Shown: piece after piece, positions 1-64,000 of the stretch | Position numbering within the stretch: the stretch's first letter is position 1 | How the letters are laid out: every line of letters begins with the position of its first letter | Assembly: GCF_001424875.1 (NCBI RefSeq) | Contig: NZ_LMCT01000072.1 | Coordinates: 378,106 to 442,105, forward strand | Reading direction: 5' to 3' | Source: Kitasatospora sp. Root107 | GTDB taxonomy: Bacteria > Actinomycetota > Actinomycetes > Streptomycetales > Streptomycetaceae | Length of the DNA stretch: 64,000 nt | Program-made: the position numbers and the translations under genes | Notes under the pieces: model-generated | Told to the model about the DNA's origin: nothing | Database searches by the model: none | The model's input: the letters and a program-made list of their open reading frames with translations, nothing else

Positions 1-2
1 GC

Positions 3-341
3 CGGTCCACCGTGTTCCGCCGGATCAGGGATGCGCTGGAGCGGGCCGCCACCGACCGGCTGCCGCCCTGGGACGGGCTGGACGCGCTCGCCACCGAGCT
101 CGGCCTGACGCCGCTTCAGGACGTTGCCGACATCATGCGGCTGTCCGGCAGCGACGGCGCCGCCGTCTACGACACCCTGCGGGCCCGTTCCAAGAGCCTC
201 CGTGACGAACTGCTCGCCGAGGACCTGTCCAGGGCCAACACCGACAGCGAGCGGATGGTGGCGCCGGGCGCGGCGCTCACCCTGCTCATGACGGTGCTGA
301 TCGTCTTCCCCGCGCTGTACCAGATGCTCAACGTGATCTAG
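3..341 (+). CDS. TadC-like type II/IV secretion F-domain protein, C-terminal fragment
   Basis: The frame is open to the left edge of the window, so only the last 112 or so codons are present and the start is missing. The visible part has a soluble helical stretch, then one hydrophobic C-terminal segment (near LTLLMTVLIVFPALYQML) that would span the membrane. This resembles the end of T2SF/TadC inner-membrane platform proteins of Tad/Flp pili. The call leans on context: a pilin-like gene and three TadE-like genes follow in the same direction within 1.6 kb. In Tad systems the platform protein couples the assembly ATPase to pilin extrusion. The paired TadB and the ATPase would lie to the left, outside the window. 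Confidence 0.7.
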   Translation, partial: RSTVFRRIRDALERAATDRLPPWDGLDALATELGLTPLQDVADIMRLSGSDGAAVYDTLRARSKSLRDELLAEDLSRANTDSERMVAPGAALTLLMTVLIVFPALYQMLNVI

Positions 342-406
342 CCCGCCCGCCCGCCCGCCTGCCCGTCCGATCCGCCCTCCGCCCTCGTCGCCCTGGAGAC
401 CACACC

Positions 407-658
407 ATGGTTGCTCTGCGAAACCTGCTCACGGCGCTGTTCCTGCCCGTGAAGCTCTGCCTGTTCGTCTTCCACTACCGGGTCGGCCGGGTCCGCGCGG
501 CCCGCGCGGCCGGTGACCGCGGCGCCATCAGCATCGAACTCGCCCTCGCCATCATCGTGTTGGTGGGCATCGCGGTCGCCATCCTCGGCGTCCTGCTGGG
601 TCTCGCCAACAAGGTGAAGAGCCAGGTACCGAAGGACGCAGTGGTCACGGCACCGTGA
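407..658 (+). CDS. Flp-like pilin / small prepilin
   Basis: This 83-aa protein carries a type IV prepilin processing site: GDRG followed by AISIE, with cleavage predicted after Gly39 and the conserved Glu at +5 (residue 44). A hydrophobic helix of about 20 residues (LALAIIVLVGIAVAILGVLL) follows, as expected for the pilin spine. The leader is long for a Flp pilin (39 residues) and itself holds a hydrophobic stretch at about residues 7-24, which is unusual. The ATG start at 407 has a GGAG 8 nt upstream. The last codons overlap the next gene as GTGA, so the genes are translationally coupled. It is probably the major or a minor structural pilin of the Tad fibre. Confidence 0.75.
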   Translation: MVALRNLLTALFLPVKLCLFVFHYRVGRVRAARAAGDRGAISIELALAIIVLVGIAVAILGVLLGLANKVKSQVPKDAVVTAP

Positions 659-1068
659 TCCGACGCCCGACGATCCGTCACCGGCCGGGAGACCGGGGGG
701 CGCTGACCCTCAGCCTCGCCCTGGTCTTCCCGGTGGTGCTCTTCCTGGTCTTCCTCGTGGTCCAGGCCTCGCTGTACTGGTACGCGGGCCAGGCCGCGCT
801 GACGGCTGCCCGCGAGGGGGCCGACGCGGGCCGGGTCAGGGGCGGCACGCCCGAGGCGGGGGAGCGGAAGGCCAGGGAGTTCCTGACCCGGGTCGGCGAT
901 CTCGCCGAGCCCGTCACGGTGGACCCGACCGGCGGGGACCCGAACACCTTCAAGATCGTGGTGACCGTCCGGCCGCTGGCGGTGCTCCCGGGCTTCGACG
1001 GTTTCACCATCACCCGTCAGGTCACCGCCCCCCGGGAGAAGTTCGTACCCCAGGCGGTCCAACCATGA
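655..1068 (+). CDS. TadE-family pseudopilin
   Basis: The 137-aa protein has an N-terminal GDRG box (cleavage after Gly15 predicted), then a hydrophobic helix (LALVFPVVLFLVFLVVQASL) and the small soluble domain usual for TadE. The residue at +5 after the predicted cleavage is Ser20 rather than Glu, so processing may be less efficient or differ in order of assembly. GTG at 655 overlaps the pilin stop, and its own stop overlaps the next ATG. TadE-like proteins are prepilin-peptidase substrates thought to act as minor pilins or assembly factors at the membrane. A GTG start is preferred because it is the only one that keeps the prepilin box near the N-terminus. Confidence 0.8.
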   Translation: MIRRPTIRHRPGDRGALTLSLALVFPVVLFLVFLVVQASLYWYAGQAALTAAREGADAGRVRGGTPEAGERKAREFLTRVGDLAEPVTVDPTGGDPNTFKIVVTVRPLAVLPGFDGFTITRQVTAPREKFVPQAVQP

Positions 1069-1520
1069 GGCGCGGCAGGGGGGACCGGGGCAGCGCCGCC
1101 CTGGAGGCCGCCATCATCGCGCCGGTGCTGGTCGCTTTCGTACTGATCGCGGTCGCGGCAGGGCGTATTCAGAGCACCGGCGGGGTAGTTGATGCGGCAG
1201 CCCGTTCCGGTGCCCGCGCGGCCTCGCTGGCCCGCACGCCGGAGGGGGCGCAGCAGGCGGCGGGGGACGCGGTGCTGGAGGTGCTCCGGGGGCAGGGGGT
1301 GCAGTGCGCGCAGGCGACGAGTCCGCCGGTCGAGTACGGCACGCTGAACACCCCGGCCGGCCCCCTCAGCACGGTGACGGTGCGGGTGAGTTGTACCGTC
1401 CGGCTGAGCGACCTGCTGGTCGACCTGACGCCGGGCAGCAAGACCCTGACGGCCAGTTTCACCTCGGTGCTGGACCACTACCGGGGGACCGAACCGGGAA
1501 CGAAGGAGAGACCGCGGTGA
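1065..1520 (+). CDS. TadE-family pseudopilin (second copy)
   Basis: This 151-aa TadE-like protein has a short basic leader, then GDRG/SAALE: cleavage after Gly9 with Glu14 at +5, so the canonical processing signal is intact. A hydrophobic helix (AAIIAPVLVAFVLIAVAAG) follows, then an alanine-rich extracellular part with two cysteines near the middle (in the GVQCAQ and RVSCTV segments) that could form a disulfide. The ATG at 1065 overlaps the preceding stop and the gene's own TGA overlaps the next GTG. It belongs to the same coupled pilus operon and is probably a minor pilin. Confidence 0.8.
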   Translation: MRRGRGDRGSAALEAAIIAPVLVAFVLIAVAAGRIQSTGGVVDAAARSGARAASLARTPEGAQQAAGDAVLEVLRGQGVQCAQATSPPVEYGTLNTPAGPLSTVTVRVSCTVRLSDLLVDLTPGSKTLTASFTSVLDHYRGTEPGTKERPR

Positions 1521-1957
1521 GAGCACGGCGGACCGGCGACGCGGACGGCGGCTCGATCGCCCTGTTCGTCGCCATCTGCGCTGCCGGGCTGGTGATGATG
1601 ATCGGGATCGTGCTGGAGGCCGGGGGCCGGTTGCGGGCGATCGAGACCGCCGACGCCCGGGCCCAGGAGGTGGCCCGGGTGATCGGTCAACAGCTCGACG
1701 AGACGGCGCTGCTGCGCGGCGGGGGTTACCTGCTGGCCCAGGACGTGGCCGCCGCCCGGGCGGCCGCCGACGCCTACCTGCAGCCGTACGGTCTGCACGC
1801 CGAGATCGGGTTCCGCGAGGGCCGCACGGTGGTGGTGGACATCCGGGCCCAGTACCGGACCACTCTGCTCGGAGCGTTCGCGGTGGAGTCGCTGGAGGTG
1901 CGCGGGCATGGCTCGGCCACTCTGGTGCACGGCGTCAAGGAAGCGGAGACTGCCTGA
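1517..1957 (+). CDS. TadG-like / Rv3654c-like secreted pilus-locus protein
   Basis: The frame is open much further upstream, but the GTG at 1517 overlaps the previous stop as GTGA, like the other junctions here, and places a GDADGG box directly before a hydrophobic helix (IALFVAICAAGLVMMIGIVLEAG), so I start it there (146 aa). The +5 residue after the likely cleavage is Phe, not Glu. The rest is an alpha-beta soluble domain. In actinobacterial Tad loci the last pseudopilin is usually of this TadG or helicase-secretion-neighborhood type. The end of the gene appears duplicated in the following gap. Confidence 0.7.
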   Translation: MRARRTGDADGGSIALFVAICAAGLVMMIGIVLEAGGRLRAIETADARAQEVARVIGQQLDETALLRGGGYLLAQDVAAARAAADAYLQPYGLHAEIGFREGRTVVVDIRAQYRTTLLGAFAVESLEVRGHGSATLVHGVKEAETA

Positions 1958-2044
1958 ATGGGTGCGGGCAGGACTCTTGATGGGCGTCGGCGCGGCACGG
2001 CCGCGGTGGCGCACGGTGTGACGGAAGCGGAGAAGGACTGATGG
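1910..2044 (+). repeat. Imperfect direct repeat: duplicated 3' end of the TadG-like gene
   Basis: Bases 1910-1961 and 1994-2044 are diverged direct copies. The core at 1926-1948 and 2011-2033 matches at 20 of 23 positions (gcacgg-gt-a-ggaagcggaga). Both copies end in a stop codon at an ATG: the first at tgaATG (1955-1960), the second at TGATG (2039-2043). In reading frame both encode a similar tail, HGV-K/T-EAE. The simplest reading is a short tandem duplication of the gene terminus that kept the coupling signal for the next gene. Confidence 0.6.
1958..2041 (+). CDS. 27-codon mini-ORF between the TadG-like and LysM genes
   Basis: An ATG directly after the TadG-like stop opens a 27-codon frame whose TGA shares its A with the ATG of the next gene. 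The second half (RRGTAAVAHGVTEAEKD) resembles the last residues of the TadG-like protein, so it looks like a product of the local duplication. It may be translated only to couple ribosomes to the downstream gene. No Shine-Dalgarno of its own is obvious, since initiation would be by re-initiation. It is uncertain whether a peptide accumulates. Confidence 0.3.
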   Translation: MGAGRTLDGRRRGTAAVAHGVTEAEKD

Positions 2045-5000
2045 CCGCGCGACGAGCCAAGGAACAGCACCGGGCCGGTACGGGCACGAGCCCGCCGGCC
2101 GGACGGCGGCCGGTGCCGCTGCGGCCCGACCACCGCCGCCGGACGGCCGGTTCGGTGTTCACCGCACTCGGTGCGCTGGTGCTGCTGGCGCTCCTGCTGG
2201 TCGGCGTGCCCGCGCTGCTGCTGTACGGGACCACCGCCGTCGCCGACATGGGCGGCCAGAGCACCGACAGCCTGGCCGAACTGCTGACCACCCCGGACGA
2301 CGGGCGGATCTTCCTCTGGGCGCTGGTCGCGATCGGCTGGGTGGCCTGGCTCTGCTTCGCCGTCTCTGTGCTGCTGGAGATCCCGGCCCAGCTGCGCGGC
2401 CGGGTGGCCCGCAGGCTGCCCGCCTTCGGCTGGAGCCAGCGGATCGCGGCCGGGCTGGTCGGCTCGGTGCTGGCCCTGCTGCCGGTGGCCGGTTCGGCCT
2501 TCGCCGCCGTGCCCGACCGCCCGGTCGCGGTGGCCCCGGCCCAGCTGACGGCCGCGCCGCAGTACGCCGCGCTGCCCGCCGCCCCGGTGGCGCCCGCGCT
2601 CACCCCGGCGGCCGACCCGCAGCCCCGCTACACGGTCCAGGACAGCCGGCCGGCCGACAGCCTCTGGTCGATCGCCGAACGCCAACTCGGCTCCGGTGAG
2701 CGGTGGCTGGAGATCGCCAAGCTCAACGACGGCCGGGTGATGGACGATTCGGGCCGCACCTTCGACGCGGACCGGCCGATCCACCCGGGCTGGCAGCTCC
2801 TGATGCCGGGCGACGCCAAGACCCAGGCGGCACCGGCTCCCGGGCCTGTGCCCGCGTCCGCGCCCGCCGCGCAGACTCCCGCGCCCCGGCACGCCTCGGT
2901 GACCGTCGAGGCGGGGGACACTCTGTCGGCCATCGCGGAGCGGGAGTTGGGCGATGCGGAGGGGTGGCCGAAGCTCTTCGAGGCGAACAAGGGCGTGGCC
3001 GCGCCCGACGGTGCGCGGCTGACCGATCCGGACGTGGTGGTGCCGGGCATGGTGCTCGCCATCCCCGGCGCCCCTGCCCCTGCCCCTGCCCCTGCCCCTG
3101 CTCCTGCCCCTGCCCCTGCTCCCGCCCCTGCCCCTGCTCCCGCCCCCGTTCCCGATCCTGTGCAGGAGACGCCCGCGCCGGTCACGCCCGCGCCCGTCAC
3201 CCCTGCTCCCGCTACACCCGCCCCCGCGACCCAGGGCCCGGTGGTCCCGTCCCAGGCGCCGACCCCCGCCGCCCACACGCCTGCCGCCCACACCCCCACC
3301 AAGGCGGAAGCGCCGAGCGACGACTACTCCGTGGCGCTGGCCGCCTCGACCGTCGGGGTCCTGCTCGCCGCCGTCCTGGTCGGCACGGTGGCCCGGCGGC
3401 GCGGTGACCAGCAGCGGTCCCGCAAGCCCCGGCACCGGATCGCGCTACCCGCCCCGGCCGCGCTCGCCTTCGAGTCCGAGCTGAAGGTCCGTCAGGACGA
3501 CTCGGGGCTGGCCCTGCTGGACCGGGCGCTGCGCACGCTCGCCCGGAACACCGTCCGGGGCGGCAAGCGCCTGCCCACCCTGGTCGCGGCCCGCATCACC
3601 CCCGGCCGTACGGTCGAGCTGCACCTCGCCGCCCCGGCCGCGCCGATCGCGCCGTTCCGGGCCGCGCACGCCCCGAACGTCTGGTGGTGCCCGGACGACT
3701 CGTCCGAGCTGCTCGGAGCCTCCCAGGCGGCGAAGAACAACGCCCCGTACCCGGCGCTGGTCACCCTCGGCAGCGCACCGGACGGCTCGGTGGTGCTGGC
3801 CGACCTGGAGACCGTCCGGCTGATGCACCTGTCCGGGCACCCGGACGACTCGCACGACGTACTGCGCACCCTGGCCGTCGAGTTGGCGCACAGCCCGCTC
3901 GCGGACCGGCTGAACCTGCACCTGGTCGGGCTGGCCGAGGACCTGCCGATCTCCGGCCCGGCGCTGGAGCGGGTGCACCGGCACGACTCGCTGGAGGCGG
4001 CGCTCGCCGCGCTCGGACCGCGTACCGCCCGGGCCAGGGCCACCCTGGTGGCCGCGGAGGCGGCCAGTCCCCGGGACGCCCGCAGCCGGGGTCAGGACGA
4101 CGAGTCCTGGGTGCCGGAGATCGTGCTCTCGGCCCAGCCGCCCAGCGGCAGTCTGCCCACCGAACTCGGCCGGCTGCTCGACGGCACCCCGCGCACCTGC
4201 CTGGCCGTCGTCACCCGGGCCCCGGAGCGAGGCAGCGGCCCGGTCGCCCGGTGGACCCTGCCCAGCACCGGCAGTGCCGTCATCCCGGGCCTGCACCTCA
4301 CGGTGCAGATGCAGCGGCTCAGCCAGGACCAGTACGCCCAGCTCGGCGACCTGCTCCGGTCCTCGGCCGACACCGCCCAACTGCCCGCTCCCGACTGGAC
4401 CTTGGACGGCGTGGAGCTCGAACCGTCCGAACTCCCGCTGCCGGTACCGGTGCTGGCCGCAGTCGGCGCCTCGTCCGGGAGTGCCGGGCGGACCGTCGCC
4501 GAGACGGCCGCCCTCGAAGCGGTCTCCCGGGTGATCGGCACCGGCAGCAGCCCGTTCGCGGGTGTCAGTCCGGCCGCCACGCCCCGGCACTCGGCCAACT
4601 CGGTGGGCCTGCACATCAAGTCCCCCGACCCGGTGACCCCGGTCGCGCCGGTCCCGCCCGTGCTCCCCGCTCCCATTTCCACTCCTGCTCCTGCTCCTGC
4701 GCCCGACCCGGAGCCGGTCCCGACGCACGAGCCCGCCGCGCCGGTGGCCGACACCACCCCGGCCCGACCCAGCCCGCCACCTGCCGCAGCCCCAACTCCC
4801 GCTCCCCGCACCGACAGTGACGACCTGCTCGCCATTCTCCGGTCCCCGGAGGCACACTCGGTCCGTACCGCGCCCCGGATCCGGCTGCTCGGTCCACCCG
4901 ACGTGCTCGGCACCACCGGACCGGTCACCCCCGAGGGCCAGCCCCGACTGACCGAACTGGCCGCCCTGCTCGCCCTCCGCCCGGGCGCCGACCAGTCCAC

Positions 5001-5628
5001 CCTGGACCGCGCCCTGCACCCCGGCGCCGCCCACCTTGACCCGCACCCCACCACCACCGAACACACCGTCACCCCGATGCCGACCCGGCTGGCCGAACTG
5101 GCCACCTGGCTGGGCGAGTCCACCGAGGGCCGGGCCTTCCTCCCGCTCGACGGCGGCGAGGGCCACACCTTCGCACCGACCGTCAGCTGCGACTGGGACG
5201 AGTTCCGCAGCCTGTACCGGCGCGGCATGCGCAGCACCAGCAGCACCGCCGACGCCGCCCTCGCCCACGCCCTCGCCCTGGTCCGCGGCGCCCCGTTCGC
5301 CGAGGCCCCGGGCTCCGCCTACGGCTGGGCCGAGCCCGAACGCCAGGACATGATCGCCACCATCGTCGACACCGCCCACGAACTGGCCGCCCGCCGCCTT
5401 CAGTACGGAGACCACCGCACCGCCGAGGCCGCCATCTTCCGCGGCCTCGCCGTCGCCCCGGACATCGAACTGCTGCACCGCGACCTGTTCTACGCCTACG
5501 CCTCGGCCGGCGCCCGCGACCAACTCGTCCGCGCGGTCAACCGCCTGGACGCGCTGAGCCGCCGGACCGGCCGCGACCTCGACCCCGACACCGTGGCCCT
5601 GCTCCGCGACCTCCTCTCGGGAGGGTGA
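2041..5628 (+). CDS. LysM membrane protein with degenerate SARP/BTAD C-terminal region
   Basis: This 1195-aa protein has two N-terminal membrane segments (about residues 38-65 and 95-115) and a third hydrophobic stretch near 135-155. Two LysM peptidoglycan-binding domains follow (about 196-258 and 286-343; the second has the classical GDTLSAIA start), then an Ala-Pro repeat linker (about 344-425). A further membrane segment (about 430-451) leads to a large cytoplasmic part. Residues from about 945 resemble the winged-helix and bacterial transcriptional activator (BTAD) domains of SARP regulators, but without clear DNA-contacting residues. It closes the Tad operon; LysM could anchor the machine to the wall. 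The start at 2041 is coupled to the preceding mini-ORF and has GCGGAGAAGG upstream. Confidence 0.85.
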   Translation: MAARRAKEQHRAGTGTSPPAGRRPVPLRPDHRRRTAGSVFTALGALVLLALLLVGVPALLLYGTTAVADMGGQSTDSLAELLTTPDDGRIFLWALVAIGWVAWLCFAVSVLLEIPAQLRGRVARRLPAFGWSQRIAAGLVGSVLALLPVAGSAFAAVPDRPVAVAPAQLTAAPQYAALPAAPVAPALTPAADPQPRYTVQDSRPADSLWSIAERQLGSGERWLEIAKLNDGRVMDDSGRTFDADRPIHPGWQLLMPGDAKTQAAPAPGPVPASAPAAQTPAPRHASVTVEAGDTLSAIAERELGDAEGWPKLFEANKGVAAPDGARLTDPDVVVPGMVLAIPGAPAPAPAPAPAPAPAPAPAPAPAPAPVPDPVQETPAPVTPAPVTPAPATPAPATQGPVVPSQAPTPAAHTPAAHTPTKAEAPSDDYSVALAASTVGVLLAAVLVGTVARRRGDQQRSRKPRHRIALPAPAALAFESELKVRQDDSGLALLDRALRTLARNTVRGGKRLPTLVAARITPGRTVELHLAAPAAPIAPFRAAHAPNVWWCPDDSSELLGASQAAKNNAPYPALVTLGSAPDGSVVLADLETVRLMHLSGHPDDSHDVLRTLAVELAHSPLADRLNLHLVGLAEDLPISGPALERVHRHDSLEAALAALGPRTARARATLVAAEAASPRDARSRGQDDESWVPEIVLSAQPPSGSLPTELGRLLDGTPRTCLAVVTRAPERGSGPVARWTLPSTGSAVIPGLHLTVQMQRLSQDQYAQLGDLLRSSADTAQLPAPDWTLDGVELEPSELPLPVPVLAAVGASSGSAGRTVAETAALEAVSRVIGTGSSPFAGVSPAATPRHSANSVGLHIKSPDPVTPVAPVPPVLPAPISTPAPAPAPDPEPVPTHEPAAPVADTTPARPSPPPAAAPTPAPRTDSDDLLAILRSPEAHSVRTAPRIRLLGPPDVLGTTGPVTPEGQPRLTELAALLALRPGADQSTLDRALHPGAAHLDPHPTTTEHTVTPMPTRLAELATWLGESTEGRAFLPLDGGEGHTFAPTVSCDWDEFRSLYRRGMRSTSSTADAALAHALALVRGAPFAEAPGSAYGWAEPERQDMIATIVDTAHELAARRLQYGDHRTAEAAIFRGLAVAPDIELLHRDLFYAYASAGARDQLVRAVNRLDALSRRTGRDLDPDTVALLRDLLSGG
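3067..3150 (+). repeat. Low-complexity Ala-Pro codon repeat inside the LysM gene
   Basis: A near-perfect run of alternating gcc/gct and cct/ccc codons encodes an Ala-Pro linker between the second LysM domain and the following membrane segment. AP repeats form stiff extended rods and are common in proteins that cross the peptidoglycan layer. The simple repeat could vary in length by slippage. Confidence 0.8.
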
Positions 5629-5643
5629 CCCGGAAGGCCGGTT

Positions 5644-6024
5644 CTAAAGAGGTGTCCGACTCCTCTCTCCTGCACTGTCCCGCCGAGCCGCGATCAGGGC
5701 CAGCACCCCGAGCACGATCAGTCCGGGCGCGCCGGAGACAGGACAGAGAACCTGCAGCGGCACGCCGATGGCGAGCAGATACCAGCCCAGCTGTGCCGGG
5801 AGCCTGCCGGTGTCACGGGCGATGCGTTGGCTGAGTGTGCCCAGGGCGAGGAGGCCGAACCCCGCGAGGAAGAACCACATCTCGTACCCGCGTTGCGGAT
5901 TTCCCGGGACGGCGTTCCAGAATCCGTCGCGGGCCACATCACCGAAGGTGCCGGAGGCGGTCAGGGAGACCGCGAAGTGCACTGCGGCCAGTCCGATCAC
6001 GAGTCGGGGAATCAACCGGATCAT
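5644..6024 (-). CDS. Small four-helix membrane protein (DUF6463-like)
   Basis: This 126-aa protein begins MIRLIPRLVIGLAAVH and has about four membrane helices; the loop WNAVPGNPQRGYEMWFF and the motif AGFGLLALGTLSQRI recall the DUF6463 family of unknown function. The frame is open far upstream, but the ATG at 6024 is preceded by GAGGAAA and sits 2 nt after the stop of the DUF3995-like gene, so the two form one operon. That operon is divergent from a TetR regulator with a perfect palindrome between them, so it is probably the regulator's target. Function unknown. Confidence 0.7.
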   Translation of the reverse strand: MIRLIPRLVIGLAAVHFAVSLTASGTFGDVARDGFWNAVPGNPQRGYEMWFFLAGFGLLALGTLSQRIARDTGRLPAQLGWYLLAIGVPLQVLCPVSGAPGLIVLGVLALIAARRDSAGERSRTPL

Positions 6025-6026
6025 CG

Positions 6027-6533
6027 TCAGTTTCCTCGATTCGTACGGTTCTTGGGCGTCTGGATGACATGGAGCGGGTCCTGACGGCGAGGGGCGCGAG
6101 TGGAGGCAGCGACGTACGCCGTCAGTCCTCCGAGCACCAGACACAGCGGGGAGTACAGCGCCAGGTCCCAGCGGGTGTACTCGGGCGGCCGGCTGGTGCT
6201 GGTCAGACCGGAGGAGATCAGACCCGCCGCACCTCGCAGCAGCAGCACGCCCGCGACACCCCATGCGCCGTGGCGCACCAAGCCGCGCGGTGGTACCCGA
6301 GGGACCAGGTCGGCCCGCGCCGCAACCACGTAGGCCGCCGCCCCCAGGGCCGCCGCGACTGCGGCCGTCAACTCCGGTGTGGGCAGGTCCGCTTCGGCCA
6401 CCCCGACCACCGTCCGGGCGATCTCGGCCCGGCCGGCCAGCGGCCAGGGAGAGAAGGTCCAGATCCCGTGCAGCGCCCCGGCCGCTCCGAGGCCGACTGC
6501 GGCCGTCCCGGCGGCGAGTTTCGTCAGTGTCAT
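6027..6533 (-). CDS. DUF3995-like membrane protein
   Basis: This 168-aa protein has about four hydrophobic helices, starting MTLTKLAAGTAAVGLGAAGALHGIW; the GALHGIWTFSPWPL segment and overall helix spacing resemble DUF3995 proteins of unknown function. I chose the ATG at 6533 because GGGGGAT lies 5-6 nt upstream and longer starts would run through the operator. It is the first gene of a two-gene operon and its start is only 13 nt from the inverted repeat at 6546-6575, an arrangement expected for repression by the divergent TetR protein. Confidence 0.7.
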   Translation of the reverse strand: MTLTKLAAGTAAVGLGAAGALHGIWTFSPWPLAGRAEIARTVVGVAEADLPTPELTAAVAAALGAAAYVVAARADLVPRVPPRGLVRHGAWGVAGVLLLRGAAGLISSGLTSTSRPPEYTRWDLALYSPLCLVLGGLTAYVAASTRAPRRQDPLHVIQTPKNRTNRGN

Positions 6534-6545
6534 AGTGATCCCCCA

Positions 6546-6575
6546 GTCCATCCGTACACCCCTGTACGGATGGAC
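6546..6575. promoter_or_regulatory. Perfect inverted-repeat operator for the divergent TetR regulator
   Basis: The arms gtccatccgtaca (6546-6558) and tgtacggatggac (6563-6575) are perfect complements separated by cccc. The site lies in the 61-bp gap between the DUF3995-like start (6533) and the tetR start (6595), so a bound dimer pair would cover both promoters. A half-related sequence, agtactgtac, follows at 6581-6590. Typical TetR autoregulatory geometry; binding itself is inferred. Confidence 0.8.
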
Positions 6576-6594
6576 CAGACAGTACTGTACGGGG

Positions 6595-7191
6595 ATGACG
6601 AGAAAGCAGCTCACCCCCCAGGACTGGTCGACTGCGGCGTTGCGCGCGATGGCACGCGGCGGAGTCGCCGCCGTCTCGGTCAATGCGCTCGCCGGCGAGC
6701 TGGGGGCGACACGGGGCAGCTTCTACTGGCATTTCAAGGATCGCGACGCGCTGCTGACGGCCGCACTGGAGATGTGGGAGCAGGACACCACCACAGCCCT
6801 GATCTCGGAGCTGGGCGACATCACCGACCCTCGGCAGCGGCTGACGGTCCTGCTCACCACCGCGCTGGGGCAGGAAAGCAGCAACGGCCTGGAGCCCGCG
6901 ATCGTCGCCCACGCCGATCACCCCGCCGTCGCCCGAGTCCTGCGCCGGGTCACCGAGCGGCGCATCTCCTACCTCACGGACCTCTACGCCGACCTGGGCC
7001 TGGCCCCCGCGCCAGCCCGACGTCAGGCAGTCGCCGCGTACGCCGCGTACCTCGGATGGCACGAACTGCGCCGCTCCGTCTGCGACATCGTGCCCGAGGT
7101 TGCCACCACAGGTACCGTCGCCAGCGCCGCGCTCGAGCACCTCCTCACCGAGCTGGCCAGACCTGCCATGCACCAGGCGGAGCCGAAGTAG
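6595..7191 (+). CDS. TetR-family transcriptional regulator
   Basis: This 198-aa protein has an N-terminal TetR helix-turn-helix (about residues 10-54) with the recognition-helix signature ATRGSFYWHFKDRDALL. The C-terminal ligand domain (about 60-190) is helical with no clear ligand signature. The frame is open upstream, but the ATG at 6595 gives the standard TetR N-terminus and lies just beyond the palindrome. It probably represses itself and the divergent DUF3995-DUF6463 operon, releasing DNA when it binds a small, perhaps membrane-active, molecule. The inducer is unknown. Confidence 0.85.
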   Translation: MTRKQLTPQDWSTAALRAMARGGVAAVSVNALAGELGATRGSFYWHFKDRDALLTAALEMWEQDTTTALISELGDITDPRQRLTVLLTTALGQESSNGLEPAIVAHADHPAVARVLRRVTERRISYLTDLYADLGLAPAPARRQAVAAYAAYLGWHELRRSVCDIVPEVATTGTVASAALEHLLTELARPAMHQAEPK

Positions 7192-7339
7192 AGCGCGCCA
7201 CCGCCCCCGAGAGTCCCGCCCACGAGCCCGGAATCGGGCACAGATTGCCCGTGATTCCGTGATGCGTCCACTCGGCAACCGCCGAGGCCCCTTGACCGTC
7301 CTGTTGGTTGACGATGGATCATCGAACGGGGAGCGGTTC

Positions 7340-7708
7340 GTGCGGAGAACGGTGTCGGGGTTCGCGGCGGCAGTCCTGGGGTGCGAGGCGCTGTACGCAC
7401 TCTTCCTCTGCTCCGGGGTCGTGGAGAAATGGGTGGTCGGAAGGTCGGAGTTCGAGGGCCTGCACCTGAGCGATTTCGCCATCTACATCGGCTGGACAGT
7501 CCTGTGCTTCTGGGTCGCGCGCAGCGCCGTACGGCTGCCCAGGGAGCCCTCGGCCGCACACCGGTGGCGCCTGCTCGCGATGGCGGCGCTCCATCTCCTC
7601 CTGGCGGTACCCCTGCTCGACTACCAGAACCAGCTGATCCCGTACTGGCTGATCGCGGTTGGAGCCCTGCTGGTGCTGCTCGGCGCGCAGCGGGTACCGA
7701 GCAGGTAG
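7340..7708 (+). CDS. Small four-helix membrane protein, unknown function
   Basis: The frame extends further left, but a GTG at 7340 has GGGGAG six bases upstream and puts the basic residues (VRRTVSG) just before the first membrane helix, so I start it there (122 aa); an ATG at 7262 is the alternative. Four hydrophobic helices are visible (about 4-27, 47-66, 78-97 and 102-118). No family is recognised. It stands between tetR and a strong hairpin terminator, and may be transcribed from its own promoter in the 150-bp gap. Confidence 0.6.
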   Translation: MRRTVSGFAAAVLGCEALYALFLCSGVVEKWVVGRSEFEGLHLSDFAIYIGWTVLCFWVARSAVRLPREPSAAHRWRLLAMAALHLLLAVPLLDYQNQLIPYWLIAVGALLVLLGAQRVPSR

Positions 7709-7784
7709 TGGGCACGGGCCGTCCCGCCGCCGAGACCGCGTACGTCCTGCCATGCCTGCTCGGTGCCCAGTTCATGGCTTCGGG

Positions 7785-7823
7785 CACCACGGGCCCCTGC
7801 CAGTTCGGCAGGGGCCCGTGGTG
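7785..7823. terminator. Strong hairpin terminator without U-tract
   Basis: A perfect 17-bp stem (7785-7801 with 7807-7823) closes a five-base loop, agttc. There is no run of T on either side, as is usual for streptomycete terminators. It follows the small membrane protein and faces the minus-strand pseudogene, so it could stop transcription from both sides. Confidence 0.85.
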
Positions 7824-7882
7824 TGGACAGCCGAGGAGAGCTGACACCGCTCACCGTCCGGAGGCGGCCTGACGGCCCGGCC

Positions 7883-8107
7883 TCACTTCAGGTGCCGGGC
7901 GAAGAAACGGTCCCCTGTCCTCCACCTCGAACCACGGGGTGCCGGCGTGCCCGCCCAGGTTGGCGTGCAGCGTCTTCTCCCCGGTGCCGAAGGCGTCGAA
8001 CAGGTCAAGGGCCCGCTGCCGGCAGCGGGACGACGAAGGACTCGAAGATCTCGTCGACCGGCTCGCCGGCCTGCATCGCCCGGCGGAGGTCGGCGCGGGC
8101 CGGGAGC
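7883..8107 (-). pseudogene. Remnant of an alpha/beta-hydrolase gene (C-terminal part, frameshifted)
   Basis: Read on the minus strand, three frames must be joined to give a sensible protein. The first gives RADLRRAMQAGEPVDEIFES and then PL, ending in a stop. A second frame gives RALDLFDAFGTGEKTLHANL and continues through GGHAGTPWFEVED. The third gives GDRFFARHLK before a stop at 7883. The pieces in order match the C-terminus of alpha/beta hydrolases that end with a GGH (catalytic His) and a FFARHL tail. There is a frameshift near 8020, probably with a small deletion, and another near 7918. The N-terminal two thirds with the nucleophile are absent, so the gene is dead. Confidence 0.7.
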
Positions 8108-8170
8108 TAAGCATTGGTCGCCGTGGTCCCCCAAACGGTTTTTGCGCGAGCTCCGCGGGCCTGAGCCCGG

Positions 8171-9436
8171 TCACATCCCGGCGAGTTCCGTCCGGATGCG
8201 GTCGGTCTCCGCGTCACGCCCGAGCAGGTCCAGCGTCCGCAGTTGGGTGCTGAGAGCCCGCCGCAGCCCCGCGCCGTACCGGCCGGGTGACCGCTCGGAC
8301 AGGACCCGGTATCCCGCTGCCGCCAACTCCCCCTGAAAGCGGGCCTGTTCGAGTAGACCTTCGGTTGTCAGCTGCTCGGCGGCGGACAGCATGCGGTCCG
8401 CCAGCGACTGCTCATGGTCCTCATCGCTCAGCAGGGCCAACTCGCGGAGCGCGGCGGTCGTCTCCTCAGCGCGGCCGAGGTGGGCGCAGACGCAGGCGAG
8501 GTTCCAGAGCACCTTCTTGGCCGTCCAGTCGTCGGCCCAGCTGCGGCTCTCCGGTCGGCGCACCAGTTCCACCGACCGGCGGGCGTGGAGCAGGGCCTCC
8601 TCCGGTTGGCCGCAGTCGCGCAGGAGCAGGGCGAGGTGCGACAGATGGGCCGCGGGCAGGGCGGACTCCGGGCCGCCCGGTTCGACCTCCGGAAGCAGGC
8701 CGACCAGTTCCTGCTGGGCGGCCAGCGCTTCCCCAGGACGACCGGTGCGGGACAGGGCTCGCGCCAGCAGGTCCAGCACCTCGCTCAGCAGCTCGCCGTC
8801 CTGTGCGGGGTGCTCGCGCAGGAACTCGGCGGCGCGGCGGGCCGGTTCGACCGCCTCGGCCGGACGGTCAGCTTCGATCAGGTGATCGGCGAGCGCAGCC
8901 CGGCGGCCCGCCATCCACGGCCGGTCCGGGCCGGGTGTGCGTTCCTCCAGCGTGAGCGCCTCGGTAAGGTCTGCGATGACCTCGTCGGACCGCCCGAGCT
9001 CGTGGCGGATCGCAGCCCGCAGGCCGAGTGCTCCGCTGAGCAGGCCGGTGTGCGGGTGAGGCTGCCGTACGATGAGTCGGCGTCTGACCGCGACGGACTC
9101 GTCGAGAGCCGTCAGCGCCTCCTCGTAGCGCGACTGCTTTCCCAGTTCCAGCGCCCTGCTGTACTGGGTCGCCGCGAGCTTCGCGTCGAAGTGGCTCGAC
9201 CGTCGGTAGACGGCCGTCACCGTACCGAGCACCTCGGCGTGTTCGGCCGGCGGAATGGCTGCGATCAGTCTCCGGTTGAGTGGCGGCACCAGCCGGTGCA
9301 CCGCGATCTGTGCGAGGACCGCCGGCGCCACACCCCACCAGAGCCCCGTGACCGCGCAGTACACCGCGCCCGCTGCCGGAACAAGCGCCGCCAACGCCGT
9401 GGCCCCGAGTCCGGCCTTGGCCCATCCCCCTGTCAC
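8171..9436 (-). CDS. Membrane-anchored TPR-repeat protein
   Basis: This 421-aa protein has a hydrophobic N-terminal region (about residues 8-45: two short helices), then a long helical array with TPR signatures such as YSRALELGKQSRYEEALTAL and similar units of about 34-40 residues to the end (ARALSRTGRPGEALAAQQEL; LALLLRDCGQPEEALLHARR). TPR arrays bind other proteins. The GTG at 9436 lacks a strong Shine-Dalgarno, and a later start is possible but would cut the hydrophobic N-terminus. It is transcribed in the same direction as the racemase gene 96 bp upstream. Partner and role unknown. Confidence 0.75.
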   Translation of the reverse strand: MTGGWAKAGLGATALAALVPAAGAVYCAVTGLWWGVAPAVLAQIAVHRLVPPLNRRLIAAIPPAEHAEVLGTVTAVYRRSSHFDAKLAATQYSRALELGKQSRYEEALTALDESVAVRRRLIVRQPHPHTGLLSGALGLRAAIRHELGRSDEVIADLTEALTLEERTPGPDRPWMAGRRAALADHLIEADRPAEAVEPARRAAEFLREHPAQDGELLSEVLDLLARALSRTGRPGEALAAQQELVGLLPEVEPGGPESALPAAHLSHLALLLRDCGQPEEALLHARRSVELVRRPESRSWADDWTAKKVLWNLACVCAHLGRAEETTAALRELALLSDEDHEQSLADRMLSAAEQLTTEGLLEQARFQGELAAAGYRVLSERSPGRYGAGLRRALSTQLRTLDLLGRDAETDRIRTELAGM

Positions 9437-9532
9437 CCGCGGGACCCGGCCAGCTGCAGGCTGGTGGGGCCGCGCGGCAGCGGCGGTTCGGCAAGGAATT
9501 CGAGTTCGCTCTGCCCCCGGGCCCGGCCTTCT

Positions 9533-10225
9533 TCAGGTCCCGAGGGCGGCCGCGACCGCAGCTTCGGCATGCAGGCGGGTGGTGGCGAAGACCGGGACGG
9601 GGCTGTCGGCGGGGGAGATCAGCAGCTCGATCTCGGTGCAGCCGAGAATGATCCCCTCGGCGCCCTGCGCGACCAACTCCCCGATGACGGAACGGTAGGC
9701 GGCCCGCGACTCCTCGCGGATCACGCCCAGGCAGAGCTCGTCGTAGATCACCCGGTGCACCAGCGCACGGCCCGGGGCGTCCGGGGTCAGCACCTCCAGA
9801 CCGTGCGAGGCCAGCCGGTCCCGGTAGAACGACTGCTCCATGGTGAACGCGGTGCCCAGCAGGCCGACCCGGGTCAGGCCCGCCGACCGGACGGCGAGGG
9901 CGGTGGCGTCTGCCAGGTGCAGCAGCGGGACGTCGACGGCGGCCGCCACCTGGTCGGCCACCTTGTGCATGGTGTTGGTGCAGATCAGCAGCAGCTCGGC
10001 CCCGGCCGCCTCCAACGACCGTGCGGCGTCGGCGAGTACGACCCCGGCCCGGTCCCACTCCCCGGCGGCCTGGAGCCGTTCGATCTCGGCGAAGTCCACC
10101 GACCAGAGCACGCAGCGGGCCGAGTGCAGCCCGCCCAGCCGCTCCCGGGTCAGCTCGTTCAACAGCCGGTAGTACTCGGCGCTGGATTCCCAGCTCATCC
10201 CGCCGATCAGTCCGATGACCTTCAT
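9533..10225 (-). CDS. Aspartate/glutamate racemase family protein
   Basis: The 230-aa length and the motifs fit the Asp/Glu/hydantoin racemase family (YgeA-like): the N-terminal IGLIGGMSWESS, Cys82 in ICTNTMHK and Cys196 in LGCTEIELL. These two cysteines are the paired acid/base catalysts in a cofactor-independent two-base mechanism. The protein would interconvert L- and D-aspartate or a related amino acid in the cytoplasm. The start ATG at 10225 gives the standard family N-terminus, MKVIGLIGG. It diverges from the GNAT gene at 10312. The exact substrate cannot be told from sequence. Confidence 0.9.
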   Translation of the reverse strand: MKVIGLIGGMSWESSAEYYRLLNELTRERLGGLHSARCVLWSVDFAEIERLQAAGEWDRAGVVLADAARSLEAAGAELLLICTNTMHKVADQVAAAVDVPLLHLADATALAVRSAGLTRVGLLGTAFTMEQSFYRDRLASHGLEVLTPDAPGRALVHRVIYDELCLGVIREESRAAYRSVIGELVAQGAEGIILGCTEIELLISPADSPVPVFATTRLHAEAAVAAALGT

Positions 10226-10275
10226 CGCTCACCTCCACCCGCGCATCATCGCACCGTCCTGGATCGGTAATGCGC

Positions 10276-10305
10276 TTGCTATCGCTCGTCCCGTTTCGGT
10301 AGACC
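10276..10305 (+). promoter_or_regulatory. Candidate promoter giving a leaderless GNAT transcript
   Basis: TTGCTA (10276-10281) and TAGACC (10300-10305) are spaced by 18 bp and resemble housekeeping -35 and -10 elements. The -10 ends 6 bp before the ATG at 10312, and no Shine-Dalgarno precedes that start, so transcription probably begins at or next to the A of the start codon. Confidence 0.5.
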
Positions 10306-10311
10306 CGTCCC

Positions 10312-10851
10312 ATGTTGCGTGGAGAGCGAATCGGCCTGCGGGTCCGCCTGGAGTCGGATGTACCGGTACTGCACGAGGAGTTGTACGAGGATGTGCTGAC
10401 CCGCTCGCGAGCGGACACCCGGCCCTGGCAGCCGACCCCGGTCGGCGCCTCGCCGTACGCGGTGGGGGAGGCCAGTGAGGGCCACGCCGCCTTCACGGTG
10501 GTGGAGTTGACGAGCGGTGAGGTGGTCGGCGAGGCGATCGTCTGGGGGATCGACAGCCACAACCGGCTGGCCCACCTCGGGCTGGCCCTGCGGCCCGGCT
10601 TCCGGGGGCGCGGCTACGGGGCCGAGTCGGTCCGGGTGATGTGTCAGTACGTGTTCGAGGTACGTGGTTTCCAGCGGGTCCAGCTGGAGACGCTGGCCGA
10701 CAACGAGCCGATGATCCGGGCCGCCGAGAGCGCCGGGTTCGTCCAGGAAGGGCGGCTGCGGCGGTCCGCGTGGGTGTACGGCGAGTACCTGGACGAGGTG
10801 ATCCTCGCGCTGCTGGCCGAGGACTGGGCGAAGGCGAAGACGGAGGCGTAG
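10312..10851 (+). CDS. GNAT-family N-acetyltransferase (RimJ/RimL-like)
   Basis: This 179-aa protein has the acetyl-CoA binding motif of GNAT enzymes: LGLALRPGFRGRGYGAESV, with RGRGYG at 98-103 forming the pyrophosphate loop. The following NEPMIRAAESAGFVQEGRLRR motif is typical of the RimJ/RimL group that acetylates protein N-termini or small amines. It would transfer an acetyl group from acetyl-CoA in the cytoplasm; the acceptor is unknown. The start codon appears leaderless. The next gene begins 4 bp after its stop, so they form an operon. Confidence 0.9.
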   Translation: MLRGERIGLRVRLESDVPVLHEELYEDVLTRSRADTRPWQPTPVGASPYAVGEASEGHAAFTVVELTSGEVVGEAIVWGIDSHNRLAHLGLALRPGFRGRGYGAESVRVMCQYVFEVRGFQRVQLETLADNEPMIRAAESAGFVQEGRLRRSAWVYGEYLDEVILALLAEDWAKAKTEA

Positions 10852-10855
10852 CGGG

Positions 10856-11644
10856 ATGCCGCATCAGGGGTTGGTGATGGCGGGCGTCGAGGTGATCCCG
10901 CTGTGCGACGCGGTCGGGCCGATGGGGGATCAGATCGCCCTGCCGCTGCGCGAGATGTTCGGCGGCCCGGACCACCCGGTCTGGACGCGGCCGGGCGCCG
11001 CCGACCCCTGGGTGCTGCACTTCCACTGCTACCTGCTGCGCGCCCCGGACGGCCGCACCGTCCTGGTGGACACCGGCCTCGGCGGGCCCGACTCGCCCGC
11101 CGCCGGCTGGGCCCCGGTGCCGGGGCGGCTGGCCGCCGAGCTGGCGGCGGCCGGGGTGCGGCCCGAGCAGGTGGACACCGTCGTGCTGACCCATCTGCAC
11201 AGCGACCACGCGAGCGGCAGCCTGGCGGCTGACGGCGCCACCCCGGCGTTCCCGAACGCCCGCTACCTGGTCCAGCGCACCGAGCTGGACTGGCTGGAGG
11301 CGAGCGACTCGCCGCTGCTGGACGCGGTGGTGCGGCCGCTGCGCGCGGCAGGCTGCCTGGACGCCCGGCCGGGTGAGGTGACGCTCGCCCCGGAGATCAA
11401 GGTCTTCGCCACCCCCGGCCACACCCCGGGCCACCAGAGCGTGGCGGTCGGCGGACGCCAACTCGTGGTCGCGGGCGACGTGGTGCTGCACCCCGTCCAG
11501 CTCGCCGACCCGACGGCGGGCTACGTCTACGACCACTCCCGGGAGGCCGCCACCCGGACCCGGCAGCGGCTGCTGGCGGAACTGACAGCGCGGCACGGCA
11601 TCCTGGCCACCGCGCACTTCGCGGACCCGTTCACCCAGCTGTGA
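10856..11644 (+). CDS. Metallo-beta-lactamase-fold hydrolase
   Basis: The 262-aa protein contains the MBL metal motif THLHSDHASG (His113, His115, Asp117, His118), a later ATPGHTPGH (His189 in the third metal motif) and Asp208 in VAGDVV, together giving a binuclear metal site. Members of this N-acyl-homoserine-lactonase/glyoxalase-II-like group hydrolyse esters, lactones or thioesters. The ATG at 10856 has GGAGG 8 bp upstream, inside the end of the GNAT gene, so the two are coupled. The natural substrate is not evident. Confidence 0.9.
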   Translation: MPHQGLVMAGVEVIPLCDAVGPMGDQIALPLREMFGGPDHPVWTRPGAADPWVLHFHCYLLRAPDGRTVLVDTGLGGPDSPAAGWAPVPGRLAAELAAAGVRPEQVDTVVLTHLHSDHASGSLAADGATPAFPNARYLVQRTELDWLEASDSPLLDAVVRPLRAAGCLDARPGEVTLAPEIKVFATPGHTPGHQSVAVGGRQLVVAGDVVLHPVQLADPTAGYVYDHSREAATRTRQRLLAELTARHGILATAHFADPFTQL

Positions 11645-11687
11645 AACCCGTTCGTCCGAGCACGACACCTCGCACTACCCTCCCGGC

Positions 11688-12731
11688 ATGACCGAATTCC
11701 GCTGCCCGCCCAAGCCCGTCCCCGGTGACCGGGTCGCCGTCCTGTCGCCCGCTGCCGGGCTCGCCGAGGTCCTGCCGCTGCCGCACGATCTCGGCGTGCG
11801 CCGGCTGGTCGAGGCGTACGGCCTGAAGCCGGTGGAGTACCCGACCACCCGTCAGCTCGGCGCGAGCGCCGAGGCCCGGGCGGCCGACATCCACGCCGCG
11901 TTCGCCGACCCGGAGATCAGGGCGGTGATCGCCAGCATCGGCGGCGCCGACCAGATCACCGTGATCCCGCACCTGGACGCCGAGCTGATCCGGGCGAACC
12001 CGAAGCCGTTCTTCGGGTTCAGCGACAACACCCACCTGCTGAACTTCCTGCGCAATCTCGGCCTGGTCGGCTACCACGGCGCCGCCGTGATGACCCAGTT
12101 CGGCCGCCCGGGCGCCGAGCACCCGCTGACCGCCGAGTCGGTTCGGGCCGCGCTGTTCACCTCCGGCGAGTACGAGCTGCGCCCCTCGGCCGACACCAAC
12201 GACGTGGAGCGCCGCTGGGAGGACCCGGCGACCTTCGACAGCGAGCCCGTGATGTACGCCGCCGACGGCTGGACCTGGCACAACGCCGACCGGGTGGTGG
12301 AGGGCCCGAGCTGGGGCGGCTGCCTGGAGTCGCTCGCCGAGCTGGTGATGGCGGGCCGGGACGTCCGGCCGGTGGCGGAGTACGCGGGCCAGGTGCTGTT
12401 CCTGGAGACCTCGGAGGAGCTGCCGAGCAGTACGGCGGTCTACCGCATCCTGCGTGCCTTCGGCGAACGCGGGCTGCTCGCGCAGTTCCCCGCCCTGCTG
12501 ATGGGCCGGGCCAGGGCCTGGTCCTTCGACCACCCCAACGACGCCGAGGCCCGCGCCGCGTTCCGGGCCGACCAGCGTGCGGCCGTCCTGCGGGCGCTGG
12601 CGGAGTACGCCCCCGGAATGCTGGCGGTCTTCGACGTCGACCTCGGGCACACCGACCCGCAACTGGTCATCCCGTACGGCGGCCGGATTCGGGTCGACGG
12701 CCCGGCCCGGCGGATCACCGTGACGTACTGA
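11688..12731 (+). CDS. S66-family peptidase / LD-carboxypeptidase-like protein
   Basis: The 347-aa protein shows the S66 fold signature: GFSDNTHLLNFL with the probable nucleophile Ser112, FLETSEE around 239-244 for the catalytic Glu, and DLGHTDPQ with His321. S66 enzymes include LD-carboxypeptidases that recycle muropeptides and MccF proteins that hydrolyse microcin C or other acyl-aminoacyl conjugates. The sequence is closer in length and feel to the MccF-like branch, so a self-immunity or detoxification role is as likely as wall recycling. TACCCT at 11676-11681 lies 6 bp before the ATG, and no Shine-Dalgarno is present, suggesting a leaderless mRNA. Confidence 0.85.
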   Translation: MTEFRCPPKPVPGDRVAVLSPAAGLAEVLPLPHDLGVRRLVEAYGLKPVEYPTTRQLGASAEARAADIHAAFADPEIRAVIASIGGADQITVIPHLDAELIRANPKPFFGFSDNTHLLNFLRNLGLVGYHGAAVMTQFGRPGAEHPLTAESVRAALFTSGEYELRPSADTNDVERRWEDPATFDSEPVMYAADGWTWHNADRVVEGPSWGGCLESLAELVMAGRDVRPVAEYAGQVLFLETSEELPSSTAVYRILRAFGERGLLAQFPALLMGRARAWSFDHPNDAEARAAFRADQRAAVLRALAEYAPGMLAVFDVDLGHTDPQLVIPYGGRIRVDGPARRITVTY

Positions 12732-12739
12732 CCAGGTAA

Positions 12740-12763
12740 CGGGTGGCCGGTGATCACCACCCG
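12740..12763 (+). terminator. Hairpin terminator after the S66 peptidase gene
   Basis: Arms cgggtgg (12740-12746) and ccacccg (12757-12763) enclose a 10-base loop that itself contains the partial palindrome ggtgatca. It lies 8 bp past the stop codon, with no T-run. Weak but well placed. Confidence 0.45.
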
Positions 12764-12864
12764 CTCTGGCTCCGTCGCCGGAGCTCGTCGTAAGGTGGCG
12801 AGATCGTGGTGGCGGGCACTGCGGCGGATGTCGCGCTGGCGACGGGGTGGGGCGGTGACCTGCG

Positions 12865-14436
12865 GTGGCTGACCTGACGGCGGGCGGCATCTGGTCGGGC
12901 GCGACGGCGGACCGGGCCGACCCGAGCGCCCATCGCGAGGTCTCGACGGGCTGGACCGGCAGCATCCCGGCCGTCCAACTGCCCAAGCCCGCCGCAGCGC
13001 AGACGGTCGGCGACGGGGCCCGGGGCCGCATCCTGGTGATCGAGGGCGGCTACGGGGCCGCCGGCCGCCGGCACTGGGGGCGCGGCGCGGGCTCGCAGGC
13101 CCAGGTGCTCTCCGCCATGCTGGCGGCCGTCTCGCCTGGCACCCTGCTGGCCGCCGAGTCGGTCGACGCCGTGCACCTCCCGGGCGCCACCGACCCGCAG
13201 AGCGTGCTGGCCCACCTGCGCGCCGCCGCCCTGCACCCGGGGCCGCTGCTGATCCACCTCGGCGGCCACCTGGTCACCGACCGGCGTGGCGAGCACCTCT
13301 ACCTGACGCTGCGTGACTCCAAGCCCGCCACCGTCCGGCAGGACGGCCTGCCCTGGCAGGCGCTGGCCGCCGAGCTCCAGCACCGGGGCGAGCTGCCCAC
13401 CCTGGTGATCGCCGACCTGAGTGCCGATCAGGCCGCCTGGCCGCTGGTGCAGAGCGCGATCTCCCCGCTCGCGGACGGCATCCCGCTCTGGGCCGTGGTC
13501 AGCCCCGACCCCGAGCAGATCGGCACCTTCTCCCGCGCGCTGATCGAGGTGCTGCACCGCGGCCGCCCCGGCGGCCCCGCCCTGCTCGCGCCCGAGCTGC
13601 TCCGCGACCAGGTGCACTCGGTGGTGCGGAACGACTCGATCATCCTGCACTCGCACCCCACCGAACGGCCGTTCTTCCGCAACACCTCGCGGCAGATCAA
13701 CGAGGCGTTGCCGGGTGCCGCGTCCGGGCCGCGACCGGCAGCCGTACTGGTGCCGCCGAAGGGGCAGGCCCGTATGCCCAAGCCCCGCCCCGGTACGCCC
13801 GTGGTCCAGCTCGGCAAGCCTGCCGTGGCCTCGGCCGGGGTCTCGCTGCTCAAGCCCGGTGTGCCGCCCACGCCCCGGCGGGTCGGGCCGCCGGTCTCGT
13901 TGCTGAAGGCGGGTCAGCACCCGGTGGTCAGCCTGGACAAGCAGCCGACGGCGGTCTCCTTCGACAAGCCCGGCCCGGCGGCGACCCCCGACCCGGCCCC
14001 GGTCGACTACCGGGAGGCGATCGGCCGGATCGTCCGCAGCGCGGAGGCGGGCGAGCACGACACCGCTGCCGAACTCGCCCTGGCCCTGGAGGAGTCCGCC
14101 GTCGCCGCGCACGGCCCGGTGGCCGCCGAGGTACTCCAGGTCCGCCAGGTCCGCGCCCACATCGCCCGCCTGGCCGGCCGCCTGGCCCAGGCCGCCGAGG
14201 TCTACCGCGAGGTCGCCCTCGCCCTGCTCCGCTCGCACGGCGCCGACCACCCCGAGACCCAGCAGGCCGCCACCAACGCCGAAGCCTGCTGGCGCGCCGT
14301 CCCGGACCGCACCGAGGCGATCCGGATGGCCCCCGAGATCATCGAACTCCGCGCCCACCTCCCCGGCCCCGACGGCCGCAAACTCCGCGCAGCCGAACGC
14401 CACTTGAAGCAGCTCGCGGCCGCCGCGCACGGCTAG
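12865..14436 (+). CDS. Inactive caspase-fold (C14-like) protein with VxLxKP repeats and TPR tail
   Basis: This 523-aa protein is not close to a named family I can recall. Residues 54-255 follow the order of bacterial caspase-like domains: strand RILVIEGGYG, then LLIHLGGHLV where GGH (His135) sits at the catalytic-His position, HLYLTLRDS, and TLVIADLSAD where active members have DCC. Here the Cys is replaced by Leu185/Ser186. WAVVSPDPEQIGTFSRALIEVL resembles the following caspase helix. Residues 314-369 hold five V-x-L/F-x-K motifs (another at 37-42). The C-terminus (about 380-520) is TPR-like. The GTG start lacks a clear ribosome-binding site; TAAGGT at 12791 may be a -10 element. Probably a pseudoenzyme scaffold. 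Confidence 0.6.
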   Translation: MADLTAGGIWSGATADRADPSAHREVSTGWTGSIPAVQLPKPAAAQTVGDGARGRILVIEGGYGAAGRRHWGRGAGSQAQVLSAMLAAVSPGTLLAAESVDAVHLPGATDPQSVLAHLRAAALHPGPLLIHLGGHLVTDRRGEHLYLTLRDSKPATVRQDGLPWQALAAELQHRGELPTLVIADLSADQAAWPLVQSAISPLADGIPLWAVVSPDPEQIGTFSRALIEVLHRGRPGGPALLAPELLRDQVHSVVRNDSIILHSHPTERPFFRNTSRQINEALPGAASGPRPAAVLVPPKGQARMPKPRPGTPVVQLGKPAVASAGVSLLKPGVPPTPRRVGPPVSLLKAGQHPVVSLDKQPTAVSFDKPGPAATPDPAPVDYREAIGRIVRSAEAGEHDTAAELALALEESAVAAHGPVAAEVLQVRQVRAHIARLAGRLAQAAEVYREVALALLRSHGADHPETQQAATNAEACWRAVPDRTEAIRMAPEIIELRAHLPGPDGRKLRAAERHLKQLAAAAHG

Positions 14437-14459
14437 TGCCGTGCCCGGCACGGCACTAG
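14433..14459. terminator. Bidirectional hairpin terminator
   Basis: A 27-base palindrome (ctagtgccgtgcc / ggcacggcactag, arms 14433-14445 and 14447-14459) starts at the stop codon of the caspase-like gene and ends 17 bp before the stop of the convergent SDR gene. It can fold on either strand and probably separates the two transcription units. Confidence 0.8.
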
Positions 14460-14476
14460 GACCTCCGGACGGTGCG

Positions 14477-15235
14477 TCAGCGGGCGCCGCCGTTGACGTA
14501 GAGGGTCTGGCCGCTGACGTACGAGGCGTCGTCGCTGACCAGGAAGGCCACCACCGAGGCGATCTCCTCCGGCTGGCCGACCCGGCGCAGCGGGGTGCGC
14601 TCGGCGACCTGGGCCTGGTGGTCCTCGGCGGTGGCGCCGACGCGTTCGGCGGTGGCGGCGGTCATCGAGGTGGCGATGTAGCCGGGGGCGACCGCGTTGA
14701 CGTTGATGTTGTACGGGCCGAGCTCGATCGCCAGGGTGGCGGTCAGGCCCTGGATGCCGGCCTTGGCGGCGGCGTAGTTGGCCTGGCCGCGGTTGCCGAG
14801 GGCGGAGCGCGAGCTGAGCGAGACGATCTTGCCGTACTTCTGCTTGACCAGGTACTTCTGTGCCACGTGGCTGCAGTTGTAGGCGCTGGTCAGATTGACC
14901 GTCAGGACGGCGTCCCAGTCGGCCTTCGGCATCTTGAAGAACAGGTTGTCCCGGGTGATCCCGGCGTTGTTCACCAGGATGTGGATGGCTCCCAACTCCT
15001 CGACCACCGAGGCGAAGACGGCCTCCACCGCGTCGTAGTCGGCCACGTCGCAGCCGTACGCCCGCGCGCTGCCGCCCTTGGCGGTGATCGCGTCCACGGT
15101 GCCCTGCGCGCGCTCAGCGGAGAGGTCGACCACCGCGACGGTGGCGCCCTCCTCGGCGAGCCGCAGCGCGGTGGCCGCGCCGATGCCCTGCGCCGCACCG
15201 GTGACGACGGCGACCTTGCCTGCGAAACGAGTCAT
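14477..15235 (-). CDS. SDR-family 3-oxoacyl-ACP / 3-hydroxyacyl-CoA reductase (FabG-like)
   Basis: The 252-aa protein is a classical short-chain dehydrogenase: TGAAQGIG (12-19) for the dinucleotide, NNAG (89-92), catalytic Ser141/142, Tyr154 and Lys158 in YAAAK, and the C-terminal NGGAR. The Gly-rich loop and Asp at 37 favour NAD(H). In this operon with an acyl-CoA dehydrogenase and thiolase it probably acts on 3-ketoacyl or 3-hydroxyacyl-CoA in fatty acid or branched acyl degradation rather than in fatty acid synthesis. It starts 9 bp after the thiolase stop. Confidence 0.9.
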   Translation of the reverse strand: MTRFAGKVAVVTGAAQGIGAATALRLAEEGATVAVVDLSAERAQGTVDAITAKGGSARAYGCDVADYDAVEAVFASVVEELGAIHILVNNAGITRDNLFFKMPKADWDAVLTVNLTSAYNCSHVAQKYLVKQKYGKIVSLSSRSALGNRGQANYAAAKAGIQGLTATLAIELGPYNINVNAVAPGYIATSMTAATAERVGATAEDHQAQVAERTPLRRVGQPEEIASVVAFLVSDDASYVSGQTLYVNGGAR

Positions 15236-15244
15236 GACAGCTCC

Positions 15245-16432
15245 CTAGACGTTCTCGACGAGTACGGCGGTGCCCTGCCCGACACCGACACACATGGTGG
15301 CCAGCCCGCGCCGGGCGCCGGTCCGGTGCATCCGGTGCAGCAGGGTGGTGAGGATCCGGGCGCCCGAGCCGCCCAGCGGGTGACCGAGGGCGATCGCGCC
15401 CCCGGACGGGTTGACCAGCTCCGGGTCGAAGCCCAACTCCCGGACGCAGGCGAGCGCCTGGGCCGCGAAGGCCTCGTTGAACTCGGCCTCCTCGACGTCC
15501 TCGACCGCCCAGCCGGTACGGGCCAGCACCTTGCGGGTGGCGGGCACCGGGCCGATGCCCATCACGTCGGGGTGCACCCCGGCCGAGGCACCGGCCACGT
15601 AGCGGCCGAGCGGTTCGAGCCCGAGCTCGTGCAGCACCTCCTCGCTCACCAGCAGCAGCGCGGCCGCGCCGTCGTTCATCGGTGAGGCGTTGCCCGCCGT
15701 CACGGTGCCACCGGCCCGGAAGACCGGCTTGAGGGCGGCGAGGCGCTCCAGCGAGCTGTCCTCCCGGATGCTCTCGTCCTGGGTGACGGTCACGCCGTCG
15801 GCCCGCAGCACCGGCAGCAGTTCGGCGTCGAAGTGCCCGTTCTTCCGGGCGGCGGCGGCCCGTTGGTGGCTGCGCAGCGCGAACTCGTCCTGGTCCGAGC
15901 GGCTGACGCCGTACCTGGCGGCCACCTCCTCGGCGGTCTCGCCCATGCTCAGCACACCGTGCAACTCGCGCATCCGGGGGTTGGTGATCCGCCAGCCGAG
16001 CCGGGTGTCGAAGGTCTCCAGCTTGTGCGGCAGTGCCTCGTCGGGGCGCGGCAGCACGAACGGGGCGCGGCTCATCGACTCGCAGCCGCCCGCGACCACG
16101 ACCTCGGCCTCGCCGGAGCCGATCGCCCGGGCGGCGGTGGTGACGGCCTCGAGGCCGGAGGCACAGAGCCGGTTCACGGTGGCGCCGGGAATGCTCTCCG
16201 GCAGACCGGCCAGCAGTACGGCCATCCGGGCCGCGTTGCGGTTGTCCTCCCCGGCCTGGTTGGCGGCGCCCCAGTAGACGTCGTCGATCCGGGCCGGGTC
16301 CAACTGCGGTACGGAGTCGAGCAGTCCGCGCAGCACGGCGGCCGACAGGTCGTCAGGCCGGACGGACGAGAGGGCGCCGCGCAGCCGCCCGATCGGGGTG
16401 CGGCGAGCGGCGGCGAAGTAGACGGGACGCAC
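15245..16432 (-). CDS. Acetyl-CoA C-acyltransferase (thiolase)
   Basis: The 395-aa protein has all thiolase active-site elements: nucleophile Cys90 in [10 protein letters not shown], His351 in [14 protein letters not shown] and the second Cys381 in CVGVGQG. It would cleave 3-ketoacyl-CoA with CoA to acetyl-CoA and a shortened acyl-CoA (degradative type by length). The central loop with [11 protein letters not shown] is typical of the FadA/PcaF group. It lies between the acyl-CoA dehydrogenase (28 bp upstream) and the SDR (9 bp downstream), so the three form a beta-oxidation-like operon; a dedicated enoyl-CoA hydratase is absent here. Confidence 0.93.
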
Positions 16433-16460
16433 GTCGTTGGGCTCCTCAACTACTGGTTGA

Positions 16461-17609
16461 TTAGAAGGCGTTGACGCCGGTCAGCGAACGCCCGATGAGC
16501 AGCTTGTGGATCTGGCTGGTGCCCTCGTACAGGGTCATCACGCGGGCGTCGCGCAGGTACTTGCCGACCGGGTACTCGTCGATGAAGCCGTACCCGCCGA
16601 AGACCTGCAGCGCGTTGTTCGCGGCCCGGACGGCGGCCTCGCTGGCGTACAGCTTCGCCACCGAGGACTCGGTGGCGAACGGCAGCCCGCGGTCGATGTG
16701 GTCGGCCACCCGCCAGGTGAGCAGCCGGGCGGCGTCCAGGTCGACCGAGATGTCGGAGATCAGCTCCTGCACCAACTGGTAGGAGGCGATCGGCTTTCCG
16801 AACTGCTCGCGCTCCTTGGCATAGCCGACGGCGGCGTCCAGGCAGGCCTGGGCGATGCCGACACAGCCGGCCGCGACCGACATCCGGCCCTTGGCCAGCG
16901 CGGCCATCGCGACCGAGAAGCCCTTGCCCTCGGCGCCGAGCCTGGTACTGTCCGGCACCCGGACGGCGTCGAAGGTCAGCTCGGCGGTGGCCTGGCCGCG
17001 CAGGCCCAACTTGCCGTGGATCTCCCGGCGTTCGAGGCCAGGGGTGGCGGTCGGGACCAGGAAGGCGGTGATGCCCTGGTGACCGGGCCCGCCGGTGCGG
17101 GCGAAGACCAGCGCGACCTCGGCCCACGTCCCGTTGGTGATGAACATCTTGGCGCCGGTGATCAGCCAGTCCTCGCCGTCCCGGACCGCCCGGGTGGTCA
17201 GGTTGGCGGCGTCCGAACCGGTGCCTGGCTCGGTGAGAGCGAAGCAGCCGAGTGCCTCGCCTGAGGTCAGCCGGGGGAGCCAGTGCCGCTTCTGCTGCTC
17301 GCTGCCGTAGCTGTTGACCGACTTGGCCACTAGGCCGAGCGAGACCGAGACGATGCCGCGCACCGAGGAGTCGCCCCGGCCGAGCTCCTCCAGCACCAGG
17401 CAGTACGCCAGGTGGTCGCCGCCGCTGCCGCCGTACTCCTCCGGGATGGTCAGGCCGAGGAAGCCGACCTTGCCGAGTTTGCCGATGATCGCCCGGTCCA
17501 CCGACTCCGCGCGGTCCCAGTCGGCGGCGTACGGCACGATCTCGCGGTCGGTGAAGTCTGCGGCGAGCTGCTTGGCGGCGGCCTGCTCCTCGGAGAGCTC
17601 CAGGTTCAT
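16461..17609 (-). CDS. Acyl-CoA dehydrogenase
   Basis: The 382-aa protein shows both family signatures: [16 protein letters not shown] (FAD/substrate binding, about 123-138) and the C-terminal [20 protein letters not shown] block ending in LYEGTSQI, where Glu362 is the catalytic base. It would oxidise an acyl-CoA to the trans-2-enoyl-CoA, passing electrons to ETF. The motif [11 protein letters not shown] and position of the Glu fit the short/branched-chain group. It is the first gene of the operon; the ATG at 17609 follows GAGAGG. A dyad sequence lies directly upstream and a TetR gene is divergent. Confidence 0.93.
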
Positions 17610-17620
17610 CGGGGCCTCTC

Positions 17621-17648
17621 GGTTAAACTAGCGGTGCAAGTTTTGACC
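17621..17648. promoter_or_regulatory. Candidate operator between acyl-CoA dehydrogenase and tetR
   Basis: An imperfect dyad, ggttaaactagc ggt gcaagttttgacc, with one unpaired base, lies 12 bp upstream of the acyl-CoA dehydrogenase start. The core AAACT (17625-17629) and AGTTT (17639-17643) are spaced like half-sites of TetR-type fatty-acid regulators. It is notably AT-richer than its surroundings. The divergent TetR protein is the obvious candidate ligand. Confidence 0.4.
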
Positions 17649-17728
17649 CGACTGTAGCCCGCCTCCGGACGGCTGTGAAGAGCGGCCTGCGAGAATGCCC
17701 GGAACCCCACCCGACCGGAGGAGCGACC

Positions 17729-18382
17729 ATGGCCCGCCCGCGCACCCCGCTGCTCAGCCGCGAGCGGATCGTCGCGGCCGCCCTCGCCCTGGTGGACGCC
17801 GAAGGGCTGGCGGCGCTCTCCACCCGCCGGCTGGCCACCGAACTCTCGGTCAGCGGCCCCTCGCTGTACAACCACTTCGCCACCAAGGACGAACTGCTGG
17901 ACGCGGTGGTGGACAGCGTGATGGGAGAAGTCGACCTGTCGATGTTCGAGCCGCCCGCACCCTGGCGTACCGCGCTGCGCGACTGGGCCCGCTCCTACCG
18001 GGCCGCGCTGGCTGCCCACCCCGCGATCGTCCCGGTGCTGGCGCAGGGCCCGGGCCGCCGGCCGAACGCACTGCGGCTGGCCGACGCGGTCTTCGGCAGC
18101 CTGGTCGCGGCGGGCTGGCCGCGCGGCCAGGCCACCCGGATCGGCGCGCTGATGCGGTACTTCGTCACCGGCTCGGCCCTCGGCTCGTTCGCGGCCGGCT
18201 TCCCCGAGGATGCGGCGCTGTACGCCGAGGAGTACCCGCACCTCGGCGAGGCCCACAAGCTCGCCGAGCACCGGCGGCGGATCGACGAAGGCGCGTTCGA
18301 GACCGGCCTGGAGGCCCTGCTCGACGGCCTGGAGCTACGCTACGGACGTACCGTCAACTCGACCCGGGGGAGCGAAGCGTGA
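17729..18382 (+). CDS. TetR-family transcriptional regulator
   Basis: This 217-aa regulator has its helix-turn-helix at about residues 11-55 (STRRLATELSVSGPSLYNHFATKDELL) and a TetR C-terminal domain (TetR_C_33-like or WHG-like, with YRAALAAHPAIVPVL). The ATG at 17729 has a near-perfect CGGAGGAG 5 bp upstream. It is divergent from the acyl-CoA dehydrogenase operon and probably controls it in response to an acyl-CoA. Its stop overlaps the start of the mycoredoxin-like gene as GTGA, so the thiol-oxidoreductase is co-expressed. Confidence 0.88.
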   Translation: MARPRTPLLSRERIVAAALALVDAEGLAALSTRRLATELSVSGPSLYNHFATKDELLDAVVDSVMGEVDLSMFEPPAPWRTALRDWARSYRAALAAHPAIVPVLAQGPGRRPNALRLADAVFGSLVAAGWPRGQATRIGALMRYFVTGSALGSFAAGFPEDAALYAEEYPHLGEAHKLAEHRRRIDEGAFETGLEALLDGLELRYGRTVNSTRGSEA

Positions 18383-18648
18383 CCGAGGACCAGGACGGCG
18401 TGGTCGTTTACTGGCGGCCGATGTGCACCTTCTGCATGAAGTTGCTCACCCAGCTGCGGTTCACCGATCTGCCCTACCGCAAGGTCAACATCTGGCGCGA
18501 CCCCGAGGCCGCCGCTTTCGTCCGCTCGGTCGCCGACGGGAACGAGACCGTCCCGACGGTGACCGTGGCCGGGCACGCGATGGTCAACCCCTCGCGCAAG
18601 GAACTGCTGGCGGCGGTGCGGGAGCACGCCCCGCACCTGCTGGCCTGA
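18379..18648 (+). CDS. Glutaredoxin/mycoredoxin-like protein
   Basis: An 89-aa thioredoxin-fold protein with the redox motif Cys16-Thr-Phe-Cys19 (VVVYWRPMCTFCMK), cis-Pro59 in ETVPTVTV and the C-terminal NPSRKELLAAV typical of mycoredoxin-1. Such proteins reduce mycothiol mixed disulfides in actinobacteria, which lack glutathione. The active-site pair CTFC differs from the common CGYC or CPFC. The start is the GTG at 18379, overlapping the tetR stop with GGGGGAG just upstream; longer in-frame starts would overlap the regulator heavily. Confidence 0.88.
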   Translation: MTEDQDGVVVYWRPMCTFCMKLLTQLRFTDLPYRKVNIWRDPEAAAFVRSVADGNETVPTVTVAGHAMVNPSRKELLAAVREHAPHLLA

Positions 18649-18653
18649 CTCCC

Positions 18654-19811
18654 TCAGCGGCAGGCCAGGGCGGCGCGGATCTCGGACTCCGGGTCGCCGT
18701 CGTGGTAGACCCGCTCGGTGGCCTCGATGCCGTCCAGGAACTCCTGGTAGCGGACGGCGTAGCCGAGGTGCATCAGCGGCTCCGCCAGCTCCAGCGCCCT
18801 GGCCGGGTCGGAGCCCGGGGCGTGGGTGGTCCAGGCGTCGATCCAGAGCTGACGGACTGTCGCCCAGCGGTCCTCGGCGAGGAAGTCCTGCGGCCGCAGG
18901 CCGTCAATGGCGGGGTGCCCGTAGTAGCTGTCGGAGAAGTCGACGAGCACGTTGCGGGTGCCGTCGAAGCGCCAGTTGCCCGGGTGGAAGTCACCGTGCA
19001 CCAGCGTCTCGGGCAGCCCGCAGGCCGCCAACTCCTCGATCAGTGACGGGAGATCGGCGAGCAGACGCTCGGCGGCGGCCCGCTCTTCGGATGTCAGGAC
19101 GACCCGGGGGAGCAGCGCCGCGAATCGCTCGGGCAGCGTGCCGGGGGTGCGGTCCGGCAGCCCGGCGCCCTGCCCGGCGAGCGCGGCCTGGGCCGCGACC
19201 AGCCGGGGGACCGCGTCCAGCATGGCGTCCTCGGGCAGCCCCCAGCAGTCCACCCCGGGCAGATGGCCGAGCAGCACCCGGCCCTCGGCGGCGGCCAGCA
19301 CGGGCGGCACCAACTCCGGGTCGACGGCGGCCAGTCGGGCGATCACCTCGGCCTCGGGCACCGCGAACGCGGGCGTGGTCTTCAGCCAGACCGCACCGTC
19401 GGCGGTCGGCAGCCGGTAGAGGCCGGAGAGGTTCCAGCTCTTCACCTGCTCGGCCGGACCGACCGCCCGCACCGTACCGGCGGCCCATGCCAGCGCGGCC
19501 CGCAGCCCGGCCGGGGTGGCCCACGGAGCCCGCAGCGGGTCCTCGCCCACCGAGAGGGCGGAGTCGGCGAGTTCGACCTCCGGGAACCGCAGCGCCTCGG
19601 CGTGGTACGCGACCGTGCCGCCGTACCCGGTGTCGGTGCTGTCGTGCGTCAGCAGGCGCAGCACATGCACCGGCACGCCCAGCCGGAGCGTCAACTCCTC
19701 GGCCACAGGCCCGACGTCGTGCCAGCGCGGCGTCGCCACCGGGAACGGCCCGATCTCGCCGAGCTGCTCACCCTGATACGTCACCAACACCGTCACGCTT
19801 CGCTCTGTCAC
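18654..19811 (-). CDS. Aminoglycoside-phosphotransferase-fold kinase
   Basis: In the 385-aa protein the C-terminal two thirds is a kinase-like APH domain: Lys144 (VWLKTTP) for ATP, catalytic loop HGDFHPGNW (272-280) and the metal-binding Asp291 in LVDFSDSYYG. The first 95 residues are an additional alpha/beta part. It would phosphorylate a small hydroxylated molecule; these genes are often annotated as aminoglycoside phosphotransferases without resistance activity. The GTG at 19811 is chosen among several; GTG 19796 is an alternative. It follows the RNA ligase gene by 42 bp on the same strand, so the two may be co-transcribed. Confidence 0.8.
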   Translation of the reverse strand: MTERSVTVLVTYQGEQLGEIGPFPVATPRWHDVGPVAEELTLRLGVPVHVLRLLTHDSTDTGYGGTVAYHAEALRFPEVELADSALSVGEDPLRAPWATPAGLRAALAWAAGTVRAVGPAEQVKSWNLSGLYRLPTADGAVWLKTTPAFAVPEAEVIARLAAVDPELVPPVLAAAEGRVLLGHLPGVDCWGLPEDAMLDAVPRLVAAQAALAGQGAGLPDRTPGTLPERFAALLPRVVLTSEERAAAERLLADLPSLIEELAACGLPETLVHGDFHPGNWRFDGTRNVLVDFSDSYYGHPAIDGLRPQDFLAEDRWATVRQLWIDAWTTHAPGSDPARALELAEPLMHLGYAVRYQEFLDGIEATERVYHDGDPESEIRAALACR

Positions 19812-19852
19812 CTGCGAAGTTTCGGCCCCGACACCCCGCTCGGCAACTGGTT

Positions 19853-20920
19853 TTACTCGTACTCGGTGCCGCCCTTGCGGGTCAGGTACGCCCCGCTGAC
19901 CACCTTCGCGATCGCCCGGCCGCCGGTCACCGGGCTGTACCGCTCGACCACCGGCCGGACCACGACGCCCTCGCGGAGGTGCAACTCCCGCCCGGAGAAG
20001 GTCTCCCGGCCGTCGGCCAGCGCCAGTACGGTCTCGGCGTCGAACGGGCCGCTCCACAGCTGCGGCACCAACGGCAGCTTCCCGGCCAGCAGTTCGGCCG
20101 CGTCCAGCCAGATCAGCTGCCCGTCGATCACCGCCGAGACGTCGAAGGCCGCGTACCCGGGCAGCTCGGTGCGTCCCGACTCGCCGTACGTCAGGTCCTG
20201 GACGCCCGCGCCGAAGACCTCGCCGAAGATGCCGACCCGGCTCGCGCCCAGCCGAGCCGCCAACTCGGCGGCCACTGCCGGGATTCCGTGCGCGCGGACC
20301 GTCCGCCAGTACAGATTGGTGTCATCCTCGCGCAGCGCCAGCCCTTGGGCGCCGATCCCCTTCGAGGAGACCTGCACGGTGCCGGAGTCGGCGTGGAACG
20401 TGACCAGGCAGCAACTGCCGTGCAGCTTCTCGGAGACGACCACCGGCTCGCCCGGCTCGAAGACGTCCGGGAAGCGCTTGAGGTTCTCGATGTCCACCCA
20501 GGGCAGCAGCTCCGGCGCCGACTCGACGTCACCGCTCATGCCGACCGGGATCGGCGGGACCCACTTGGTGATGCCGAGCCGCTCGGCGAAGTCCGCACCC
20601 TCGGCGACGGCCTCGGCCAGATCGGTGCCGGCCAGCGCGGCGGGGCGGCAGACGATGCCCTGGGAGAGCTCGCCACGCAGCCGGACCGCCTTCACCCGGT
20701 CACGGGCACTGCCCGCCAGCTTCCCGGTCAGGCCCAACTCCTCGATCAGCGCGGGCGGCAGCACCGCCTGCTCCGGGATGTAGACGGCCAACTCGCCGGT
20801 CCGATAGGCGCCCTTGGCGACCACCGCACGGTAGAGGCCGACCTGCGCCAGCTCCAGTGCGTCGGCGTTCGGGTGCGTCAGGATGGTCAGCCGCTCGGCC
20901 GTGACCCGCAGTGTCGACAT
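19853..20920 (-). CDS. ATP-dependent RNA ligase (Deinococcus Rnl-like family)
   Basis: This 355-aa protein has a covalent nucleotidyltransferase core: motif I VVVSEKLHGSC with the AMP-accepting Lys165, a GEVFGAGVQDL block for motif III, and EGVVVRP for motif IV, with a Lys (AIAKVV) near the C-terminus for motif V. The first 120 residues (MSTLRVTAERLTILTHPNAD...) form the N-terminal OB-like domain of the Deinococcus-type RNA ligase group. The enzyme would seal nicked RNA through ligase-AMP. The ATG at 20920 follows GGGGAGGAAT. The physiological RNA target is unknown. Confidence 0.9.
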   Translation of the reverse strand: MSTLRVTAERLTILTHPNADALELAQVGLYRAVVAKGAYRTGELAVYIPEQAVLPPALIEELGLTGKLAGSARDRVKAVRLRGELSQGIVCRPAALAGTDLAEAVAEGADFAERLGITKWVPPIPVGMSGDVESAPELLPWVDIENLKRFPDVFEPGEPVVVSEKLHGSCCLVTFHADSGTVQVSSKGIGAQGLALREDDTNLYWRTVRAHGIPAVAAELAARLGASRVGIFGEVFGAGVQDLTYGESGRTELPGYAAFDVSAVIDGQLIWLDAAELLAGKLPLVPQLWSGPFDAETVLALADGRETFSGRELHLREGVVVRPVVERYSPVTGGRAIAKVVSGAYLTRKGGTEYE

Positions 20921-21043
20921 GGTGATTCCTCCCCGGATGGTGAACGAGGATCACTCTGTCCGGTGGACGTTCCCGGCTGCGACCGGTTTTCGGGGCCGAT
21001 ATCCAACTGATCTTTCCCGGCCGGGCGTACTAAGGTCCTGGCC

Positions 21044-21088
21044 ATGAAGCCGTACTCCCTCGCAGTCCTGCCTCCGCCCGCCCGCTAG
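21044..21088 (+). CDS. 14-codon proline-rich leader peptide upstream of the EamA exporter
   Basis: ATG at 21044, with AAGG about 8 bp upstream, opens MKPYSLAVLPPPAR and a TAG stop. The PPP triplet is a classic EF-P-dependent ribosome-stalling sequence. The stop codon sits in the middle of a perfect palindrome (21078-21095). The EamA gene starts 121 bp downstream. The arrangement looks like an attenuation or translation-sensing leader; no homologous leader is known to me. Confidence 0.45.
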   Translation: MKPYSLAVLPPPAR

Positions 21089-21095
21089 CGGGCGG
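21078..21095 (+). promoter_or_regulatory. Palindromic hairpin over the leader-peptide stop codon
   Basis: ccgcccgct/agcgggcgg is a perfect 18-base palindrome whose centre is the TAG of the leader peptide. A ribosome stalled at the PPP codons would hold the left arm open, while a freely terminating ribosome would release it, so the fold could report leader translation. Confidence 0.45.
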
Positions 21096-21208
21096 CCCGA
21101 CCGGATCTCATCCCCCTCCGAGCGCTCCCCGAAGGAGCCGCCGGAGCGGTGTCCGCTGCCCGCGCGCCGAGTCCACGCGCCGTCAGCGACCACCGACCGG
21201 AGTCCTCC

Positions 21209-22114
21209 ATGCGGGCTGCACCCGTACGTCCACTGCTCTACATCTCCCTCTCCGCCGCCTCCTGGGGCAGCGCCGGAGCCGCCGCCGCGCTGCTCCACCG
21301 CACCAGCGGCCTCGGCCCGGTCGCGGTCTCCTGCTGGCGCTTCGCCGTGGGTGCCGCGCTGCTGCTCGCCGGGCGCGCGTTCATCAGGCGAGCCGTCGGC
21401 GAGCAACGCGCCCGGCCGCTTGCCCTGGTGGCGACCGGCATCCTGATGGCGGTCTTCCAGACCTGCTACCTGGCCGCGGTGACCCTGGCCGGCCTGGCCG
21501 TCGGCACCGCCGTCGCGCTGGGCGCCGGGCCGGTCTTCACCGCTCTCGGTGCCCGGCTGGTCTTCGGCGAGCGGGTGGGGCACCGCGGCGCGCTCACCCT
21601 CCTGCTCGCCGTACTCGGGCTCACCCTGCTGGCCTTCGGCGCTGACGACGGCTCAGGAGGCAGCGCACCGGCGTGGGGATTCGTCTGCGCGCTCGGCTCG
21701 GCCGCCGGTTCCGCCGCGATCAACCTGCTCACCCAGGCCGAGGCACGCTGCGGCCGCTCCGGCCATCCCTACGACCGCGCGCTGGCGGGCTTCGCCGTCG
21801 GCGCGGTCTGCCTGCTGCTCGTGGCGGCACCCACCGGCCCCCTGCTGCCCGTGCAGACGGAGCTCGCCGGCTCCGTCGCGCTGCTCGGCTACCTGGGCGC
21901 GATCCCGACCGCCCTCGCCTACGCACTGTTCTTCTCGGCCCTGCGGGCGGTCCGAGCCACCACCGTCTCCGTGGTGATGATGCTCGAACCCGTCGCCGCC
22001 TTCGCCCTGGGCATCACCCTGCTCGGCGAGCGGCTCACCCTCGGCGCCGCCACGGGCACGGCCGTACTGCTGTGCGCGGTCCTGCTGCTGACGAAGGAGA
22101 AGACGAACGGCTAG
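21209..22114 (+). CDS. EamA/DMT-family membrane transporter
   Basis: The 301-aa protein has ten hydrophobic helices in two EamA halves: the first half contains WGSAGAAAALLHR and GRAFIRR..., the second ends LLGERLTLGAATGTAVLLCAVLLL. This family exports amino acids, nucleobases or drugs, with substrate not predictable. I chose the ATG at 21209 (GGAG 6 bp upstream) over the GTG at 21149, which would add a hydrophilic, uncharacteristic leader. The upstream leader peptide and hairpin suggest expression is tuned by translation status. Confidence 0.85.
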   Translation: MRAAPVRPLLYISLSAASWGSAGAAAALLHRTSGLGPVAVSCWRFAVGAALLLAGRAFIRRAVGEQRARPLALVATGILMAVFQTCYLAAVTLAGLAVGTAVALGAGPVFTALGARLVFGERVGHRGALTLLLAVLGLTLLAFGADDGSGGSAPAWGFVCALGSAAGSAAINLLTQAEARCGRSGHPYDRALAGFAVGAVCLLLVAAPTGPLLPVQTELAGSVALLGYLGAIPTALAYALFFSALRAVRATTVSVVMMLEPVAAFALGITLLGERLTLGAATGTAVLLCAVLLLTKEKTNG

Positions 22115-22214
22115 CCGAGCCGGCCAACGCTCGAGGCTCTGCCGGCCGGTGGTGTCGCTCCGGCCTGGTTCGATGGGACCCAAGGACACGGCACCACCAT
22201 GCAGAGGAGACTTC

Positions 22215-22586
22215 GTGGGCACCTGGGGCAGCGGCAACTTCGAGAGCGACGCGGCGTTGGATCACCTGTCGATCGTCGTCGACCGGCTCGTCACCGAGAT
22301 CGCCGAGGCCGTGGCCGGCGATCCCGTCGCCCTCGAACCCGATGAGTACTGGGGTGTTGCCGTGCCGTGCAACCTGGAGCTGCTGCACGTCCTCGCCCAG
22401 GCCGGTCACGCCGCCGACGACCTGCCGGAGCCCGGGGTGGTCGAGGAATGGAAGAAGACCTACATGGCCGTCTGGGAACGGACCGTCGACAACCTGCAGC
22501 CCTCGCCGGAGTTCAAGGAGGAACGGCGGTCGGTGCTGAACCGTACGTTCGACCAGCTGGCCGACGCCGCCGCCGGGCGGAGCTGA
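22215..22586 (+). CDS. DUF4259-domain protein
   Basis: The 123-aa protein starts with the DUF4259 hallmark GTWGSGNFESDAALD. The rest is helical with conserved aromatic residues (EEWKKTYMAVWE). The GTG at 22215 is preceded by GAGGAGA; longer in-frame starts lack a ribosome site. The family is widespread in actinobacteria and has been seen near polymorphic toxin and immunity genes, but no function is established. It is followed 6 bp later by another small gene. Confidence 0.8.
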   Translation: MGTWGSGNFESDAALDHLSIVVDRLVTEIAEAVAGDPVALEPDEYWGVAVPCNLELLHVLAQAGHAADDLPEPGVVEEWKKTYMAVWERTVDNLQPSPEFKEERRSVLNRTFDQLADAAAGRS

Positions 22587-22592
22587 TCCTCG

Positions 22593-22871
22593 GTGAAAAA
22601 GCCCTACTGGCAGCCGTACTGGTGGCGACTGCTGTTCCGCGCGGACGGTGAGCCGGGCTGGCAGGTGATGGGCCCCGAGCCGGTCAGCGAGGTTCCGAAC
22701 GACGCTCTGAAGACGGCATCGCTCGAAGCGTGGGCGCACGCCCTGCTGGCGGAAGCACCCTACGAGCTCGACGACCTGCGCGGCGACCTGCTGCTCGAGT
22801 GCTACGCAGAGCCCGCTCCCGCGGACGGTACGCCGCCGGTGTACACGTGCCAGGTACGGCTGCCCGGATAG
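22593..22871 (+). CDS. Small hypothetical protein
   Basis: A 92-aa acidic, tryptophan-rich protein (KKPYWQPYWWRLLFRADGEP at the N-terminus) with no membrane segment. I do not recognise the family. GTG at 22593 has GGAG 10 bp upstream inside the end of the DUF4259 gene, so the two are probably one operon. Codon use is like that of its neighbours, which supports it as a real gene. Confidence 0.6.
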   Translation: MKKPYWQPYWWRLLFRADGEPGWQVMGPEPVSEVPNDALKTASLEAWAHALLAEAPYELDDLRGDLLLECYAEPAPADGTPPVYTCQVRLPG

Positions 22872-22974
22872 ACCCGGTCAGTGGATCGTCTGAGCGCGAC
22901 GGTTGCGGCATCGGCGGCCGGCGCGAGTCCGGCATCCATGCACCGCTGGACCGTGGCGGAGCGTCGGCTCCTGC

Positions 22975-24282
22975 TCAACTCCCGGTCAGTTCCGCCGCCA
23001 GTTCCCGCACCAGGACCAGGTCGGCCGGCTGGGCGATCCGGCGCTCCGCGTCGGCGAGCACCAGCGCCGCCTGGGTGGTGATCGCCTGCCGGCGGGTGGG
23101 GTCGTCGGTCACGGTGGTGAGGACGGTGAGCAGCCGGAGCAGGGCGAGGCAGACGGCCGGCTCGGCGGCGCCGTAGCGGCGGACCTGGCCGCAGGCGAGG
23201 TCGAGGTAGTCGGCGAAGGCCGGTCCGCGGGCGATCACCCGGGCCACTCCGGCCGGGTCGGCGAGGAGGCTGTCGCCGAGCGTTCGGCGCGCCAGCAGGG
23301 CGAGCAGGGTGGCGAGCCGGTCGAGTGCCTGGACGGCGGTGTAGGGGTCGTTGATGGCGGGCGAGAGCGCGCGGAGCGCCATGTCCTCCAACTGCCGGAC
23401 GCCGAACAGGGTGTCCTGTTGCCGGGTCCGTTCGGGGCCGATCTGCACCGCCTGCCACAGCGCCTGGGTGACCCGGACGGTGTCTGCGGGCGGCGCGCCG
23501 CCCGGCCGCCAGGCGTACCCGAGCGGTTCGGCCCCGGCGACGAGGTGGTCGCCGACCCGGGCCGTGACGGTGACCACCAGGTCCAGTTCGACGGCCACCG
23601 CCAGCAGGCGCTCGGGGTGGACGGTCTGCAGGTAGCCGGAGCGCGGCGCGGCGATCGGCACGGCGTCCGGCGGCGGGGCAGGGGCGACCAGGTCGATGCC
23701 GGGTCCGGGCGGGGTGCGGGTCTGCGCGCCGCGTGCGGTGGTGGTGGCGACCGAGTTCATCACGCTGTCGATCTGGATCGAGTGCGCGACGTGGTCCACG
23801 AAGTAGACCAGCATCACCAGGCTGACGAAGACCAGCGTGATCGCCCCGGTGACGGCGAGCCGGGGGAACTCCTCGACGTCCATGCCGCCAGAGATCCCGA
23901 CCGTGTACAGCCCGGCGGTGCTGTAGGCGAAGGTGGCGCAGAAGGACGCCAGCACGATCTGGTTGGGGCGGTCGCGGAGGAAGTTGCGCAGCAGGCGGGG
24001 CGAGAACTGGGTCGAGGCCACCTGCAGCGCCACGATCGTCAGGCCGAGCACCAGCGCGATCACCGTGACCATGGTCGCGGCGATCGCGGTGAGCACGTTC
24101 CGGGCGTCGTCCGCCGTGCCGGCGAAGGCGAGCGGGTCGAGCGGTGAGTCCGGCGGGATGTCGATCTGGGAGAGCACGCTGCCGGCGATCAGCGCGAACA
24201 CCACCGCCAGCCCGGGCAGTACCCAGAGCGCACCGCCCAGGTACTCGTGCAGCGCCTCGGCCCGGGTCCGCAGCGGTCGCAT
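22975..24282 (-). CDS. DUF2254 membrane protein
   Basis: The 435-aa protein has four N-terminal membrane helices (about 15-38, 65-90, 110-130 and 142-165) and a soluble C-terminal half. Characteristic stretches are TIVALQVASTQFSPRLLRNF and DVEEFPRLAVTGA, with DNDPYTAVQALDRL-like motif INDPYTAVQALDRL later; these are hallmarks of DUF2254 proteins. Function unknown. The ATG at 24282 lies 13 bp after the ABC permease stop, with AGGGTGA upstream, so it is co-transcribed with the sugar importer. Confidence 0.85.
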   Translation of the reverse strand: MRPLRTRAEALHEYLGGALWVLPGLAVVFALIAGSVLSQIDIPPDSPLDPLAFAGTADDARNVLTAIAATMVTVIALVLGLTIVALQVASTQFSPRLLRNFLRDRPNQIVLASFCATFAYSTAGLYTVGISGGMDVEEFPRLAVTGAITLVFVSLVMLVYFVDHVAHSIQIDSVMNSVATTTARGAQTRTPPGPGIDLVAPAPPPDAVPIAAPRSGYLQTVHPERLLAVAVELDLVVTVTARVGDHLVAGAEPLGYAWRPGGAPPADTVRVTQALWQAVQIGPERTRQQDTLFGVRQLEDMALRALSPAINDPYTAVQALDRLATLLALLARRTLGDSLLADPAGVARVIARGPAFADYLDLACGQVRRYGAAEPAVCLALLRLLTVLTTVTDDPTRRQAITTQAALVLADAERRIAQPADLVLVRELAAELTGS

Positions 24283-24295
24283 CAGCGGTTCACCC

Positions 24296-25636
24296 TCAGG
24301 CCCGGCCGGCCGCTCGCTGGGTCCGGCGGGACAGCGAGTCGATGACCACCGCGGCCAGCAGGACCGCACCGGTGATCATGAACTGGATGGCGTTGCTGAG
24401 GCCCTGGATGTTCATACCGGACTGGATCGACCCGATCACCAGTGCACCGAGCAGGGCCGACCAGGTGTTGCCGCGTCCGCCGAAGAGGCTGGTGCCGCCG
24501 ATGACGGCGGCCGCGATCGCGTTCATCAGCAGGTTGCCGCCGCCGGAGGTCTGGCTGGCGGACTGGATCTGGGCAGCCAGGAACAGACCGCCGACCGCCG
24601 CCATGGTCGAGCAGATCATGAAGACCGAGATCCGGATCCAGGAGATGTTGATACCGGCCCGGCGAGCGCCCTCGATGTTCCCGCCGAGCGCGAAGATCTG
24701 CCGCCCGTAACCGGTCCGGCGGAGCACGAAGTCGAGCACCACGATGAAGATCAGGAAGATCAGCAGGGCCAGCGGCAGACCCTTGTACTGGTTCAGCGTG
24801 TACGCCGCCAGGAAGGCCAGCACGGCGAGCACGATGGTGCGCAGTGCGATGTCGCTGGCCGGCCGGTACGGTACCCCGGCGTTGCGGCGGCGCCCGGCGT
24901 CGAGCAGGGCGGCGCCGAGGAAGAGCAGGACGCCGACCGCCGCGAGGGCGTACGCCGCGATGGCCTGGCCGTAGATGGTGGTGTAGAGCCGGGAGACGAT
25001 GTCGTGGCCGGAGAGGTTGACGGTGCCGCTGGCACCGAGGATCTGCAGCATCAGACCGTTCCAGAACAGGAAACCGGCCAGGGTGACGACGAAGGCGGGC
25101 ACGCCGATCTTGGCGAAGAAGAGGCCCTGGATGAGCCCGACGACCGCGCCGCCGGCCACCGCGGACAGCAGCGCCACCCACTCGTTGACGCCGTGCGTCA
25201 CGTTCATCACGGCGAAGATCGCGGCACACAGACCGCTGACCGAGCCGACCGACAGGTCGATCTCCCCGAGCAGCAGTACGAAGACCACGCCGATCGCGAT
25301 CATGCCGGTGCCGACGATCTGCTGCGAGAGGTTCGAGAGGTTCTGCGCCGACAGGAAGGTGCTGTTCAGGCTGCCGAAGACGGCCCAGATCACGATCAGC
25401 GCCAGGACGACCGGCAGCGAGCCGAGCTCGCCGCTGCTCACCCTGCGTCGGAACTCGCCGAGGTAGCCCTTCACGCCCTCCTGGCGGATGATCAGGCGCG
25501 GGTCGACGGCGGGGGTCGCCTCGGCCGCCACCGGGACGGGGGCGTTGACCCCGCCCTTGGGCATCGCGTCCTCGGGGAGCGGGTTCCGTCGGGAACCGTT
25601 CCCCGGCTGGGGGGTGTTGTTGCCGTCGTCGCTCAC
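24296..25636 (-). CDS. Monosaccharide ABC transporter permease (XylH/RbsC family)
   Basis: This 446-aa integral membrane protein has about ten or eleven helices and the signatures of the BPD_transp_2 family, such as GEIDLSVGS and GGTSLFGGRGN, with the inner loop GGNIEGARRAGI that contacts the ATPase. A 70-residue cytoplasmic N-terminus is longer than usual. It would import a pentose or similar sugar together with the ATPase and lipoprotein next to it. The ATG overlaps the ATPase stop (ATGA), giving equal synthesis. Similar permeases handle xylose, but the sugar is not proven by sequence. Confidence 0.9.
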   Translation of the reverse strand: MSDDGNNTPQPGNGSRRNPLPEDAMPKGGVNAPVPVAAEATPAVDPRLIIRQEGVKGYLGEFRRRVSSGELGSLPVVLALIVIWAVFGSLNSTFLSAQNLSNLSQQIVGTGMIAIGVVFVLLLGEIDLSVGSVSGLCAAIFAVMNVTHGVNEWVALLSAVAGGAVVGLIQGLFFAKIGVPAFVVTLAGFLFWNGLMLQILGASGTVNLSGHDIVSRLYTTIYGQAIAAYALAAVGVLLFLGAALLDAGRRRNAGVPYRPASDIALRTIVLAVLAFLAAYTLNQYKGLPLALLIFLIFIVVLDFVLRRTGYGRQIFALGGNIEGARRAGINISWIRISVFMICSTMAAVGGLFLAAQIQSASQTSGGGNLLMNAIAAAVIGGTSLFGGRGNTWSALLGALVIGSIQSGMNIQGLSNAIQFMITGAVLLAAVVIDSLSRRTQRAAGRA

Positions 25637-26412
25637 AGGTCGCCCTCCGTGCCACGGGCCTGACGGCGGGTCACAGCGTTGTCCGTGGCGCCGGTGATGG
25701 CCGAGATGATTTCTTCCTGACTGGTGCTACGGCGGTCGAAGAACCCGTTGTTCCGACCCAGCCGGAGTACCGCGATCCGGTCCGCCACAGCCATCACGTC
25801 CGCCATGTTGTGGCTGATCAGGATGACGCCCAGACCCTGGTCGCGGAGCCGCTCGACCAGGTCGAGGACCTGGGCGGTCTGTTCCACGCCCAGGGCGGCG
25901 GTGGGCTCGTCCAGAATGACGATCTTGGGTGAGCCGATCAGCGAGCGGGCGATGGCGACCACCTGACGCTGGCCACCGGAGAGCGAGGCGATCGGGATCC
26001 GCACGCTGGGGATCCGGATGGAGAGGGTGTCCAGGAGAGTCCGGGACCGCTTCTCCATCCGGACCTCGTCCAGCACGCCGAACCGCATCAGCTCGCGGCC
26101 GAGGAAGAGGTTGCCGACCACGTCGAGGTTGTCGCACAGCGCGAGGTCCTGGTACACGGTGGCGACGCCCAAGTGCTGGGCGTCCTGCGGCCGGTGGATG
26201 GCCACCGGCCTGCCCTCCCACTCGATGACGCCCTCGTCCGGCTGGTTGACCCCGGCCACCGCCTTGACCAGGGTCGACTTGCCGGCGCCGTTGTCACCGA
26301 CCAGGGCGACGACCTCGCCCGCGTTGACCTCCAACTCGATGTCGGTGAGCGCCTGGACGGCGCCGAACCGCTTGGAGACCCCGCGCAACGCCAGTACGGG
26401 CGAACCTGTCAC
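25633..26412 (-). CDS. Sugar ABC transporter ATP-binding protein (single cassette)
   Basis: Starting at GTG 26412, the 259-aa protein has a complete ABC cassette: Walker A GDNGAGKST (39-47), Q-loop Gln88, signature LSGGQRQ (144-150), Walker B VILDEP (165-170) and switch His in LISHN. I prefer this GTG because GGAAG lies 9 bp upstream; the TTG at 26421 would leave no spacer. Classical XylG or RbsA proteins have two fused cassettes of about 500 aa; here there is one, so two copies are needed per transporter. It overlaps the permease gene. Confidence 0.9.
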   Translation of the reverse strand: MTGSPVLALRGVSKRFGAVQALTDIELEVNAGEVVALVGDNGAGKSTLVKAVAGVNQPDEGVIEWEGRPVAIHRPQDAQHLGVATVYQDLALCDNLDVVGNLFLGRELMRFGVLDEVRMEKRSRTLLDTLSIRIPSVRIPIASLSGGQRQVVAIARSLIGSPKIVILDEPTAALGVEQTAQVLDLVERLRDQGLGVILISHNMADVMAVADRIAVLRLGRNNGFFDRRSTSQEEIISAITGATDNAVTRRQARGTEGDL

Positions 26413-26444
26413 AGCAATCAACTTCCTTTCCCCGTACCGGATCC

Positions 26445-26470
26445 GACGTGACGTGATGTGACGTGTGCGA
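26445..26470 (-). repeat. Short tandem repeats of GACGTG between binding-protein and ATPase genes
   Basis: Three spaced copies of gacgtg/acgtg (gacgtgacgtgatgtgacgtg at 26445-26465, one in the middle degenerate) fill the intergenic gap and reach the stop codon of the binding-protein gene. They could be an operator, an mRNA-stability element that sets high expression of the binding protein over the ATPase, or chance. No stable hairpin forms. Confidence 0.4.
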
Positions 26471-27571
26471 TTACTGGAGCCCGGCCGCGGTGCACGCGGC
26501 GGCGTAGTCGGGCGTGCAGATCTGGGCGACGGTGTACAGGCCGTCGGCCACCACGGTGGTCTTGATGTTGTCCTTGGTCAGGACGATCGGCGTGATCAGG
26601 TTCGACTTCACCTCGGTGCCGCTGCCGTTGGTGGCCTTGGTCGGCGCGAGGGAGGGCTCCAGGCTCTTGCCCTGGGCGAACTGGACGGCCATCGTGGCGG
26701 CCGCGTCCGTCTCCGGCTTGAAGGGCTTGTAGATCGACATCGTCTGCGTGCCCGCCAGGATCCGTTGCACCGCGTCGAGTTGGGCGTCCTGCCCGGTCAG
26801 CGGGACGCTCAGGCCCGCCGCCTTGAGGGCGGTGGCGATACCGGCGGCCATGCCGTCGTTGGCGGAGTAGACGCCGACCACGTTCGGTGCGCCGAGGGCG
26901 GTGATCGCGGCGGCGGCCTCCTGGTTGGCGTTGTTCGGGTCCCAGTTCGGCGTGTCGTACTCCTTGCCGATGGTCAGCTTCCCGTCGATGGCGCTGTGCG
27001 CGCCCGCCTTGAACTGGGCGGCGTTCGGGTCGGTCGGCGAGCCGTTGATCATGATGATCTTCCCGCTCGACGCCTTCGGGCCCACCGCCGCGACCAGGGC
27101 CTCGCCCTGGAGCTTGCCGACCTTGTTGTTGTCGAACGACACGTACGCGTCGACCGGCCCCTGGGCGAGCCGGTCGTAGGCGATCACCTTGACGCCGGCG
27201 TCATGCGCCTTCTGCACCGAGGACTGGATGGACTTGGAGTCCACCGCGTCCAGGATCAGCACCTTGTCGCCCTTGGTGAGCGCGGTGTCGACCTGGGTCT
27301 GCTGGGTCGTCGCGTTCTCGTTCGCGTTGTAGTAGTCGATCTGGGCGTCCGGCGCGAGCTCCTTGATCTTCGCCTCGATCAGCGGCCGGTCGAACTGCTC
27401 GTACCGGGTGGTCTTGGTCTCCGGCAGCAGCAGGCCGATCTTGATGGGTCCGGCCGCCGCCGATCCTGTGGAGGTGCCGGTGGACTGTTTGGCGCTGCCG
27501 CAGGAGGCCATGCCGAGGCCGATGGACACTGCAGCGGCCGCGACCGCGATACGACGAAGACCGAGCTTCAT
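26471..27571 (-). CDS. Sugar-binding lipoprotein of the ABC importer (XylF-like)
   Basis: The 366-aa protein starts with a lipoprotein signal peptide: basic MKLGLRRI, a hydrophobic core, and lipobox MASC with lipidation at Cys24. A Ser/Thr/Gly linker leads to a periplasmic-binding fold of the Peripla_BP_4 type: KIGLLLPETKTTRYEQFDRP at the start, ILDAVDSKSIQSSVQKA and YDRLAQGPVDAYVSFDN, all strongly like D-xylose-binding XylF. It would capture sugar at the outer face of the membrane. As first gene it has its own promoter region in the 118-bp gap; no regulator gene is adjacent, but ROK-type control is common. Confidence 0.9.
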   Translation of the reverse strand: MKLGLRRIAVAAAAVSIGLGMASCGSAKQSTGTSTGSAAAGPIKIGLLLPETKTTRYEQFDRPLIEAKIKELAPDAQIDYYNANENATTQQTQVDTALTKGDKVLILDAVDSKSIQSSVQKAHDAGVKVIAYDRLAQGPVDAYVSFDNNKVGKLQGEALVAAVGPKASSGKIIMINGSPTDPNAAQFKAGAHSAIDGKLTIGKEYDTPNWDPNNANQEAAAAITALGAPNVVGVYSANDGMAAGIATALKAAGLSVPLTGQDAQLDAVQRILAGTQTMSIYKPFKPETDAAATMAVQFAQGKSLEPSLAPTKATNGSGTEVKSNLITPIVLTKDNIKTTVVADGLYTVAQICTPDYAAACTAAGLQ

Positions 27572-27689
27572 AGGGACTGCCTCTCAGTTCGAGCTCACCC
27601 CCGCCTCCGAGTCTGGGAAGCCGCGCCCGCCTCCGCGAACGGAACTGCGCCGTACGTGCGGTGGTGCACCCCGTTCGGCGGACAGCCCG

Positions 27690-28505
27690 TCAGGCGGGGC
27701 CCGTGACCAGGGCGGCGAACGCGGCGATGTCGCGGGTCACCTCGTCGGGGCGTTCCCAGTACACGAGGTGTCCCGCGCCCTGATGGACGATCAGGCGCGC
27801 GCCGGGGACGGCGTCCAGGATCACCTGCTGGTCGGCGCGGGGCAGCAGGTCGTCGCGATCGCCCCACACGACCAGCGTCGGCACCGAGATCCCGTCGAGG
27901 GTGGCCCGCAGGTCGGTGTCGAGGAGGCCGAGCATGGTGTCCCGCCAGACCCGGGCCGGTGCTTTCAGGCTCTCGGTGATCATGGTCTGCAGGAAGTCCG
28001 GGTCCACGCCGCCGTCGGTCAGGCCGCTGCTGAACGCCGCGGCGAACTCCCGCCCGACCGGATCGCGCAGCTCCTGCACGCGCGCCCGGACCTCACGGGC
28101 CATGGGCTTGTCGGCGAGCGTGGCGGGCACCCCGAGCAGCACCAGCCCGGCGACCCGGTGGGGGTGCCGTCCGGCCAGGATCCTGGCCTGCACCCCGCCG
28201 CTGGAGCCGCCGACCAGGATCGCCCGGCCGATGCCGACGGTGTCCAGGAAGGCGAGCAGGTCCTCGGCCAGCTCGGCGGGGGCGTAGCCGTCCGGCGGCC
28301 GGTCGGCGTCACCGTGCCCGCGCTGGGTGAGGGCGTACGCGTGCAGTCCGGCGGGCAGCCGCCGCAGCAGCGGCTCGAAGGAGCGCCAGGTGTCCGCCCA
28401 GCCGTGCACGAACACGACCGGCGTGCCGCCCGGCGCGCCCACCTCGGCGTACGGGAGCGCGAGACCTTCCCGTAGCCTCGCGGTCTTCAGGGCGATCTCG
28501 GGCAT
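27690..28505 (-). CDS. Alpha/beta-fold hydrolase
   Basis: The 271-aa protein has the oxyanion strand VVFVHGWADTW, nucleophile Ser101 in VGGSSGG, acid in VVWGDRDDLLP and His in GAGHLVYWERP, so the catalytic triad is complete. It would act on an ester, epoxide or similar bond; haloperoxidase-like and epoxide-hydrolase-like enzymes share this pattern. ATG at 28505 has GGGAGGAG 6 bp upstream; the longer frame is not used. It lies 43 bp downstream of the nitric oxide synthase gene on the same strand and may be its operon partner. Confidence 0.88.
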   Translation of the reverse strand: MPEIALKTARLREGLALPYAEVGAPGGTPVVFVHGWADTWRSFEPLLRRLPAGLHAYALTQRGHGDADRPPDGYAPAELAEDLLAFLDTVGIGRAILVGGSSGGVQARILAGRHPHRVAGLVLLGVPATLADKPMAREVRARVQELRDPVGREFAAAFSSGLTDGGVDPDFLQTMITESLKAPARVWRDTMLGLLDTDLRATLDGISVPTLVVWGDRDDLLPRADQQVILDAVPGARLIVHQGAGHLVYWERPDEVTRDIAAFAALVTGPA

Positions 28506-28548
28506 CGTGTCTCCTCCCGCCACCTCCAGGGTAGGCACGGACCTCGGG

Positions 28549-29685
28549 TCAGCGGGGGAGGAAGGCCGGGCGGAGGTCCGGTTCCACCGGGTCGTAGTAG
28601 CGGTGGTAGACCGGGGTGAGGCCGCCGGAGACGGGCGGGACGATCCAGCTCCAGTCGGTCGGGGTGCGGCGGCCCAGGCGTTCCTCCTGGGCGATGTGCT
28701 TGAGGAAGCGTTCGGACTCGGTGTGGTGGTCGGCCATCGTGACGCCCGCCTCCTGGAAGGAGTGCAGGACGGCGACGTTGAGTTCGACCAGGGCGCGGTC
28801 CCGCCAGAGCGTGCGTTCGGAGGAGGTGTCGAGCCCCAGGCGGGCGGCCACCACCGGGAGTTGGTCGTAGCGGTCGGCGTCCGCCAGGTTCCGGGCGCCG
28901 ATCTCGGCGCCCATGTACGCGGGCACCGCGTACCAGCGCAGGCCGAGCTCGGCGAACCAAGCGTGCTCGGGGTGGCGCAGCGGTACCTCGAGCACCGCGT
29001 CCTCCGGCACCTCGTACCACTGCGGCTCGTCCTCGTCCCGCCGACGGACCATCAGCGGCAGTACCTCGAACCGCTCCTCGCCGCCCTTCCACCCCAACTC
29101 GCGGGCCTGGGTGGTCAGTACGGCCCCCGCCGGGTCGCCCGCCCCGGAGGGGTGGCCCGCGTAGCGGACCAGCTGCTGGTTGACGATCCGCGGGGCGGGG
29201 CGGTCGGGGCGGTCGGGGGCGAAGACGGTGATCACCGGCCGGATCCGGCCGCCGTTGGTGGCCGTGCGCAGGTGCTCGAAGCACTCCTCGGCGATCCCGT
29301 CGGGGGAGTCGACGTGGCGCCGGTCTCGGACCACCAGGCTGCGCCAGTAGAGGCGGCCGATGCAGCGGGCGGAGTTCCGCCAGGCCACCCGGGCGCCGAA
29401 GGCCAGCTCCTCGGCGGTGTGTTCGTACGTGCCGGTGCGCTCGATCTCGGCGAGCACCTGACGGACCCTCGGCGCCGGATCGCCCGCACCGGGCCGCTCC
29501 TGGTGGAACTGCCGGACGAAGGCGACGGCCTGCCCGGCCAACGAACCGTCAGGTGCCGCGGGCAGCTCGGGCGCTGCCGGGATGCCGGTGTACGGGCAGC
29601 CCGGGGCGACCACGGCGGTCGAGACGGTGGCGGTGACGAGCCTGGCGGACTTGCGGGTGCGGAGCCGACTGAAGATCAAGGACAC
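28549..29685 (-). CDS. nos: Bacterial nitric oxide synthase oxygenase
   Basis: This 378-aa protein carries the NOS oxygenase signatures: the haem-thiolate motif AWRNSARCIGRLYW with axial Cys108, TNGGRIRPVITVF, and LRWYAVPAYMGAEIGARNL in which Glu261 corresponds to the arginine-binding glutamate; the end VTMADHHTESERFLKHIAQE and TDWSWIVPP are also diagnostic. It converts L-arginine to citrulline and NO with tetrahydrobiopterin/folate-type cofactor. There is no fused reductase, so electrons must come from other flavoproteins. A 45-residue N-terminal extension precedes the core. GTG at 29685 follows GGGAGG. Roles known in the family include stress protection, developmental signalling and nitration chemistry. 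Confidence 0.95.
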   Translation of the reverse strand: MSLIFSRLRTRKSARLVTATVSTAVVAPGCPYTGIPAAPELPAAPDGSLAGQAVAFVRQFHQERPGAGDPAPRVRQVLAEIERTGTYEHTAEELAFGARVAWRNSARCIGRLYWRSLVVRDRRHVDSPDGIAEECFEHLRTATNGGRIRPVITVFAPDRPDRPAPRIVNQQLVRYAGHPSGAGDPAGAVLTTQARELGWKGGEERFEVLPLMVRRRDEDEPQWYEVPEDAVLEVPLRHPEHAWFAELGLRWYAVPAYMGAEIGARNLADADRYDQLPVVAARLGLDTSSERTLWRDRALVELNVAVLHSFQEAGVTMADHHTESERFLKHIAQEERLGRRTPTDWSWIVPPVSGGLTPVYHRYYDPVEPDLRPAFLPR

Positions 29686-29787
29686 ATCCCTCCCACCGAC
29701 ATGGGTACCGGAGGTGATGTTCGGGGCGCGCGGAGTGAGTGAATCCCGCCCACTCCGGTGTGATCAGCCGCTAAGGTGCGCGCGGAA

Positions 29788-29817
29788 CGGGGCCCCACGC
29801 CGCAGTGTGAGGCCCCG
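29788..29817 (-). terminator. Hairpin terminator of the egt operon
   Basis: cggggcc (29788-29794) and ggccccg (29811-29817) can pair, extended by cac/gtg inside. It lies 14 bp past the egtD stop on the minus strand and about 100 bp before the nos start, separating the two units. No T-run. Confidence 0.6.
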
Positions 29818-29830
29818 CACGGTCAGATTC

Positions 29831-30799
29831 TCAGAGGGTCGAGAGCGAGAGCCCGAACCGGCCGGCCCGGTCGGTCCACCAGGCCGACAGCTCCAGCCCG
29901 GCCGCGCGAAGTTCCGCCGCCACCCGCTCGCGGCGGAACTTCGCCGAGATCTCGGTCCGCAGCTCCTCGCCGCGCTCGAAGTGCACCGGCAGGTCCAGCT
30001 CGCGGATCTTGACGGTCTGGGCCACCCGGGAGCGCAGCCGCATCTCGATCCACTCCTGCTCGGCGTCCCAGAGCGCCACGTGGTCGAAGAGCTCCGGGTC
30101 GAAGTCGCCGCCCAGCTCCCGGTTCAGCACGTTGAGCACGTTCTTGTTGAAGGCCGCGGTCACCCCGGCCGCGTCGTCGTACGCCGCGACCAGCGTGTCC
30201 GGGTCCTTCACCAGGTCGGTGCCGAGCAGCAGGGTGTCGCCCGGCTCCATCGCCTCGCGCAGCTCGCGCAGGAAGACCGCGCGCTCGGCCGGCAGCAGGT
30301 TGCCCAGCGTGCCGCCCAGGAAGACCACCAGACGCGGGCCCTGGCCCGGCGGCAGGCCGAGCCGCTGGGTGAAGTCGGAGACCACCGCGTGCGTGGTCAG
30401 CTCCGGGTAGTCGACGGTGAGCGCCTCGGCGGCGGCCGCCAGCGCGCTCTCGCTGACATCCACCGGGACGTATGTCCGCAGGGTGCCGAAGTCGCGCAGC
30501 GCGTCGAGCAGCAGCCGGGTCTTCTCGGAGGAGCCCGAGCCCAGTTCGACCAGGGTGCGGGCCCCGGTGGCGGCCGCGATCTCGGCGGCCCGGTCGGTCA
30601 GGATCTCCCGCTCGGCCCGGGTCGGGTAGTACTCCGGCAGCCGGGTGATCTCCTCGAACAGCTCGCTGCCCCGGGCGTCGTAGAACCACTTCGGCGGCAG
30701 CGACTTCGGACTCGCCGTCAGACCGCTGCGTACGTCGTGCCGTAGCGCGTGGCTGAAGTGGTCGGCGGCCAGCAGACGGGTCAGCTCGTAGGCCCTCAC
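29831..30799 (-). CDS. egtD: L-histidine N-alpha-methyltransferase EgtD
   Basis: The 322-aa protein matches EgtD in length and motifs: KWFYDARGSELFEEIT near the N-terminus, SAM-binding LVELGSGSSEKTRLLL, PVDVSESAL, and the C-terminal AWWTDRAGRFGLSLS. EgtD trimethylates the alpha-amine of histidine to hercynine, the first committed step of ergothioneine synthesis. The GTG at 30799 gives the conserved start, although the frame stays open much further. It lies 44 bp after egtC and is last in the operon. Confidence 0.95.
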   Translation of the reverse strand: MRAYELTRLLAADHFSHALRHDVRSGLTASPKSLPPKWFYDARGSELFEEITRLPEYYPTRAEREILTDRAAEIAAATGARTLVELGSGSSEKTRLLLDALRDFGTLRTYVPVDVSESALAAAAEALTVDYPELTTHAVVSDFTQRLGLPPGQGPRLVVFLGGTLGNLLPAERAVFLRELREAMEPGDTLLLGTDLVKDPDTLVAAYDDAAGVTAAFNKNVLNVLNRELGGDFDPELFDHVALWDAEQEWIEMRLRSRVAQTVKIRELDLPVHFERGEELRTEISAKFRRERVAAELRAAGLELSAWWTDRAGRFGLSLSTL

Positions 30800-30843
30800 A
30801 GCAGTATTCCCTTGCTCGATCGGTCGGTTGAGGTTGGTTGAGG

Positions 30844-31581
30844 TCAGTTGAGAGAGGAGACGGTCACACCGTGGACATCGGCGAGCAGCAGCGAACGGTC
30901 CGGCAGGTGCTGCCAGTCCGGCAGGTCGTCGGAGGGTTCCGAGGCGACCAGCACCGAGCCGGGTCCGGTCCGGTAGCAGAGCGTGTCGCCCCAGCTGGTC
31001 GCGGCGACCGAAGTGCCGTCGGTGAGCAGCAGGTTGAGCCGGCCTTCGGTGTGCTTGGCGGCCTCGTGCACCGTGGCGGTCAGCGCCTCGTCCAGCCCGG
31101 CGCCGTCCCGCAGGTGGTGCAGGGCGAGCGCCCAGAGCAGGGCCGAGTCGGTGCGCGCGGTGAGCCGCAGCAGCTCGGCGGGCGGCAGCAGGGCCGCCAG
31201 CCCGGCCAGCCCGTCCGGCCACCCGGGCAGCGCGCCGTTGTGGCTGAACAGCCACTGGTCGGCCGCGAACGGGGCCGCCGCCGCCTCGCCCGCCGCACAC
31301 CCGGCGGTGGCGGACCGGACGGCCGCCAGCACCGCGCCCGAACGCACCACCCTGGCCAGGTCGGTGAAGCCCTCGTCGGCCCAGATCGGCCCGGCCCTGC
31401 GGTACCGGGCCGGGACCGGATCACCCTCGGCGTACCAGCCGACGCCGAAGCCGTCCACGTTGACCGTGCCGTACTGCTGCAGCCGGGGTGCCCAGGACTG
31501 CCGGTACAGTCCGGCCGGTGGTGCCACCAGCAGCTCGTTCAGCGTCACCGGTGCGCCCAGGTAGCCGAGATGACGGCACAT
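30844..31581 (-). CDS. egtC: Gamma-glutamyl-hercynylcysteine sulfoxide hydrolase EgtC
   Basis: A 245-aa class II glutamine-amidotransferase-type hydrolase: after Met removal the N-terminal Cys2 of MCRHLGYLG is the nucleophile; FGVGWY and FSHNGALPGW are family signatures. It removes the gamma-glutamyl group from the EgtB product. Its ATG shares one base with the egtB stop (TGATG), so translation is coupled; the frame extends further upstream but this start is required to expose Cys2. Confidence 0.95.
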   Translation of the reverse strand: MCRHLGYLGAPVTLNELLVAPPAGLYRQSWAPRLQQYGTVNVDGFGVGWYAEGDPVPARYRRAGPIWADEGFTDLARVVRSGAVLAAVRSATAGCAAGEAAAAPFAADQWLFSHNGALPGWPDGLAGLAALLPPAELLRLTARTDSALLWALALHHLRDGAGLDEALTATVHEAAKHTEGRLNLLLTDGTSVAATSWGDTLCYRTGPGSVLVASEPSDDLPDWQHLPDRSLLLADVHGVTVSSLN

Positions 31582-32903
31582 CAGCCCGCCTCGCCGTCGC
31601 GCGCGGTCCGGAAGCCGGCGAAGATCTGCCGGCGGATCGGGTAGTCCCAGTTCCGGAAGGTCCCCCGGCTGGCGACCGGCGCGGCGGCGAAGCAGCCACC
31701 GCGCAGCACCTTGTACTCGGGGCCGAAGAAGACCTCCGAGTACTCCTGGTACGGCCAGGCCCGGAAGCCCGGGTAGGGGGTGAAGTCGCTGGCCGTCCAC
31801 TCCCACACATCGCCCATCAACTGCCGGACACCGTGGGGGGATTCACCCTCGGGGTAGCTACCGACCGGCGCGGGCTGGAGGTGCCGCTGGCCCAGGTTGG
31901 CCAGCTCGGCGGTGGGTTCCTGGTCGCCCCAGGGGTAGCGGCGGGAGCGGCCGGTGGCCGGGTCCTGCCGGGCCGCCTTCTCCCACTCGGCCTCGGTCGG
32001 CAGCCGCCGCCCGGCCCAGCGGGCGTACGCGTCCGCCTCGTACCAACTGACGTGCAGTACCGGCTCGTCGGCCGGTACCGGCTCCACCGTGCCGAACCGG
32101 CGGCGCAGCCACTGCCCGCCGTCCCGGCTCCAGAACAGCGGCGCGAACAGCCCGGCCTGCTGCCGGTGCGCCCAGCCCTCGGCGGTCCACCAGCGCGGGT
32201 CGTCGTAGCCGCCGTCGGCGATGAACTGCTGGTACGCGCCGTTGCTCACCGGGGTGGTGTCGAGGTGGAACGCGGACACCTCCACCTGGTGGGCCGGGCG
32301 CTCGTTGTCCAGCGACCACGGCTCGGTGTCGGTGCCCATGGTGAACGGGCCGCCGGGGACCAGGACTTCGGTGGGCAGCGGCCCGGTCGCGGTGACCGGT
32401 GGCGGCGGGGCGGTCAGCGCGCCCTGACCCTTGCGGAGCTGATGGGTGATCAGCATGGTCTCGTCGTGCTGCTGCTCGTGCTGGATGATCATGCCGAAGG
32501 CGAAACCGTCCCGGACCAGCGGGAGTTCGCCGTCCAGCGGCGTGGTGGCGAGCAGGTCGAGCACCCGGCCGCGCACCTCGTGGGCGTACGCGTGGGCCTC
32601 CTTCGGCGGCAGCAGCGGCAGCTTGGGCCGCTCGGCCCGCGGGTGCTCGAAGGCGTCGTAGAGCGGGTCGATCTCGGGCCGCATCGGCTCCCGGCCGCCG
32701 ACGTTGCGGAGCAGCCAGAGCTCCTCCTGGTTGCCGATGTGGGCGAGGTCCCAGACCAGCGGGGACATCAGCGGGGAGTGCTGGGCGGTCAGGTCGTGGT
32801 CGTCCAGCGCGGTGAGCCCGGCGGTGCGCTCGCGGGCGGCGATCAGCTCGGTGGCGATCCGCTCGCGGACGGCGTCTGCCTCGCGGTGGTCGGTGTTCAG
32901 CAT
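31581..32903 (-). CDS. egtB: Ergothioneine sulfoxide synthase EgtB
   Basis: The 440-aa protein joins an N-terminal DinB-like helical domain to a C-terminal formylglycine-generating-enzyme (FGE-sulfatase) domain. The non-haem iron ligands are visible as His55 (VWDLAHIGNQEE) and His142/His146 in QHEQQHDETM. The FGE part has TMGTDTEPWSLDNERP and the ending IFAGFRTARD. It joins the sulfur of gamma-glutamyl-cysteine to hercynine with O2. Its start overlaps the egtA stop by 7 bp. Confidence 0.95.
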   Translation of the reverse strand: MLNTDHREADAVRERIATELIAARERTAGLTALDDHDLTAQHSPLMSPLVWDLAHIGNQEELWLLRNVGGREPMRPEIDPLYDAFEHPRAERPKLPLLPPKEAHAYAHEVRGRVLDLLATTPLDGELPLVRDGFAFGMIIQHEQQHDETMLITHQLRKGQGALTAPPPPVTATGPLPTEVLVPGGPFTMGTDTEPWSLDNERPAHQVEVSAFHLDTTPVSNGAYQQFIADGGYDDPRWWTAEGWAHRQQAGLFAPLFWSRDGGQWLRRRFGTVEPVPADEPVLHVSWYEADAYARWAGRRLPTEAEWEKAARQDPATGRSRRYPWGDQEPTAELANLGQRHLQPAPVGSYPEGESPHGVRQLMGDVWEWTASDFTPYPGFRAWPYQEYSEVFFGPEYKVLRGGCFAAAPVASRGTFRNWDYPIRRQIFAGFRTARDGEAG

Positions 32904-34288
32904 GCTGCGGTCTCCAGGGCATGGGGAAGGGCGCCGGTGCGCAGGGCGTCCAACTGGTCGTCGGCGGGGCAGCGGCCACGGGCCGGGTAGCGCTCGGCGA
33001 AGTCGGCCAGCGCGGTCCGCAGCCGGGACGGGCCGCCACGGGTCTGCTCCCGGCGGGCGAGCGCCTGGTCGGCGGCGCCGAAGCAGGCCAGCGCGGCCCG
33101 GCGGAGCTGCGGGTCGCCCAGCGCCAGGGTGGCTGCCCGGTGCCACAGTTCGGTGCGTGGCGGGTGGCGGTCCCGGTAGGCCGGGGTGCCCAGCGGTTCG
33201 AGCGCCTCCTCGGCTGCCTCGGCCGCCACCGGGTCGTCCAGCAGCGCGCCGACCAGGGCCAGCGGCACCTGCCAGCCCTCGCCCGGCTGGGCGTCGATCA
33301 TGCGCAGCTCCAGGTGCCCGCGCGGCCGTACGGGTGGGAAGAGCGTGGTGCGGTGGTACTCCAGGTCGGCCATGGTCGGCGGCCGCTCGCCCGCCCCCCG
33401 CAGCCAGCCGCGGAAGGTCAGCCCGGCCGGGGCGGTCCACGGCAGCCCGTCCGGGCGGCGGACACAGATCACCTCCGCGTCCAGCACGTACTCGGCCCAG
33501 CGCTCGCGCGGGTCGCCGGCGAAACCGGGGGCCAGGGTGCGGCTCGGGTCCATCCGGGACCAGACCAGCTGACGGGTGGACCGGTAGCCGGTCGGCCGGC
33601 CGTCCAGCAGGGGTGAGTTGGCGAAGGCGGCCACCAGGACCGGGCCGAGGCGGTGGGCCAGCTGCCAGCGCCGGGTGAAGCCGTGCGTCCCGGCCCCGGT
33701 GCCCGCGTCCACGCAGACCTGGGCGGAGGCGGTGCCGGTCATCATCACCCGGCCCCACGGGCCGACCCGGTCGAAGTGCTGCTCCATCGCCAGGTAGCGG
33801 GGGTGGTCGAGCCGCATCAGACGCTCGCGGCCGAGTGGATCGGTGCCGCTGCCGGTGAGCCGTAAACGGTGGGCGGCGAGGGCGGCGCGGAGGGTGGCCT
33901 GATCCCGCAGCATGGTGTCGGCACACTCTTCGGGGTCGGCAGCGGGCGGGGAGCTGAGCTCTACCTGTCCGCCCGGTTCGTAGGTGAGACCGGTGCCCGA
34001 GGGAAGCAGCGGGGCGGGGTCACCCGGATTCTGGTGGGTGGGAAGTGCGGAGAGTGCGTCGGCCAGGCGACGCGGGTCGACCGGTGACTCCGGACAGTCG
34101 CCGTCGTGGACGAACCACTCGGCTTCCACCCCGATCAGCCGGGGAGGTCCGATCTTGAAACAGATTCCGGCCAGATGGCTCAGTGCGGCCGATTCGGTCA
34201 GCGGGAGCGGTGTCTCCACCGCCTGTTGCTGTGGTGCGGACTGGGCGGGCGCTGAATTGGGACGTAGGGGTATCACCGGACTCACCAT
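32897..34288 (-). CDS. egtA: Glutamate-cysteine ligase EgtA
   Basis: The 463-aa protein is a GCS2/plant-type glutamate-cysteine ligase: GVEAEWFV (ATP/Mg site) near residue 53, PSGTGLTYEPGGQVELSS, and MTGTASAQVCVDAG, all conserved in EgtA. It makes gamma-glutamyl-cysteine, the sulfur donor for EgtB. It is the first gene of egtABCD, whose order and small overlaps are the common actinobacterial arrangement. The ATG at 34288 is chosen over internal Met because the family N-terminus is proline-rich and variable. The promoter must lie in the 268-bp gap upstream. Confidence 0.95.
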   Translation of the reverse strand: MVSPVIPLRPNSAPAQSAPQQQAVETPLPLTESAALSHLAGICFKIGPPRLIGVEAEWFVHDGDCPESPVDPRRLADALSALPTHQNPGDPAPLLPSGTGLTYEPGGQVELSSPPAADPEECADTMLRDQATLRAALAAHRLRLTGSGTDPLGRERLMRLDHPRYLAMEQHFDRVGPWGRVMMTGTASAQVCVDAGTGAGTHGFTRRWQLAHRLGPVLVAAFANSPLLDGRPTGYRSTRQLVWSRMDPSRTLAPGFAGDPRERWAEYVLDAEVICVRRPDGLPWTAPAGLTFRGWLRGAGERPPTMADLEYHRTTLFPPVRPRGHLELRMIDAQPGEGWQVPLALVGALLDDPVAAEAAEEALEPLGTPAYRDRHPPRTELWHRAATLALGDPQLRRAALACFGAADQALARREQTRGGPSRLRTALADFAERYPARGRCPADDQLDALRTGALPHALETAAC

Positions 34289-34370
34289 TCCTTGGGTAGT
34301 GATTCGAGGCCCGGAGGTTCCTGCTCAGTCTGCAATGGAACAAACCTCGGTGCCGAACAGAACACGCCAA

Positions 34371-34387
34371 TCCGGATCCGGATCCGG
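34371..34387. repeat. Triple tccgga repeat in the egtA / ABM-gene intergenic region
   Basis: tccggatccggatccgg is a run of near-perfect palindromic hexamers about 83 bp upstream of egtA and 170 bp upstream of the plus-strand gene. Its symmetry would suit a multimeric regulator, but no regulator gene is adjacent. Confidence 0.35.
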
Positions 34388-34500
34388 TCAATCGCCGCCG
34401 GCCGACCTCCAGTGACGGAGTGTGACCGGCTTGGCGGAACTGCCGACCGCGCGGTCGTCCGGCCGGGCCGGGACTGTGTCAGTGGATGATCCGTCAGGCC

Positions 34501-34530
34501 TTCACCCCCGGCGCCGCCGCCGCATAGGCT
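34501..34530 (+). promoter_or_regulatory. Candidate promoter for the ABM-domain gene
   Basis: TTCACC (34501-34506) and TAGGCT (34525-34530), 18 bp apart, resemble housekeeping promoter elements. The expected transcription start near 34537 leaves a 20-nt leader with a GGAG Shine-Dalgarno before the ATG at 34557. Confidence 0.45.
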
Positions 34531-34556
34531 GCGGGCGGACCAATGGGCGGAGAACC

Positions 34557-35123
34557 ATGAGCACGGACGTACGGGACGGGGAGAACGGGGAAGAGGTCAC
34601 CCTCTTCGTGGCCCGACGGGTCGACCCGGGGCACGAGGAGCAGTTCGAAGCCTGGGCGAAGTCCATCCTGCGTGCGGCCGCCGACCACCCCGGCAACCTG
34701 GGCACCGGGCTGCTGCGCCCGGCCGGCCCGGACGACCCGTGGCACCTGCTGCTGTCGTTCCAGGACGCCGACTCGTTCCGCGCCTGGCAGCTCTCGCCGG
34801 CCCGGGCCGCCTGCTTCGCCGAGGCCGACGGCCACCACGTCGAGGTGGCCCGGCGCGAACTGCTCGGCATGGAGGGCTGGTTCGCCACCACCGCGGCCGG
34901 CGCCCGGCGCACGCCGGCCCCGCGCTGGAAGATGGCCGTCGCCTCCACGCTGGCGATCGCCCCGCTCACCACCACCGCGAACTTCTACCTCACCCCGCAC
35001 CTGGCCACCCTCCCGGTGCTGGCCCGCTCACTCATCCTGGCCCCGGTGATCAGCGCCCTGATGACCTACCTCGCCCTCCCGGTCGCCACCCGGGTGCTGC
35101 GCCGCTGGCTGTTCCCCGGGTAG
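34557..35123 (+). CDS. ABM-fold protein with C-terminal membrane helices
   Basis: The 188-aa protein has an N-terminal antibiotic biosynthesis monooxygenase (ABM) ferredoxin-like domain (about 12-110: VTLFVARRVDPGHEEQFEAW, WHLLLSFQDADSFRAWQLS) and two C-terminal membrane helices (about 125-180). ABM domains include haem-degrading and quinone-forming oxygenases; without the active-site residues this one may only bind a ligand. ATG at 34557 has GGAG upstream and gives a full ABM start. It ends in a terminator hairpin and is convergent with the GNAT gene. Confidence 0.8.
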   Translation: MSTDVRDGENGEEVTLFVARRVDPGHEEQFEAWAKSILRAAADHPGNLGTGLLRPAGPDDPWHLLLSFQDADSFRAWQLSPARAACFAEADGHHVEVARRELLGMEGWFATTAAGARRTPAPRWKMAVASTLAIAPLTTTANFYLTPHLATLPVLARSLILAPVISALMTYLALPVATRVLRRWLFPG

Positions 35124-36042
35124 GGCCTGTCTGACAGGCCCGAGGCCGGCTGGGGTCGGCTTCGGGGCTGCCTCGAGGATCATCCACTTCTGTGGCCGCG
35201 GACCAGGTCGATGCCGGTGGAGCTGAGCCACTCGACCTGGCTACGCGGCGCAGCTCGTACGGCGCGAGGTGGTCCCGAACGGCGGCGGCCAGGGCGGTGC
35301 CCAGACCCCGGCCCCGGGCGGCGGGCGCGATGTAGACGTCGCAGAGCCAGGCGAAGGTGGCCAGGTCGGTGACCACCCGGGCGTAGCCCAGCTGGGTGCC
35401 GGTGGCGGAGTCGTACACCCCGAAGTTGAGCGATCCGGCGATCGCCAGGTCCTGCTTCTCCCGGGACCGGCCGAGCGCCCAGTAGGCGTCCTCCGACAGC
35501 CACCGGTGGACCAGCGCGGCGTCCAGCCGGGCCGGATCGGTGGAGATCTCGCAGCCGGTCGGCAGAAGCCGGGCCCGGAGCTGTTCGTGCCATCGCCCGG
35601 GGTCGCGGGGGTGCGGCTCACGTTCGCCGGTCGGCCGGAAACCGGCGCGCAGGTAGAGACTCCGGGCCGGGGCGTTGTCCTCGCCCACGGTCAGCGAGAC
35701 GGTGGTGGCGCCCTCGGTGCGGGCCCGGTCGAGCACGGCGGCCACCAGGGCGTCGCCCACGCCGCGCCCGCGCCGGGTCGGGTCGACCCACATCGCGTTG
35801 AGCTGATGCTCCGTCAGGGAGGTGACGGCCGAGGCCAGACCGACGGGCTCCGGGCCGTCCCAGGCGATGAACCAGACCCCGGCCGCGATCCGTCGGCGCC
35901 AGTACTCCGCCGGCTGGTCCTGCTCGCGTTCGAGCGTCGATCCGAACGCCTCGGGGTTCTGCTCCAGCGCGCGCAGGCGTACCGCCCGAAGGGTCTGCCA
36001 GTCCTGGTCCGTCACTGTTCCCACTGTCACCATGCGCCCCAT
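35050..36042 (-). CDS. Tandem GNAT acetyltransferase, C-terminus frameshifted
   Basis: As read, 330 aa. Residues 1-150 are a complete GNAT domain (MWVDPTRRGRGVGDALV acetyl-CoA motif; NAPARSLYLRAGFRPTGERE). Residues 160-270 start a second GNAT domain (VYIAPAARGRGLGTALAAAV) but after YELRRV the frame changes into low-complexity Pro/Arg/Ser sequence. The conserved tail (family members end like EKWM-V/I-L) is found in another frame as QKWMILE near 35165-35185. The called frame also runs through the terminator hairpin and 74 bp into the convergent gene. So the original gene probably ended near 35165 and has lost about 25 codons of the second domain. The N-terminal half may still work. Confidence 0.6.
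   Translation of the reverse strand: MGRMVTVGTVTDQDWQTLRAVRLRALEQNPEAFGSTLEREQDQPAEYWRRRIAAGVWFIAWDGPEPVGLASAVTSLTEHQLNAMWVDPTRRGRGVGDALVAAVLDRARTEGATTVSLTVGEDNAPARSLYLRAGFRPTGEREPHPRDPGRWHEQLRARLLPTGCEISTDPARLDAALVHRWLSEDAYWALGRSREKQDLAIAGSLNFGVYDSATGTQLGYARVVTDLATFAWLCDVYIAPAARGRGLGTALAAAVRDHLAPYELRRVARSSGSAPPASTWSAATEVDDPRGSPEADPSRPRACQTGPTRGTASGAAPGWRPGGRGRSSGR
35123..35141. terminator. Convergent hairpin terminator
   Basis: gggcctgtc (35123-35131) pairs with gacaggccc (35133-35141) around a single T, so the effective stem is about 7-8 bp. A second, weaker stem (ccgaggccg / cggcttcgg) follows at 35141-35167. Together they end the ABM gene and the opposing GNAT gene. Confidence 0.6.
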
Positions 36043-36103
36043 GCTGCCTGCTGGCCACCAGCGGGGACCACCGGTATTTCGGGCCCGGGAAGGTGACGCC
36101 GAG

Positions 36104-37192
36104 TCACCCCGTCAGGCGGCGCTCCAGCGGAGTCCGGAAGCGCGGGGTGACCCGGGCCGGGCCGAGCCAGCGGGTGAGGCGGTCGGCCTCGGCGTCGATG
36201 GCGGCGGTGGCTTCACGGGGGAGAGGTTCGAGGGCCTCCCAGCGGAGGCGGCCGTCGGCGTGCTGGGCCCAGCCGCCGACCACGCGGCCGTTCCACCAGA
36301 CGGTGGGGCCGATGTTGCCGGAGCGGTCGATCAGGTCGGTGCGGTGGGCAGCGGGCAGGTACCAGTCGCGCTGCTGCCAGCCCATCGGGGTGGGGTCGAG
36401 GGACGGGAGCAGGGCGGCCCACGGGGCGGGGTCCGGCAGCGGGTCGAGGTCGTCCGGGAGGGCGTGGCCAGGGCCGCAGTCCAGGTCGACGGTCACCGCG
36501 CCGCAGGCGGCCAGAGCCGCCCTGGCCTCGCGGACGCCCCAGCCCGTCCACCATCGGACGTCCTCGGTGGTGGCGGGGCCGAAGGTGGTCAGCCAGCGGC
36601 GGGTCAGTTCCGCCTGGGCCTGGCCGCGGACGATCTCGTTCTCCATCCCGAGCACCCGGAGCAGCCGCACCCCGATGGTCTGCTGCGCCTCGTAGGGCTT
36701 GCCGACCGCCACCGTGATCGACTCGCGCAACTCGGGGACCAGCCCGCCCAGTTGGCTGCCGGTGGCCTGGCCGGCCTCGGCCAGGGCGGCCAGCGTGCGG
36801 CGCTGCACCGCGGCCAGCCAGTCGGCGTCGAAGCCGCCCTCGGCGGCGAAGGCGAGCAGCCCGCGCCGCTCCTTCTCGGCCACCTTGCGGGTCGTGGAGG
36901 CGTACACCACCGGGGCGAGGTCGGCCGGGACCACGAACAGCGTGTGTCGCATACCGTGCATCCGCAGCAGGGTCTCGTCCTGGTACAACGCCCGTTCCAG
37001 GTCGGCGGGTTCGAGCCGGGTCAGCCGGGCGGCGACGGACAGGAAGACGGTGGCGGGATCGGTGGCGTGCAGGGCCACCAAGGCCTCGACGACCTGCTCG
37101 GGGGAGTCTGCCCGGTGGGCGGGGGCGAGGAGTTGACGGGACGCCAGGCGGGCACGGCGCTGCTGGTCATCGATCGTGGGGCGGGCGGTCAT
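36104..37192 (-). CDS. Winged-helix DNA-binding domain protein (HTH_42 family)
   Basis: The 362-aa protein has family features of the winged-helix HTH_42 (YcaQ/AlkX-like) group: RLASRQLLAPAHRADSPEQV at the N-terminus, LHATDPATVFLSVAARL, RMHGMRHTLFVVP and WWTGWGVREARAAL, with WWNGRVVGGWAQ near the end. Members include glycosylases that unhook DNA crosslinks or excise alkylated bases. ATG at 37192 has GGAGG 8 bp upstream. A CebR-type palindrome lies 61 bp upstream of this start, but the cellulase is the more logical target. The precise enzymatic activity is unsure. Confidence 0.8.
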   Translation of the reverse strand: MTARPTIDDQQRRARLASRQLLAPAHRADSPEQVVEALVALHATDPATVFLSVAARLTRLEPADLERALYQDETLLRMHGMRHTLFVVPADLAPVVYASTTRKVAEKERRGLLAFAAEGGFDADWLAAVQRRTLAALAEAGQATGSQLGGLVPELRESITVAVGKPYEAQQTIGVRLLRVLGMENEIVRGQAQAELTRRWLTTFGPATTEDVRWWTGWGVREARAALAACGAVTVDLDCGPGHALPDDLDPLPDPAPWAALLPSLDPTPMGWQQRDWYLPAAHRTDLIDRSGNIGPTVWWNGRVVGGWAQHADGRLRWEALEPLPREATAAIDAEADRLTRWLGPARVTPRFRTPLERRLTG

Positions 37193-37252
37193 CGAGTGGC
37201 CTCCGAGGTGGTGGAATCCCGAGGTTCTCACGGGACACCGTCAACTCCCGTT

Positions 37253-37266
37253 CGGGAGCGCTCCCA
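37253..37266. promoter_or_regulatory. CebR-type operator (distal)
   Basis: CGGGAGCGCTCCCA: the 12-base core GGGAGCGCTCCC (37254-37265) is a perfect palindrome and matches the CebR consensus TGGGAGCGCTCCCA at 13 of 14 positions. It lies 186 bp before the proximal copy, in the gap between the winged-helix gene and the cellulase. Confidence 0.8.
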
Positions 37267-37451
37267 TGAGACCTGCCGTGTTCAACTACTGAAGTCGGTC
37301 AGAACGCTTGACGCTCCAGCGCCTTCATGGGTTGATATGCCCTGAGCTCAGGGGCCGCCCTGAGATGCGGGGAGTTATTCACCCGTCGAGTCGGTCATGC
37401 ATCACCGCACCCCACCAGCCTTTCCCGTGATGCCGACCGAGTCACAGTAAG

Positions 37452-37465
37452 TGGGAGCGCTCCCA
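37452..37465. promoter_or_regulatory. CebR-type operator (proximal, perfect)
   Basis: TGGGAGCGCTCCCA is an exact match to the CebR consensus and is extended to 16 bp by flanking G and C (37451-37466). It is 66 bp upstream of the cellulase GTG. TACTCC at 37487-37492 could be the -10 element, which would place the operator over the -35 region, ideal for repression relieved by cellobiose or cellotriose. Confidence 0.88.
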
Positions 37466-37531
37466 CAGTTGGGCCGGCGCTCCCGCTACTCCGCCCCACC
37501 GGATTTCCCCCCACCCGAAAGGAATCCGCAC

Positions 37532-39781
37532 GTGTCAGGACAGCTCCTTCGCCGCCTCCGCTCGGTCGCACTCGCGACCGCGCTCGGCGCGGCAACCCTG
37601 CTTCCGATGGCGGGCAGCGCGCACGCCGCGACCAAGGTCGACAACCCCTATGCCGGCGCCGGCGTCTACGTGAACCCCGAGTGGTCCGCCAATGCCGCAG
37701 CCGAGCCTGGCGGTTCGGCCGTCTCCAACCAGCCGACCTACGTCTGGCTGGACCGGATCGCCGCGATCAACGGCTCGAGCAGCTCAATGGGCCTGCGGGC
37801 GCACCTGAACTCCGCCGTCACCCAGGCCAACGCCGCGGGCAAGCCGTTCGTCTTCCAGGTGGTCATCTACGACCTGCCCGGCCGCGACTGCGCCGCGCTG
37901 TCGTCCAACGGTGAGCTCGGCCCGACCGAGATCGGCCGCTACAAGACCGAGTTCATCGACCCGATCGCCGCGATCCTGGCCGACCCGGCCTACGCGAACC
38001 TGCGGATCGTCACCACGATCGAGCTCGACTCGCTGCCGAACCTGATCACCAACGCAGGCGGCACCGCCACCGCCACCCCGACCTGTGACGTGATGAAGGC
38101 CAACGGCAACTATGTGGCCGGCGTCGGCTACGCGTTGAACAAGTTGGGCGCGATCTCCAACGTCTACAACTACATCGACGCCGGGCACCACGGCTGGCTG
38201 GGCTGGGACTCCAACTTCGGCCCGACCGCGAGCCTGCTCTACCAGGCCGCCAACGCCTCCGGCTCCACCGCCGCCAACGTGCACGGCTTCGTGGTGAACA
38301 CCGCCAACTACTCGACGTTGAAGGAGCCCTACTTCACCATCAACGACACCGTCGGTGGCCAGTCGATCCGGGGCACCTCGAAGTGGGTGGACTGGAACCG
38401 CTACGTCGACGAGCTGTCGTACGCCCAGGCGTTCCGGGCCAAGGCGGTCGAGGCCGGCTTCCAGTCGAACGTCGGCATGCTGATCGACACCTCCCGCAAC
38501 GGCTGGGGCGGCGCCAACCGTCCGACCGGTCCCGGCCCGCAGACCAGCGGTGACGCGTACGTGGACGGCGGCCGCCTCGACCGCCGCTTCCAGACCGGCA
38601 ACTGGTGCAACCAGTCCGGTGCGGGCCTCGGCGAGCGGCCGACCGCCGCCCCCGAGCCGGGCATCGACGCCTACGTCTGGGTGAAGCCTCCGGGTGAGTC
38701 GGACGGCGCCAGCAAGGTGATCCCGAACGACCAGGGCAAGGGCTTCGACGGGATGTGCGACCCGACGTACGCCGGGAACGCGCGCAACAACTTCCAGATG
38801 TCCGGCGCCCTGCCGGACTCGCCGCTGGCCGGCACCTGGTTCTCCGCCCAGTTCCGCCAGCTGCTCCAGAACGCCTACCCGCCGGTCGGCGGCGGCACCA
38901 GCGACACCGTCGCCCCGACCGCTCCGACCGTGCTCGCCTCGAGCAGCGTCACCGCCTCCGGTGCGACCCTGAGCTGGACCGCCTCCACCGACAACGTCGG
39001 CGTGACGGGTTACCAGATCTTCCGTAACGGTGTGCAGGTCGGCACTTCGGCCACCACCTCCTACACGGACAGCGGCCTGACCGCCTCCACCGCGTACAGC
39101 TACACGGTCAAGGCCCGCGACGCGGCCGGTAACGTCTCGGCGGCCTCCGCCGCGCTGAGCGTCACCACCTCGGCCGGTACCGGCGACACCACCGCTCCGT
39201 CCGTCCCGACCGGGCTGGTCGCGAGCAACGTCACCACCACGGGTCTGACCCTGGGCTGGGCCGCTTCGACCGACAACGTCGGTGTGACGGGCTACCAGGT
39301 CTTCCGTAACGGTGTGCAGGTCGGTACCTCGGCCACCACCTCGTACGCCGACAGCGGCCTGACCGCTGCGACCGCGTACAGCTACACGGTCAGGGCCCGC
39401 GACGCGGCCGGTAACGTCTCGGCGGCCTCCGCCGCGCTGAGCGTCACCACCCTGACCGGTGGCGGCGGCGGGAACGCCGGTTGCACCGCGACCTACAAGG
39501 TGAGCAACGACTGGGGCTCCGGCTTCAACGCCGACGTCACGGTGACCAACACCGGCACCGTTTCCATCAACTCCTGGAAGGTCACCTGGACCTGGGGCGG
39601 CAACCAGCAGGTCACCAACCTCTGGAACGGCAGCCTCACCCAGAGCGGTACGGCGGTCGCGGTCACCAACCTCGGCTACAACGGCACCGTGGCGGCCGGT
39701 GGCAGCACCGGCTTCGGCTTCGGCGCCAACTACTCGGGCAGCAACACCGCCCCGACCCTGAGCTGCACCGCCACCAGCTGA
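37532..39781 (+). CDS. Secreted family 6 cellulase with two FN3 modules and CBM2
   Basis: 749 aa. A signal peptide (1-32, cleaved after SAHA) precedes a GH6 catalytic domain (about 35-446): RDCAALSSNGE with Asp119 and IELDSLPNL with Asp166 match the two key aspartates of fungal Cel6A; DAGHHGWLGW and IDTSRNGWGG are also diagnostic, pointing to cellobiohydrolase type. Two fibronectin type III modules (about 459-547 and 551-640) follow, then a CBM2 cellulose-binding module (about 651-749, with Trp residues WGSGF, WTWGG and LWNG). The inverting enzyme releases cellobiose outside the cell. GTG at 37532 has GAAAGGAA upstream. CebR-type operators upstream indicate induction by cello-oligosaccharides. 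Confidence 0.93.
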   Translation: MSGQLLRRLRSVALATALGAATLLPMAGSAHAATKVDNPYAGAGVYVNPEWSANAAAEPGGSAVSNQPTYVWLDRIAAINGSSSSMGLRAHLNSAVTQANAAGKPFVFQVVIYDLPGRDCAALSSNGELGPTEIGRYKTEFIDPIAAILADPAYANLRIVTTIELDSLPNLITNAGGTATATPTCDVMKANGNYVAGVGYALNKLGAISNVYNYIDAGHHGWLGWDSNFGPTASLLYQAANASGSTAANVHGFVVNTANYSTLKEPYFTINDTVGGQSIRGTSKWVDWNRYVDELSYAQAFRAKAVEAGFQSNVGMLIDTSRNGWGGANRPTGPGPQTSGDAYVDGGRLDRRFQTGNWCNQSGAGLGERPTAAPEPGIDAYVWVKPPGESDGASKVIPNDQGKGFDGMCDPTYAGNARNNFQMSGALPDSPLAGTWFSAQFRQLLQNAYPPVGGGTSDTVAPTAPTVLASSSVTASGATLSWTASTDNVGVTGYQIFRNGVQVGTSATTSYTDSGLTASTAYSYTVKARDAAGNVSAASAALSVTTSAGTGDTTAPSVPTGLVASNVTTTGLTLGWAASTDNVGVTGYQVFRNGVQVGTSATTSYADSGLTAATAYSYTVRARDAAGNVSAASAALSVTTLTGGGGGNAGCTATYKVSNDWGSGFNADVTVTNTGTVSINSWKVTWTWGGNQQVTNLWNGSLTQSGTAVAVTNLGYNGTVAAGGSTGFGFGANYSGSNTAPTLSCTATS
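38907..39451 (+). repeat. Near-identical tandem FN3-encoding repeats
   Basis: The two FN3 modules are almost identical in the second half at DNA level: gtgcaggtcgg-ac-tcggc (39036 and 39316) and gcccgcgacgcggccggtaa (39112 and 39392), offset 280 bp. This indicates recent duplication or ongoing gene conversion between modules. Confidence 0.8.
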
Positions 39782-39788
39782 CGGCGGT

Positions 39789-41597
39789 TCAGTGAGCGGC
39801 GGCCGATCCCACGGCGGTGGGGTCGGCCGCTTCGCCGTCGGCCAGCCCGAACGCGGTGTTCACCAGTGCGACATGCGTGAACGCCTGTGGGGCGTTGCCG
39901 AGTTGGCGGCCCGAGACCGGGTCGTACTCCTCGGCCAGCAGGCCCAGGTCGTTGGCCACCGTCAGCGAGCGCTCGAACAGCTCCCTGGCCTCGGCCCGCC
40001 GTTCGGTCAGGGCCAGCGCGTCGGCCAGCCAGAACGAGCAGGCCAGGAAGGCCCCTTCGGTCCCCGGCAGCCCGTCGGTGTCGGGGGCGGCCCGGTAGCG
40101 GCGGACGAAGCCGCCCTGGTCCAGCTCGGTCCGGACGGCGTCCACGGTGCGCACCAGCCGGGGGTCGTCGGGCGGCAGGAAGCCGGACTTGGCGATGAAC
40201 AGCGTGGCGGCGTCCAACTCCTCGGCGCCGTACGACTGGACGAAGATCCCGCGCCGGGCGTCGTAGCCGTGCTCGCAGACCTCGGCGTGCACGGTGTCAC
40301 GCAGGGTCCGCCACTGCTGTACCGGTGCGGGCAGCCCGGTGGCCTCGGCGAGCCGGACGGCGCGGTCGGCGGCCACCCAGACCATCACCTTGGAGTGCAC
40401 GAACTGCCGTCGGCAGCCCCGGACTTCCCACAGTCCCTCGTCCGGTTCGCGCCAGTGCAGGGAGAGAAAGTCCATCAGGCTGCGGAGCAGTCCCCAGACC
40501 TTGCGCTCCATCGGGATACCCGCCCGGTAGGCGAGTTCGAGGGTGTCCAACACCTCGCCGTAGACGTCGAGTTGGAGCTGCCGGACGGCCGCGTTGCCGA
40601 ACCGGACCGGGGTGGAGTCGCGGTAGCCGGGCAGCCAGTCGGCCGAGGTCTCCGGCAGGGTGCGCTCGCCGGCCACCCCGTACACCGCCTGGAGGTCGCC
40701 CGGGTCGCCCGCGATGGCCCGCAGCAGCCACTTGCGCCAGGCCGCCGCCTCGTCCCGGAAGCCGCCGCGCAGCAGCGCGGCCAGCGTCATGCTGGAGTCC
40801 CGCAGCCAGCAGAACCGGTAGTCCCAGTTGCGTTCCCCGCCCGGGTGTTCGGGCAGCGAGGCGGTCGGGGCGGCCACGATGCCGCCGGTCGGGTCGTAGG
40901 TGAGCGCCTTGAGGGTGATCAGCGAGCGCAGTACCTGCTCGCGGTACGGGCCCTGGTAGCGCAGGCCGTCGGCCCAGGACTGCCAACCGGTCAGGGTGCG
41001 GCTCAGCAGCTCGGCCGGGTCCACCCGGGGGGTGTCGGTGCGGTGCGAGGGCTGCCAGGTCAGCACGAACGGGACCTGCTCGCCCGGCTGCACGGTGAAC
41101 TCGGAGACGGTCGCACCGTCCTCGCCCCAGGTGTGCACGCCGGTGGGCACCCGGAGCCAGGCGGAGTCGGGTCCGGCCACCGCGATCCGGTGGTGGTCGG
41201 TGCGGCGCACCCAGGGCTCGATCCGGCCGTGGTTGAAGCGCAGCCGCAGCTCGCCCCGGATCCGGACGGTGCCCGAGAGGCCCTCGACGATCCGCACCAG
41301 CCGGGGCAGCCGCTCCCGCTGGGGCATGAAGTCGGTGACCCGGACGGAGCCGGTGGGGGTGTGCCAGACGGACTCCAGCACCAGGCTGGCCGGGTGGTAG
41401 CGGCGTTCGGTGCACGGGCCGCCGGTGCTGGGGGCCAGCCGCCAGGCGCCGTGCCGGTCGGTGCCGAGCAGTCCGGCGAAGCAGCTGGGAGAGTCGAAGC
41501 GGGGCAGGCACAGCCAGTCGACCGATCCGTCCCGGCCGACCAGGGCGGCGGTCTGCAGGTCTCCGAGGAGCGCGTAGTCCTCGATGGGTCCAGCCAT
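39789..41597 (-). CDS. Glycoside hydrolase family 15 protein (glucoamylase/trehalase-like)
   Basis: The 602-aa protein begins IEDYALLGDLQTAALVGRDG and has SVDWLCLPRFDSPSCFAGLLG, the signature of the trehalase-like N-terminal domain; the (alpha/alpha)6 barrel shows GGERNWDYRFCWLRDSSMTL and the later EGAFLACSFWLADALAL. No signal peptide, so it is cytoplasmic. Such actinobacterial GH15 proteins include trehalases and glucoamylases that act on storage glucans; the substrate is not fixed by sequence. It is convergent with the cellulase, with 7 bp between stops. Confidence 0.9.
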   Translation of the reverse strand: MAGPIEDYALLGDLQTAALVGRDGSVDWLCLPRFDSPSCFAGLLGTDRHGAWRLAPSTGGPCTERRYHPASLVLESVWHTPTGSVRVTDFMPQRERLPRLVRIVEGLSGTVRIRGELRLRFNHGRIEPWVRRTDHHRIAVAGPDSAWLRVPTGVHTWGEDGATVSEFTVQPGEQVPFVLTWQPSHRTDTPRVDPAELLSRTLTGWQSWADGLRYQGPYREQVLRSLITLKALTYDPTGGIVAAPTASLPEHPGGERNWDYRFCWLRDSSMTLAALLRGGFRDEAAAWRKWLLRAIAGDPGDLQAVYGVAGERTLPETSADWLPGYRDSTPVRFGNAAVRQLQLDVYGEVLDTLELAYRAGIPMERKVWGLLRSLMDFLSLHWREPDEGLWEVRGCRRQFVHSKVMVWVAADRAVRLAEATGLPAPVQQWRTLRDTVHAEVCEHGYDARRGIFVQSYGAEELDAATLFIAKSGFLPPDDPRLVRTVDAVRTELDQGGFVRRYRAAPDTDGLPGTEGAFLACSFWLADALALTERRAEARELFERSLTVANDLGLLAEEYDPVSGRQLGNAPQAFTHVALVNTAFGLADGEAADPTAVGSAAAH

Positions 41598-41760
41598 GAG
41601 GGTCTTATTCTCGCCCGCCCGGCCCGGAACGGCGCCCCGTCCGGCGCCGAGCCCCTTCCGTCACACCCGTCTCATCGGTTTCACTGCTTGCAGGCGACAG
41701 GCGATGATAGGAAGATCCTCATGTTTTGTAGTCCACTCCACCTTCGGTAGGGATGCCGCC

Positions 41761-42567
41761 ATGCAGCAAGCGAACTGGGTCCCCGCCGGCACCGACACCG
41801 AGAAGCCGAACGCCGCCCGGGTGTACGACTACTACCTCGGCGGCTCCCACAACTTCGAGGTCGACCGGGCGATGGCCCGGAAGGCGATGGAGTTCTGGCC
41901 CGAGCTGCCCGCCATCATGCGGGCCAACCGGGCCTTTCTGCGCCGGGCCGTGCAGCACCTCGCCGAACAGGGTGTCACCCGCTTCCTGGACATCGGCTCC
42001 GGCATTCCGACCTTCGGCCCGGTGCACGAGGTGGCCAGGGCGGTGAATCCGGACAGCCAGGTGGTCTACGTGGACCACGATCCGATCGCGGTCGCGCACA
42101 GCCGCCTGCTGCTCAAGGACGACCCGCACAGCGTGGTGGTCGAGGCCGACCTGCGCCAGGTCGAGGACCTGCTCGCCCGGCCCGAGGTGGCCGGGCTGCT
42201 CGCCGCGGGTGAGCCGGTCGGGCTGCTGATGGTCGCGGTGCTGCACTTCATCACCGACGGCGACGACCCGTACCGGCTGGTGCGGGTGCTCAGGGACGCG
42301 CTGCCGCCGGGCAGTGCGCTGGTGATCTGCCACGCCTCGCTGGAGGGCCGGCCGGACCAGGCCGGTGCGCACCAGGACCTGTACAAGCGCACCCCCACCC
42401 CGATCACGATGCGCAACCGCGCGGCGATCGGCGCCTTCTTCGACGGCTTCGAGCTGCTCGAGCCCGGGCTGGTCTACCTGCCCGAGTGGCGCCCCGAGGA
42501 CCCGGAGTCGGTCGGCCCGCACCCGGAGCGGATGACCGGCCTGTCAGGCGTCGGACTGCTGCCGTGA
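41761..42567 (+). CDS. SAM-dependent methyltransferase, DUF574/Methyltransf_19 family
   Basis: The 268-aa protein has the hallmark N-terminus of this streptomycete-expanded family, NAARVYDYYLGGSHNFEVDR, the SAM motif FLDIGSGIPT and VVYVDHDPIAVAHSR. Substrates are unknown; many genomes have dozens of copies, often beside regulators. ATG at 41761 is preceded by GTAGGGA. Its stop overlaps the start of the GGDEF-EAL gene (GTGA), so the methyltransferase and the c-di-GMP enzyme are made together. Confidence 0.9.
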   Translation: MQQANWVPAGTDTEKPNAARVYDYYLGGSHNFEVDRAMARKAMEFWPELPAIMRANRAFLRRAVQHLAEQGVTRFLDIGSGIPTFGPVHEVARAVNPDSQVVYVDHDPIAVAHSRLLLKDDPHSVVVEADLRQVEDLLARPEVAGLLAAGEPVGLLMVAVLHFITDGDDPYRLVRVLRDALPPGSALVICHASLEGRPDQAGAHQDLYKRTPTPITMRNRAAIGAFFDGFELLEPGLVYLPEWRPEDPESVGPHPERMTGLSGVGLLP

Positions 42568-44678
42568 CCGCAGGGTCGGACGGGGAGGGCCGGGTGGACG
42601 CTCCCACCTGGTTCCACCAGGAGTGGGAGCGGCTGCTGCGTGGTGGCCACGGCATGGCCGTGCACCCGGGCATCCTGAGCCGCCTGGTGTCCCGGACGGC
42701 CGTGCTGCTGCACCGGGCCCAGCACGAGGATCCGTTCCGGCCCGAGCTGGCCGGGCAGGCCGGTGCCCAGCTGGTGGACGCGCACTTCACCGACCCGGCC
42801 GTGCTGGCCAGGGCGGTCGAGCTGCTCCAGCTCGGCCCGGTCGGCGACGGCCGGGGCCCGGCGCTGTGCGGCGCCTTCGCGGCGGGCTGGGCGGAGGCCC
42901 TGCGGGAGCGGACCCTGCGCGAGCAGGAGGCGATCCGACTGGCCGCCGACACCGCCCGGCGGGAGGTGGAGAAGGCGCTACGGGAGTCGGAGAACAAGTT
43001 CCGCGCGCTGTTCGAGAGCGCCGCGATCGGGATCGGCATCGGGGACACCGACGGCAAGATCATCTCGGTCAACCGGGCGCTCGGAGAGATCTTCGGCACC
43101 GGCTCGATGGACATGACGGGCCGTCGGGTGGACGAGCTGGTGCACCCCGAGGACACCCCGGGCGTCTGGGAGGCGTACGAGGACCTGATCGCCGGGCGCC
43201 GGGAGTACTTCCAGTTCGACAAGCCGTACTACCGGCAGGACGGCGAGGTGGTCTGGACCCACCTGACCGTCTCGCTGATCCGGGACGACGAGGGCGTGCC
43301 GCTCTACCAGGTGGCCATGCTGGAGGACATCACCGACCGGTACCGGCTGCAGGAGCGGCTGCGGCACCAGGCCACCCACGACCCGCTGACCGGGCTGCCG
43401 AACCGGGTGGCCTTCTTCGAGCGGCTGGAGAAGCTGTTCGAGGAGCCGGAGCCCGGGGCCAGGTTCGGCCTCTGCTACGTGGACCTGGACGGCTTCAAGG
43501 TGGTCAACGACAGCCTCGGCCACGACACCGGCGACCAGCTGCTGGCCGCGGTGGCGCAGCGGCTCGAGACCGCGCTGACCCCGCTCGGCCACCTGGTGGC
43601 CCGGCTCGGCGGCGACGAGTTCGTGGTGCTGCTGGAGGACTGCCGGGGCGAGCAGGAGGCGGTGGCGGCCGCCAAGACGGTGCTGGCCGCGCTGGCCAGG
43701 CCGGTGCAGGTCGGCGACCACTCGCTGGCGGTCGGCGCCAGCGTCGGCGTGCTGGAGCGCCGGGTGGCCACCACCACGCCGGGCGCCGCGGTCCGGGCCG
43801 CCGACCTCACGCTGTACCGGGCCAAGGAGGCCGGGCGCGGCCGCTGGACGCTGTTCGACCCGAAGGAGAACGCCCGCGCGGTCAGCCGGTACGCGGTGTC
43901 GGTGCGGATGCCCGCCGCGCTGGACCGGGGCGAGTTCTTCATCGACTACCAGCCGCTCTGCTCGCTGGCCGACGGCTCGCTGGTCGCGGTCGAGGCACTG
44001 GTGCGCTGGCGGCACCCGCAGCTCGGGGTGCTCGGCCCGGACGAGTTCATCGGGGTGGCCGAGGAGACCGGCCTGATCATGCCGCTCGGCCGCTGGGTAC
44101 TGGAGCAGGCCTGCCGCCAGGCCACCGACTGGGTGCGGGAGTTCGGCCCGGACGCACCGCAGATCAACGTCAACCTGGCGGTCCGGCAGGCCCGCAACGC
44201 CGGGCTGGTCACCGATGTCGAGCGGATCCTGCGGAAGACCGGACTGCCGCCGGCCAAGCTCCAGTTGGAGATCACCGAGTCCACCGTGGTGGGCCCCGAG
44301 GACGAGGCGCTGAAGGCCCTGCACGGCGTACGCGACCTGGGCGTCTCGCTGGCGGTGGACGACTTCGGCACCGGCTGGTCCAACCTGGCCTACCTGCGGG
44401 ACCTGCCGGTCTCCTGCCTGAAGATCGCCGGCTCCTTCGTCGGCGACCTGCACGATCCGACCAAGGACGCGCACACCGGCTGGCGGATCGTCAGCGGGCT
44501 GGTCTCGCTGGCCCACACGCTCGGCCTGACCGTGACCGCCGAAGGGGTGGAGAGCGGTGCGGACGCCGAGCGGCTGCGGCAGATGGGCTGTGACTGGGCA
44601 CAGGGCTGGCACTTCGGCCGCCCGGTCCGCCCGGACGAGATCTCCCGGCGGATCGCCGAGGCGCGCCGCACCCCGTAG
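42564..44678 (+). CDS. PAS-GGDEF-EAL cyclic di-GMP protein
   Basis: 704 aa: an N-terminal helical region without recognised domain (1-140), a PAS sensor domain (about 143-265, ENKFRALFESAAIGIGI), a diguanylate cyclase domain with intact GGDEF at 349-353 and a phosphodiesterase domain with intact EAL at 477-479 (VAVEALVRWRHP), including DDFGTGWSNLAYLRDLP. It could both make and break c-di-GMP, like the RmdA/RmdB group that control streptomycete development. No membrane segment is seen, so it senses a cytoplasmic cue. The GTG at 42564 overlaps the methyltransferase stop; the glycan locus begins 330 bp downstream. Confidence 0.92.
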   Translation: MTAGSDGEGRVDAPTWFHQEWERLLRGGHGMAVHPGILSRLVSRTAVLLHRAQHEDPFRPELAGQAGAQLVDAHFTDPAVLARAVELLQLGPVGDGRGPALCGAFAAGWAEALRERTLREQEAIRLAADTARREVEKALRESENKFRALFESAAIGIGIGDTDGKIISVNRALGEIFGTGSMDMTGRRVDELVHPEDTPGVWEAYEDLIAGRREYFQFDKPYYRQDGEVVWTHLTVSLIRDDEGVPLYQVAMLEDITDRYRLQERLRHQATHDPLTGLPNRVAFFERLEKLFEEPEPGARFGLCYVDLDGFKVVNDSLGHDTGDQLLAAVAQRLETALTPLGHLVARLGGDEFVVLLEDCRGEQEAVAAAKTVLAALARPVQVGDHSLAVGASVGVLERRVATTTPGAAVRAADLTLYRAKEAGRGRWTLFDPKENARAVSRYAVSVRMPAALDRGEFFIDYQPLCSLADGSLVAVEALVRWRHPQLGVLGPDEFIGVAEETGLIMPLGRWVLEQACRQATDWVREFGPDAPQINVNLAVRQARNAGLVTDVERILRKTGLPPAKLQLEITESTVVGPEDEALKALHGVRDLGVSLAVDDFGTGWSNLAYLRDLPVSCLKIAGSFVGDLHDPTKDAHTGWRIVSGLVSLAHTLGLTVTAEGVESGADAERLRQMGCDWAQGWHFGRPVRPDEISRRIAEARRTP

Positions 44679-45005
44679 GCCCGCAGCACCCCGTAGCCCG
44701 GTCCGAAGGACGAGAGTTGATAAAGCGGACATAAGGGTTGACATGGGGCATACTCCGGGCGGACGATGAGGCCCTGGCACCAGTTCATTCGCCAGTTGCC
44801 CGTGACAGTCGGCGTCAAGCCGCCCGAGTCCGACCGGCGCATTTCGGAGGGGTCCGGGGGAGTCCGTACCAGCCCGCCGTGCCGTACGTCGTTCTCATTC
44901 CGACCGGGGCCTGCCCCGCGCCCAGCGCGGCCCGCCCGCCCCGTCTCCCGGGTCACGCCTGTGGGGGGCCCGCGTGCCCGCAGCCTCGGAGAAGGCCGTT
45001 TCGCG
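44679..45005 (+). other. Intergenic region upstream of the glycan locus
   Basis: The 327 bp between the c-di-GMP gene and the first glycosyltransferase include a relatively AT-rich island (44711-44757) with TTGATA (44717) and TTGACA (44738) that probably holds the promoter; a good -10 at the right distance is not obvious. From 44766 an open frame continues in phase into the glycosyltransferase, so either a 240-nt leader or an 80-residue Pro/Arg-rich extension exists. I favour the leader, because GGAGAAGG precedes the ATG at 45006. Confidence 0.5.
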
Positions 45006-45839
45006 ATGAGCATCACGCTGCCCCCCAACGTCCTCCCCTACCCGACCCGTGACGACGGCCGGCCCAGGCGCCGCGCCACCGACCGGCTGCCCGCCGACCG
45101 GCCGATGCGCCGGGCCGAGGACGGGATCAGGACCAGGCACTCGGTCAGCCTGGTCGTCCCCGCCCAGAACGAGGCCCGCAACATCCCGTGGGTGTTCGAG
45201 CAGATCCCGAACTGCGTGGACGAGGTCATCCTGGTGGACGGCTCCTCCACCGACGCCACCCTGGCGGTGGCCGAGCACTGCCTGCCCACCGTCCACAGCG
45301 TCCAGCAGAGCGCACCCGGCAAGGGAAATGCGCTCCGGACCGGCTTCGCCGCAGCCGGCGGCGAGTACGTGGTGATGATGGACGCCGACGGCTCGATGTG
45401 GCCCGGCGAGATCCCGCACTACCTGCACTTCCTGGACCACGGCTACGACTTCGTCAAGGGCTCGCGGTGCATCGCCGGCGGCGGCTCGCTGGACCTGACC
45501 CGGATCAGGGCGCTCGGCAACCTGGCGTTGCTCGCTGTGGTGAACCGGCTCTACCAGACCAAGCTCACCGACCTCTGCTACGGATTCTGCGCCTTCCGCC
45601 GCAGCTTCCTGGACCAACTCGACCTGCGCTCGGCCGGGTTCGAGATCGAGGCCGAGATGATCGCGCACGCGCTGCGGTCCGGCCTGCGGATCGCGGAGGT
45701 GCCGAGCCTCGAACTCCCTCGCCGTAGTGGCCGTTCGCACCTGCACGCCGTCTCGGACGGCCGCCGGGTGCTGCGGACGTTGCTCGCCGAACGTCCTGGC
45801 GGCAGTGGAACGGCCCACCACGCCACGAGGGAGCGGTGA
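45006..45839 (+). CDS. Glycosyltransferase family 2 (polyprenyl-phosphate type)
   Basis: The 277-aa GT-A enzyme has SLVVPAQNEARNI, EVILVDGSSTDATL and the metal motif VVMMDADGS, with GKGNALRTGF typical of dolichol-phosphate-mannose/undecaprenyl-phosphate sugar transferases. It has no membrane helices, so product release needs a partner. It would make a lipid-linked sugar donor at the inner membrane face. First gene of the glycan operon; its stop overlaps the next start region (GTGATG). Confidence 0.88.
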   Translation: MSITLPPNVLPYPTRDDGRPRRRATDRLPADRPMRRAEDGIRTRHSVSLVVPAQNEARNIPWVFEQIPNCVDEVILVDGSSTDATLAVAEHCLPTVHSVQQSAPGKGNALRTGFAAAGGEYVVMMDADGSMWPGEIPHYLHFLDHGYDFVKGSRCIAGGGSLDLTRIRALGNLALLAVVNRLYQTKLTDLCYGFCAFRRSFLDQLDLRSAGFEIEAEMIAHALRSGLRIAEVPSLELPRRSGRSHLHAVSDGRRVLRTLLAERPGGSGTAHHATRER

Positions 45840-47137
45840 TGAACGGCACCGACCGGCGCACCGCAACGGCCTGCCCCTGCCCCGCCGCCCGAGACTCGCT
45901 CTACACCCCTGTCCACGTGGTCGAACTGGACCTGGCCGAACCCGGTGAGCTCCGCTCGCCCGGGGGCACCGGGCCGGCCACTCCGGACGGCCGCGTGTTG
46001 GCGTTGGTGCGGCTGCACGGACACCCGCTCGGACTGGTCACCGCCACCGGCAGCGCCGACGATCCGGTCGGTCTGCGCCGGGCGCTGGTCGAGGCCGCTT
46101 TCAGCGAGATCCGCATCACCGCACACCAGTTGACCACCGCGACGATCAGGGCGCCCCTCAGTCGGGTCGGCGGCGTCCGGCCGTCAGCGGAACCGCCCAG
46201 GATCAGCGTCGTGATCGCCACCCACAACCGTCCCGAGCTGCTCCGCCAGTGCCTGGACTCCGTCCTGCGGATCGACAGCCCGCAGTACGAGGTGCTGGTC
46301 GTCGACAACGCCCCGGCCGGGGATGACGCGAAGACCCTGATCCGCGAGCGGTACGCCGACCGGGTCCGCTACCTGCGCGAGCCGGTAGCGGGCCTGGCCC
46401 GAGCCCACAATCTCGGACTGGCCGCCGCCCGGGGCGAGTTGATCGCCTTCACTGACGACGACACGCTGGTCGACCGGCACTGGCTGAGCTCCCTGGTCGC
46501 GGCCTTCGCCGACGATCCCGCTGCCGGCTGCGTGACCGGCCTGATCCTGCCCGCCGAGCTGCAGACCGCGGCGCAGGCCGCGCTCCAGCAGCACGGCGGC
46601 TACGACAAGGGCTTCAACCCGCGCCGCTGGTCGCTCGACCTGCCGCCCGGTGACCCGCTGTTCCCGTTCACCGCAGGGCAGTTCGGCTCTGGCGCCAACA
46701 TGGCCTTCCGGACCCGACTGCTGCGCACGCTGGGCGGTTTCGACCCGGCCACCGGCGTCGGCACCCCCGCGCACGGCGGCGACGACCTGCTGGCCTTCTT
46801 CCGGATCGTCACCGCCGGGCACGTGCTCAGCTACCAGCCGGACGCCATCGTCTGGCACCGGCACCGCCGGACCCCCGACGCGCTGCCCGCCCAGCTCTAC
46901 GGCTACGGCGCGGGCCTCGGCGCCTACCTGGCCGCCGCCGTCGTCGCCGAGCCCCGGCTGCTGCCCGCACTACTGCGCCGGATCCCCGGCGGGCTGCGGC
47001 ACGCCGCCGCACAGGCGAGGAGCCGCACCCTGCCGTCCGGCCAACGGTCCACCCGGCTGGCCGCGTTGGAGCTGCGCGGGATGCTGTACGGGCCGGTCGG
47101 CTACCTCCGCTCGCTGCGCCAGGCGAGGACGGAGTGA
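45839..47137 (+). CDS. Glycosyltransferase family 2 with N-terminal accessory domain
   Basis: The 432-aa protein has an N-terminal domain of about 110 residues (VHVVELDLAEP..., LALVRLHGHPLGLV) seen before actinobacterial GT2 domains, then a GT-A core: ISVVIATHNRPELLRQCLDS, VLVVDNAPAGDD and LIAFTDDDTLVD (metal-binding Asp triad). It probably adds a sugar to a growing surface glycan. The ATG at 45839 is preferred over the adjacent GTG 45836 because of spacing from GAGGGAG (45827-45833). It overlaps the preceding stop. Confidence 0.88.
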   Translation: MNGTDRRTATACPCPAARDSLYTPVHVVELDLAEPGELRSPGGTGPATPDGRVLALVRLHGHPLGLVTATGSADDPVGLRRALVEAAFSEIRITAHQLTTATIRAPLSRVGGVRPSAEPPRISVVIATHNRPELLRQCLDSVLRIDSPQYEVLVVDNAPAGDDAKTLIRERYADRVRYLREPVAGLARAHNLGLAAARGELIAFTDDDTLVDRHWLSSLVAAFADDPAAGCVTGLILPAELQTAAQAALQQHGGYDKGFNPRRWSLDLPPGDPLFPFTAGQFGSGANMAFRTRLLRTLGGFDPATGVGTPAHGGDDLLAFFRIVTAGHVLSYQPDAIVWHRHRRTPDALPAQLYGYGAGLGAYLAAAVVAEPRLLPALLRRIPGGLRHAAAQARSRTLPSGQRSTRLAALELRGMLYGPVGYLRSLRQARTE

Positions 47138-47189
47138 GCGTGATGGCCAGCTTCGTCACCGGGACCCGCGCCGCAGGCTGCGGCTGCCC

Positions 47190-47451
47190 GCAGCCGCCGC
47201 CCTGCCAGTGCTCCTGCCGCACGCTGCTCCGCGCCCGGCTCCGGGCCGCCGGTTCGGCCGAGCCGCTGCCGCACCATGGCCATGTGCCCGCCCAACCTGG
47301 TGCTCGGCGTCGCCGTCGACGTCTGCCGGGCCCGGCGCGCGATGCGCTGGGTGATCGGCCTGCAGGCCGCGCTGCTGGTCGTCGTCCTGTCGCTCACCGT
47401 CTGGCTGCTCCCGCTGTACGGCCTGGCCGGCGTCGGCCTGCCCGGAACGCC
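47190..47451 (+). pseudogene. Remnant of a polysaccharide flippase (Wzx/MATE-like)
   Basis: No intact gene fills the 376 bp between two glycosyltransferases. From 47282 one frame reads MCPPNLVLGVAVDVCRARRA and continues with a hydrophobic helix (WVIGLQAALLVVVLSLTVW) and LLPLYGLAGVGL, which matches the late helices of streptomycete oligosaccharide flippases. Just upstream, in another frame, LPVLLPHAAPRPAPGRRFG may be an earlier part. The helix is then lost in a frame change near 47451. So the flippase of this locus is decayed, and only a C-terminal fragment remains. Confidence 0.55.
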
Positions 47452-47513
47452 TCGCCCGGAACGGCGCTGCCCCGGGAGACGGCCCCCCGGACGACGAAGG
47501 GAAGGCGAGGACG

Positions 47514-48536
47514 ATGACCGACCGACTCGACCCGGTCCGCGAGGGGACCGGTGAGCAGCTGACGGGGCATCGGCTCACCCTGAGCGTGGTGGTCTGCTCG
47601 TACACCATGGCCCGCTGGCCCGATCTGGTCGCCGCCATCAGCTCGCTGCAGCGCCAGTCGAGCCCCGCCGACGAAGTGCTGCTGGTGGTCGACCACTGCC
47701 CCGAACTGGCCGTCCGCGCGGCCGGGGTACTGGCCGGCGTGCGGGTGGTGGCGAACCGGGAACAGGCTGGTCTGTCCGGCGCCCGGAACACCGGGGTGGC
47801 GCTGGCCAACAGTGACGTGGTGGCCTTCCTGGACGACGACGCCACCGCCGACCCGGACTGGACCGAACGGCTGCTGGCCGGGTACCTGGACGCCCGGGTG
47901 CTCGGCGTCGGCGGCCTGGTCAGGCCGCGCTGGGAGACCGCCCGCCCGCCCTGGTTCCCGCCCGAGTTCGACTGGGTGGTCGGCTGCTCCTACCGGGGGA
48001 TGCCGGAACAGGCCGCCAGGGTACGGAACTTCATCGGCGCCAACATGTCCTTCCGGCGCGCCGAACTGGTGGCCGCCGGCGGCTTCCGCCCCGACCTCGG
48101 CCGGATCGGCAGCCGGCCGCTGGGCTGCGAGGAGACCGAGCTGTGCATCCGGCTGGCGGCCGGTCGGCCGGAGGCCGAACTGCGCTACGAACCGGCCGCC
48201 GGGGTCAGCCACCGGGTCCCCGAAGGGCGGACCAACTGGGCGTACTTCCGGGCCCGTTGCTATGCCGAGGGCCTCTCCAAGGCGGTGGTCGCCCGGTACA
48301 CCGGGCGCGGCCCGGCGCTGGCCAGCGAACGCCGCTACCTGCGCAGCACGGTGCCGCGCGGGCTGGCCAGGGCGATCGGCCCGGGCGGCGGCGGCCCGCG
48401 CGAGTTCGCGGCCCTCGCGCTGGGCGTGGCCACCACCCTGGCCGGCTACACCAGCGGCCGGTTCGGCCGGCCCGGCGCCCTCGGCCGACTGGTCGGCCCG
48501 GTACGGCGGGCCAGGGACCCGGGCGGTGCGCCATGA
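47514..48536 (+). CDS. Glycosyltransferase family 2
   Basis: The 340-aa GT-A enzyme shows LSVVVCSYTMARWPDLVAAI, DEVLLVVDHCPELA and DVVAFLDDDATAD with the metal-binding Asp cluster, and GCEETELCIRL for the catalytic region (the typical ED-x-E/D). It is of the type that builds capsule or exopolysaccharide. ATG at 47514 follows GAAGG. Its stop overlaps the deacetylase start as ATGA. Confidence 0.9.
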   Translation: MTDRLDPVREGTGEQLTGHRLTLSVVVCSYTMARWPDLVAAISSLQRQSSPADEVLLVVDHCPELAVRAAGVLAGVRVVANREQAGLSGARNTGVALANSDVVAFLDDDATADPDWTERLLAGYLDARVLGVGGLVRPRWETARPPWFPPEFDWVVGCSYRGMPEQAARVRNFIGANMSFRRAELVAAGGFRPDLGRIGSRPLGCEETELCIRLAAGRPEAELRYEPAAGVSHRVPEGRTNWAYFRARCYAEGLSKAVVARYTGRGPALASERRYLRSTVPRGLARAIGPGGGGPREFAALALGVATTLAGYTSGRFGRPGALGRLVGPVRRARDPGGAP

Positions 48537-49345
48537 CCGTCGTCCCGGTGTTCCTTTACCACTCGGTGTCCGACGACCCACCGTCCTGGATCGCACCGTT
48601 CACCGTCACCCCGCACGTCTTCGCCGAGCAACTGGACCGGATCGCCGACGCCGGTCGCACCATCGTCCCGCTGCACCGCCTGGTGGCGGCGATCCGCGGC
48701 GGCCCGGCGCTGCCCGCCGACTCGGCGGTGCTCACCTTCGACGACGGCTTCGCCGACTTCTACTGGACGGTGGCCCAGCTGCTGACCGAACGCGGCCTGC
48801 CCGCCACGCTGTTCGTCACCACCGGCGCCGTCCACCCGCCGGGCGGGGAGGCGGCCGGCAGCCTGCTGCCCCCGGCCCCGATGCTGAGCTGGCGTCAGGT
48901 GGTCACGCTGGACGCCTGCGGCGTGGAGATCGGTGCGCACACCCGGACCCACCCGCAGCTGGACACCCTGTCGGGCCGCTGGCTGGCCAGCGAGATCGTC
49001 GGCTGCCGCCAGGAGTTGGAGGATCTGCTCGGCCACCCGGTGACCTCCTTCGCGTACCCGCACGGCTACTCCAGCGCCACCGTCCGCCGCCAGGTCGCCG
49101 AGGCCGGTTTCAGCTCTGCCACCGCGGTGCTGAACGCCTTCAGCTCGGGCAACGACGACCCGTTGCGGATCGCCCGGCTGATGGTGCGGGCGGACACCAC
49201 GCCCGAGCAGTTCCGGAGCTGGACACGGGGCGAGGGCGCCCCGGTGGCGCCGCTCCCGGAGCGCCTGCGGACCAAGGGCTGGCGGCTCTACCGCCGGGCC
49301 AGGGCCGCAGTCGGCAGCCCGGTCGGCGGGCCGCCGGAGATCTGA
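48533..49345 (+). CDS. NodB-domain polysaccharide deacetylase
   Basis: The 270-aa protein has CE4 motifs: FLYHSV at the N-terminus, TFDDGF (Asp70 base, Asp71 metal), GAHTRTHPQL (His136 and His140 metal ligands) and FAYPHGY. It would remove N- or O-acetyl groups from the glycan. No signal peptide is visible at the chosen ATG, so it could act in the cytoplasm on lipid-linked intermediates or be exported by another route. It is the last gene of the plus-strand half of the glycan locus. Confidence 0.9.
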   Translation: MTVVPVFLYHSVSDDPPSWIAPFTVTPHVFAEQLDRIADAGRTIVPLHRLVAAIRGGPALPADSAVLTFDDGFADFYWTVAQLLTERGLPATLFVTTGAVHPPGGEAAGSLLPPAPMLSWRQVVTLDACGVEIGAHTRTHPQLDTLSGRWLASEIVGCRQELEDLLGHPVTSFAYPHGYSSATVRRQVAEAGFSSATAVLNAFSSGNDDPLRIARLMVRADTTPEQFRSWTRGEGAPVAPLPERLRTKGWRLYRRARAAVGSPVGGPPEI

Positions 49346-49363
49346 CCCCGGGTCAGGCGAGCG

Positions 49364-49522
49364 TCAGTGCCGCCAGACCAGCAGGTAGGCCAGGGTGACG
49401 GGCAGTCGGACCGGCGTCGGCAGGGCCAGTGCCCCCAGCGCGACCCAGCCGGAGGCGGCGAGCAGCAGCGAGACCGTCAGTTTCGAGGTCGCCAGTTTCG
49501 ACGTGAAGGCCTTCACCACCAT
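49364..49522 (-). CDS. 52-aa membrane peptide
   Basis: A small gene beginning MVVKAFTSKLATSKLTVSLL with one or two hydrophobic segments (about 15-33 and 38-50) and ending VWRH. The ATG at 49522 has GAGGAGG 8 bp upstream; that ribosome site overlaps the stop of the GT-C-like gene, so it is coupled to it. Its codon pattern and strong Shine-Dalgarno support translation. It may be a subunit or regulator of the membrane glycosyltransferase. Confidence 0.65.
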   Translation of the reverse strand: MVVKAFTSKLATSKLTVSLLLAASGWVALGALALPTPVRLPVTLAYLLVWRH

Positions 49523-49535
49523 CGGTGACACCTCC

Positions 49536-51329
49536 TCAGGCCGCGTTCGGGACGAAGCGGTAGACCACCGCGTCGTCGTTGCGGTAGACCACGGTGAACC
49601 GGGGCGCCCCGTCCACCGCGGTGCCGAGCCGGGCCACCGTGTCGGCCGGCAGTACGCCGGTCAGGTAGCACTCGGCGGCCTGGGCCCGGTTCAGGAGCAG
49701 GTAGGCGGGTGTGCCGGCCTCGGTGGAGTCGGCGGCCCGGGTCAGCCCGGCCAGGGGGTCGGCGAGCAGCAACTGCTGGGTCTCCCGGCTCTCCTCGGAG
49801 AGCTGGATGCGCGGGTGCAGGTCGTACTCGGCGGCGCCGCCGGGCAGGTTGCCGGTGACCGAGACGATCACCGCGCCGGGCGGGGCGAGCGCGATCATCC
49901 GGCGGGCGGCGGTGACCTCGCCTGGGGTGAAGTAGTTCATGTCCTCCTTGCTGTAGTAGCCGAAGAACAGGCCGCCCAGCAGGGCCAGTGCCACCGCCAT
50001 GGAGGTGAGCGAGCGCAGTCCCGGCAGCCGCCCGGGGCGCAGCAGGGCGGCGATCAGGAAGGCGCAGGCGGGCAGCGCGAACAGGTAGACCCGGAAGACC
50101 ATCTCGCCGCCGTAGCTGTTCGCGGCGAGCAGTGGCATCGGCGCCACCGCCAGCAGCGGCAGCGCGGTCCGGCGGACCCAGGGACGCCGCCAGACCGCCG
50201 CCAGCGCGAGCAGGACCACCGTCGCCGACAGTCCGCGGTCCACCCAGGCCACCACCACCTGGCCGGGCGCGGCGGCGCCGAGGCCGACCAGCCCGGAGAG
50301 GATGTTGCTCTCCGGCGCGGTCAGCCCGGCCACGAAGTCCGACAGGTTCTCGGAGAGGAACGGCCGGGCCACGGTGGCGTACCAGACACCGTTCAGCACC
50401 AGCAGCCCGGCCAGCGCGGGCAGCACCGCGCGCCGGTTGCGGCGGGGCAGGGCGAGGGCGGTCAGCGCGCAGAGCAGCATCAGCGGGGTGAGCTGGTGGG
50501 AGACCACGATCGCGGCCTCCAGCAGCAGGATCGCCGGCAGCCGGCCGCGGCTCGGCGCGGTCCGGGCCGGGGCCAGCGAGGGCCGGGTGCCGCCCGGACC
50601 CGTACCGCCGTTCGGGAGTTGGCCGGCCACCAGCACCAGCACCGTGAGGAACAGCAGGAAGGCGAAGGCCTGCGGGGCGAAGTAGTCCTGGCCGACCCAG
50701 GCGCAGCAGTAGTAGATCCACAGCGCGCCCCAGACCAGCCGCCGTTCGGTGCTGAAGGTCCGGTAGAGCAGCAGCAGCGGCGCCAGCAGCAGGGCGTTGG
50801 TGGCAGCGGGGGCCCAGGCGGCGTAGCCGAGCGCCGACTCCATGCCGGTGACCCGCAGGAACAGCCCGTTCAGCACGAAGAAGCCGGGCCACTGGTTGTA
50901 GATGTCGAAGCCGCCGGCGTGGGGCACCGGGCCGTCGTTGCGGATCATCGCGTCGAGCACCGCGATGTGCTTCCAGGCCCAGGCGTACCGCAGGCTCGGG
51001 TACAGCAGGCTCGGGGTGGCGTGGATCATCGCGATCAGCCCGAGCAGATACGCCGTCAGCCACCCGGTGCGGACCCGGCGGTCACGCAGCGCCAGCCAGA
51101 AGCCGACGGTCAGCAGCACCACCGCGATCCAGTACAGCGGCGGCAGCACCTGGAGCAGCCCCAGGTCGTTCATCGCGTCCAGGTCGACCGAGCGCAGCGA
51201 GAGCAGCCAGAGCAGCAGCGCGAGCGGCAGCACCAGGTACGGCGCGAGCCTCCCGGCCCGCCGGCAGGTCGCTGACCAGGCGTCAGCGGCGTCCTTCCCG
51301 GTACCGGCGCCGTCCGCGGCGGCTAGCAC
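49536..51329 (-). CDS. Polytopic membrane protein, GT-C glycosyltransferase-like
   Basis: 597 aa with about twelve membrane helices, beginning with a cytoplasmic tail of 28 residues and ending in a 120-residue extracytoplasmic domain. Features fit GT-C lipid-sugar-dependent transferases: an acidic pair in the first outer loop (SLRSVDLDAMND), FDIYNQWPGFFVLNG and YYSKEDMNYFTPGEVTAARR after the last helix. It would move a sugar from a polyprenyl carrier to an acceptor outside the membrane. The GTG start lacks a strong Shine-Dalgarno. It lies 28 bp after the monooxygenase-like gene. Confidence 0.75.
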   Translation of the reverse strand: MLAAADGAGTGKDAADAWSATCRRAGRLAPYLVLPLALLLWLLSLRSVDLDAMNDLGLLQVLPPLYWIAVVLLTVGFWLALRDRRVRTGWLTAYLLGLIAMIHATPSLLYPSLRYAWAWKHIAVLDAMIRNDGPVPHAGGFDIYNQWPGFFVLNGLFLRVTGMESALGYAAWAPAATNALLLAPLLLLYRTFSTERRLVWGALWIYYCCAWVGQDYFAPQAFAFLLFLTVLVLVAGQLPNGGTGPGGTRPSLAPARTAPSRGRLPAILLLEAAIVVSHQLTPLMLLCALTALALPRRNRRAVLPALAGLLVLNGVWYATVARPFLSENLSDFVAGLTAPESNILSGLVGLGAAAPGQVVVAWVDRGLSATVVLLALAAVWRRPWVRRTALPLLAVAPMPLLAANSYGGEMVFRVYLFALPACAFLIAALLRPGRLPGLRSLTSMAVALALLGGLFFGYYSKEDMNYFTPGEVTAARRMIALAPPGAVIVSVTGNLPGGAAEYDLHPRIQLSEESRETQQLLLADPLAGLTRAADSTEAGTPAYLLLNRAQAAECYLTGVLPADTVARLGTAVDGAPRFTVVYRNDDAVVYRFVPNAA

Positions 51330-51357
51330 GGGGGCAGCTCGGGCCGCCCCGGCCGGT

Positions 51358-52575
51358 TCACCGGACGGCCTCCGCGACGGCGGCGCAGATCCGTTGGGAG
51401 GCGAAGCCGGTGCCGCAGACGAACCGCATCAACGGGCCGAAGGTGGCCGCAGCCGCCAGCCCGGTGAAGTACAGGCCGGGCACCGAGGACTGGAAGGTCT
51501 GGTCCAGCCGGGGCGCGCCTTCGATCCGGCGTAGCCCGCGCCGCAGTTCGGGTCCGAGCAGGCCAAGACGGTCGACGTCCACCCGGTAGCCGGTGGCGGC
51601 CAGCACGTGGTCGGCATCCAGCACCTCGGTGCCGCCGCCGGGCCGGTGCAGGTCCAGCCTGACCTGCCCGGCGGACTCCTGGACGGAGCCCAGTCGGTGG
51701 CCGGTGAGCAGCCGGACCCGGCCCTCCACCCGGTCCCGCAGCCACCAGGCGCCGGAAGGACCGAGCACGGTGCGGACCAGGTGCAGCCTGGTCCGGTCCG
51801 GCAGGTGCCGGAAGACGGCGGGTGCGCGGCTGAACGCGAACAGCGACCAGCCGGGCCCAAGCGGCGAACCCGGTTTGACCAGCCGGCCGGTCAGCGCCCG
51901 GTCGGCGTTGCGGTCGGCCTCCGGCGGGGTGCCGAACAGCAGCGTGTCCGTCCTGGCCACCACGGTCGGCTCGGCCCCTGCCTCGTGCAGCAGCGCCGCG
52001 CTCTCCAGCGCGGACTGCCCGGCGCCCAGCACCACCACCCGCCGGCCGGCGAACCGGGTCAGGTCCCGGTGCTCGGAGGAGTGCGAGACCAGTCCCGCCT
52101 CGGCGAGCGGCGCCAACTCCCGGGGCAGGTGCGGGAACGTGCCCAGGCCGGTGGCCACGACCACCTGACGGCTGGTGAACTCCTCGCCGTCGGCCAGCTC
52201 GATCCGGAAACCGGTCCGCCGGGCGTCGATCCGCTGCACCGCAGTGCGCTCGAGCGCGGGCACGCAGCGCTCCTGGAACCAGAGGCCGTACCGGATGAAC
52301 TCCCCGATCGGGACGGGGTACAGATCGCCGCCGGTGACCCGGCCGTCGAAGGCCCGGAAGTCGTCCAGCCGGTGCAGCTCGGCCGGGTCGGAGATGGAGG
52401 AGGCCGAGGGCGTGGACTTGAGGTACATCCCGGCGGGCATCCGGGACCGCCAGCTCTCCATCGGCTCGCCGAAGACCCGCAGCGGCACCCGGCGCCCGCG
52501 CAGGTGGGCGGCGGCGGCCAGCCCGTACGGGCCCGCCCCGACCACGGTGACCGGCACCGCGTCGGCGGGACTCAC
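51358..52575 (-). CDS. FAD/NAD(P)-binding oxidoreductase, flavin monooxygenase-like
   Basis: The 405-aa protein has two Rossmann motifs: VVGAGPYGLAAAAHL (FAD, 12-26) and VVLGAGQSALESA (NADPH, 182-194), and the linking ATGLGTFPHLP sequence of class B flavin monooxygenases or ornithine-hydroxylase-like enzymes. It resembles proteins that oxygenate N or S atoms or act as lysine/ornithine hydroxylases. GTG at 52575 has GGGAAGG upstream; the longer frame is not supported. It heads a minus-strand operon with the GT-C-like gene and the small peptide. Confidence 0.85.
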   Translation of the reverse strand: MSPADAVPVTVVGAGPYGLAAAAHLRGRRVPLRVFGEPMESWRSRMPAGMYLKSTPSASSISDPAELHRLDDFRAFDGRVTGGDLYPVPIGEFIRYGLWFQERCVPALERTAVQRIDARRTGFRIELADGEEFTSRQVVVATGLGTFPHLPRELAPLAEAGLVSHSSEHRDLTRFAGRRVVVLGAGQSALESAALLHEAGAEPTVVARTDTLLFGTPPEADRNADRALTGRLVKPGSPLGPGWSLFAFSRAPAVFRHLPDRTRLHLVRTVLGPSGAWWLRDRVEGRVRLLTGHRLGSVQESAGQVRLDLHRPGGGTEVLDADHVLAATGYRVDVDRLGLLGPELRRGLRRIEGAPRLDQTFQSSVPGLYFTGLAAAATFGPLMRFVCGTGFASQRICAAVAEAVR

Positions 52576-52848
52576 GAGGGCCTTCCCGATTCGGTACGGC
52601 AGGTGGTCAACAGACGGTTGGTCAACACTCGGCGCCCTCCTCGGACGGAGCACCCCTCAACCCAGGGTGCACCCGTGTAGCCGACCGCGAACACCCCCCA
52701 TCGGGTCACCGCCGGTGCCGCTGTGTACTCGTACGCTCCTGCACTGGCCCGATCCGCTCCGAACGCGCGAGAATTGTCCTGACCGGCCCGGTGCGGGGAC
52801 GGGGGCATCGCCCGTCCGGAGTCGGACTGCACCAGCGATGAGGCTCTC

Positions 52849-53988
52849 ATGCCGCAAGCCCGGATCGAGCCGGACCGCGCGACCCCCGCCCTGCTGGTGA
52901 AGATCGGGCACTACCCGCAGCACCACGGCGGGGTCGGGGTGATCCGTACCCTCGGCCGGCTGGGTGTCCCGGTCTACGCCATGGTCGAGGACCGCTGGAC
53001 GCCGGCAGCGCTCTCCCACTACCTCACCGGTGCCTTCGTCCGCCGCAGCGACGGTTCGGAGGAACCGGACGCGCTGCTGGCCGTGCTGCTGGAGATCGGC
53101 GCCGCGATCGGCCGCCCGAGCGTGCCGGTGGCCACCGACGACGAGGCGGCCCTGCTGCTGGCCGAGTACGCCGAGCCGCTCTCCCGGTACTTCCTGCTCC
53201 CGCCGGTGCCGCCCGCGCTGCCCCGGCGGCTGGCCAGCAAGGCCGGGCTGTTCGAGCTGTGCCGCCGGTACGGCGTGCCGAGCCCGGCGGCCTGGGCACC
53301 GCAGGAGTACCGGGACCTGCTGGCGGTGGGCCGTGAGCACGGCTACCCGCTGGTGCTGAAGAACCTGGAGGCGTGGACCAGACTGCGGGCACCCGCAGTC
53401 GGGCACACCACGGTGGTGCACGACGAGGCCGAGCTGCGGGAGGTCTGTCCGCCGGGCCCGGTGCCCTCGGTGCTGGTCCAGGAGTACCTGCCGCCGGAGC
53501 AGGCCGAGGACTGGATCACCCACCTGTACTGCGGCCGGGACGGCGCAGCACCGCAGGTCTTCACCGGCCGCAAACTCCGCTCCTGGCCGCCGGGCGCCGG
53601 GGTCACCACCCGGGCGCAGTCGCTGCCCAACCGCGAACTCGCGGCGCTGGCCGGCGAGTTCTGTGTCGGGATCGGCTACCACGGGGTGGCCGACCTGGAC
53701 TGGCGGCTGGACCGGCGGGACGGCCAGTACAAGCTGGTCGACTTCAACCCGCGCACCGGGGCGCAGTTCCGGCTGTTCCAGAGCACCGGCGGGGTGGACG
53801 TGGTGCGGGCCCTGCACCTGGACCTGACCGGCCGTCAGGTACCGGCGGGTCGGCTGCCGCAGGACGTGCTGCCCCGGGTCGGCACCGAACGAAGCTGGCT
53901 CTGCCGGGACGACCCGCTGCCCGCGTTCGGCGAGGCGGTCCGCTTCACCGGCACGGTGGCGGAGCGGCTGCGCCGGGCGGTGCGCTGA
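52849..53988 (+). CDS. ATP-grasp carboxylate-amine ligase
   Basis: The 379-aa protein has an N-terminal Rossmann-like pre-ATP-grasp region (ALLVKIGHYPQHHGGVGVIR), ATP lid YPLVLKNLE, and metal-binding VDFNPRTGAQFRLF; VLVQEYLPPEQAEDWITH is also typical of D-aspartate ligase-like ATP-grasp enzymes. It would join a carboxylate to an amine (for example an amino acid to a sugar acid or peptide) using ATP. It is divergent from the monooxygenase-like gene and completes the glycan locus, hinting that the product carries an amide-linked group. Substrate unknown. Confidence 0.85.
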   Translation: MPQARIEPDRATPALLVKIGHYPQHHGGVGVIRTLGRLGVPVYAMVEDRWTPAALSHYLTGAFVRRSDGSEEPDALLAVLLEIGAAIGRPSVPVATDDEAALLLAEYAEPLSRYFLLPPVPPALPRRLASKAGLFELCRRYGVPSPAAWAPQEYRDLLAVGREHGYPLVLKNLEAWTRLRAPAVGHTTVVHDEAELREVCPPGPVPSVLVQEYLPPEQAEDWITHLYCGRDGAAPQVFTGRKLRSWPPGAGVTTRAQSLPNRELAALAGEFCVGIGYHGVADLDWRLDRRDGQYKLVDFNPRTGAQFRLFQSTGGVDVVRALHLDLTGRQVPAGRLPQDVLPRVGTERSWLCRDDPLPAFGEAVRFTGTVAERLRRAVR

Positions 53989-53992
53989 CTCC

Positions 53993-54622
53993 TCAGCTCA
54001 CGAGTTCGGCCAGCGGGATGGCGTGGTTGGTGTGCTCGACCTTTGCGCGCAGGTACCGGACGTTGCTGGCGGAGACGTGCACGCCGGTGGGGACCCGCTC
54101 GGCCACGTCGATGCCGAGGGCGGTCAGTTGGGCGGCCTTGTCGGGGTTGTTGCTGAGCAGCCGGATGCCGGTGGCGCCGAGGGTGCGGAGCATCTGGGCG
54201 GCGGCGGTGTAGTCGCGGCCGTCCTCGGGGAGGCCGAGGGCGGTGTTGGCGGCGTACGTGTCGAGGCCCTGGTCCTGGAGCTGGTAGGCGTCGAGCTTGT
54301 TGTAGAGGCCGATGCCGCGTCCCTCCTGGCGGAGGTAGAGCAGGTAGCCGCCGGCCCCGGCGATCCGCTCGACGGCCTCGCGCAGCTGCGGGCCGCAGTC
54401 GCAGCGGGCCGAGCCGAACACGTCGCCGGTGAGGCACTCGGAGTGCAGCCGGACCAACGGCGTCCGGTCTCCGGGCTCGCCGATCCTGAGCGCCAGGTGC
54501 TCGGCGCCGTCGGTCAGGCCGTGGAAGGTGAAGACCTCGGCGTCGACCCGGTAGCCGTCCGGGAATACCAGGGGGATCTGGACGTTCGACCGTACCGTCG
54601 CGGGGCTCAGCTGATCCGCCAT
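53993..54622 (-). CDS. ribA: GTP cyclohydrolase II
   Basis: 209 aa with all GCH2 landmarks: zinc ligands Cys63, Cys74 and Cys76 in SECLTGDVFGSARCDCG, and YLRQEGRGIGLYNKL for GTP binding and catalysis. It opens GTP to the first riboflavin intermediate. It is a stand-alone RibA (no RibB fusion). It diverges from the oxidoreductase gene and converges with the ATP-grasp gene. ATG at 54622 has GGAGG 7 bp upstream. A possible role is to supply flavin or a pyrimidine precursor beyond the main rib operon. Confidence 0.93.
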   Translation of the reverse strand: MADQLSPATVRSNVQIPLVFPDGYRVDAEVFTFHGLTDGAEHLALRIGEPGDRTPLVRLHSECLTGDVFGSARCDCGPQLREAVERIAGAGGYLLYLRQEGRGIGLYNKLDAYQLQDQGLDTYAANTALGLPEDGRDYTAAAQMLRTLGATGIRLLSNNPDKAAQLTALGIDVAERVPTGVHVSASNVRYLRAKVEHTNHAIPLAELVS

Positions 54623-54661
54623 GCCGGACCTCCTTCGGGCTGTTTCGACCGACCGTACACC

Positions 54662-54681
54662 GTTGTTCCAATTTGAACAAC
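54662..54681. promoter_or_regulatory. 20-bp near-perfect palindrome between ribA and an oxidoreductase gene
   Basis: gttgttccaa/tttgaacaac matches its own reverse complement except at the pair next to the centre. It is AT-rich within very GC-rich DNA and lies 40 bp from the ribA start and 100 bp before the oxidoreductase start. It looks like an operator for a MarR- or HxlR-like regulator, but no regulator gene is adjacent. Confidence 0.6.
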
Positions 54682-54780
54682 ATGCTTCCGGGCTATCCCG
54701 TTCGGCTCAGCATCCCCATCCGTGCCGGGCTCGCCGCCCGCAAGCTGGTGGAGGCAGGTGAGCCCGAGCGAAGGAAGAAC

Positions 54781-55689
54781 ATGTCCAAGGCATTCGGATT
54801 CGTGGCGTACGGCGGGCCGGAGCACCAGGAGTTCCTGGACCGGCCCGTACCCGTGCCAGGGCCGGGCCAGCTGCTGATCGCCGTGCACGCGGCCGGGGTC
54901 AACGCGGCCGACTGGAAGATCCGGCAGGGCCTGTTCGGCACCGCGGAGCCGACGCCCCGGGTGCTCGGTCTGGAGGCGGCCGGGGTGGTTCAGGTGCTGG
55001 GGGAGGGGGTGACCGGACTGGTGGTCGGCGACCCGGTGTTCGGGCCCACGCCGGGCGGGGCCTTCGCCGAGCACACGCTGCTGGAGTCGGACAACGCCGC
55101 CCAGGTGCCCGACGACGTGTCCTTCACCCAGGCCGCCACCCTCTCGGTGGCCGCCGCCACGGCGTACGACGCGGTCGAGCAGCTGGGCCTGACCCCCGGT
55201 CAGGTACTGCTGGTGCTCGGTGTCGCGGGCGGGGTCGGCAGCGCCGCCGCGCAGATCGCGGCGGCCCGGGGCATCAAGGTGCTCGGCACCGCGAGCGACC
55301 AGAACCGGGAGTACGTGGCGAGCCTGGGCGCGGCCCAGATCGCGTACGGGGAGGGGGTGGCCGGGCGGGTGAAGGCGGCCGCGCCCGGTGGTGTGGACGG
55401 CATCCTCGACCTGGTCGGCGGCGAGGATGCCAGGGCCGCTTCGGCCGCGCTGCGCCCCGGCGGCCGGCTGGTCTCCACCGCCGATCCGGTCACCGCAGTC
55501 GCTCTGGGCGGCGAGGCCGTGAGGCGGCGGCACGGTGGGGAGGTGCTGACCGCGCTGGCGGCCCTGGTGGCGAACGGCGGCCTGGACCCGCACGTCTCCG
55601 AGACCTTCACGCTGGAGCACGCCGCCGAGGCGATGCTCGCGGTCGAGTCCGGCCACGCGCGCGGCAAGTGCGTCATCGAGATCCGCTGA
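54781..55689 (+). CDS. NADP-dependent quinone-oxidoreductase-like protein (MDR family)
   Basis: The 302-aa protein starts MSKAFGFVAYGGPE and has the MDR fold: AAGVNAADWKIRQG, AAATAYDAVEQLGL and the NADPH loop VLGVAGGVGSAAAQIA (146-160). No structural zinc cysteines are seen, so it belongs to the zinc-free quinone reductase group. It would reduce quinones or enals with NADPH. The frame is open from 54673, but the ATG at 54781 has GAAGGAAG and gives the family N-terminus. The VOC gene follows 13 bp later. Confidence 0.9.
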   Translation: MSKAFGFVAYGGPEHQEFLDRPVPVPGPGQLLIAVHAAGVNAADWKIRQGLFGTAEPTPRVLGLEAAGVVQVLGEGVTGLVVGDPVFGPTPGGAFAEHTLLESDNAAQVPDDVSFTQAATLSVAAATAYDAVEQLGLTPGQVLLVLGVAGGVGSAAAQIAAARGIKVLGTASDQNREYVASLGAAQIAYGEGVAGRVKAAAPGGVDGILDLVGGEDARAASAALRPGGRLVSTADPVTAVALGGEAVRRRHGGEVLTALAALVANGGLDPHVSETFTLEHAAEAMLAVESGHARGKCVIEIR

Positions 55690-55702
55690 GAGGACGTCCG
55701 AG

Positions 55703-56467
55703 ATGAGGATCACCGAGAGCACCCCCGGCGCCCCCTGCTGGGCCGAGCACTGCAGCGGCGACGCGAAGGTGGCGCAGGCGTTCTACGGCGAGCTGTTCGG
55801 CTGGCGGGCCGAGACCGACCCGCGCCCGGAGGCGGGCGGCTACACCGTGATGCTGCTGGGGGAGGACCCGGTGGCCGCGATCACCCCGCTGGCCGGGACC
55901 GGGCGGCCCACGGCCTGGACGGTGGCGATCGCCACCGCCGACGCCGACACCACGGCGGCGACCGCGACGGCCGCCGGGGGAGCGGTGCCGATGGCGCCGA
56001 CGGACGTCTTCGACGAGGGCCGGTACGCGATGCTGGCCGATCCGGCGGGCGCGGTCTTCTCGGTCTGGCAGGCCAGGGCCTTCCGGGGCGCCGCGCTGCT
56101 CGGTGAGCCGGGCGCGCTGGGCTGGATCGAACTGGCCACCCGTGACGTGCCCGGCGCGCTGGCGTTCTATCCGGAGCTGTTCGGATGGAGCGTCAGCCCC
56201 GGCGAGTCGTACACCCAGTGGGGCCTGGGCGGCCGGGACTTCGGCGGGGTGCTGGACATGGGCGAGCAGTTCCCGGCCGACCTGCCGCCGTACTGGATGC
56301 CGTACTTCGCGGTCGCCGACGTGGACCTGTCGGCGGAGCGCGCGGTGGCGCTGGGCGCCGAGGCGATGCTGCCGCCCACCGACGTGCCGGACGGGCCCCG
56401 GCTCGCGGTGCTCCGGGACCCGCTCGGCGCGGTGTTCGGGATCTACCTGGCCGACACCTCGGGCTGA
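55703..56467 (+). CDS. Tandem VOC-domain protein (glyoxalase-like)
   Basis: The 254-aa protein holds two VOC modules (about 10-125 and 135-250), each opening with a W-E/I-L-like strand and F-Y-x-E-L-F-G-W (FYGELFGWRAE and FYPELFGWSVS). Metal ligands are not all evident. Such proteins bind small toxic or antibiotic compounds or isomerise them. In operon with the oxidoreductase, a detoxification or carbonyl-metabolism role is plausible. The last 25 bp overlap the convergent lnt gene. Confidence 0.88.
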   Translation: MRITESTPGAPCWAEHCSGDAKVAQAFYGELFGWRAETDPRPEAGGYTVMLLGEDPVAAITPLAGTGRPTAWTVAIATADADTTAATATAAGGAVPMAPTDVFDEGRYAMLADPAGAVFSVWQARAFRGAALLGEPGALGWIELATRDVPGALAFYPELFGWSVSPGESYTQWGLGGRDFGGVLDMGEQFPADLPPYWMPYFAVADVDLSAERAVALGAEAMLPPTDVPDGPRLAVLRDPLGAVFGIYLADTSG

Positions 56468-57984
56468 CGCTCGGTCAGCTCCTGCACCGCCGCCCGGCGG
56501 CGGCGCAGCTCCCCGACGGCGGCGGCCAGCGTGACGGCCGCCGCCGTGTACGGGACCCAGTCGCCGAGCCGCAGGTACCAGGTTTCGGCCCCCGGCGCGG
56601 CCAGCGGCAGCGTGACGGTCAGCGCCCCGGAGCCGCCGGTGCCGAGCGAGGCCAGCCGGCGGCCCTGCCGGTCGTACGCCACCGACTCGCCGGTCAGCGC
56701 CGCCTGGACGACCGGGCGGCCGGTCTCGGCGGCCCGCAGCGCGCCGAGCGAGGCGTGCTGCTGCGGGGCCCAGGAGGACTGGAAGGTCGAGGTGGCGGAC
56801 TGGAAGACGATCATCCGGGCGCCGTCGGACGCCGCCACCCTGGACAGGTCGGGGAAGGTCGACTCGAAGCAGATCAGGGCGCCGAACGGGAGCGGACGGC
56901 CCGCCCGGTCAGTGGCGTGCAGCAGGTGGAAGCCCGCGCCAGGGGCCCGGTTCTCGCCCGCCGCCTTGCTCACCCCGGTCAGCCAGCCGAGCACCGGCCG
57001 GAGCGGGACGTACTCGCCGAACGGGACCAGCCGGATCTTCCGGTAGCGCTCGGCCACGCCGTCGGGGGTGACCAGCACGGCGTCCTTGGAGATCTTCCCG
57101 TCCGCCTTCCGGGCGTCCTCGCCGACCAGCAGCGGGGCGCCGGTGGCGGTGGACAGCTGCCGCAGCCGGGCCAGCGTGTCGGGGGAGCGGTCCAGGTCGG
57201 CGGTGGTGCTGCTCTCGCCCCACACGACCAGATCCAGCGGCTGCCCGGCCAGGGCGGCGGTGATCCGCTCACCGGCGGCCAGCCGCTCGTCCGGTCCCGG
57301 GGTCTGGCCGGGCTGGACCAGGGCGACGGTCGCGGTGTCGCCGGGGGCCGGGGCCCGCTGGGCGGCGAACAGCAGCGGGCCGGCCAGCAGCGTCGCGGTC
57401 ACCACCAGCACGGCCAGCGCCCGGACCCGGAGCCGACGCCCCGTCAGCAGGATCAGTACCCCTACATTGGCGGCCACGACCGCGGCGCTCACCAGCCACG
57501 CCCCGCCCACCGAGGCCAGCCCGAGCACCGCCGGGTGCTCCCACTGACTCGCGCCGAGCAGCGCCCACGGCCCGCCCAGCGCGTGCCAGGACCGGACGAA
57601 CTCGGTGCTCACCCAGACCGACGGCACCACCAGCAGCGCGAGCGCGGCCCGGCCCGGGGTGACCGGCGGGTGCAGCAGCCTGTGCACGGCGAGCCCGACG
57701 GCTCCCTGCAACGCGCCGAAGACCACCGCGAGCGCGAGCAGCCCGGGCCCGATCGACGGCACCAGCCAGTACATCGCGGTCAGGATGAACCCCGCCCCGA
57801 ACCACCACCCCCGGACCACGGCCTCCCGTGCCGTCGCCGCCCGCTGCATCAGCACCAGCCCGGGGACCAGCCCCACCCAGGCCAGCCACCCCCACCCGGC
57901 CGCCGGAAAGCTCAGCACGGGCAGCGCCCCGGCCACCGACGAGGCGTACCGGGCGGGTTGGCGGAGCGACGCGGGCAGGTGCAT
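56443..57984 (-). CDS. lnt: Apolipoprotein N-acyltransferase
   Basis: The 513-aa protein has an N-terminal membrane part (about six helices, 10-205) and a nitrilase-like domain with the Lnt triad: Glu257 in VVWGESS, Lys316 in YRKIRLVPFGEYVP and Cys372 in ALICFESTFPD. A final membrane helix sits near residue 475. It N-acylates the lipid-modified Cys of lipoproteins at the outer face of the membrane. Actinobacteria often have several copies. The end of the gene overlaps the VOC gene by 25 bp on the other strand. Confidence 0.9.
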   Translation of the reverse strand: MHLPASLRQPARYASSVAGALPVLSFPAAGWGWLAWVGLVPGLVLMQRAATAREAVVRGWWFGAGFILTAMYWLVPSIGPGLLALAVVFGALQGAVGLAVHRLLHPPVTPGRAALALLVVPSVWVSTEFVRSWHALGGPWALLGASQWEHPAVLGLASVGGAWLVSAAVVAANVGVLILLTGRRLRVRALAVLVVTATLLAGPLLFAAQRAPAPGDTATVALVQPGQTPGPDERLAAGERITAALAGQPLDLVVWGESSTTADLDRSPDTLARLRQLSTATGAPLLVGEDARKADGKISKDAVLVTPDGVAERYRKIRLVPFGEYVPLRPVLGWLTGVSKAAGENRAPGAGFHLLHATDRAGRPLPFGALICFESTFPDLSRVAASDGARMIVFQSATSTFQSSWAPQQHASLGALRAAETGRPVVQAALTGESVAYDRQGRRLASLGTGGSGALTVTLPLAAPGAETWYLRLGDWVPYTAAAVTLAAAVGELRRRRAAVQELTERQPEVSAR

Positions 57985-58161
57985 GACTCAACGCTAGCGC
58001 TCGACCGCCGACGGCCCGGCGCACATTTCTCGCGCGCGCCGGTAACTGCGCTCGTGCTCCATGTCAGTGGGGGGAAAGCAGTCGTGAGTGCCTCGGGCGC
58101 GGGTGTACTGGACAAGGCTTGACCAGCACGATCATGCGTGCACCTGATCGAAGGAATTTCG

Positions 58162-58683
58162 ATGGACGACATCACTGCGAAGCGACTCATCTTCGCCATG
58201 CTCGACGCGGACGGCGACGGCGTCATCTCGGCCGAGGAGTACTTCGCGCGTGCCGAGCGGGTGGCCGCGGCGACGGGGCGGACCAAGGACGATCCCCTGG
58301 TCATCGCCGCACGCACCGCCGGTCAGCGGGCGTGGACGGCGATGGACGCGAACGGCGACGGGGGGATGACCTTCGACGAGTACGAGGTCTGGGCCGGCGC
58401 CCGCGCGTTCGACGCGGTCTGCGAGCCGGTGCTCGGCGGACTGTTCGACCTCGCCGACACCGACGGCGACGGTGCGCTGAGCCTGGCGGAGTTCACGACG
58501 CTGCGCACGGCACTGGGGAACCCGGTCAGCAACATCCGGGCCGCGTTCTCCGTGCTGGACGTCAACGGCGACGGACAGATCAGCCGCGAGGAGTACCTCG
58601 CCTCGGTCCGCGCCCACGTCAGCGGGGAGGACTCTCCCATGGGCGAGGCGCTCTACAGTCTGGGGGCGGCCGAGGTGGGGTGA
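58162..58683 (+). CDS. Four-EF-hand calcium-binding protein (calerythrin-like)
   Basis: The 173-aa protein has four canonical EF-hand loops with all main oxygen ligands: 15-26 (DADGDGVISAEE), 62-73 (DANGDGGMTFDE), 99-110 (DTDGDGALSLAE) and 133-144 (DVNGDGQISREE), each followed by a hydrophobic and aromatic exit. The spacing (two pairs) fits the calerythrin/sarcoplasmic calcium-binding family. It is cytoplasmic and would buffer calcium or act as a sensor. ATG at 58162 has GAAGGA upstream; the GTG at 58138 is possible but less good. A strong terminator follows. Confidence 0.92.
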   Translation: MDDITAKRLIFAMLDADGDGVISAEEYFARAERVAAATGRTKDDPLVIAARTAGQRAWTAMDANGDGGMTFDEYEVWAGARAFDAVCEPVLGGLFDLADTDGDGALSLAEFTTLRTALGNPVSNIRAAFSVLDVNGDGQISREEYLASVRAHVSGEDSPMGEALYSLGAAEVG

Positions 58684-58697
58684 GCGGCGGAACACCG

Positions 58698-58729
58698 CGG
58701 CCCCGCCCGGCAGCTACCGGGCGGGGCCG
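58698..58729. terminator. Strong bidirectional hairpin terminator
   Basis: cggccccgcccgg (58698-58710) and ccgggcggggccg (58717-58729) form a 13-bp GC-only stem with loop cagcta. It lies 14 bp after the EF-hand stop and 18 bp before the cobN stop, so it serves both converging genes. Confidence 0.88.
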
Positions 58730-58747
58730 TCGTCCGAGCGGACGTGG

Positions 58748-61700
58748 CTAGCTGTCGCCTTCGAGGTCGCCCTCGGTCTCCAGGAAGGCGGTGCGCAGCG
58801 CGTCGATCAGGGCAGGGTCGGGCTCGGCCCAGAGGCCGCGGTCGGCGGCTTCGAGGAGGCGCTCGCTGATGCCGTGCAGGGCCCAGGGGTTGGCGCCGCT
58901 GAGGAACTCGCGGTTGGTCGGGTCGAGCACGTACTCCTGGGTGAGCTTCTCGTACATCCAGTCGGCGACCACGCCGGTGGTGGCGTCGTAGCCGAACAGG
59001 TAGTCCACCGTGGCGGCCATCTCGAAGGCGCCCTTGTAGCCGTGGCGGCGCATCGCCTCCATCCAGCGCGGGTTGACCACCCGGGCGCGGAAGACCCGGG
59101 CCGCCTCCTCGGTGAGGGTGCGGGTGCGGACCGTCTCCGGGCGGGTCGAGTCGCCGATGTAGGCGGTCGGGGCCTTGCCGGTGAGAGCACGCACGGTGGC
59201 CACCATGCCGCCGTGGTACTGGAAGTAGTCGTCCGAGTCGGCGATGTCGTGCTCGCGGGTGTCGGTGTTCTTGGCGGCGACGGTGATCCGCTTGTACGCG
59301 GTCTCCATCTCCTCCCGGGCCGGGCGGCCGTTCAGCTCGCGGCCGTAGGCGTAGCCGCCCCAGACCGTGTAGACCTCGGCCAGGTCGGCGTCGGTGCGCC
59401 AGTCCCGGCTGTCGATCAGCTGGAGCAGACCGGCGCCGTAGGTGCCCGGGCGGGAGCCGAAGATCCGGGTGGTGGCCCGGCGTTCGTCACCGTGCTCGGC
59501 CAGGTCGGCCTGGACGTGGGCGCGGACGAAGTTCTCGGTGGAGGACTCCTCCTGACGGGCCGCCAGGCGGACCGCGTCGTCGAGGAGCGCGACCACGTGC
59601 GGGAAGGCGTCCCGGAAGAAGCCGGAGATCCGCAGCGTGACGTCGATCCGCGGGCGGCCCAACTCGGCGAGCGGGATGGCCTCCAGGCCGGTGACCCGGC
59701 GGGAGGCGTCGTCCCAGACCGGGCGGACGCCGAGCAGCGCGAACGCCTCGGCGATGTCGTCACCGGCGGTTCGCATCGCGCTGGTGCCCCAGAGCGAGAG
59801 ACCGACCGAGGGCGGGAACTGGCCGTCGTTGTCGGCCTGGTAACGGTCCACCAGGGACTGTGCCAACGCCTGCCCGGTCTCCCAGGCGAGCTTGGAGGGG
59901 ACGGCCTTCGGGTCGACCGAGTAGAAGTTGCGGCCGGTCGGCAGCACGTTCACCAGACCGCGCAGCGGCGAGCCGGACGGGCCCGCCGGGACGAAGCCGC
60001 CACCCAGTGCGTGCAGTACGGCGTCCAACTCGTCGGTGGTGGCAGCGAGTCGGGGCACCACCTCGCGGGCGGCGAAGTCGAGGACGGCACGTACCGCGTC
60101 CGGGAGGCCGGCCGAGACCTTCTCGACGGCGGACGGGGCCCAGTCCTCGGCCTCCATCGCCTCGACCAGCGCCCGGGCCTGCGCCTCGGCCGCGTCGGTC
60201 GCGCCCAGGGTCAGCGCGGCCTCGTCCAGGCCGAGCGCCTCGCGCAGGCCGGGCAGCGCGCTGACACCGCCCCAGATCTGCCGGGCCCGCAGGATGGCCA
60301 GCACGATGTTGACCCGGTCCACCCCGGCCGGGGCCTGGCCGAGCACGTGCAGGCCGTCCCGGATCTGGGCGTCCTTGATCTCGCACAGCCAGCCGTCGAC
60401 GTGCAGCAGGAAGTCGTCGAAGCCGTCGTCCTCGGGGCGCTCGTCCAGACCGAGGTCGTGGTCCAGCTTGGCGGCCTGGATCAGGGTCCAGATCTGGGCC
60501 CGGATCGCGGGCAGTTTGGCCGGGTCCATCGCGGCGATGTTGGCGTGCTCGTCGAGCAGCTGCTCCAGCCGGGCGATGTCGCCGTACGACTCGGCCCGGG
60601 CCATCGGCGGCACCAGGTGGTCGACCAGGGTGGCGTGCGCGCGGCGCTTGGCCTGGGTGCCCTCGCCCGGGTCGTTGACCAGGAAGGGGTAGACCAGGGG
60701 GAGATCGCCGAGGACGGCGTCGGGGCCGCACTCGGCGGAGAGCGCGGCGGTCTTGCCGGGCAGCCACTCCAGGTTGCCGTGCTTGCCGAGGTGCACCACG
60801 GCGTGTGCGCCGAAGCCGTTGTCCTCCTGGGTCGCCTGGATCCAGCGGTAGGCGGCCAGGTAGTGGTGCGACGGGGGGAGGTCGGGGTCGTGGTAGATCG
60901 CCACCGGGTTCTCGCCGAAGCCGCGCGGCGGCTGGATCAGCACCAGCAGGTTGCCGGAGCGGATACCGGCCAGCACGATGTCGCCGTCCGGGTTCTGCGA
61001 GCGGTCCACGTACAGCTCGCCGGGGGCCGGGCCCCAGTGCTCCTCGACCTTGGTGCGCAGGCCCTCGGGGAGGTCCGCGTACCAGCGGCGGTAGTCGGCG
61101 GCCGGGATCCGGACCGGGTTGCGGGCGAGCTGGTCCTCCGTCAGCCAGTCCTGGTCGTAGCCGCCGGCGGCGATCAGGGCGTGGATCAGTGCGTCGCCCT
61201 CGTGGCCGTCCTCGGTGTCGAGGTCCAGGCCGGGGACGGCGGTGCCGATGTCCATGCCCTCGGCGCGCAGCCTGGCCAGCAGGCGCATCGCGGAGGCCGG
61301 GGTGTCCAGGCCGACCGCGTTGCCGACCCGGGCGTGCTTGGTCGGGTACGCGGACAGGACGAGGGCCAACCGCCGCTCGGCGGCGGGGACATGACGCAGC
61401 TGGGCGTGCTTGACCGCGATGCCCGCGACCCGGGCGGCGCGCTCGGGGTCGGCGGCGTAGACAGTCAGGCCGTCCTGGTCCAGCTCCTTGAAGGAGAACG
61501 GGACGGTGATCAGCCGGCCGTCGAACTCCGGCACCGCGATCTGGGTGGCGGTGTCCAGCGGGGAGAGGCCGTCGTCGCTGGCCTCCCACTGGGCGCGGGA
61601 CCAGGTCAGGCAGAGCGCCTGGAGGATCGGGCGGTCCAGCGCGGCCAGCGCACCGGCGTCCCAGGCCTCCTCGTCGCCACCGGCCTGCGCGTCGGCCGGG

Positions 61701-62359
61701 CGGGTGCCGCCCGCCGCGAGGACGGTGGTGACCAGCGCGTCGGCCTGGCCGAGCTCGGCCAGCAGCTCGGGCTCGGCGCCGCGCAGCGAGGCGCAGTAGA
61801 AGGCGCGGGCCCGGGCGCCCTGGTCCTCGATCGCCCGGCAGAGCGTCTCGACGAAGGCGGTGTTCCCGCTCATGTGGTGGGCGCGGTAGTAGAGCACCGT
61901 GACCAGCGGGCCGTCGTTCTCGGCGGCCGGACGCTCCAGCGGACCCCAGGCGGGGGCGGAGGCGGGCGGCTCGAAGCCGTGGCCGGTGAGCAGCACGGTG
62001 TCGGAGAGGAAGGCGCCGAGCTCGGCCAGGTTGGCCGGGCCGCCGTGCGCGAGGTAGGCGTGCGCCTCGGCGGCCAGGCCGGCCGGGACGGTGGAGAGCT
62101 CCATCAGCTGGGCGTCCGGGGCCTGTTCACCCGTCAGCACGATCACCGGGCGCGGCCCGGCGAGCAGCGCGTCCAGGCCCTCCTGCCAGGCCCGGCGGCC
62201 GCCGAGCAGCCGGACCACCACCAGCTCGGTGCCGTCCAGCAGTTCGGGCAGGTCCTCGACGCCGAGCCTGGCCGGGTTTCCCAGCCGGTACGGGACCGGT
62301 CCGGCCGCAGCGCGAGCGCTCAGCAGGTCGGTGTCTGAGGTGGAGAGGAGCAGGATCAT
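58748..62359 (-). CDS. cobN: Aerobic cobaltochelatase subunit CobN
   Basis: The 1203-aa protein is of the CobN/magnesium-chelatase ChlH family; the hallmark VVHLGKHGNLEWLPGK is present (about 510-525), with SAECGPDAVLGDLPLVYPF and EMETAYKRITVAAKNTDTRE further on. CobN inserts Co2+ into hydrogenobyrinic acid a,c-diamide with CobS/CobT or ChlI/ChlD-type partners, which are not in the window. ATG at 62359 has GGGAGGG 6 bp upstream. A cobalamin riboswitch lies 100 bp upstream on the same strand, so synthesis is shut down by adenosyl-cobalamin. Confidence 0.95.
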   Translation of the reverse strand: MILLLSTSDTDLLSARAAAGPVPYRLGNPARLGVEDLPELLDGTELVVVRLLGGRRAWQEGLDALLAGPRPVIVLTGEQAPDAQLMELSTVPAGLAAEAHAYLAHGGPANLAELGAFLSDTVLLTGHGFEPPASAPAWGPLERPAAENDGPLVTVLYYRAHHMSGNTAFVETLCRAIEDQGARARAFYCASLRGAEPELLAELGQADALVTTVLAAGGTRPADAQAGGDEEAWDAGALAALDRPILQALCLTWSRAQWEASDDGLSPLDTATQIAVPEFDGRLITVPFSFKELDQDGLTVYAADPERAARVAGIAVKHAQLRHVPAAERRLALVLSAYPTKHARVGNAVGLDTPASAMRLLARLRAEGMDIGTAVPGLDLDTEDGHEGDALIHALIAAGGYDQDWLTEDQLARNPVRIPAADYRRWYADLPEGLRTKVEEHWGPAPGELYVDRSQNPDGDIVLAGIRSGNLLVLIQPPRGFGENPVAIYHDPDLPPSHHYLAAYRWIQATQEDNGFGAHAVVHLGKHGNLEWLPGKTAALSAECGPDAVLGDLPLVYPFLVNDPGEGTQAKRRAHATLVDHLVPPMARAESYGDIARLEQLLDEHANIAAMDPAKLPAIRAQIWTLIQAAKLDHDLGLDERPEDDGFDDFLLHVDGWLCEIKDAQIRDGLHVLGQAPAGVDRVNIVLAILRARQIWGGVSALPGLREALGLDEAALTLGATDAAEAQARALVEAMEAEDWAPSAVEKVSAGLPDAVRAVLDFAAREVVPRLAATTDELDAVLHALGGGFVPAGPSGSPLRGLVNVLPTGRNFYSVDPKAVPSKLAWETGQALAQSLVDRYQADNDGQFPPSVGLSLWGTSAMRTAGDDIAEAFALLGVRPVWDDASRRVTGLEAIPLAELGRPRIDVTLRISGFFRDAFPHVVALLDDAVRLAARQEESSTENFVRAHVQADLAEHGDERRATTRIFGSRPGTYGAGLLQLIDSRDWRTDADLAEVYTVWGGYAYGRELNGRPAREEMETAYKRITVAAKNTDTREHDIADSDDYFQYHGGMVATVRALTGKAPTAYIGDSTRPETVRTRTLTEEAARVFRARVVNPRWMEAMRRHGYKGAFEMAATVDYLFGYDATTGVVADWMYEKLTQEYVLDPTNREFLSGANPWALHGISERLLEAADRGLWAEPDPALIDALRTAFLETEGDLEGDS

Positions 62360-62462
62360 GCGAGGGCCCTCCCGGCCGTGACGACGCCCCGGGACGGAGG
62401 CAGGAACCGCGAGGAACAGCGCATGGTGAAGCCTTCCTCGAGGTCCGCGCCCCGGGCAGTGT

Positions 62463-62560
62463 GAGGACGGCAGGAGTTCCTGGCTTCCACGGCTGAGCCG
62501 TGGTCACAGTGGCGGGACCGCACCGGGTTCGCACCGGTTTCCTCCACTTTGCCGTCGCTG
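62463..62560 (-). promoter_or_regulatory. Cobalamin riboswitch controlling cobN
   Basis: On the minus strand the order of conserved parts is right: gaggaaaccggtgcgaac then cggtgcggtcc, the GCCACTGT element (complement of 62506-62513), a variable hairpin ccacggctcagccgtgg (62487-62503), and the B12 box agccaggaactcctgccg (complement of 62468-62485). gacggc (near 62556) pairs with gccgtc (near 62465) to close P1. It is about 100 nt from the cobN start and probably works by blocking translation or terminating the mRNA. Confidence 0.93.
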
Positions 62561-62670
62561 GCGGTGGCCGGACCGCGAGGCCCGTCCGGTGAGCATCGTA
62601 CGGGGTGCGGTCCGGGAATGGACCAGGGCTACGTGATGCACCGGACAGCGGCAAACCGCCTGATCGTCGG

Positions 62671-62684
62671 TATGCTCGCCGCCA
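62671..62684 (+). promoter_or_regulatory. Candidate -10 element for leaderless cobG
   Basis: TATGCT (62671-62676) fits the TANNNT consensus and ends 7 bp before the ATG at 62684, which has no Shine-Dalgarno. A leaderless transcript is therefore likely. The -35 region is not well conserved. An alternative is that ATG 62672, inside the same motif, is used. Confidence 0.45.
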
Positions 62685-63886
62685 TGCCACCCACGCCAGC
62701 CGCTGCCGAACCACGTCCCGGTCCGTCCGACCGGGCGGGTGGCGACGCCTGCCCGGGGGCGCTCCGTCTGCATACGGCCGACGACGGCGCGCTGGCCCGG
62801 GTCCGGCTGCCCGGCGGGGTGCTGACGGACCGTCAGGCGCTGGTGCTGGCCGAGCTGGCCGAGCGGCTGGGTGACGGCGCGCTGGAGCTGACCTCGCGTG
62901 GGAACGTCCAACTGCGCGGCCTGCCCGCCGACTCGGGCCCCGAACTGGGCGCCGCGCTGCGGGCGGCCGGGCTGCTGCCGTCGGAGACCCATGAACGGGT
63001 CCGCAACATCGTCGCCTCCCCGCTGTCCGGCCTGGACGGTGCCGGGTACGCCGACGTCCGGGGCTGGGTCCGGGAGCTGGACCGGCTGCTGTGTGCGAGT
63101 CCGCTCGCGGCGGGCCTGGCCGGGCTCTTCCTGTTCGCGCTGGACGACGGACGTGGTGACGTCGCGGCGCTGGACGCCGATGTGACATTGATCGCAACGC
63201 CCGGCGGCGGTGGGCTGCTGCGGCTCGGGCGGGCCGTCACCGCCCGGTGGGTGGCGCCGGGTGACGAGGCGTCGGCGGCGCTCGGCGCTGCCGAGGAGTT
63301 CCTCGCCGCGCTAGGAGGGACCAAAGCCTGGTTCGTCCGGGACGCCCCCGAGCTGCTCGACCCCGGCGCCGAACCGCTGCCCGCCCTGACCTGCGCCCCG
63401 CCGGAGCCCGGCCCGTTCGTGGGCGGCCTGGTGGTCGGCACCCGGTTCGGGCGGCTGACTGCCGGTCAGCTTCGACAGCTCGCCGGTGCCGCGCCTGAGC
63501 TGCGGATCACGCCCTGGCGCAGCGTGGTGCTCCCCGGCGCCGGCGTTCTTGAGCTGCCCGGACTGCGCACTGCCCCGGGCTCGCCCTGGGAACGGGCCAC
63601 CGCCTGCACCGGGGCGCCGGGCTGCGCCAAGTCGCTCGCCGACGTACGGGCGGACGCGGCGGGGGCGCTCGAGGACGGCGTACCCGGACTGCCGGTGCAC
63701 TGGTCCGGCTGCGAGCGGCGCTGCGGGCGCCCGGCGGGCCAGTGGGTGGACGTGCTGGCCACTGGGCAGGGCTACCGGGTGACGGTGCATCACGCTGACG
63801 GACGGCGTGGTGACGGACAGACTTCGCAGGACCTGACAACGGAGCAGATGGCCGAGGCGGTAGCCGAGGCCCGGAGGACCACGTGA
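62684..63886 (+). CDS. cobG: Precorrin-3B synthase CobG
   Basis: The 400-aa protein is of the nitrite/sulfite-reductase ferredoxin-like class: [20 protein letters not shown] and [14 protein letters not shown] in the first half, and the [4Fe-4S] ligands Cys308 and Cys314 ([14 protein letters not shown]), Cys343 and Cys347 ([12 protein letters not shown]). CobG uses O2 to convert precorrin-3A to 3B, marking the aerobic cobalamin route. It lies outside the riboswitch control of the divergent cobN. The stop overlaps cobH as GTGA. The upstream frame is open, but no start there has a ribosome site. Confidence 0.92.
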
Positions 63887-64000
63887 TCGAGTACGAGAAG
63901 GACGGCGCGGCCATCTACCGCGAGTCCTTTGCCACCATTCGGGCCGAGGCCGAGCTGGCCCACCTGCCGGCCGACGTCTCCCAGGTCGTGGTGCGGATGA
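63883..64000 (+). CDS. cobH: Precorrin-8X methylmutase CobH, N-terminal fragment
   Basis: Only about 39 codons are in the window, beginning at the GTG that overlaps the cobG stop. The sequence [20 protein letters not shown] followed by EAELAHLP is typical of the CobH/CbiC N-terminus. The enzyme moves the methyl group of precorrin-8X to give hydrogenobyrinic acid. It is the second gene of a plus-strand cob operon that continues past the right edge. Confidence 0.88.

Follow-up and report, generated by a model that had tools for sequence, protein, structure and literature searches.

The locus lies at positions 45006 to 53988 of the window, the whole 64,000-nucleotide stretch of Kitasatospora sp. 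Root107 DNA that was analysed. An ORF check of the window found all seven of its genes open at the positions given below, and remnants of two more genes lie among them:

45006..45839, + strand: GT2a, GT2 enzyme of the polyprenyl-phosphate sugar synthase type (AglJ/PpgS-like)
45836..47137, + strand: GT2b, GT2 enzyme, nearest model MftF
47143..47443 (about), + strand: remnant of a Wzx/MATE-like flippase gene, seen as blastn blocks to the full-length gene of the relative region L024
47514..48536, + strand: GT2c, GT2 enzyme closest to AglG glucuronosyltransferase
48533..49345, + strand: NodB-type polysaccharide deacetylase (PF01522)
49376..49498, - strand: remnant of a gene for a TM-GH16 glycosidase (41 codons from its N-terminal TM part, 85% identity)
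49536..51329, - strand: GTC, GT-C-like membrane protein of 597 aa with ten hydrophobic segments
51358..52653, - strand: FMO, flavin/NADPH-dependent oxygenase-like protein (PF13738, PF07992 and PF13434 above cut-off)
52849..53988, + strand: ATPg, ATP-grasp carboxylate-amine-type ligase (predicted ATP-grasp fold and motif)

Of the enzyme types named in the initial annotation, Pfam bears out GT2 (three times), the NodB deacetylase and the flavoenzyme, and the predicted fold bears out ATP-grasp, while the GT-C-like protein shows only its ten hydrophobic segments. The layout given in that annotation also holds, with the + operon ending at 49345, the - pair ending at 49536 and ATPg divergent from FMO; the seven genes were thus correctly placed, but the two deleted genes had been overlooked. 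The flippase gene, whose remnant lies between GT2b and GT2c, lacks about 967 bp relative to L024, and the TM-GH16 gene was lost in the gap where the two operons converge. The L024 GH16 gene matches PF00722 at 79 bits. Against Polysacc_synt / MatE the flippase gene of L001 scores 23.0 bits (cut-off 28.2) and that of L012 24.7 bits (cut-off 24.9). The same genome has, on contig 39, a second, partly decayed paralogous locus, in which the flippase gene is without stops. Since its flippase is 51–55% identical to that of L001 and its GH16 46% identical to that of L024, the copies are too different for assembly collapse to be a likely cause of the two deletions. The contig-39 locus may replace the deleted flippase and GH16 in this strain.

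Compared with L024, the seven genes have dN/dS values of 0.28–0.60 and the neighbouring ribA one of 0.25, as expected for genes that would still be constrained. No Rfam match at gathering score was found in 44–55 kb, a search for sigma-70-type promoters found none, and one terminator-like site does not exceed shuffled sequences. A tRNA-linked island was rejected, there being no tRNA anywhere in the window, as was a compositional island, every 2-kb block having a GC content of 0.69–0.77 from which the locus is not distinct.

The three GT2 proteins match PF00535 at 71–92 bits (77 bits for GT2a). The top NCBIfam models are TIGR04182 AglJ for GT2a (122 bits) and AglG for GT2c (202 bits), both short of the equivalog cut-offs of 325 and 440, and the nearest to GT2b is MftF (117 bits, under cut-off). 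Their motifs are invariant among readable homologues, identical sequences being set aside in this and the following motif counts: DAD in 58/58 for GT2a, DDD in 53/53 for GT2b and DDD in 63/63 for GT2c. No hydrophobic or TM segment was found in GT2a, and no TM segment in NodB. The latter matches PF01522 at 84.9 bits (cut-off 23.1) and contains TFDDG, HTRTH and FAYPHG, which places it with the NodB/CE4 deacetylases by family and by the TFDDG and HxxxH motifs; T-x-DDG is present in 69 of the 70 readable homologues. AglJ and AglG are described as building on dolichol phosphate in the Haloferax Agl pathway (AglJ, AglG, AglR, AglB/AglS), where sugars are added to this carrier, flipped and transferred outside (PMC3871713). 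The present locus is bacterial and differs from that pathway in its additional deacetylase, flavoenzyme, ATP-grasp enzyme and GH16.

GTC of the window has neither a Pfam match nor a PDB sequence match, and five of its relatives gave only one stray Pfam match (E 0.037). The sequence VGQDYF occurs in 59 of the 64 readable homologues, five others being unreadable. We regard GTC as a putative GT-C-like glycosyltransferase. Among 71 loci with both flippase and GTC matches (a few of them duplicates), ten share a frame and 61 do not; L052 was left out of the fusion count because GT2c sits between its flippase and GTC, leaving nine loci in which the two are fused, a single open frame running through both and the linker being coding-like. 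This fusion offers a handle on what GTC acts upon.

FMO has Pfam matches above cut-off to Pyr_redox and Lys_Orn_oxgnase models. By fold it is tied between N-hydroxylases, other monooxygenases and bacillithiol disulphide reductase (PvdA, Z 29.8; FMO 4usr, 28.9; KtzI, 28.8; YpdA, 28.4; DesB, 28.4; FMO 4a9w, 28.2). The motifs given for class B N-hydroxylating monooxygenases are GXGQSA for NADPH and GXGXXN for FAD (PMC12498188). The former is present as GAGQSA in the window and as GXGQSA in 71 of the 84 readable homologues, the remaining 13 having GXGQAA, GXGSSA, GAGQSG or GGRQSA, whereas the FAD motif is replaced by GAGPYG or GAGPFG in 82/82 readable homologues, its Asn occurring in 0/82. A further motif, LKS, is conserved in 79/83 readable homologues. 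FMO resembles the amine N-hydroxylating monooxygenases PvdA, KtzI and DesB in GXGQSA and, within the fold tie, in a near full-length match, but differs from them in its FAD motif and in its glycan-locus context. The amine hydroxylation proposed in the initial annotation agrees with the NADPH motif and the fold, while the FAD motif lies outside the N-hydroxylating class. The fold tie, together with a match of 61.5 bits to a YpdA-type NCBIfam model (cut-off 339.9), could also mean that FMO is a flavin or disulphide reductase (YpdA/TrxR-like) engaged in redox housekeeping, with only NodB and ATPg modifying the glycan. We consider this very unlikely, given that the fold alignment spans about 360 residues with N-hydroxylases against 309 with YpdA, that GXGQSA is so widely retained, and that FMO is tightly linked to ATPg (within 1 kb in 94 of 114 places).

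ATPg has no Pfam match above cut-off, only a weak one to CPSase_L_D2 at E up to 1, a level at which no TupA-type ATP-grasp domain was matched. The predicted structure shows a complete ATP-grasp fold (mean pLDDT 85), and the fold rows 2pn1 (Z 26.2, 296 residues aligned, 3.8 Å) and PurK (Z 25.0) place the protein in the ATP-grasp superfamily. The D/E-x-N-x-R motif of ATP-grasp ligases combines an acidic Mg2+ ligand with Asn and Arg residues; it is present in 88/88 readable homologues, as DFNPR in 82 of them. The label of D-aspartate ligase attached to this protein earlier is not supported, as profile scans yielded no Pfam or NCBIfam model linking it to that enzyme. Nor is an amino-acid ligase singled out by fold, 3vot (Z 23.4) standing among PurK and biotin carboxylase rows (VIA-align), and decoration with an amino acid is a guess as to the substrate. 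ATPg also matches 52 plasmid records, with identity below 30% in all 30 rows among the matches listed.

A tblastn search found the nine-part locus, including flippase and GH16, complete in 20 of 27 Kitasatospora ligase regions, where a part counts as present at a match of 1e-6 and an intact gene is not implied; all 20 have the higher-identity GH16, L022 being scored for GH16 by a 34% match only. The flippase is matched in 24 of the 27, and three loci (L026, L027 and L030) are complete except for FMO. The 27 non-Kitasatospora regions of the tblastn comparison had been chosen because glycan genes were seen there. The core genes recur in loci of Streptacidiphilus and Streptomyces and in two loci from actinobacterial MAGs. 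Among 200 Streptomycetaceae genomes (thresholds: ATPg, E 1e-20; FMO, 1e-60; GTC, 1e-30), ATPg and FMO are both found in 91, and ATPg and GTC together in 83. Excluded from this count were a further complete copy in G041 and seven rows that are partial (G003, G066, G119 and four of G074). Of the 71 genomes whose ATPg is of the close type (best E below 1e-140), 70 have GTC, whereas 11 of the 94 GTC-bearing genomes lack ATPg and the divergent ATPg type showed no link to GTC (13/29). In all nine Streptomyces regions of the divergent type that were examined, NodB lies 4–7 kb from ATPg. FMO was not found in five distant actinobacterial ATPg regions (L089–L093, two of them incomplete). By Fisher tests, which ignore shared ancestry, co-occurrence of the genes greatly exceeds chance, so that the association proposed in the initial annotation stands. 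We conclude that they constitute one conserved glycan system, delineated in the sampled Streptomycetaceae by the 83 genomes with ATPg and GTC; a literature search (titles, abstract openings and passages) found no published description of it.

In 6 of 6 genomes checked, the ATPg-FMO pair lies far from a GT2a-GT2c-NodB-flippase-GTC operon, which the genome retains at another place; a search of these six split operons found neither GT2b nor GH16. The pair is also found in rhizobial and acidobacterial polysaccharide loci. A Wzx/Wzy-type locus of Bradyrhizobium contains FMO, ATPg and NodB, with a weak APH-kinase match beside ATPg, and FMO adjoins an ATP-grasp gene, or is one gene off, in Mesorhizobium, Granulicella (two loci) and B. 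barranii. Apart from a GT8 gene, few others lie near the second Granulicella pair, which is not in a clear polysaccharide locus, and 3 of 7 plasmid FMO neighbourhoods viewed were without an ATP-grasp gene. A putative two-enzyme decorating module, shared with rhizobia and an acidobacterium, is thereby set apart for study, and what such a pair of enzymes contributes to a sugar of the cell surface becomes a testable question. ATPg-FMO pairs without nearby matches to other glycan genes are common among the fetched Streptomyces regions, which would suit a different role, in which the two enzymes make a diffusible small molecule (e.g. a hydroxamate or dipeptide) and merely hitch-hike in glycan loci. 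This is improbable in view of the near-constant presence of GTC with the close ATPg type, the retention of the glycan operon in the six split genomes, and the recurrence of the pair in polysaccharide loci with other glycosyltransferases. Somewhat less improbable, though still doubtful, is a portable hydroxamate module, in which FMO would N-hydroxylate an amine and ATPg would acylate that amine or join it to a uronic acid. The cell surface would then carry a polysaccharide or lipid-linked glycan with N-hydroxy-amide (iron-binding) groups; the literature search found no surface glycan with such groups.

For the locus as a whole, we propose, with the chances about even, a conserved pathway for a surface oligosaccharide that would be linked to polyprenyl phosphate, decorated in the cytosol, flipped and transferred by GTC. 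In this pathway, i) GT2a would place the first sugar on polyprenyl monophosphate, ii) GT2c and GT2b would extend the chain, GT2c probably adding a uronic acid, iii) cytosolic NodB would remove an N-acetyl group to leave a free amine, iv) FMO and ATPg would as a pair introduce an amide-type (amide or hydroxamate) decoration in the cytosol, FMO oxidising an amine, most likely by N-hydroxylation, and ATPg forming a carboxyl-nitrogen bond at either the sugar amine or the uronic acid, v) the Wzx/MATE-like flippase would turn the lipid-linked product outward, vi) GTC would use it in the glycosylation or polymerisation of an acceptor in the envelope, and vii) the membrane-anchored GH16 would trim the product. 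We infer the lipid carrier, step order, substrates and product from the observed gene set, synteny, co-occurrence, motifs and the flippase-GTC fusion in some relatives. FMO requires NADPH and ATPg requires ATP; as FMO, ATPg and NodB all lack a hydrophobic segment that exceeds the threshold applied, deacetylation followed by modification inside the cell is plausible. The pathway is favoured by the protein families and motifs, the nine-part locus, the core genes in other actinobacteria, the NodB genes near the divergent ATPg type, the co-occurrence, the halves kept when split, the fusion, the pair in Bradyrhizobium, Mesorhizobium, Granulicella and B. barranii loci, the AglJ/AglG rank, the UDP-glucose dehydrogenase genes described below, and the precedents of gpgSDF (PMC12713373) and of capsule glucuronic acid amidation (PMC11800379), as far as these are described there. 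It is weakened by the AglJ/AglG scores far under cut-off, the lack of Pfam or PDB matches to GTC, the fold tie and missing FAD-motif Asn of FMO and its absence from some loci, the 61 loci without a shared frame, the GTC genomes without ATPg, the divergent ATPg type, the split operons without GT2b and GH16, and the plasmid neighbourhoods without ATP-grasp.

Among known systems, Und-P-galactosamine transfer of the FlmF2/NaxD/FlmK type uses a GT2 enzyme, a cytosolic NodB-like deacetylase and then a membrane transferase, with lipid A as the target; likened by description, it is not known to involve an ATP-grasp enzyme or flavoenzyme, unlike the window locus. The gpgSDF operon of Pseudomonas aeruginosa (GlcN-phosphatidylglycerol) is described as combining a glycosyltransferase, a deacetylase and a predicted flippase on a lipid-linked amino sugar (PMC12713373), a set in common with our locus; by that description its three genes include no ATP-grasp enzyme, flavoenzyme or GT-C protein, and the product is a lipid. 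Cj1438C of Campylobacter jejuni has an ATP-grasp domain that amidates capsule glucuronic acid (PMC11800379), i.e. amide formation on a growing surface polysaccharide as proposed for ATPg; its domain is TupA-like and fused to a GT2, and the passages available mention no flavoenzyme. The initial claim of a glycan not previously described is therefore too strong as regards the principle, ATP-grasp amidation of a capsule being known in Campylobacter.

The same precedent suggests an alternative, possible though less probable than the pathway above, in which ATPg amidates a uronic-acid carboxyl, as happens in the Campylobacter HS:2 capsule, with a small amine that may be phosphorylated or N-oxidised; the NodB step would then serve charge or transfer rather than ligation, and an APH-type kinase would phosphorylate the amine. 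The AglG-like GT2c fits this, as do a UDP-glucose dehydrogenase gene downstream in four Streptomyces loci (L004–L006 and L008) and an APH-type kinase gene between FMO and ATPg in five (L003–L006 and L008) and beside ATPg in Bradyrhizobium. However, the precedent has a TupA-like domain, of which the Pfam scan found no match in ATPg, and by tblastn the Kitasatospora regions L014–L039 have no UDP-glucose dehydrogenase and an APH match only in L016.

The proposed pathway also invites comparison with the wps loci of Actinoplanes missouriensis, Wzx-type EPS clusters with a deacetylase and a FAD monooxygenase (PMC13390465). That monooxygenase is of the PheA/TfdB type and occurs with an aminotransferase, and the term ATP-grasp is absent from the main text of the report. 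A Pfam scan found neither a Wzy polymerase nor an initiating phosphosugar transferase among nine window frames; a Wzy-type gene is present in the relative loci L012 and L083, the latter being one of the nine divergent-type Streptomyces regions and also containing a GT4 gene.

The seven genes named in the initial annotation were all open and arranged as described there. Pfam and NCBIfam scans confirmed the three GT2 enzymes (GT2a, GT2b and GT2c) and the NodB-type deacetylase (NodB), and identified the flavoenzyme (FMO) as a flavoprotein with Pyr_redox and Lys/Orn-oxygenase matches; the ATP-grasp ligase (ATPg) and the GT-C-like membrane protein (GTC) matched no family above cut-off in these scans. 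The window has a GC content of about 73%. Its host is a Kitasatospora; G087, a genome of that genus, shares both of its ligase places with K. paracochleata, the source of L007. Four further features lie within or beside the locus:

42486-44678, gene directly upstream of GT2a
47143-47443, remnant of a flippase gene
49376-49498, remnant of a glycosidase gene (TM-GH16)
53993-54622, ribA, stand-alone GTP cyclohydrolase II adjoining the locus (Pfam/NCBIfam)

The locus is one unit. A reference-genome scan for the ligase yielded 12 loci, in Streptacidiphilus, Streptomyces, Kitasatospora, three actinobacterial MAGs and one Bradyrhizobium. Eight of these (L001, L003-L006, L008-L010) also contained GT2a, GT2c, NodB, GTC and FMO, with GT2b in 7 of the 8. 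After 80 further regions had been fetched and mapped, the set of Kitasatospora ligase regions came to 27, made up of the window and 26 regions drawn from 25 other genomes. Co-occurrence in other genomes, the neighbourhood check proposed for this locus, was borne out: nine parts (GT2a, GT2b, flippase, GT2c, NodB, GTC, FMO, ATPg and GH16), each scored as present by a tblastn match at 1e-6, were matched in 20 of the 27. FMO was the sole missing part in 3 regions, GT2a and GT2b were not found in L022, and the window lacks the flippase and GH16. In L020 the matches are limited to the ligase and, at 31%, NodB. L018 holds nothing but an extra copy of the ligase; the genome it comes from has a complete region in L017. 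GH16 was matched in 24 of the 27 regions, in L022 at 34%. The locus also seems to decay as a unit, as in two regions where the ligase is reduced to fragments beside a stop-free FMO (L118, 9247-9369; L119, 8714-9044); the glycosyltransferase genes are fragments in L118 and were not found in L119.

The neighbour ribA was present in 19 of the 27 regions. It places a flavin-precursor gene next to a flavoenzyme, which may be coincidence. The frame at 42486-44678 was matched in 22 regions; its product is presumably a PAS-GGDEF-EAL protein, making a link of the locus to cyclic-di-GMP possible.

A single sample of 200 Streptomycetaceae genomes contained 100 with ATPg, 97 with FMO and 94 with GTC. Of the 200, 91 had ATPg together with FMO (Fisher p ~6e-38, a test that ignores relatedness), and FMO lay within 1 kb of ATPg at 94 of 114 ATPg places and within 5 kb at 98. 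GTC was present in 70 of the 71 genomes with a close-type ATPg (best E below 1e-140; relatedness again ignored), but in only 13 of the 29 with the divergent type alone, where the association vanishes. In six genomes (G013, G072, G112, G142, G192 and G196), the close-type FMO-ATPg pair and GTC are on different contigs or separated by more than 1.5 Mb. The GTC region of all six reads GT2a-GT2c-NodB-flippase-GTC, with GT2b and GH16 undetectable there.

Whether FMO and ATPg form a portable pair has evidence on both sides. In nine regions examined with the divergent Streptomyces ATPg, a NodB match lies 4-7 kb away in all nine and FMO adjoins the ligase in eight; L083, the one scanned in detail, carries GT4 and Wzy-type genes. 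The Bradyrhizobium region L012 has FMO and ATPg among Poly_export, Wzy_C, Wzz and MatE genes, together with a deacetylase and a weak APH-type kinase match. In plasmid records, FMO adjoins an ATP-grasp gene, or is separated from it by one gene, in Mesorhizobium, Granulicella (two loci, the second not clearly a polysaccharide locus) and B. barranii. In Granulicella the ATP-grasp partners are weak hits to the ATPg profile (E 1e-8 to 6e-7), whereas the FMO matches there are strong (E 1e-126 to 1e-128); the flavoenzyme thus occurs alongside more than a single subfamily of ATP-grasp proteins. Against portability, FMO was not seen in five distant actinobacterial ATPg regions (L089-L093), and the ligase is scarce and mostly remote beyond the family, being matched in 46 of 396 Actinomycetota genomes (10 of them from the window's own family, window included). 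Around the Bradyrhizobium, 9 of 299 genomes had a ligase match, and an ATP-grasp gene was absent from 3 of the 7 plasmid records viewed, among 14 with an FMO match. APH-type kinase genes (L005, 8814-9869; L012, 11640-12728; also L114, L116 and L117) were located beside the pair, or near GTC genes where the region has no ligase.

The best alignments of the FMO model, spanning about 360 residues, were to ornithine and diamine N-hydroxylases (Z scores: PvdA 29.8, KtzI 28.8, DesB 28.4), closely followed by FMO 4usr (28.9), YpdA (28.4) and FMO 4a9w (28.2). The NADPH motif of the N-hydroxylase class is present and the FAD motif of that class is absent. Given these near-ties and the single motif, FMO may work like an N-hydroxylase without being classed as one. 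Structure comparison shows an ATP-grasp architecture for ATPg, which also carries an ATP-grasp motif; the nearest structures do not point to a substrate. NodB, FMO and ATPg have no hydrophobic segment above cut-off and are therefore probably all cytosolic; ATP and NADPH are found in the cytosol. UDP-glucose dehydrogenase flanks four Streptomyces loci.

The flippase and GTC share one stop-free frame at 10 of the 71 loci with both matches. L052 was set aside, since GT2c sits between the two. In the remaining nine (L009, L103-L109 and L112), the linkers range from 348 to 702 bases, stay in frame and show a third-position GC of 0.87-0.96, as would be predicted for a genuine fusion protein. This fusion is the best evidence that GTC would act on what the flippase delivers.

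Parts of this gene set have precedents in known systems. The best-ranked models for GT2a and GT2c, both with scores below cut-off, were AglJ and AglG of Haloferax, which add sugars onto dolichol phosphate (PMC3871713). In gpgSDF, a glycosyltransferase and a deacetylase, with a predicted flippase, make lipid-linked amino sugars (PMC12713373), and in C. jejuni capsule glucuronic acid is amidated by an ATP-grasp domain (PMC11800379). An Actinoplanes EPS cluster combines a deacetylase, which is shared, with a FAD monooxygenase, which differs from FMO (PMC13390465). No description of the present gene combination was found in the open-access literature, the part searched. We rate the export of decorated lipid-linked glycans as already known in kind, and this gene combination as a new variation.

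The flippase remnant, not mentioned in the initial annotation, has lost about 967 bp internally relative to the related region L024 and keeps only its ends. The glycosidase remnant retains 41 codons of a gene whose intact counterpart in L024 encodes a TM stretch and a GH16 domain. Against L024, the seven other genes have dN/dS values of 0.28-0.60. The same genome also contains a paralogous locus in partial decay (L102; contig 39, 1-17000). It carries the flippase, GTC, TM-GH16, FMO and GT2b, with GT2a and NodB as fragments and no ligase match, the single genomic copy of ATPg being in the window. The two half-sets could complement each other.
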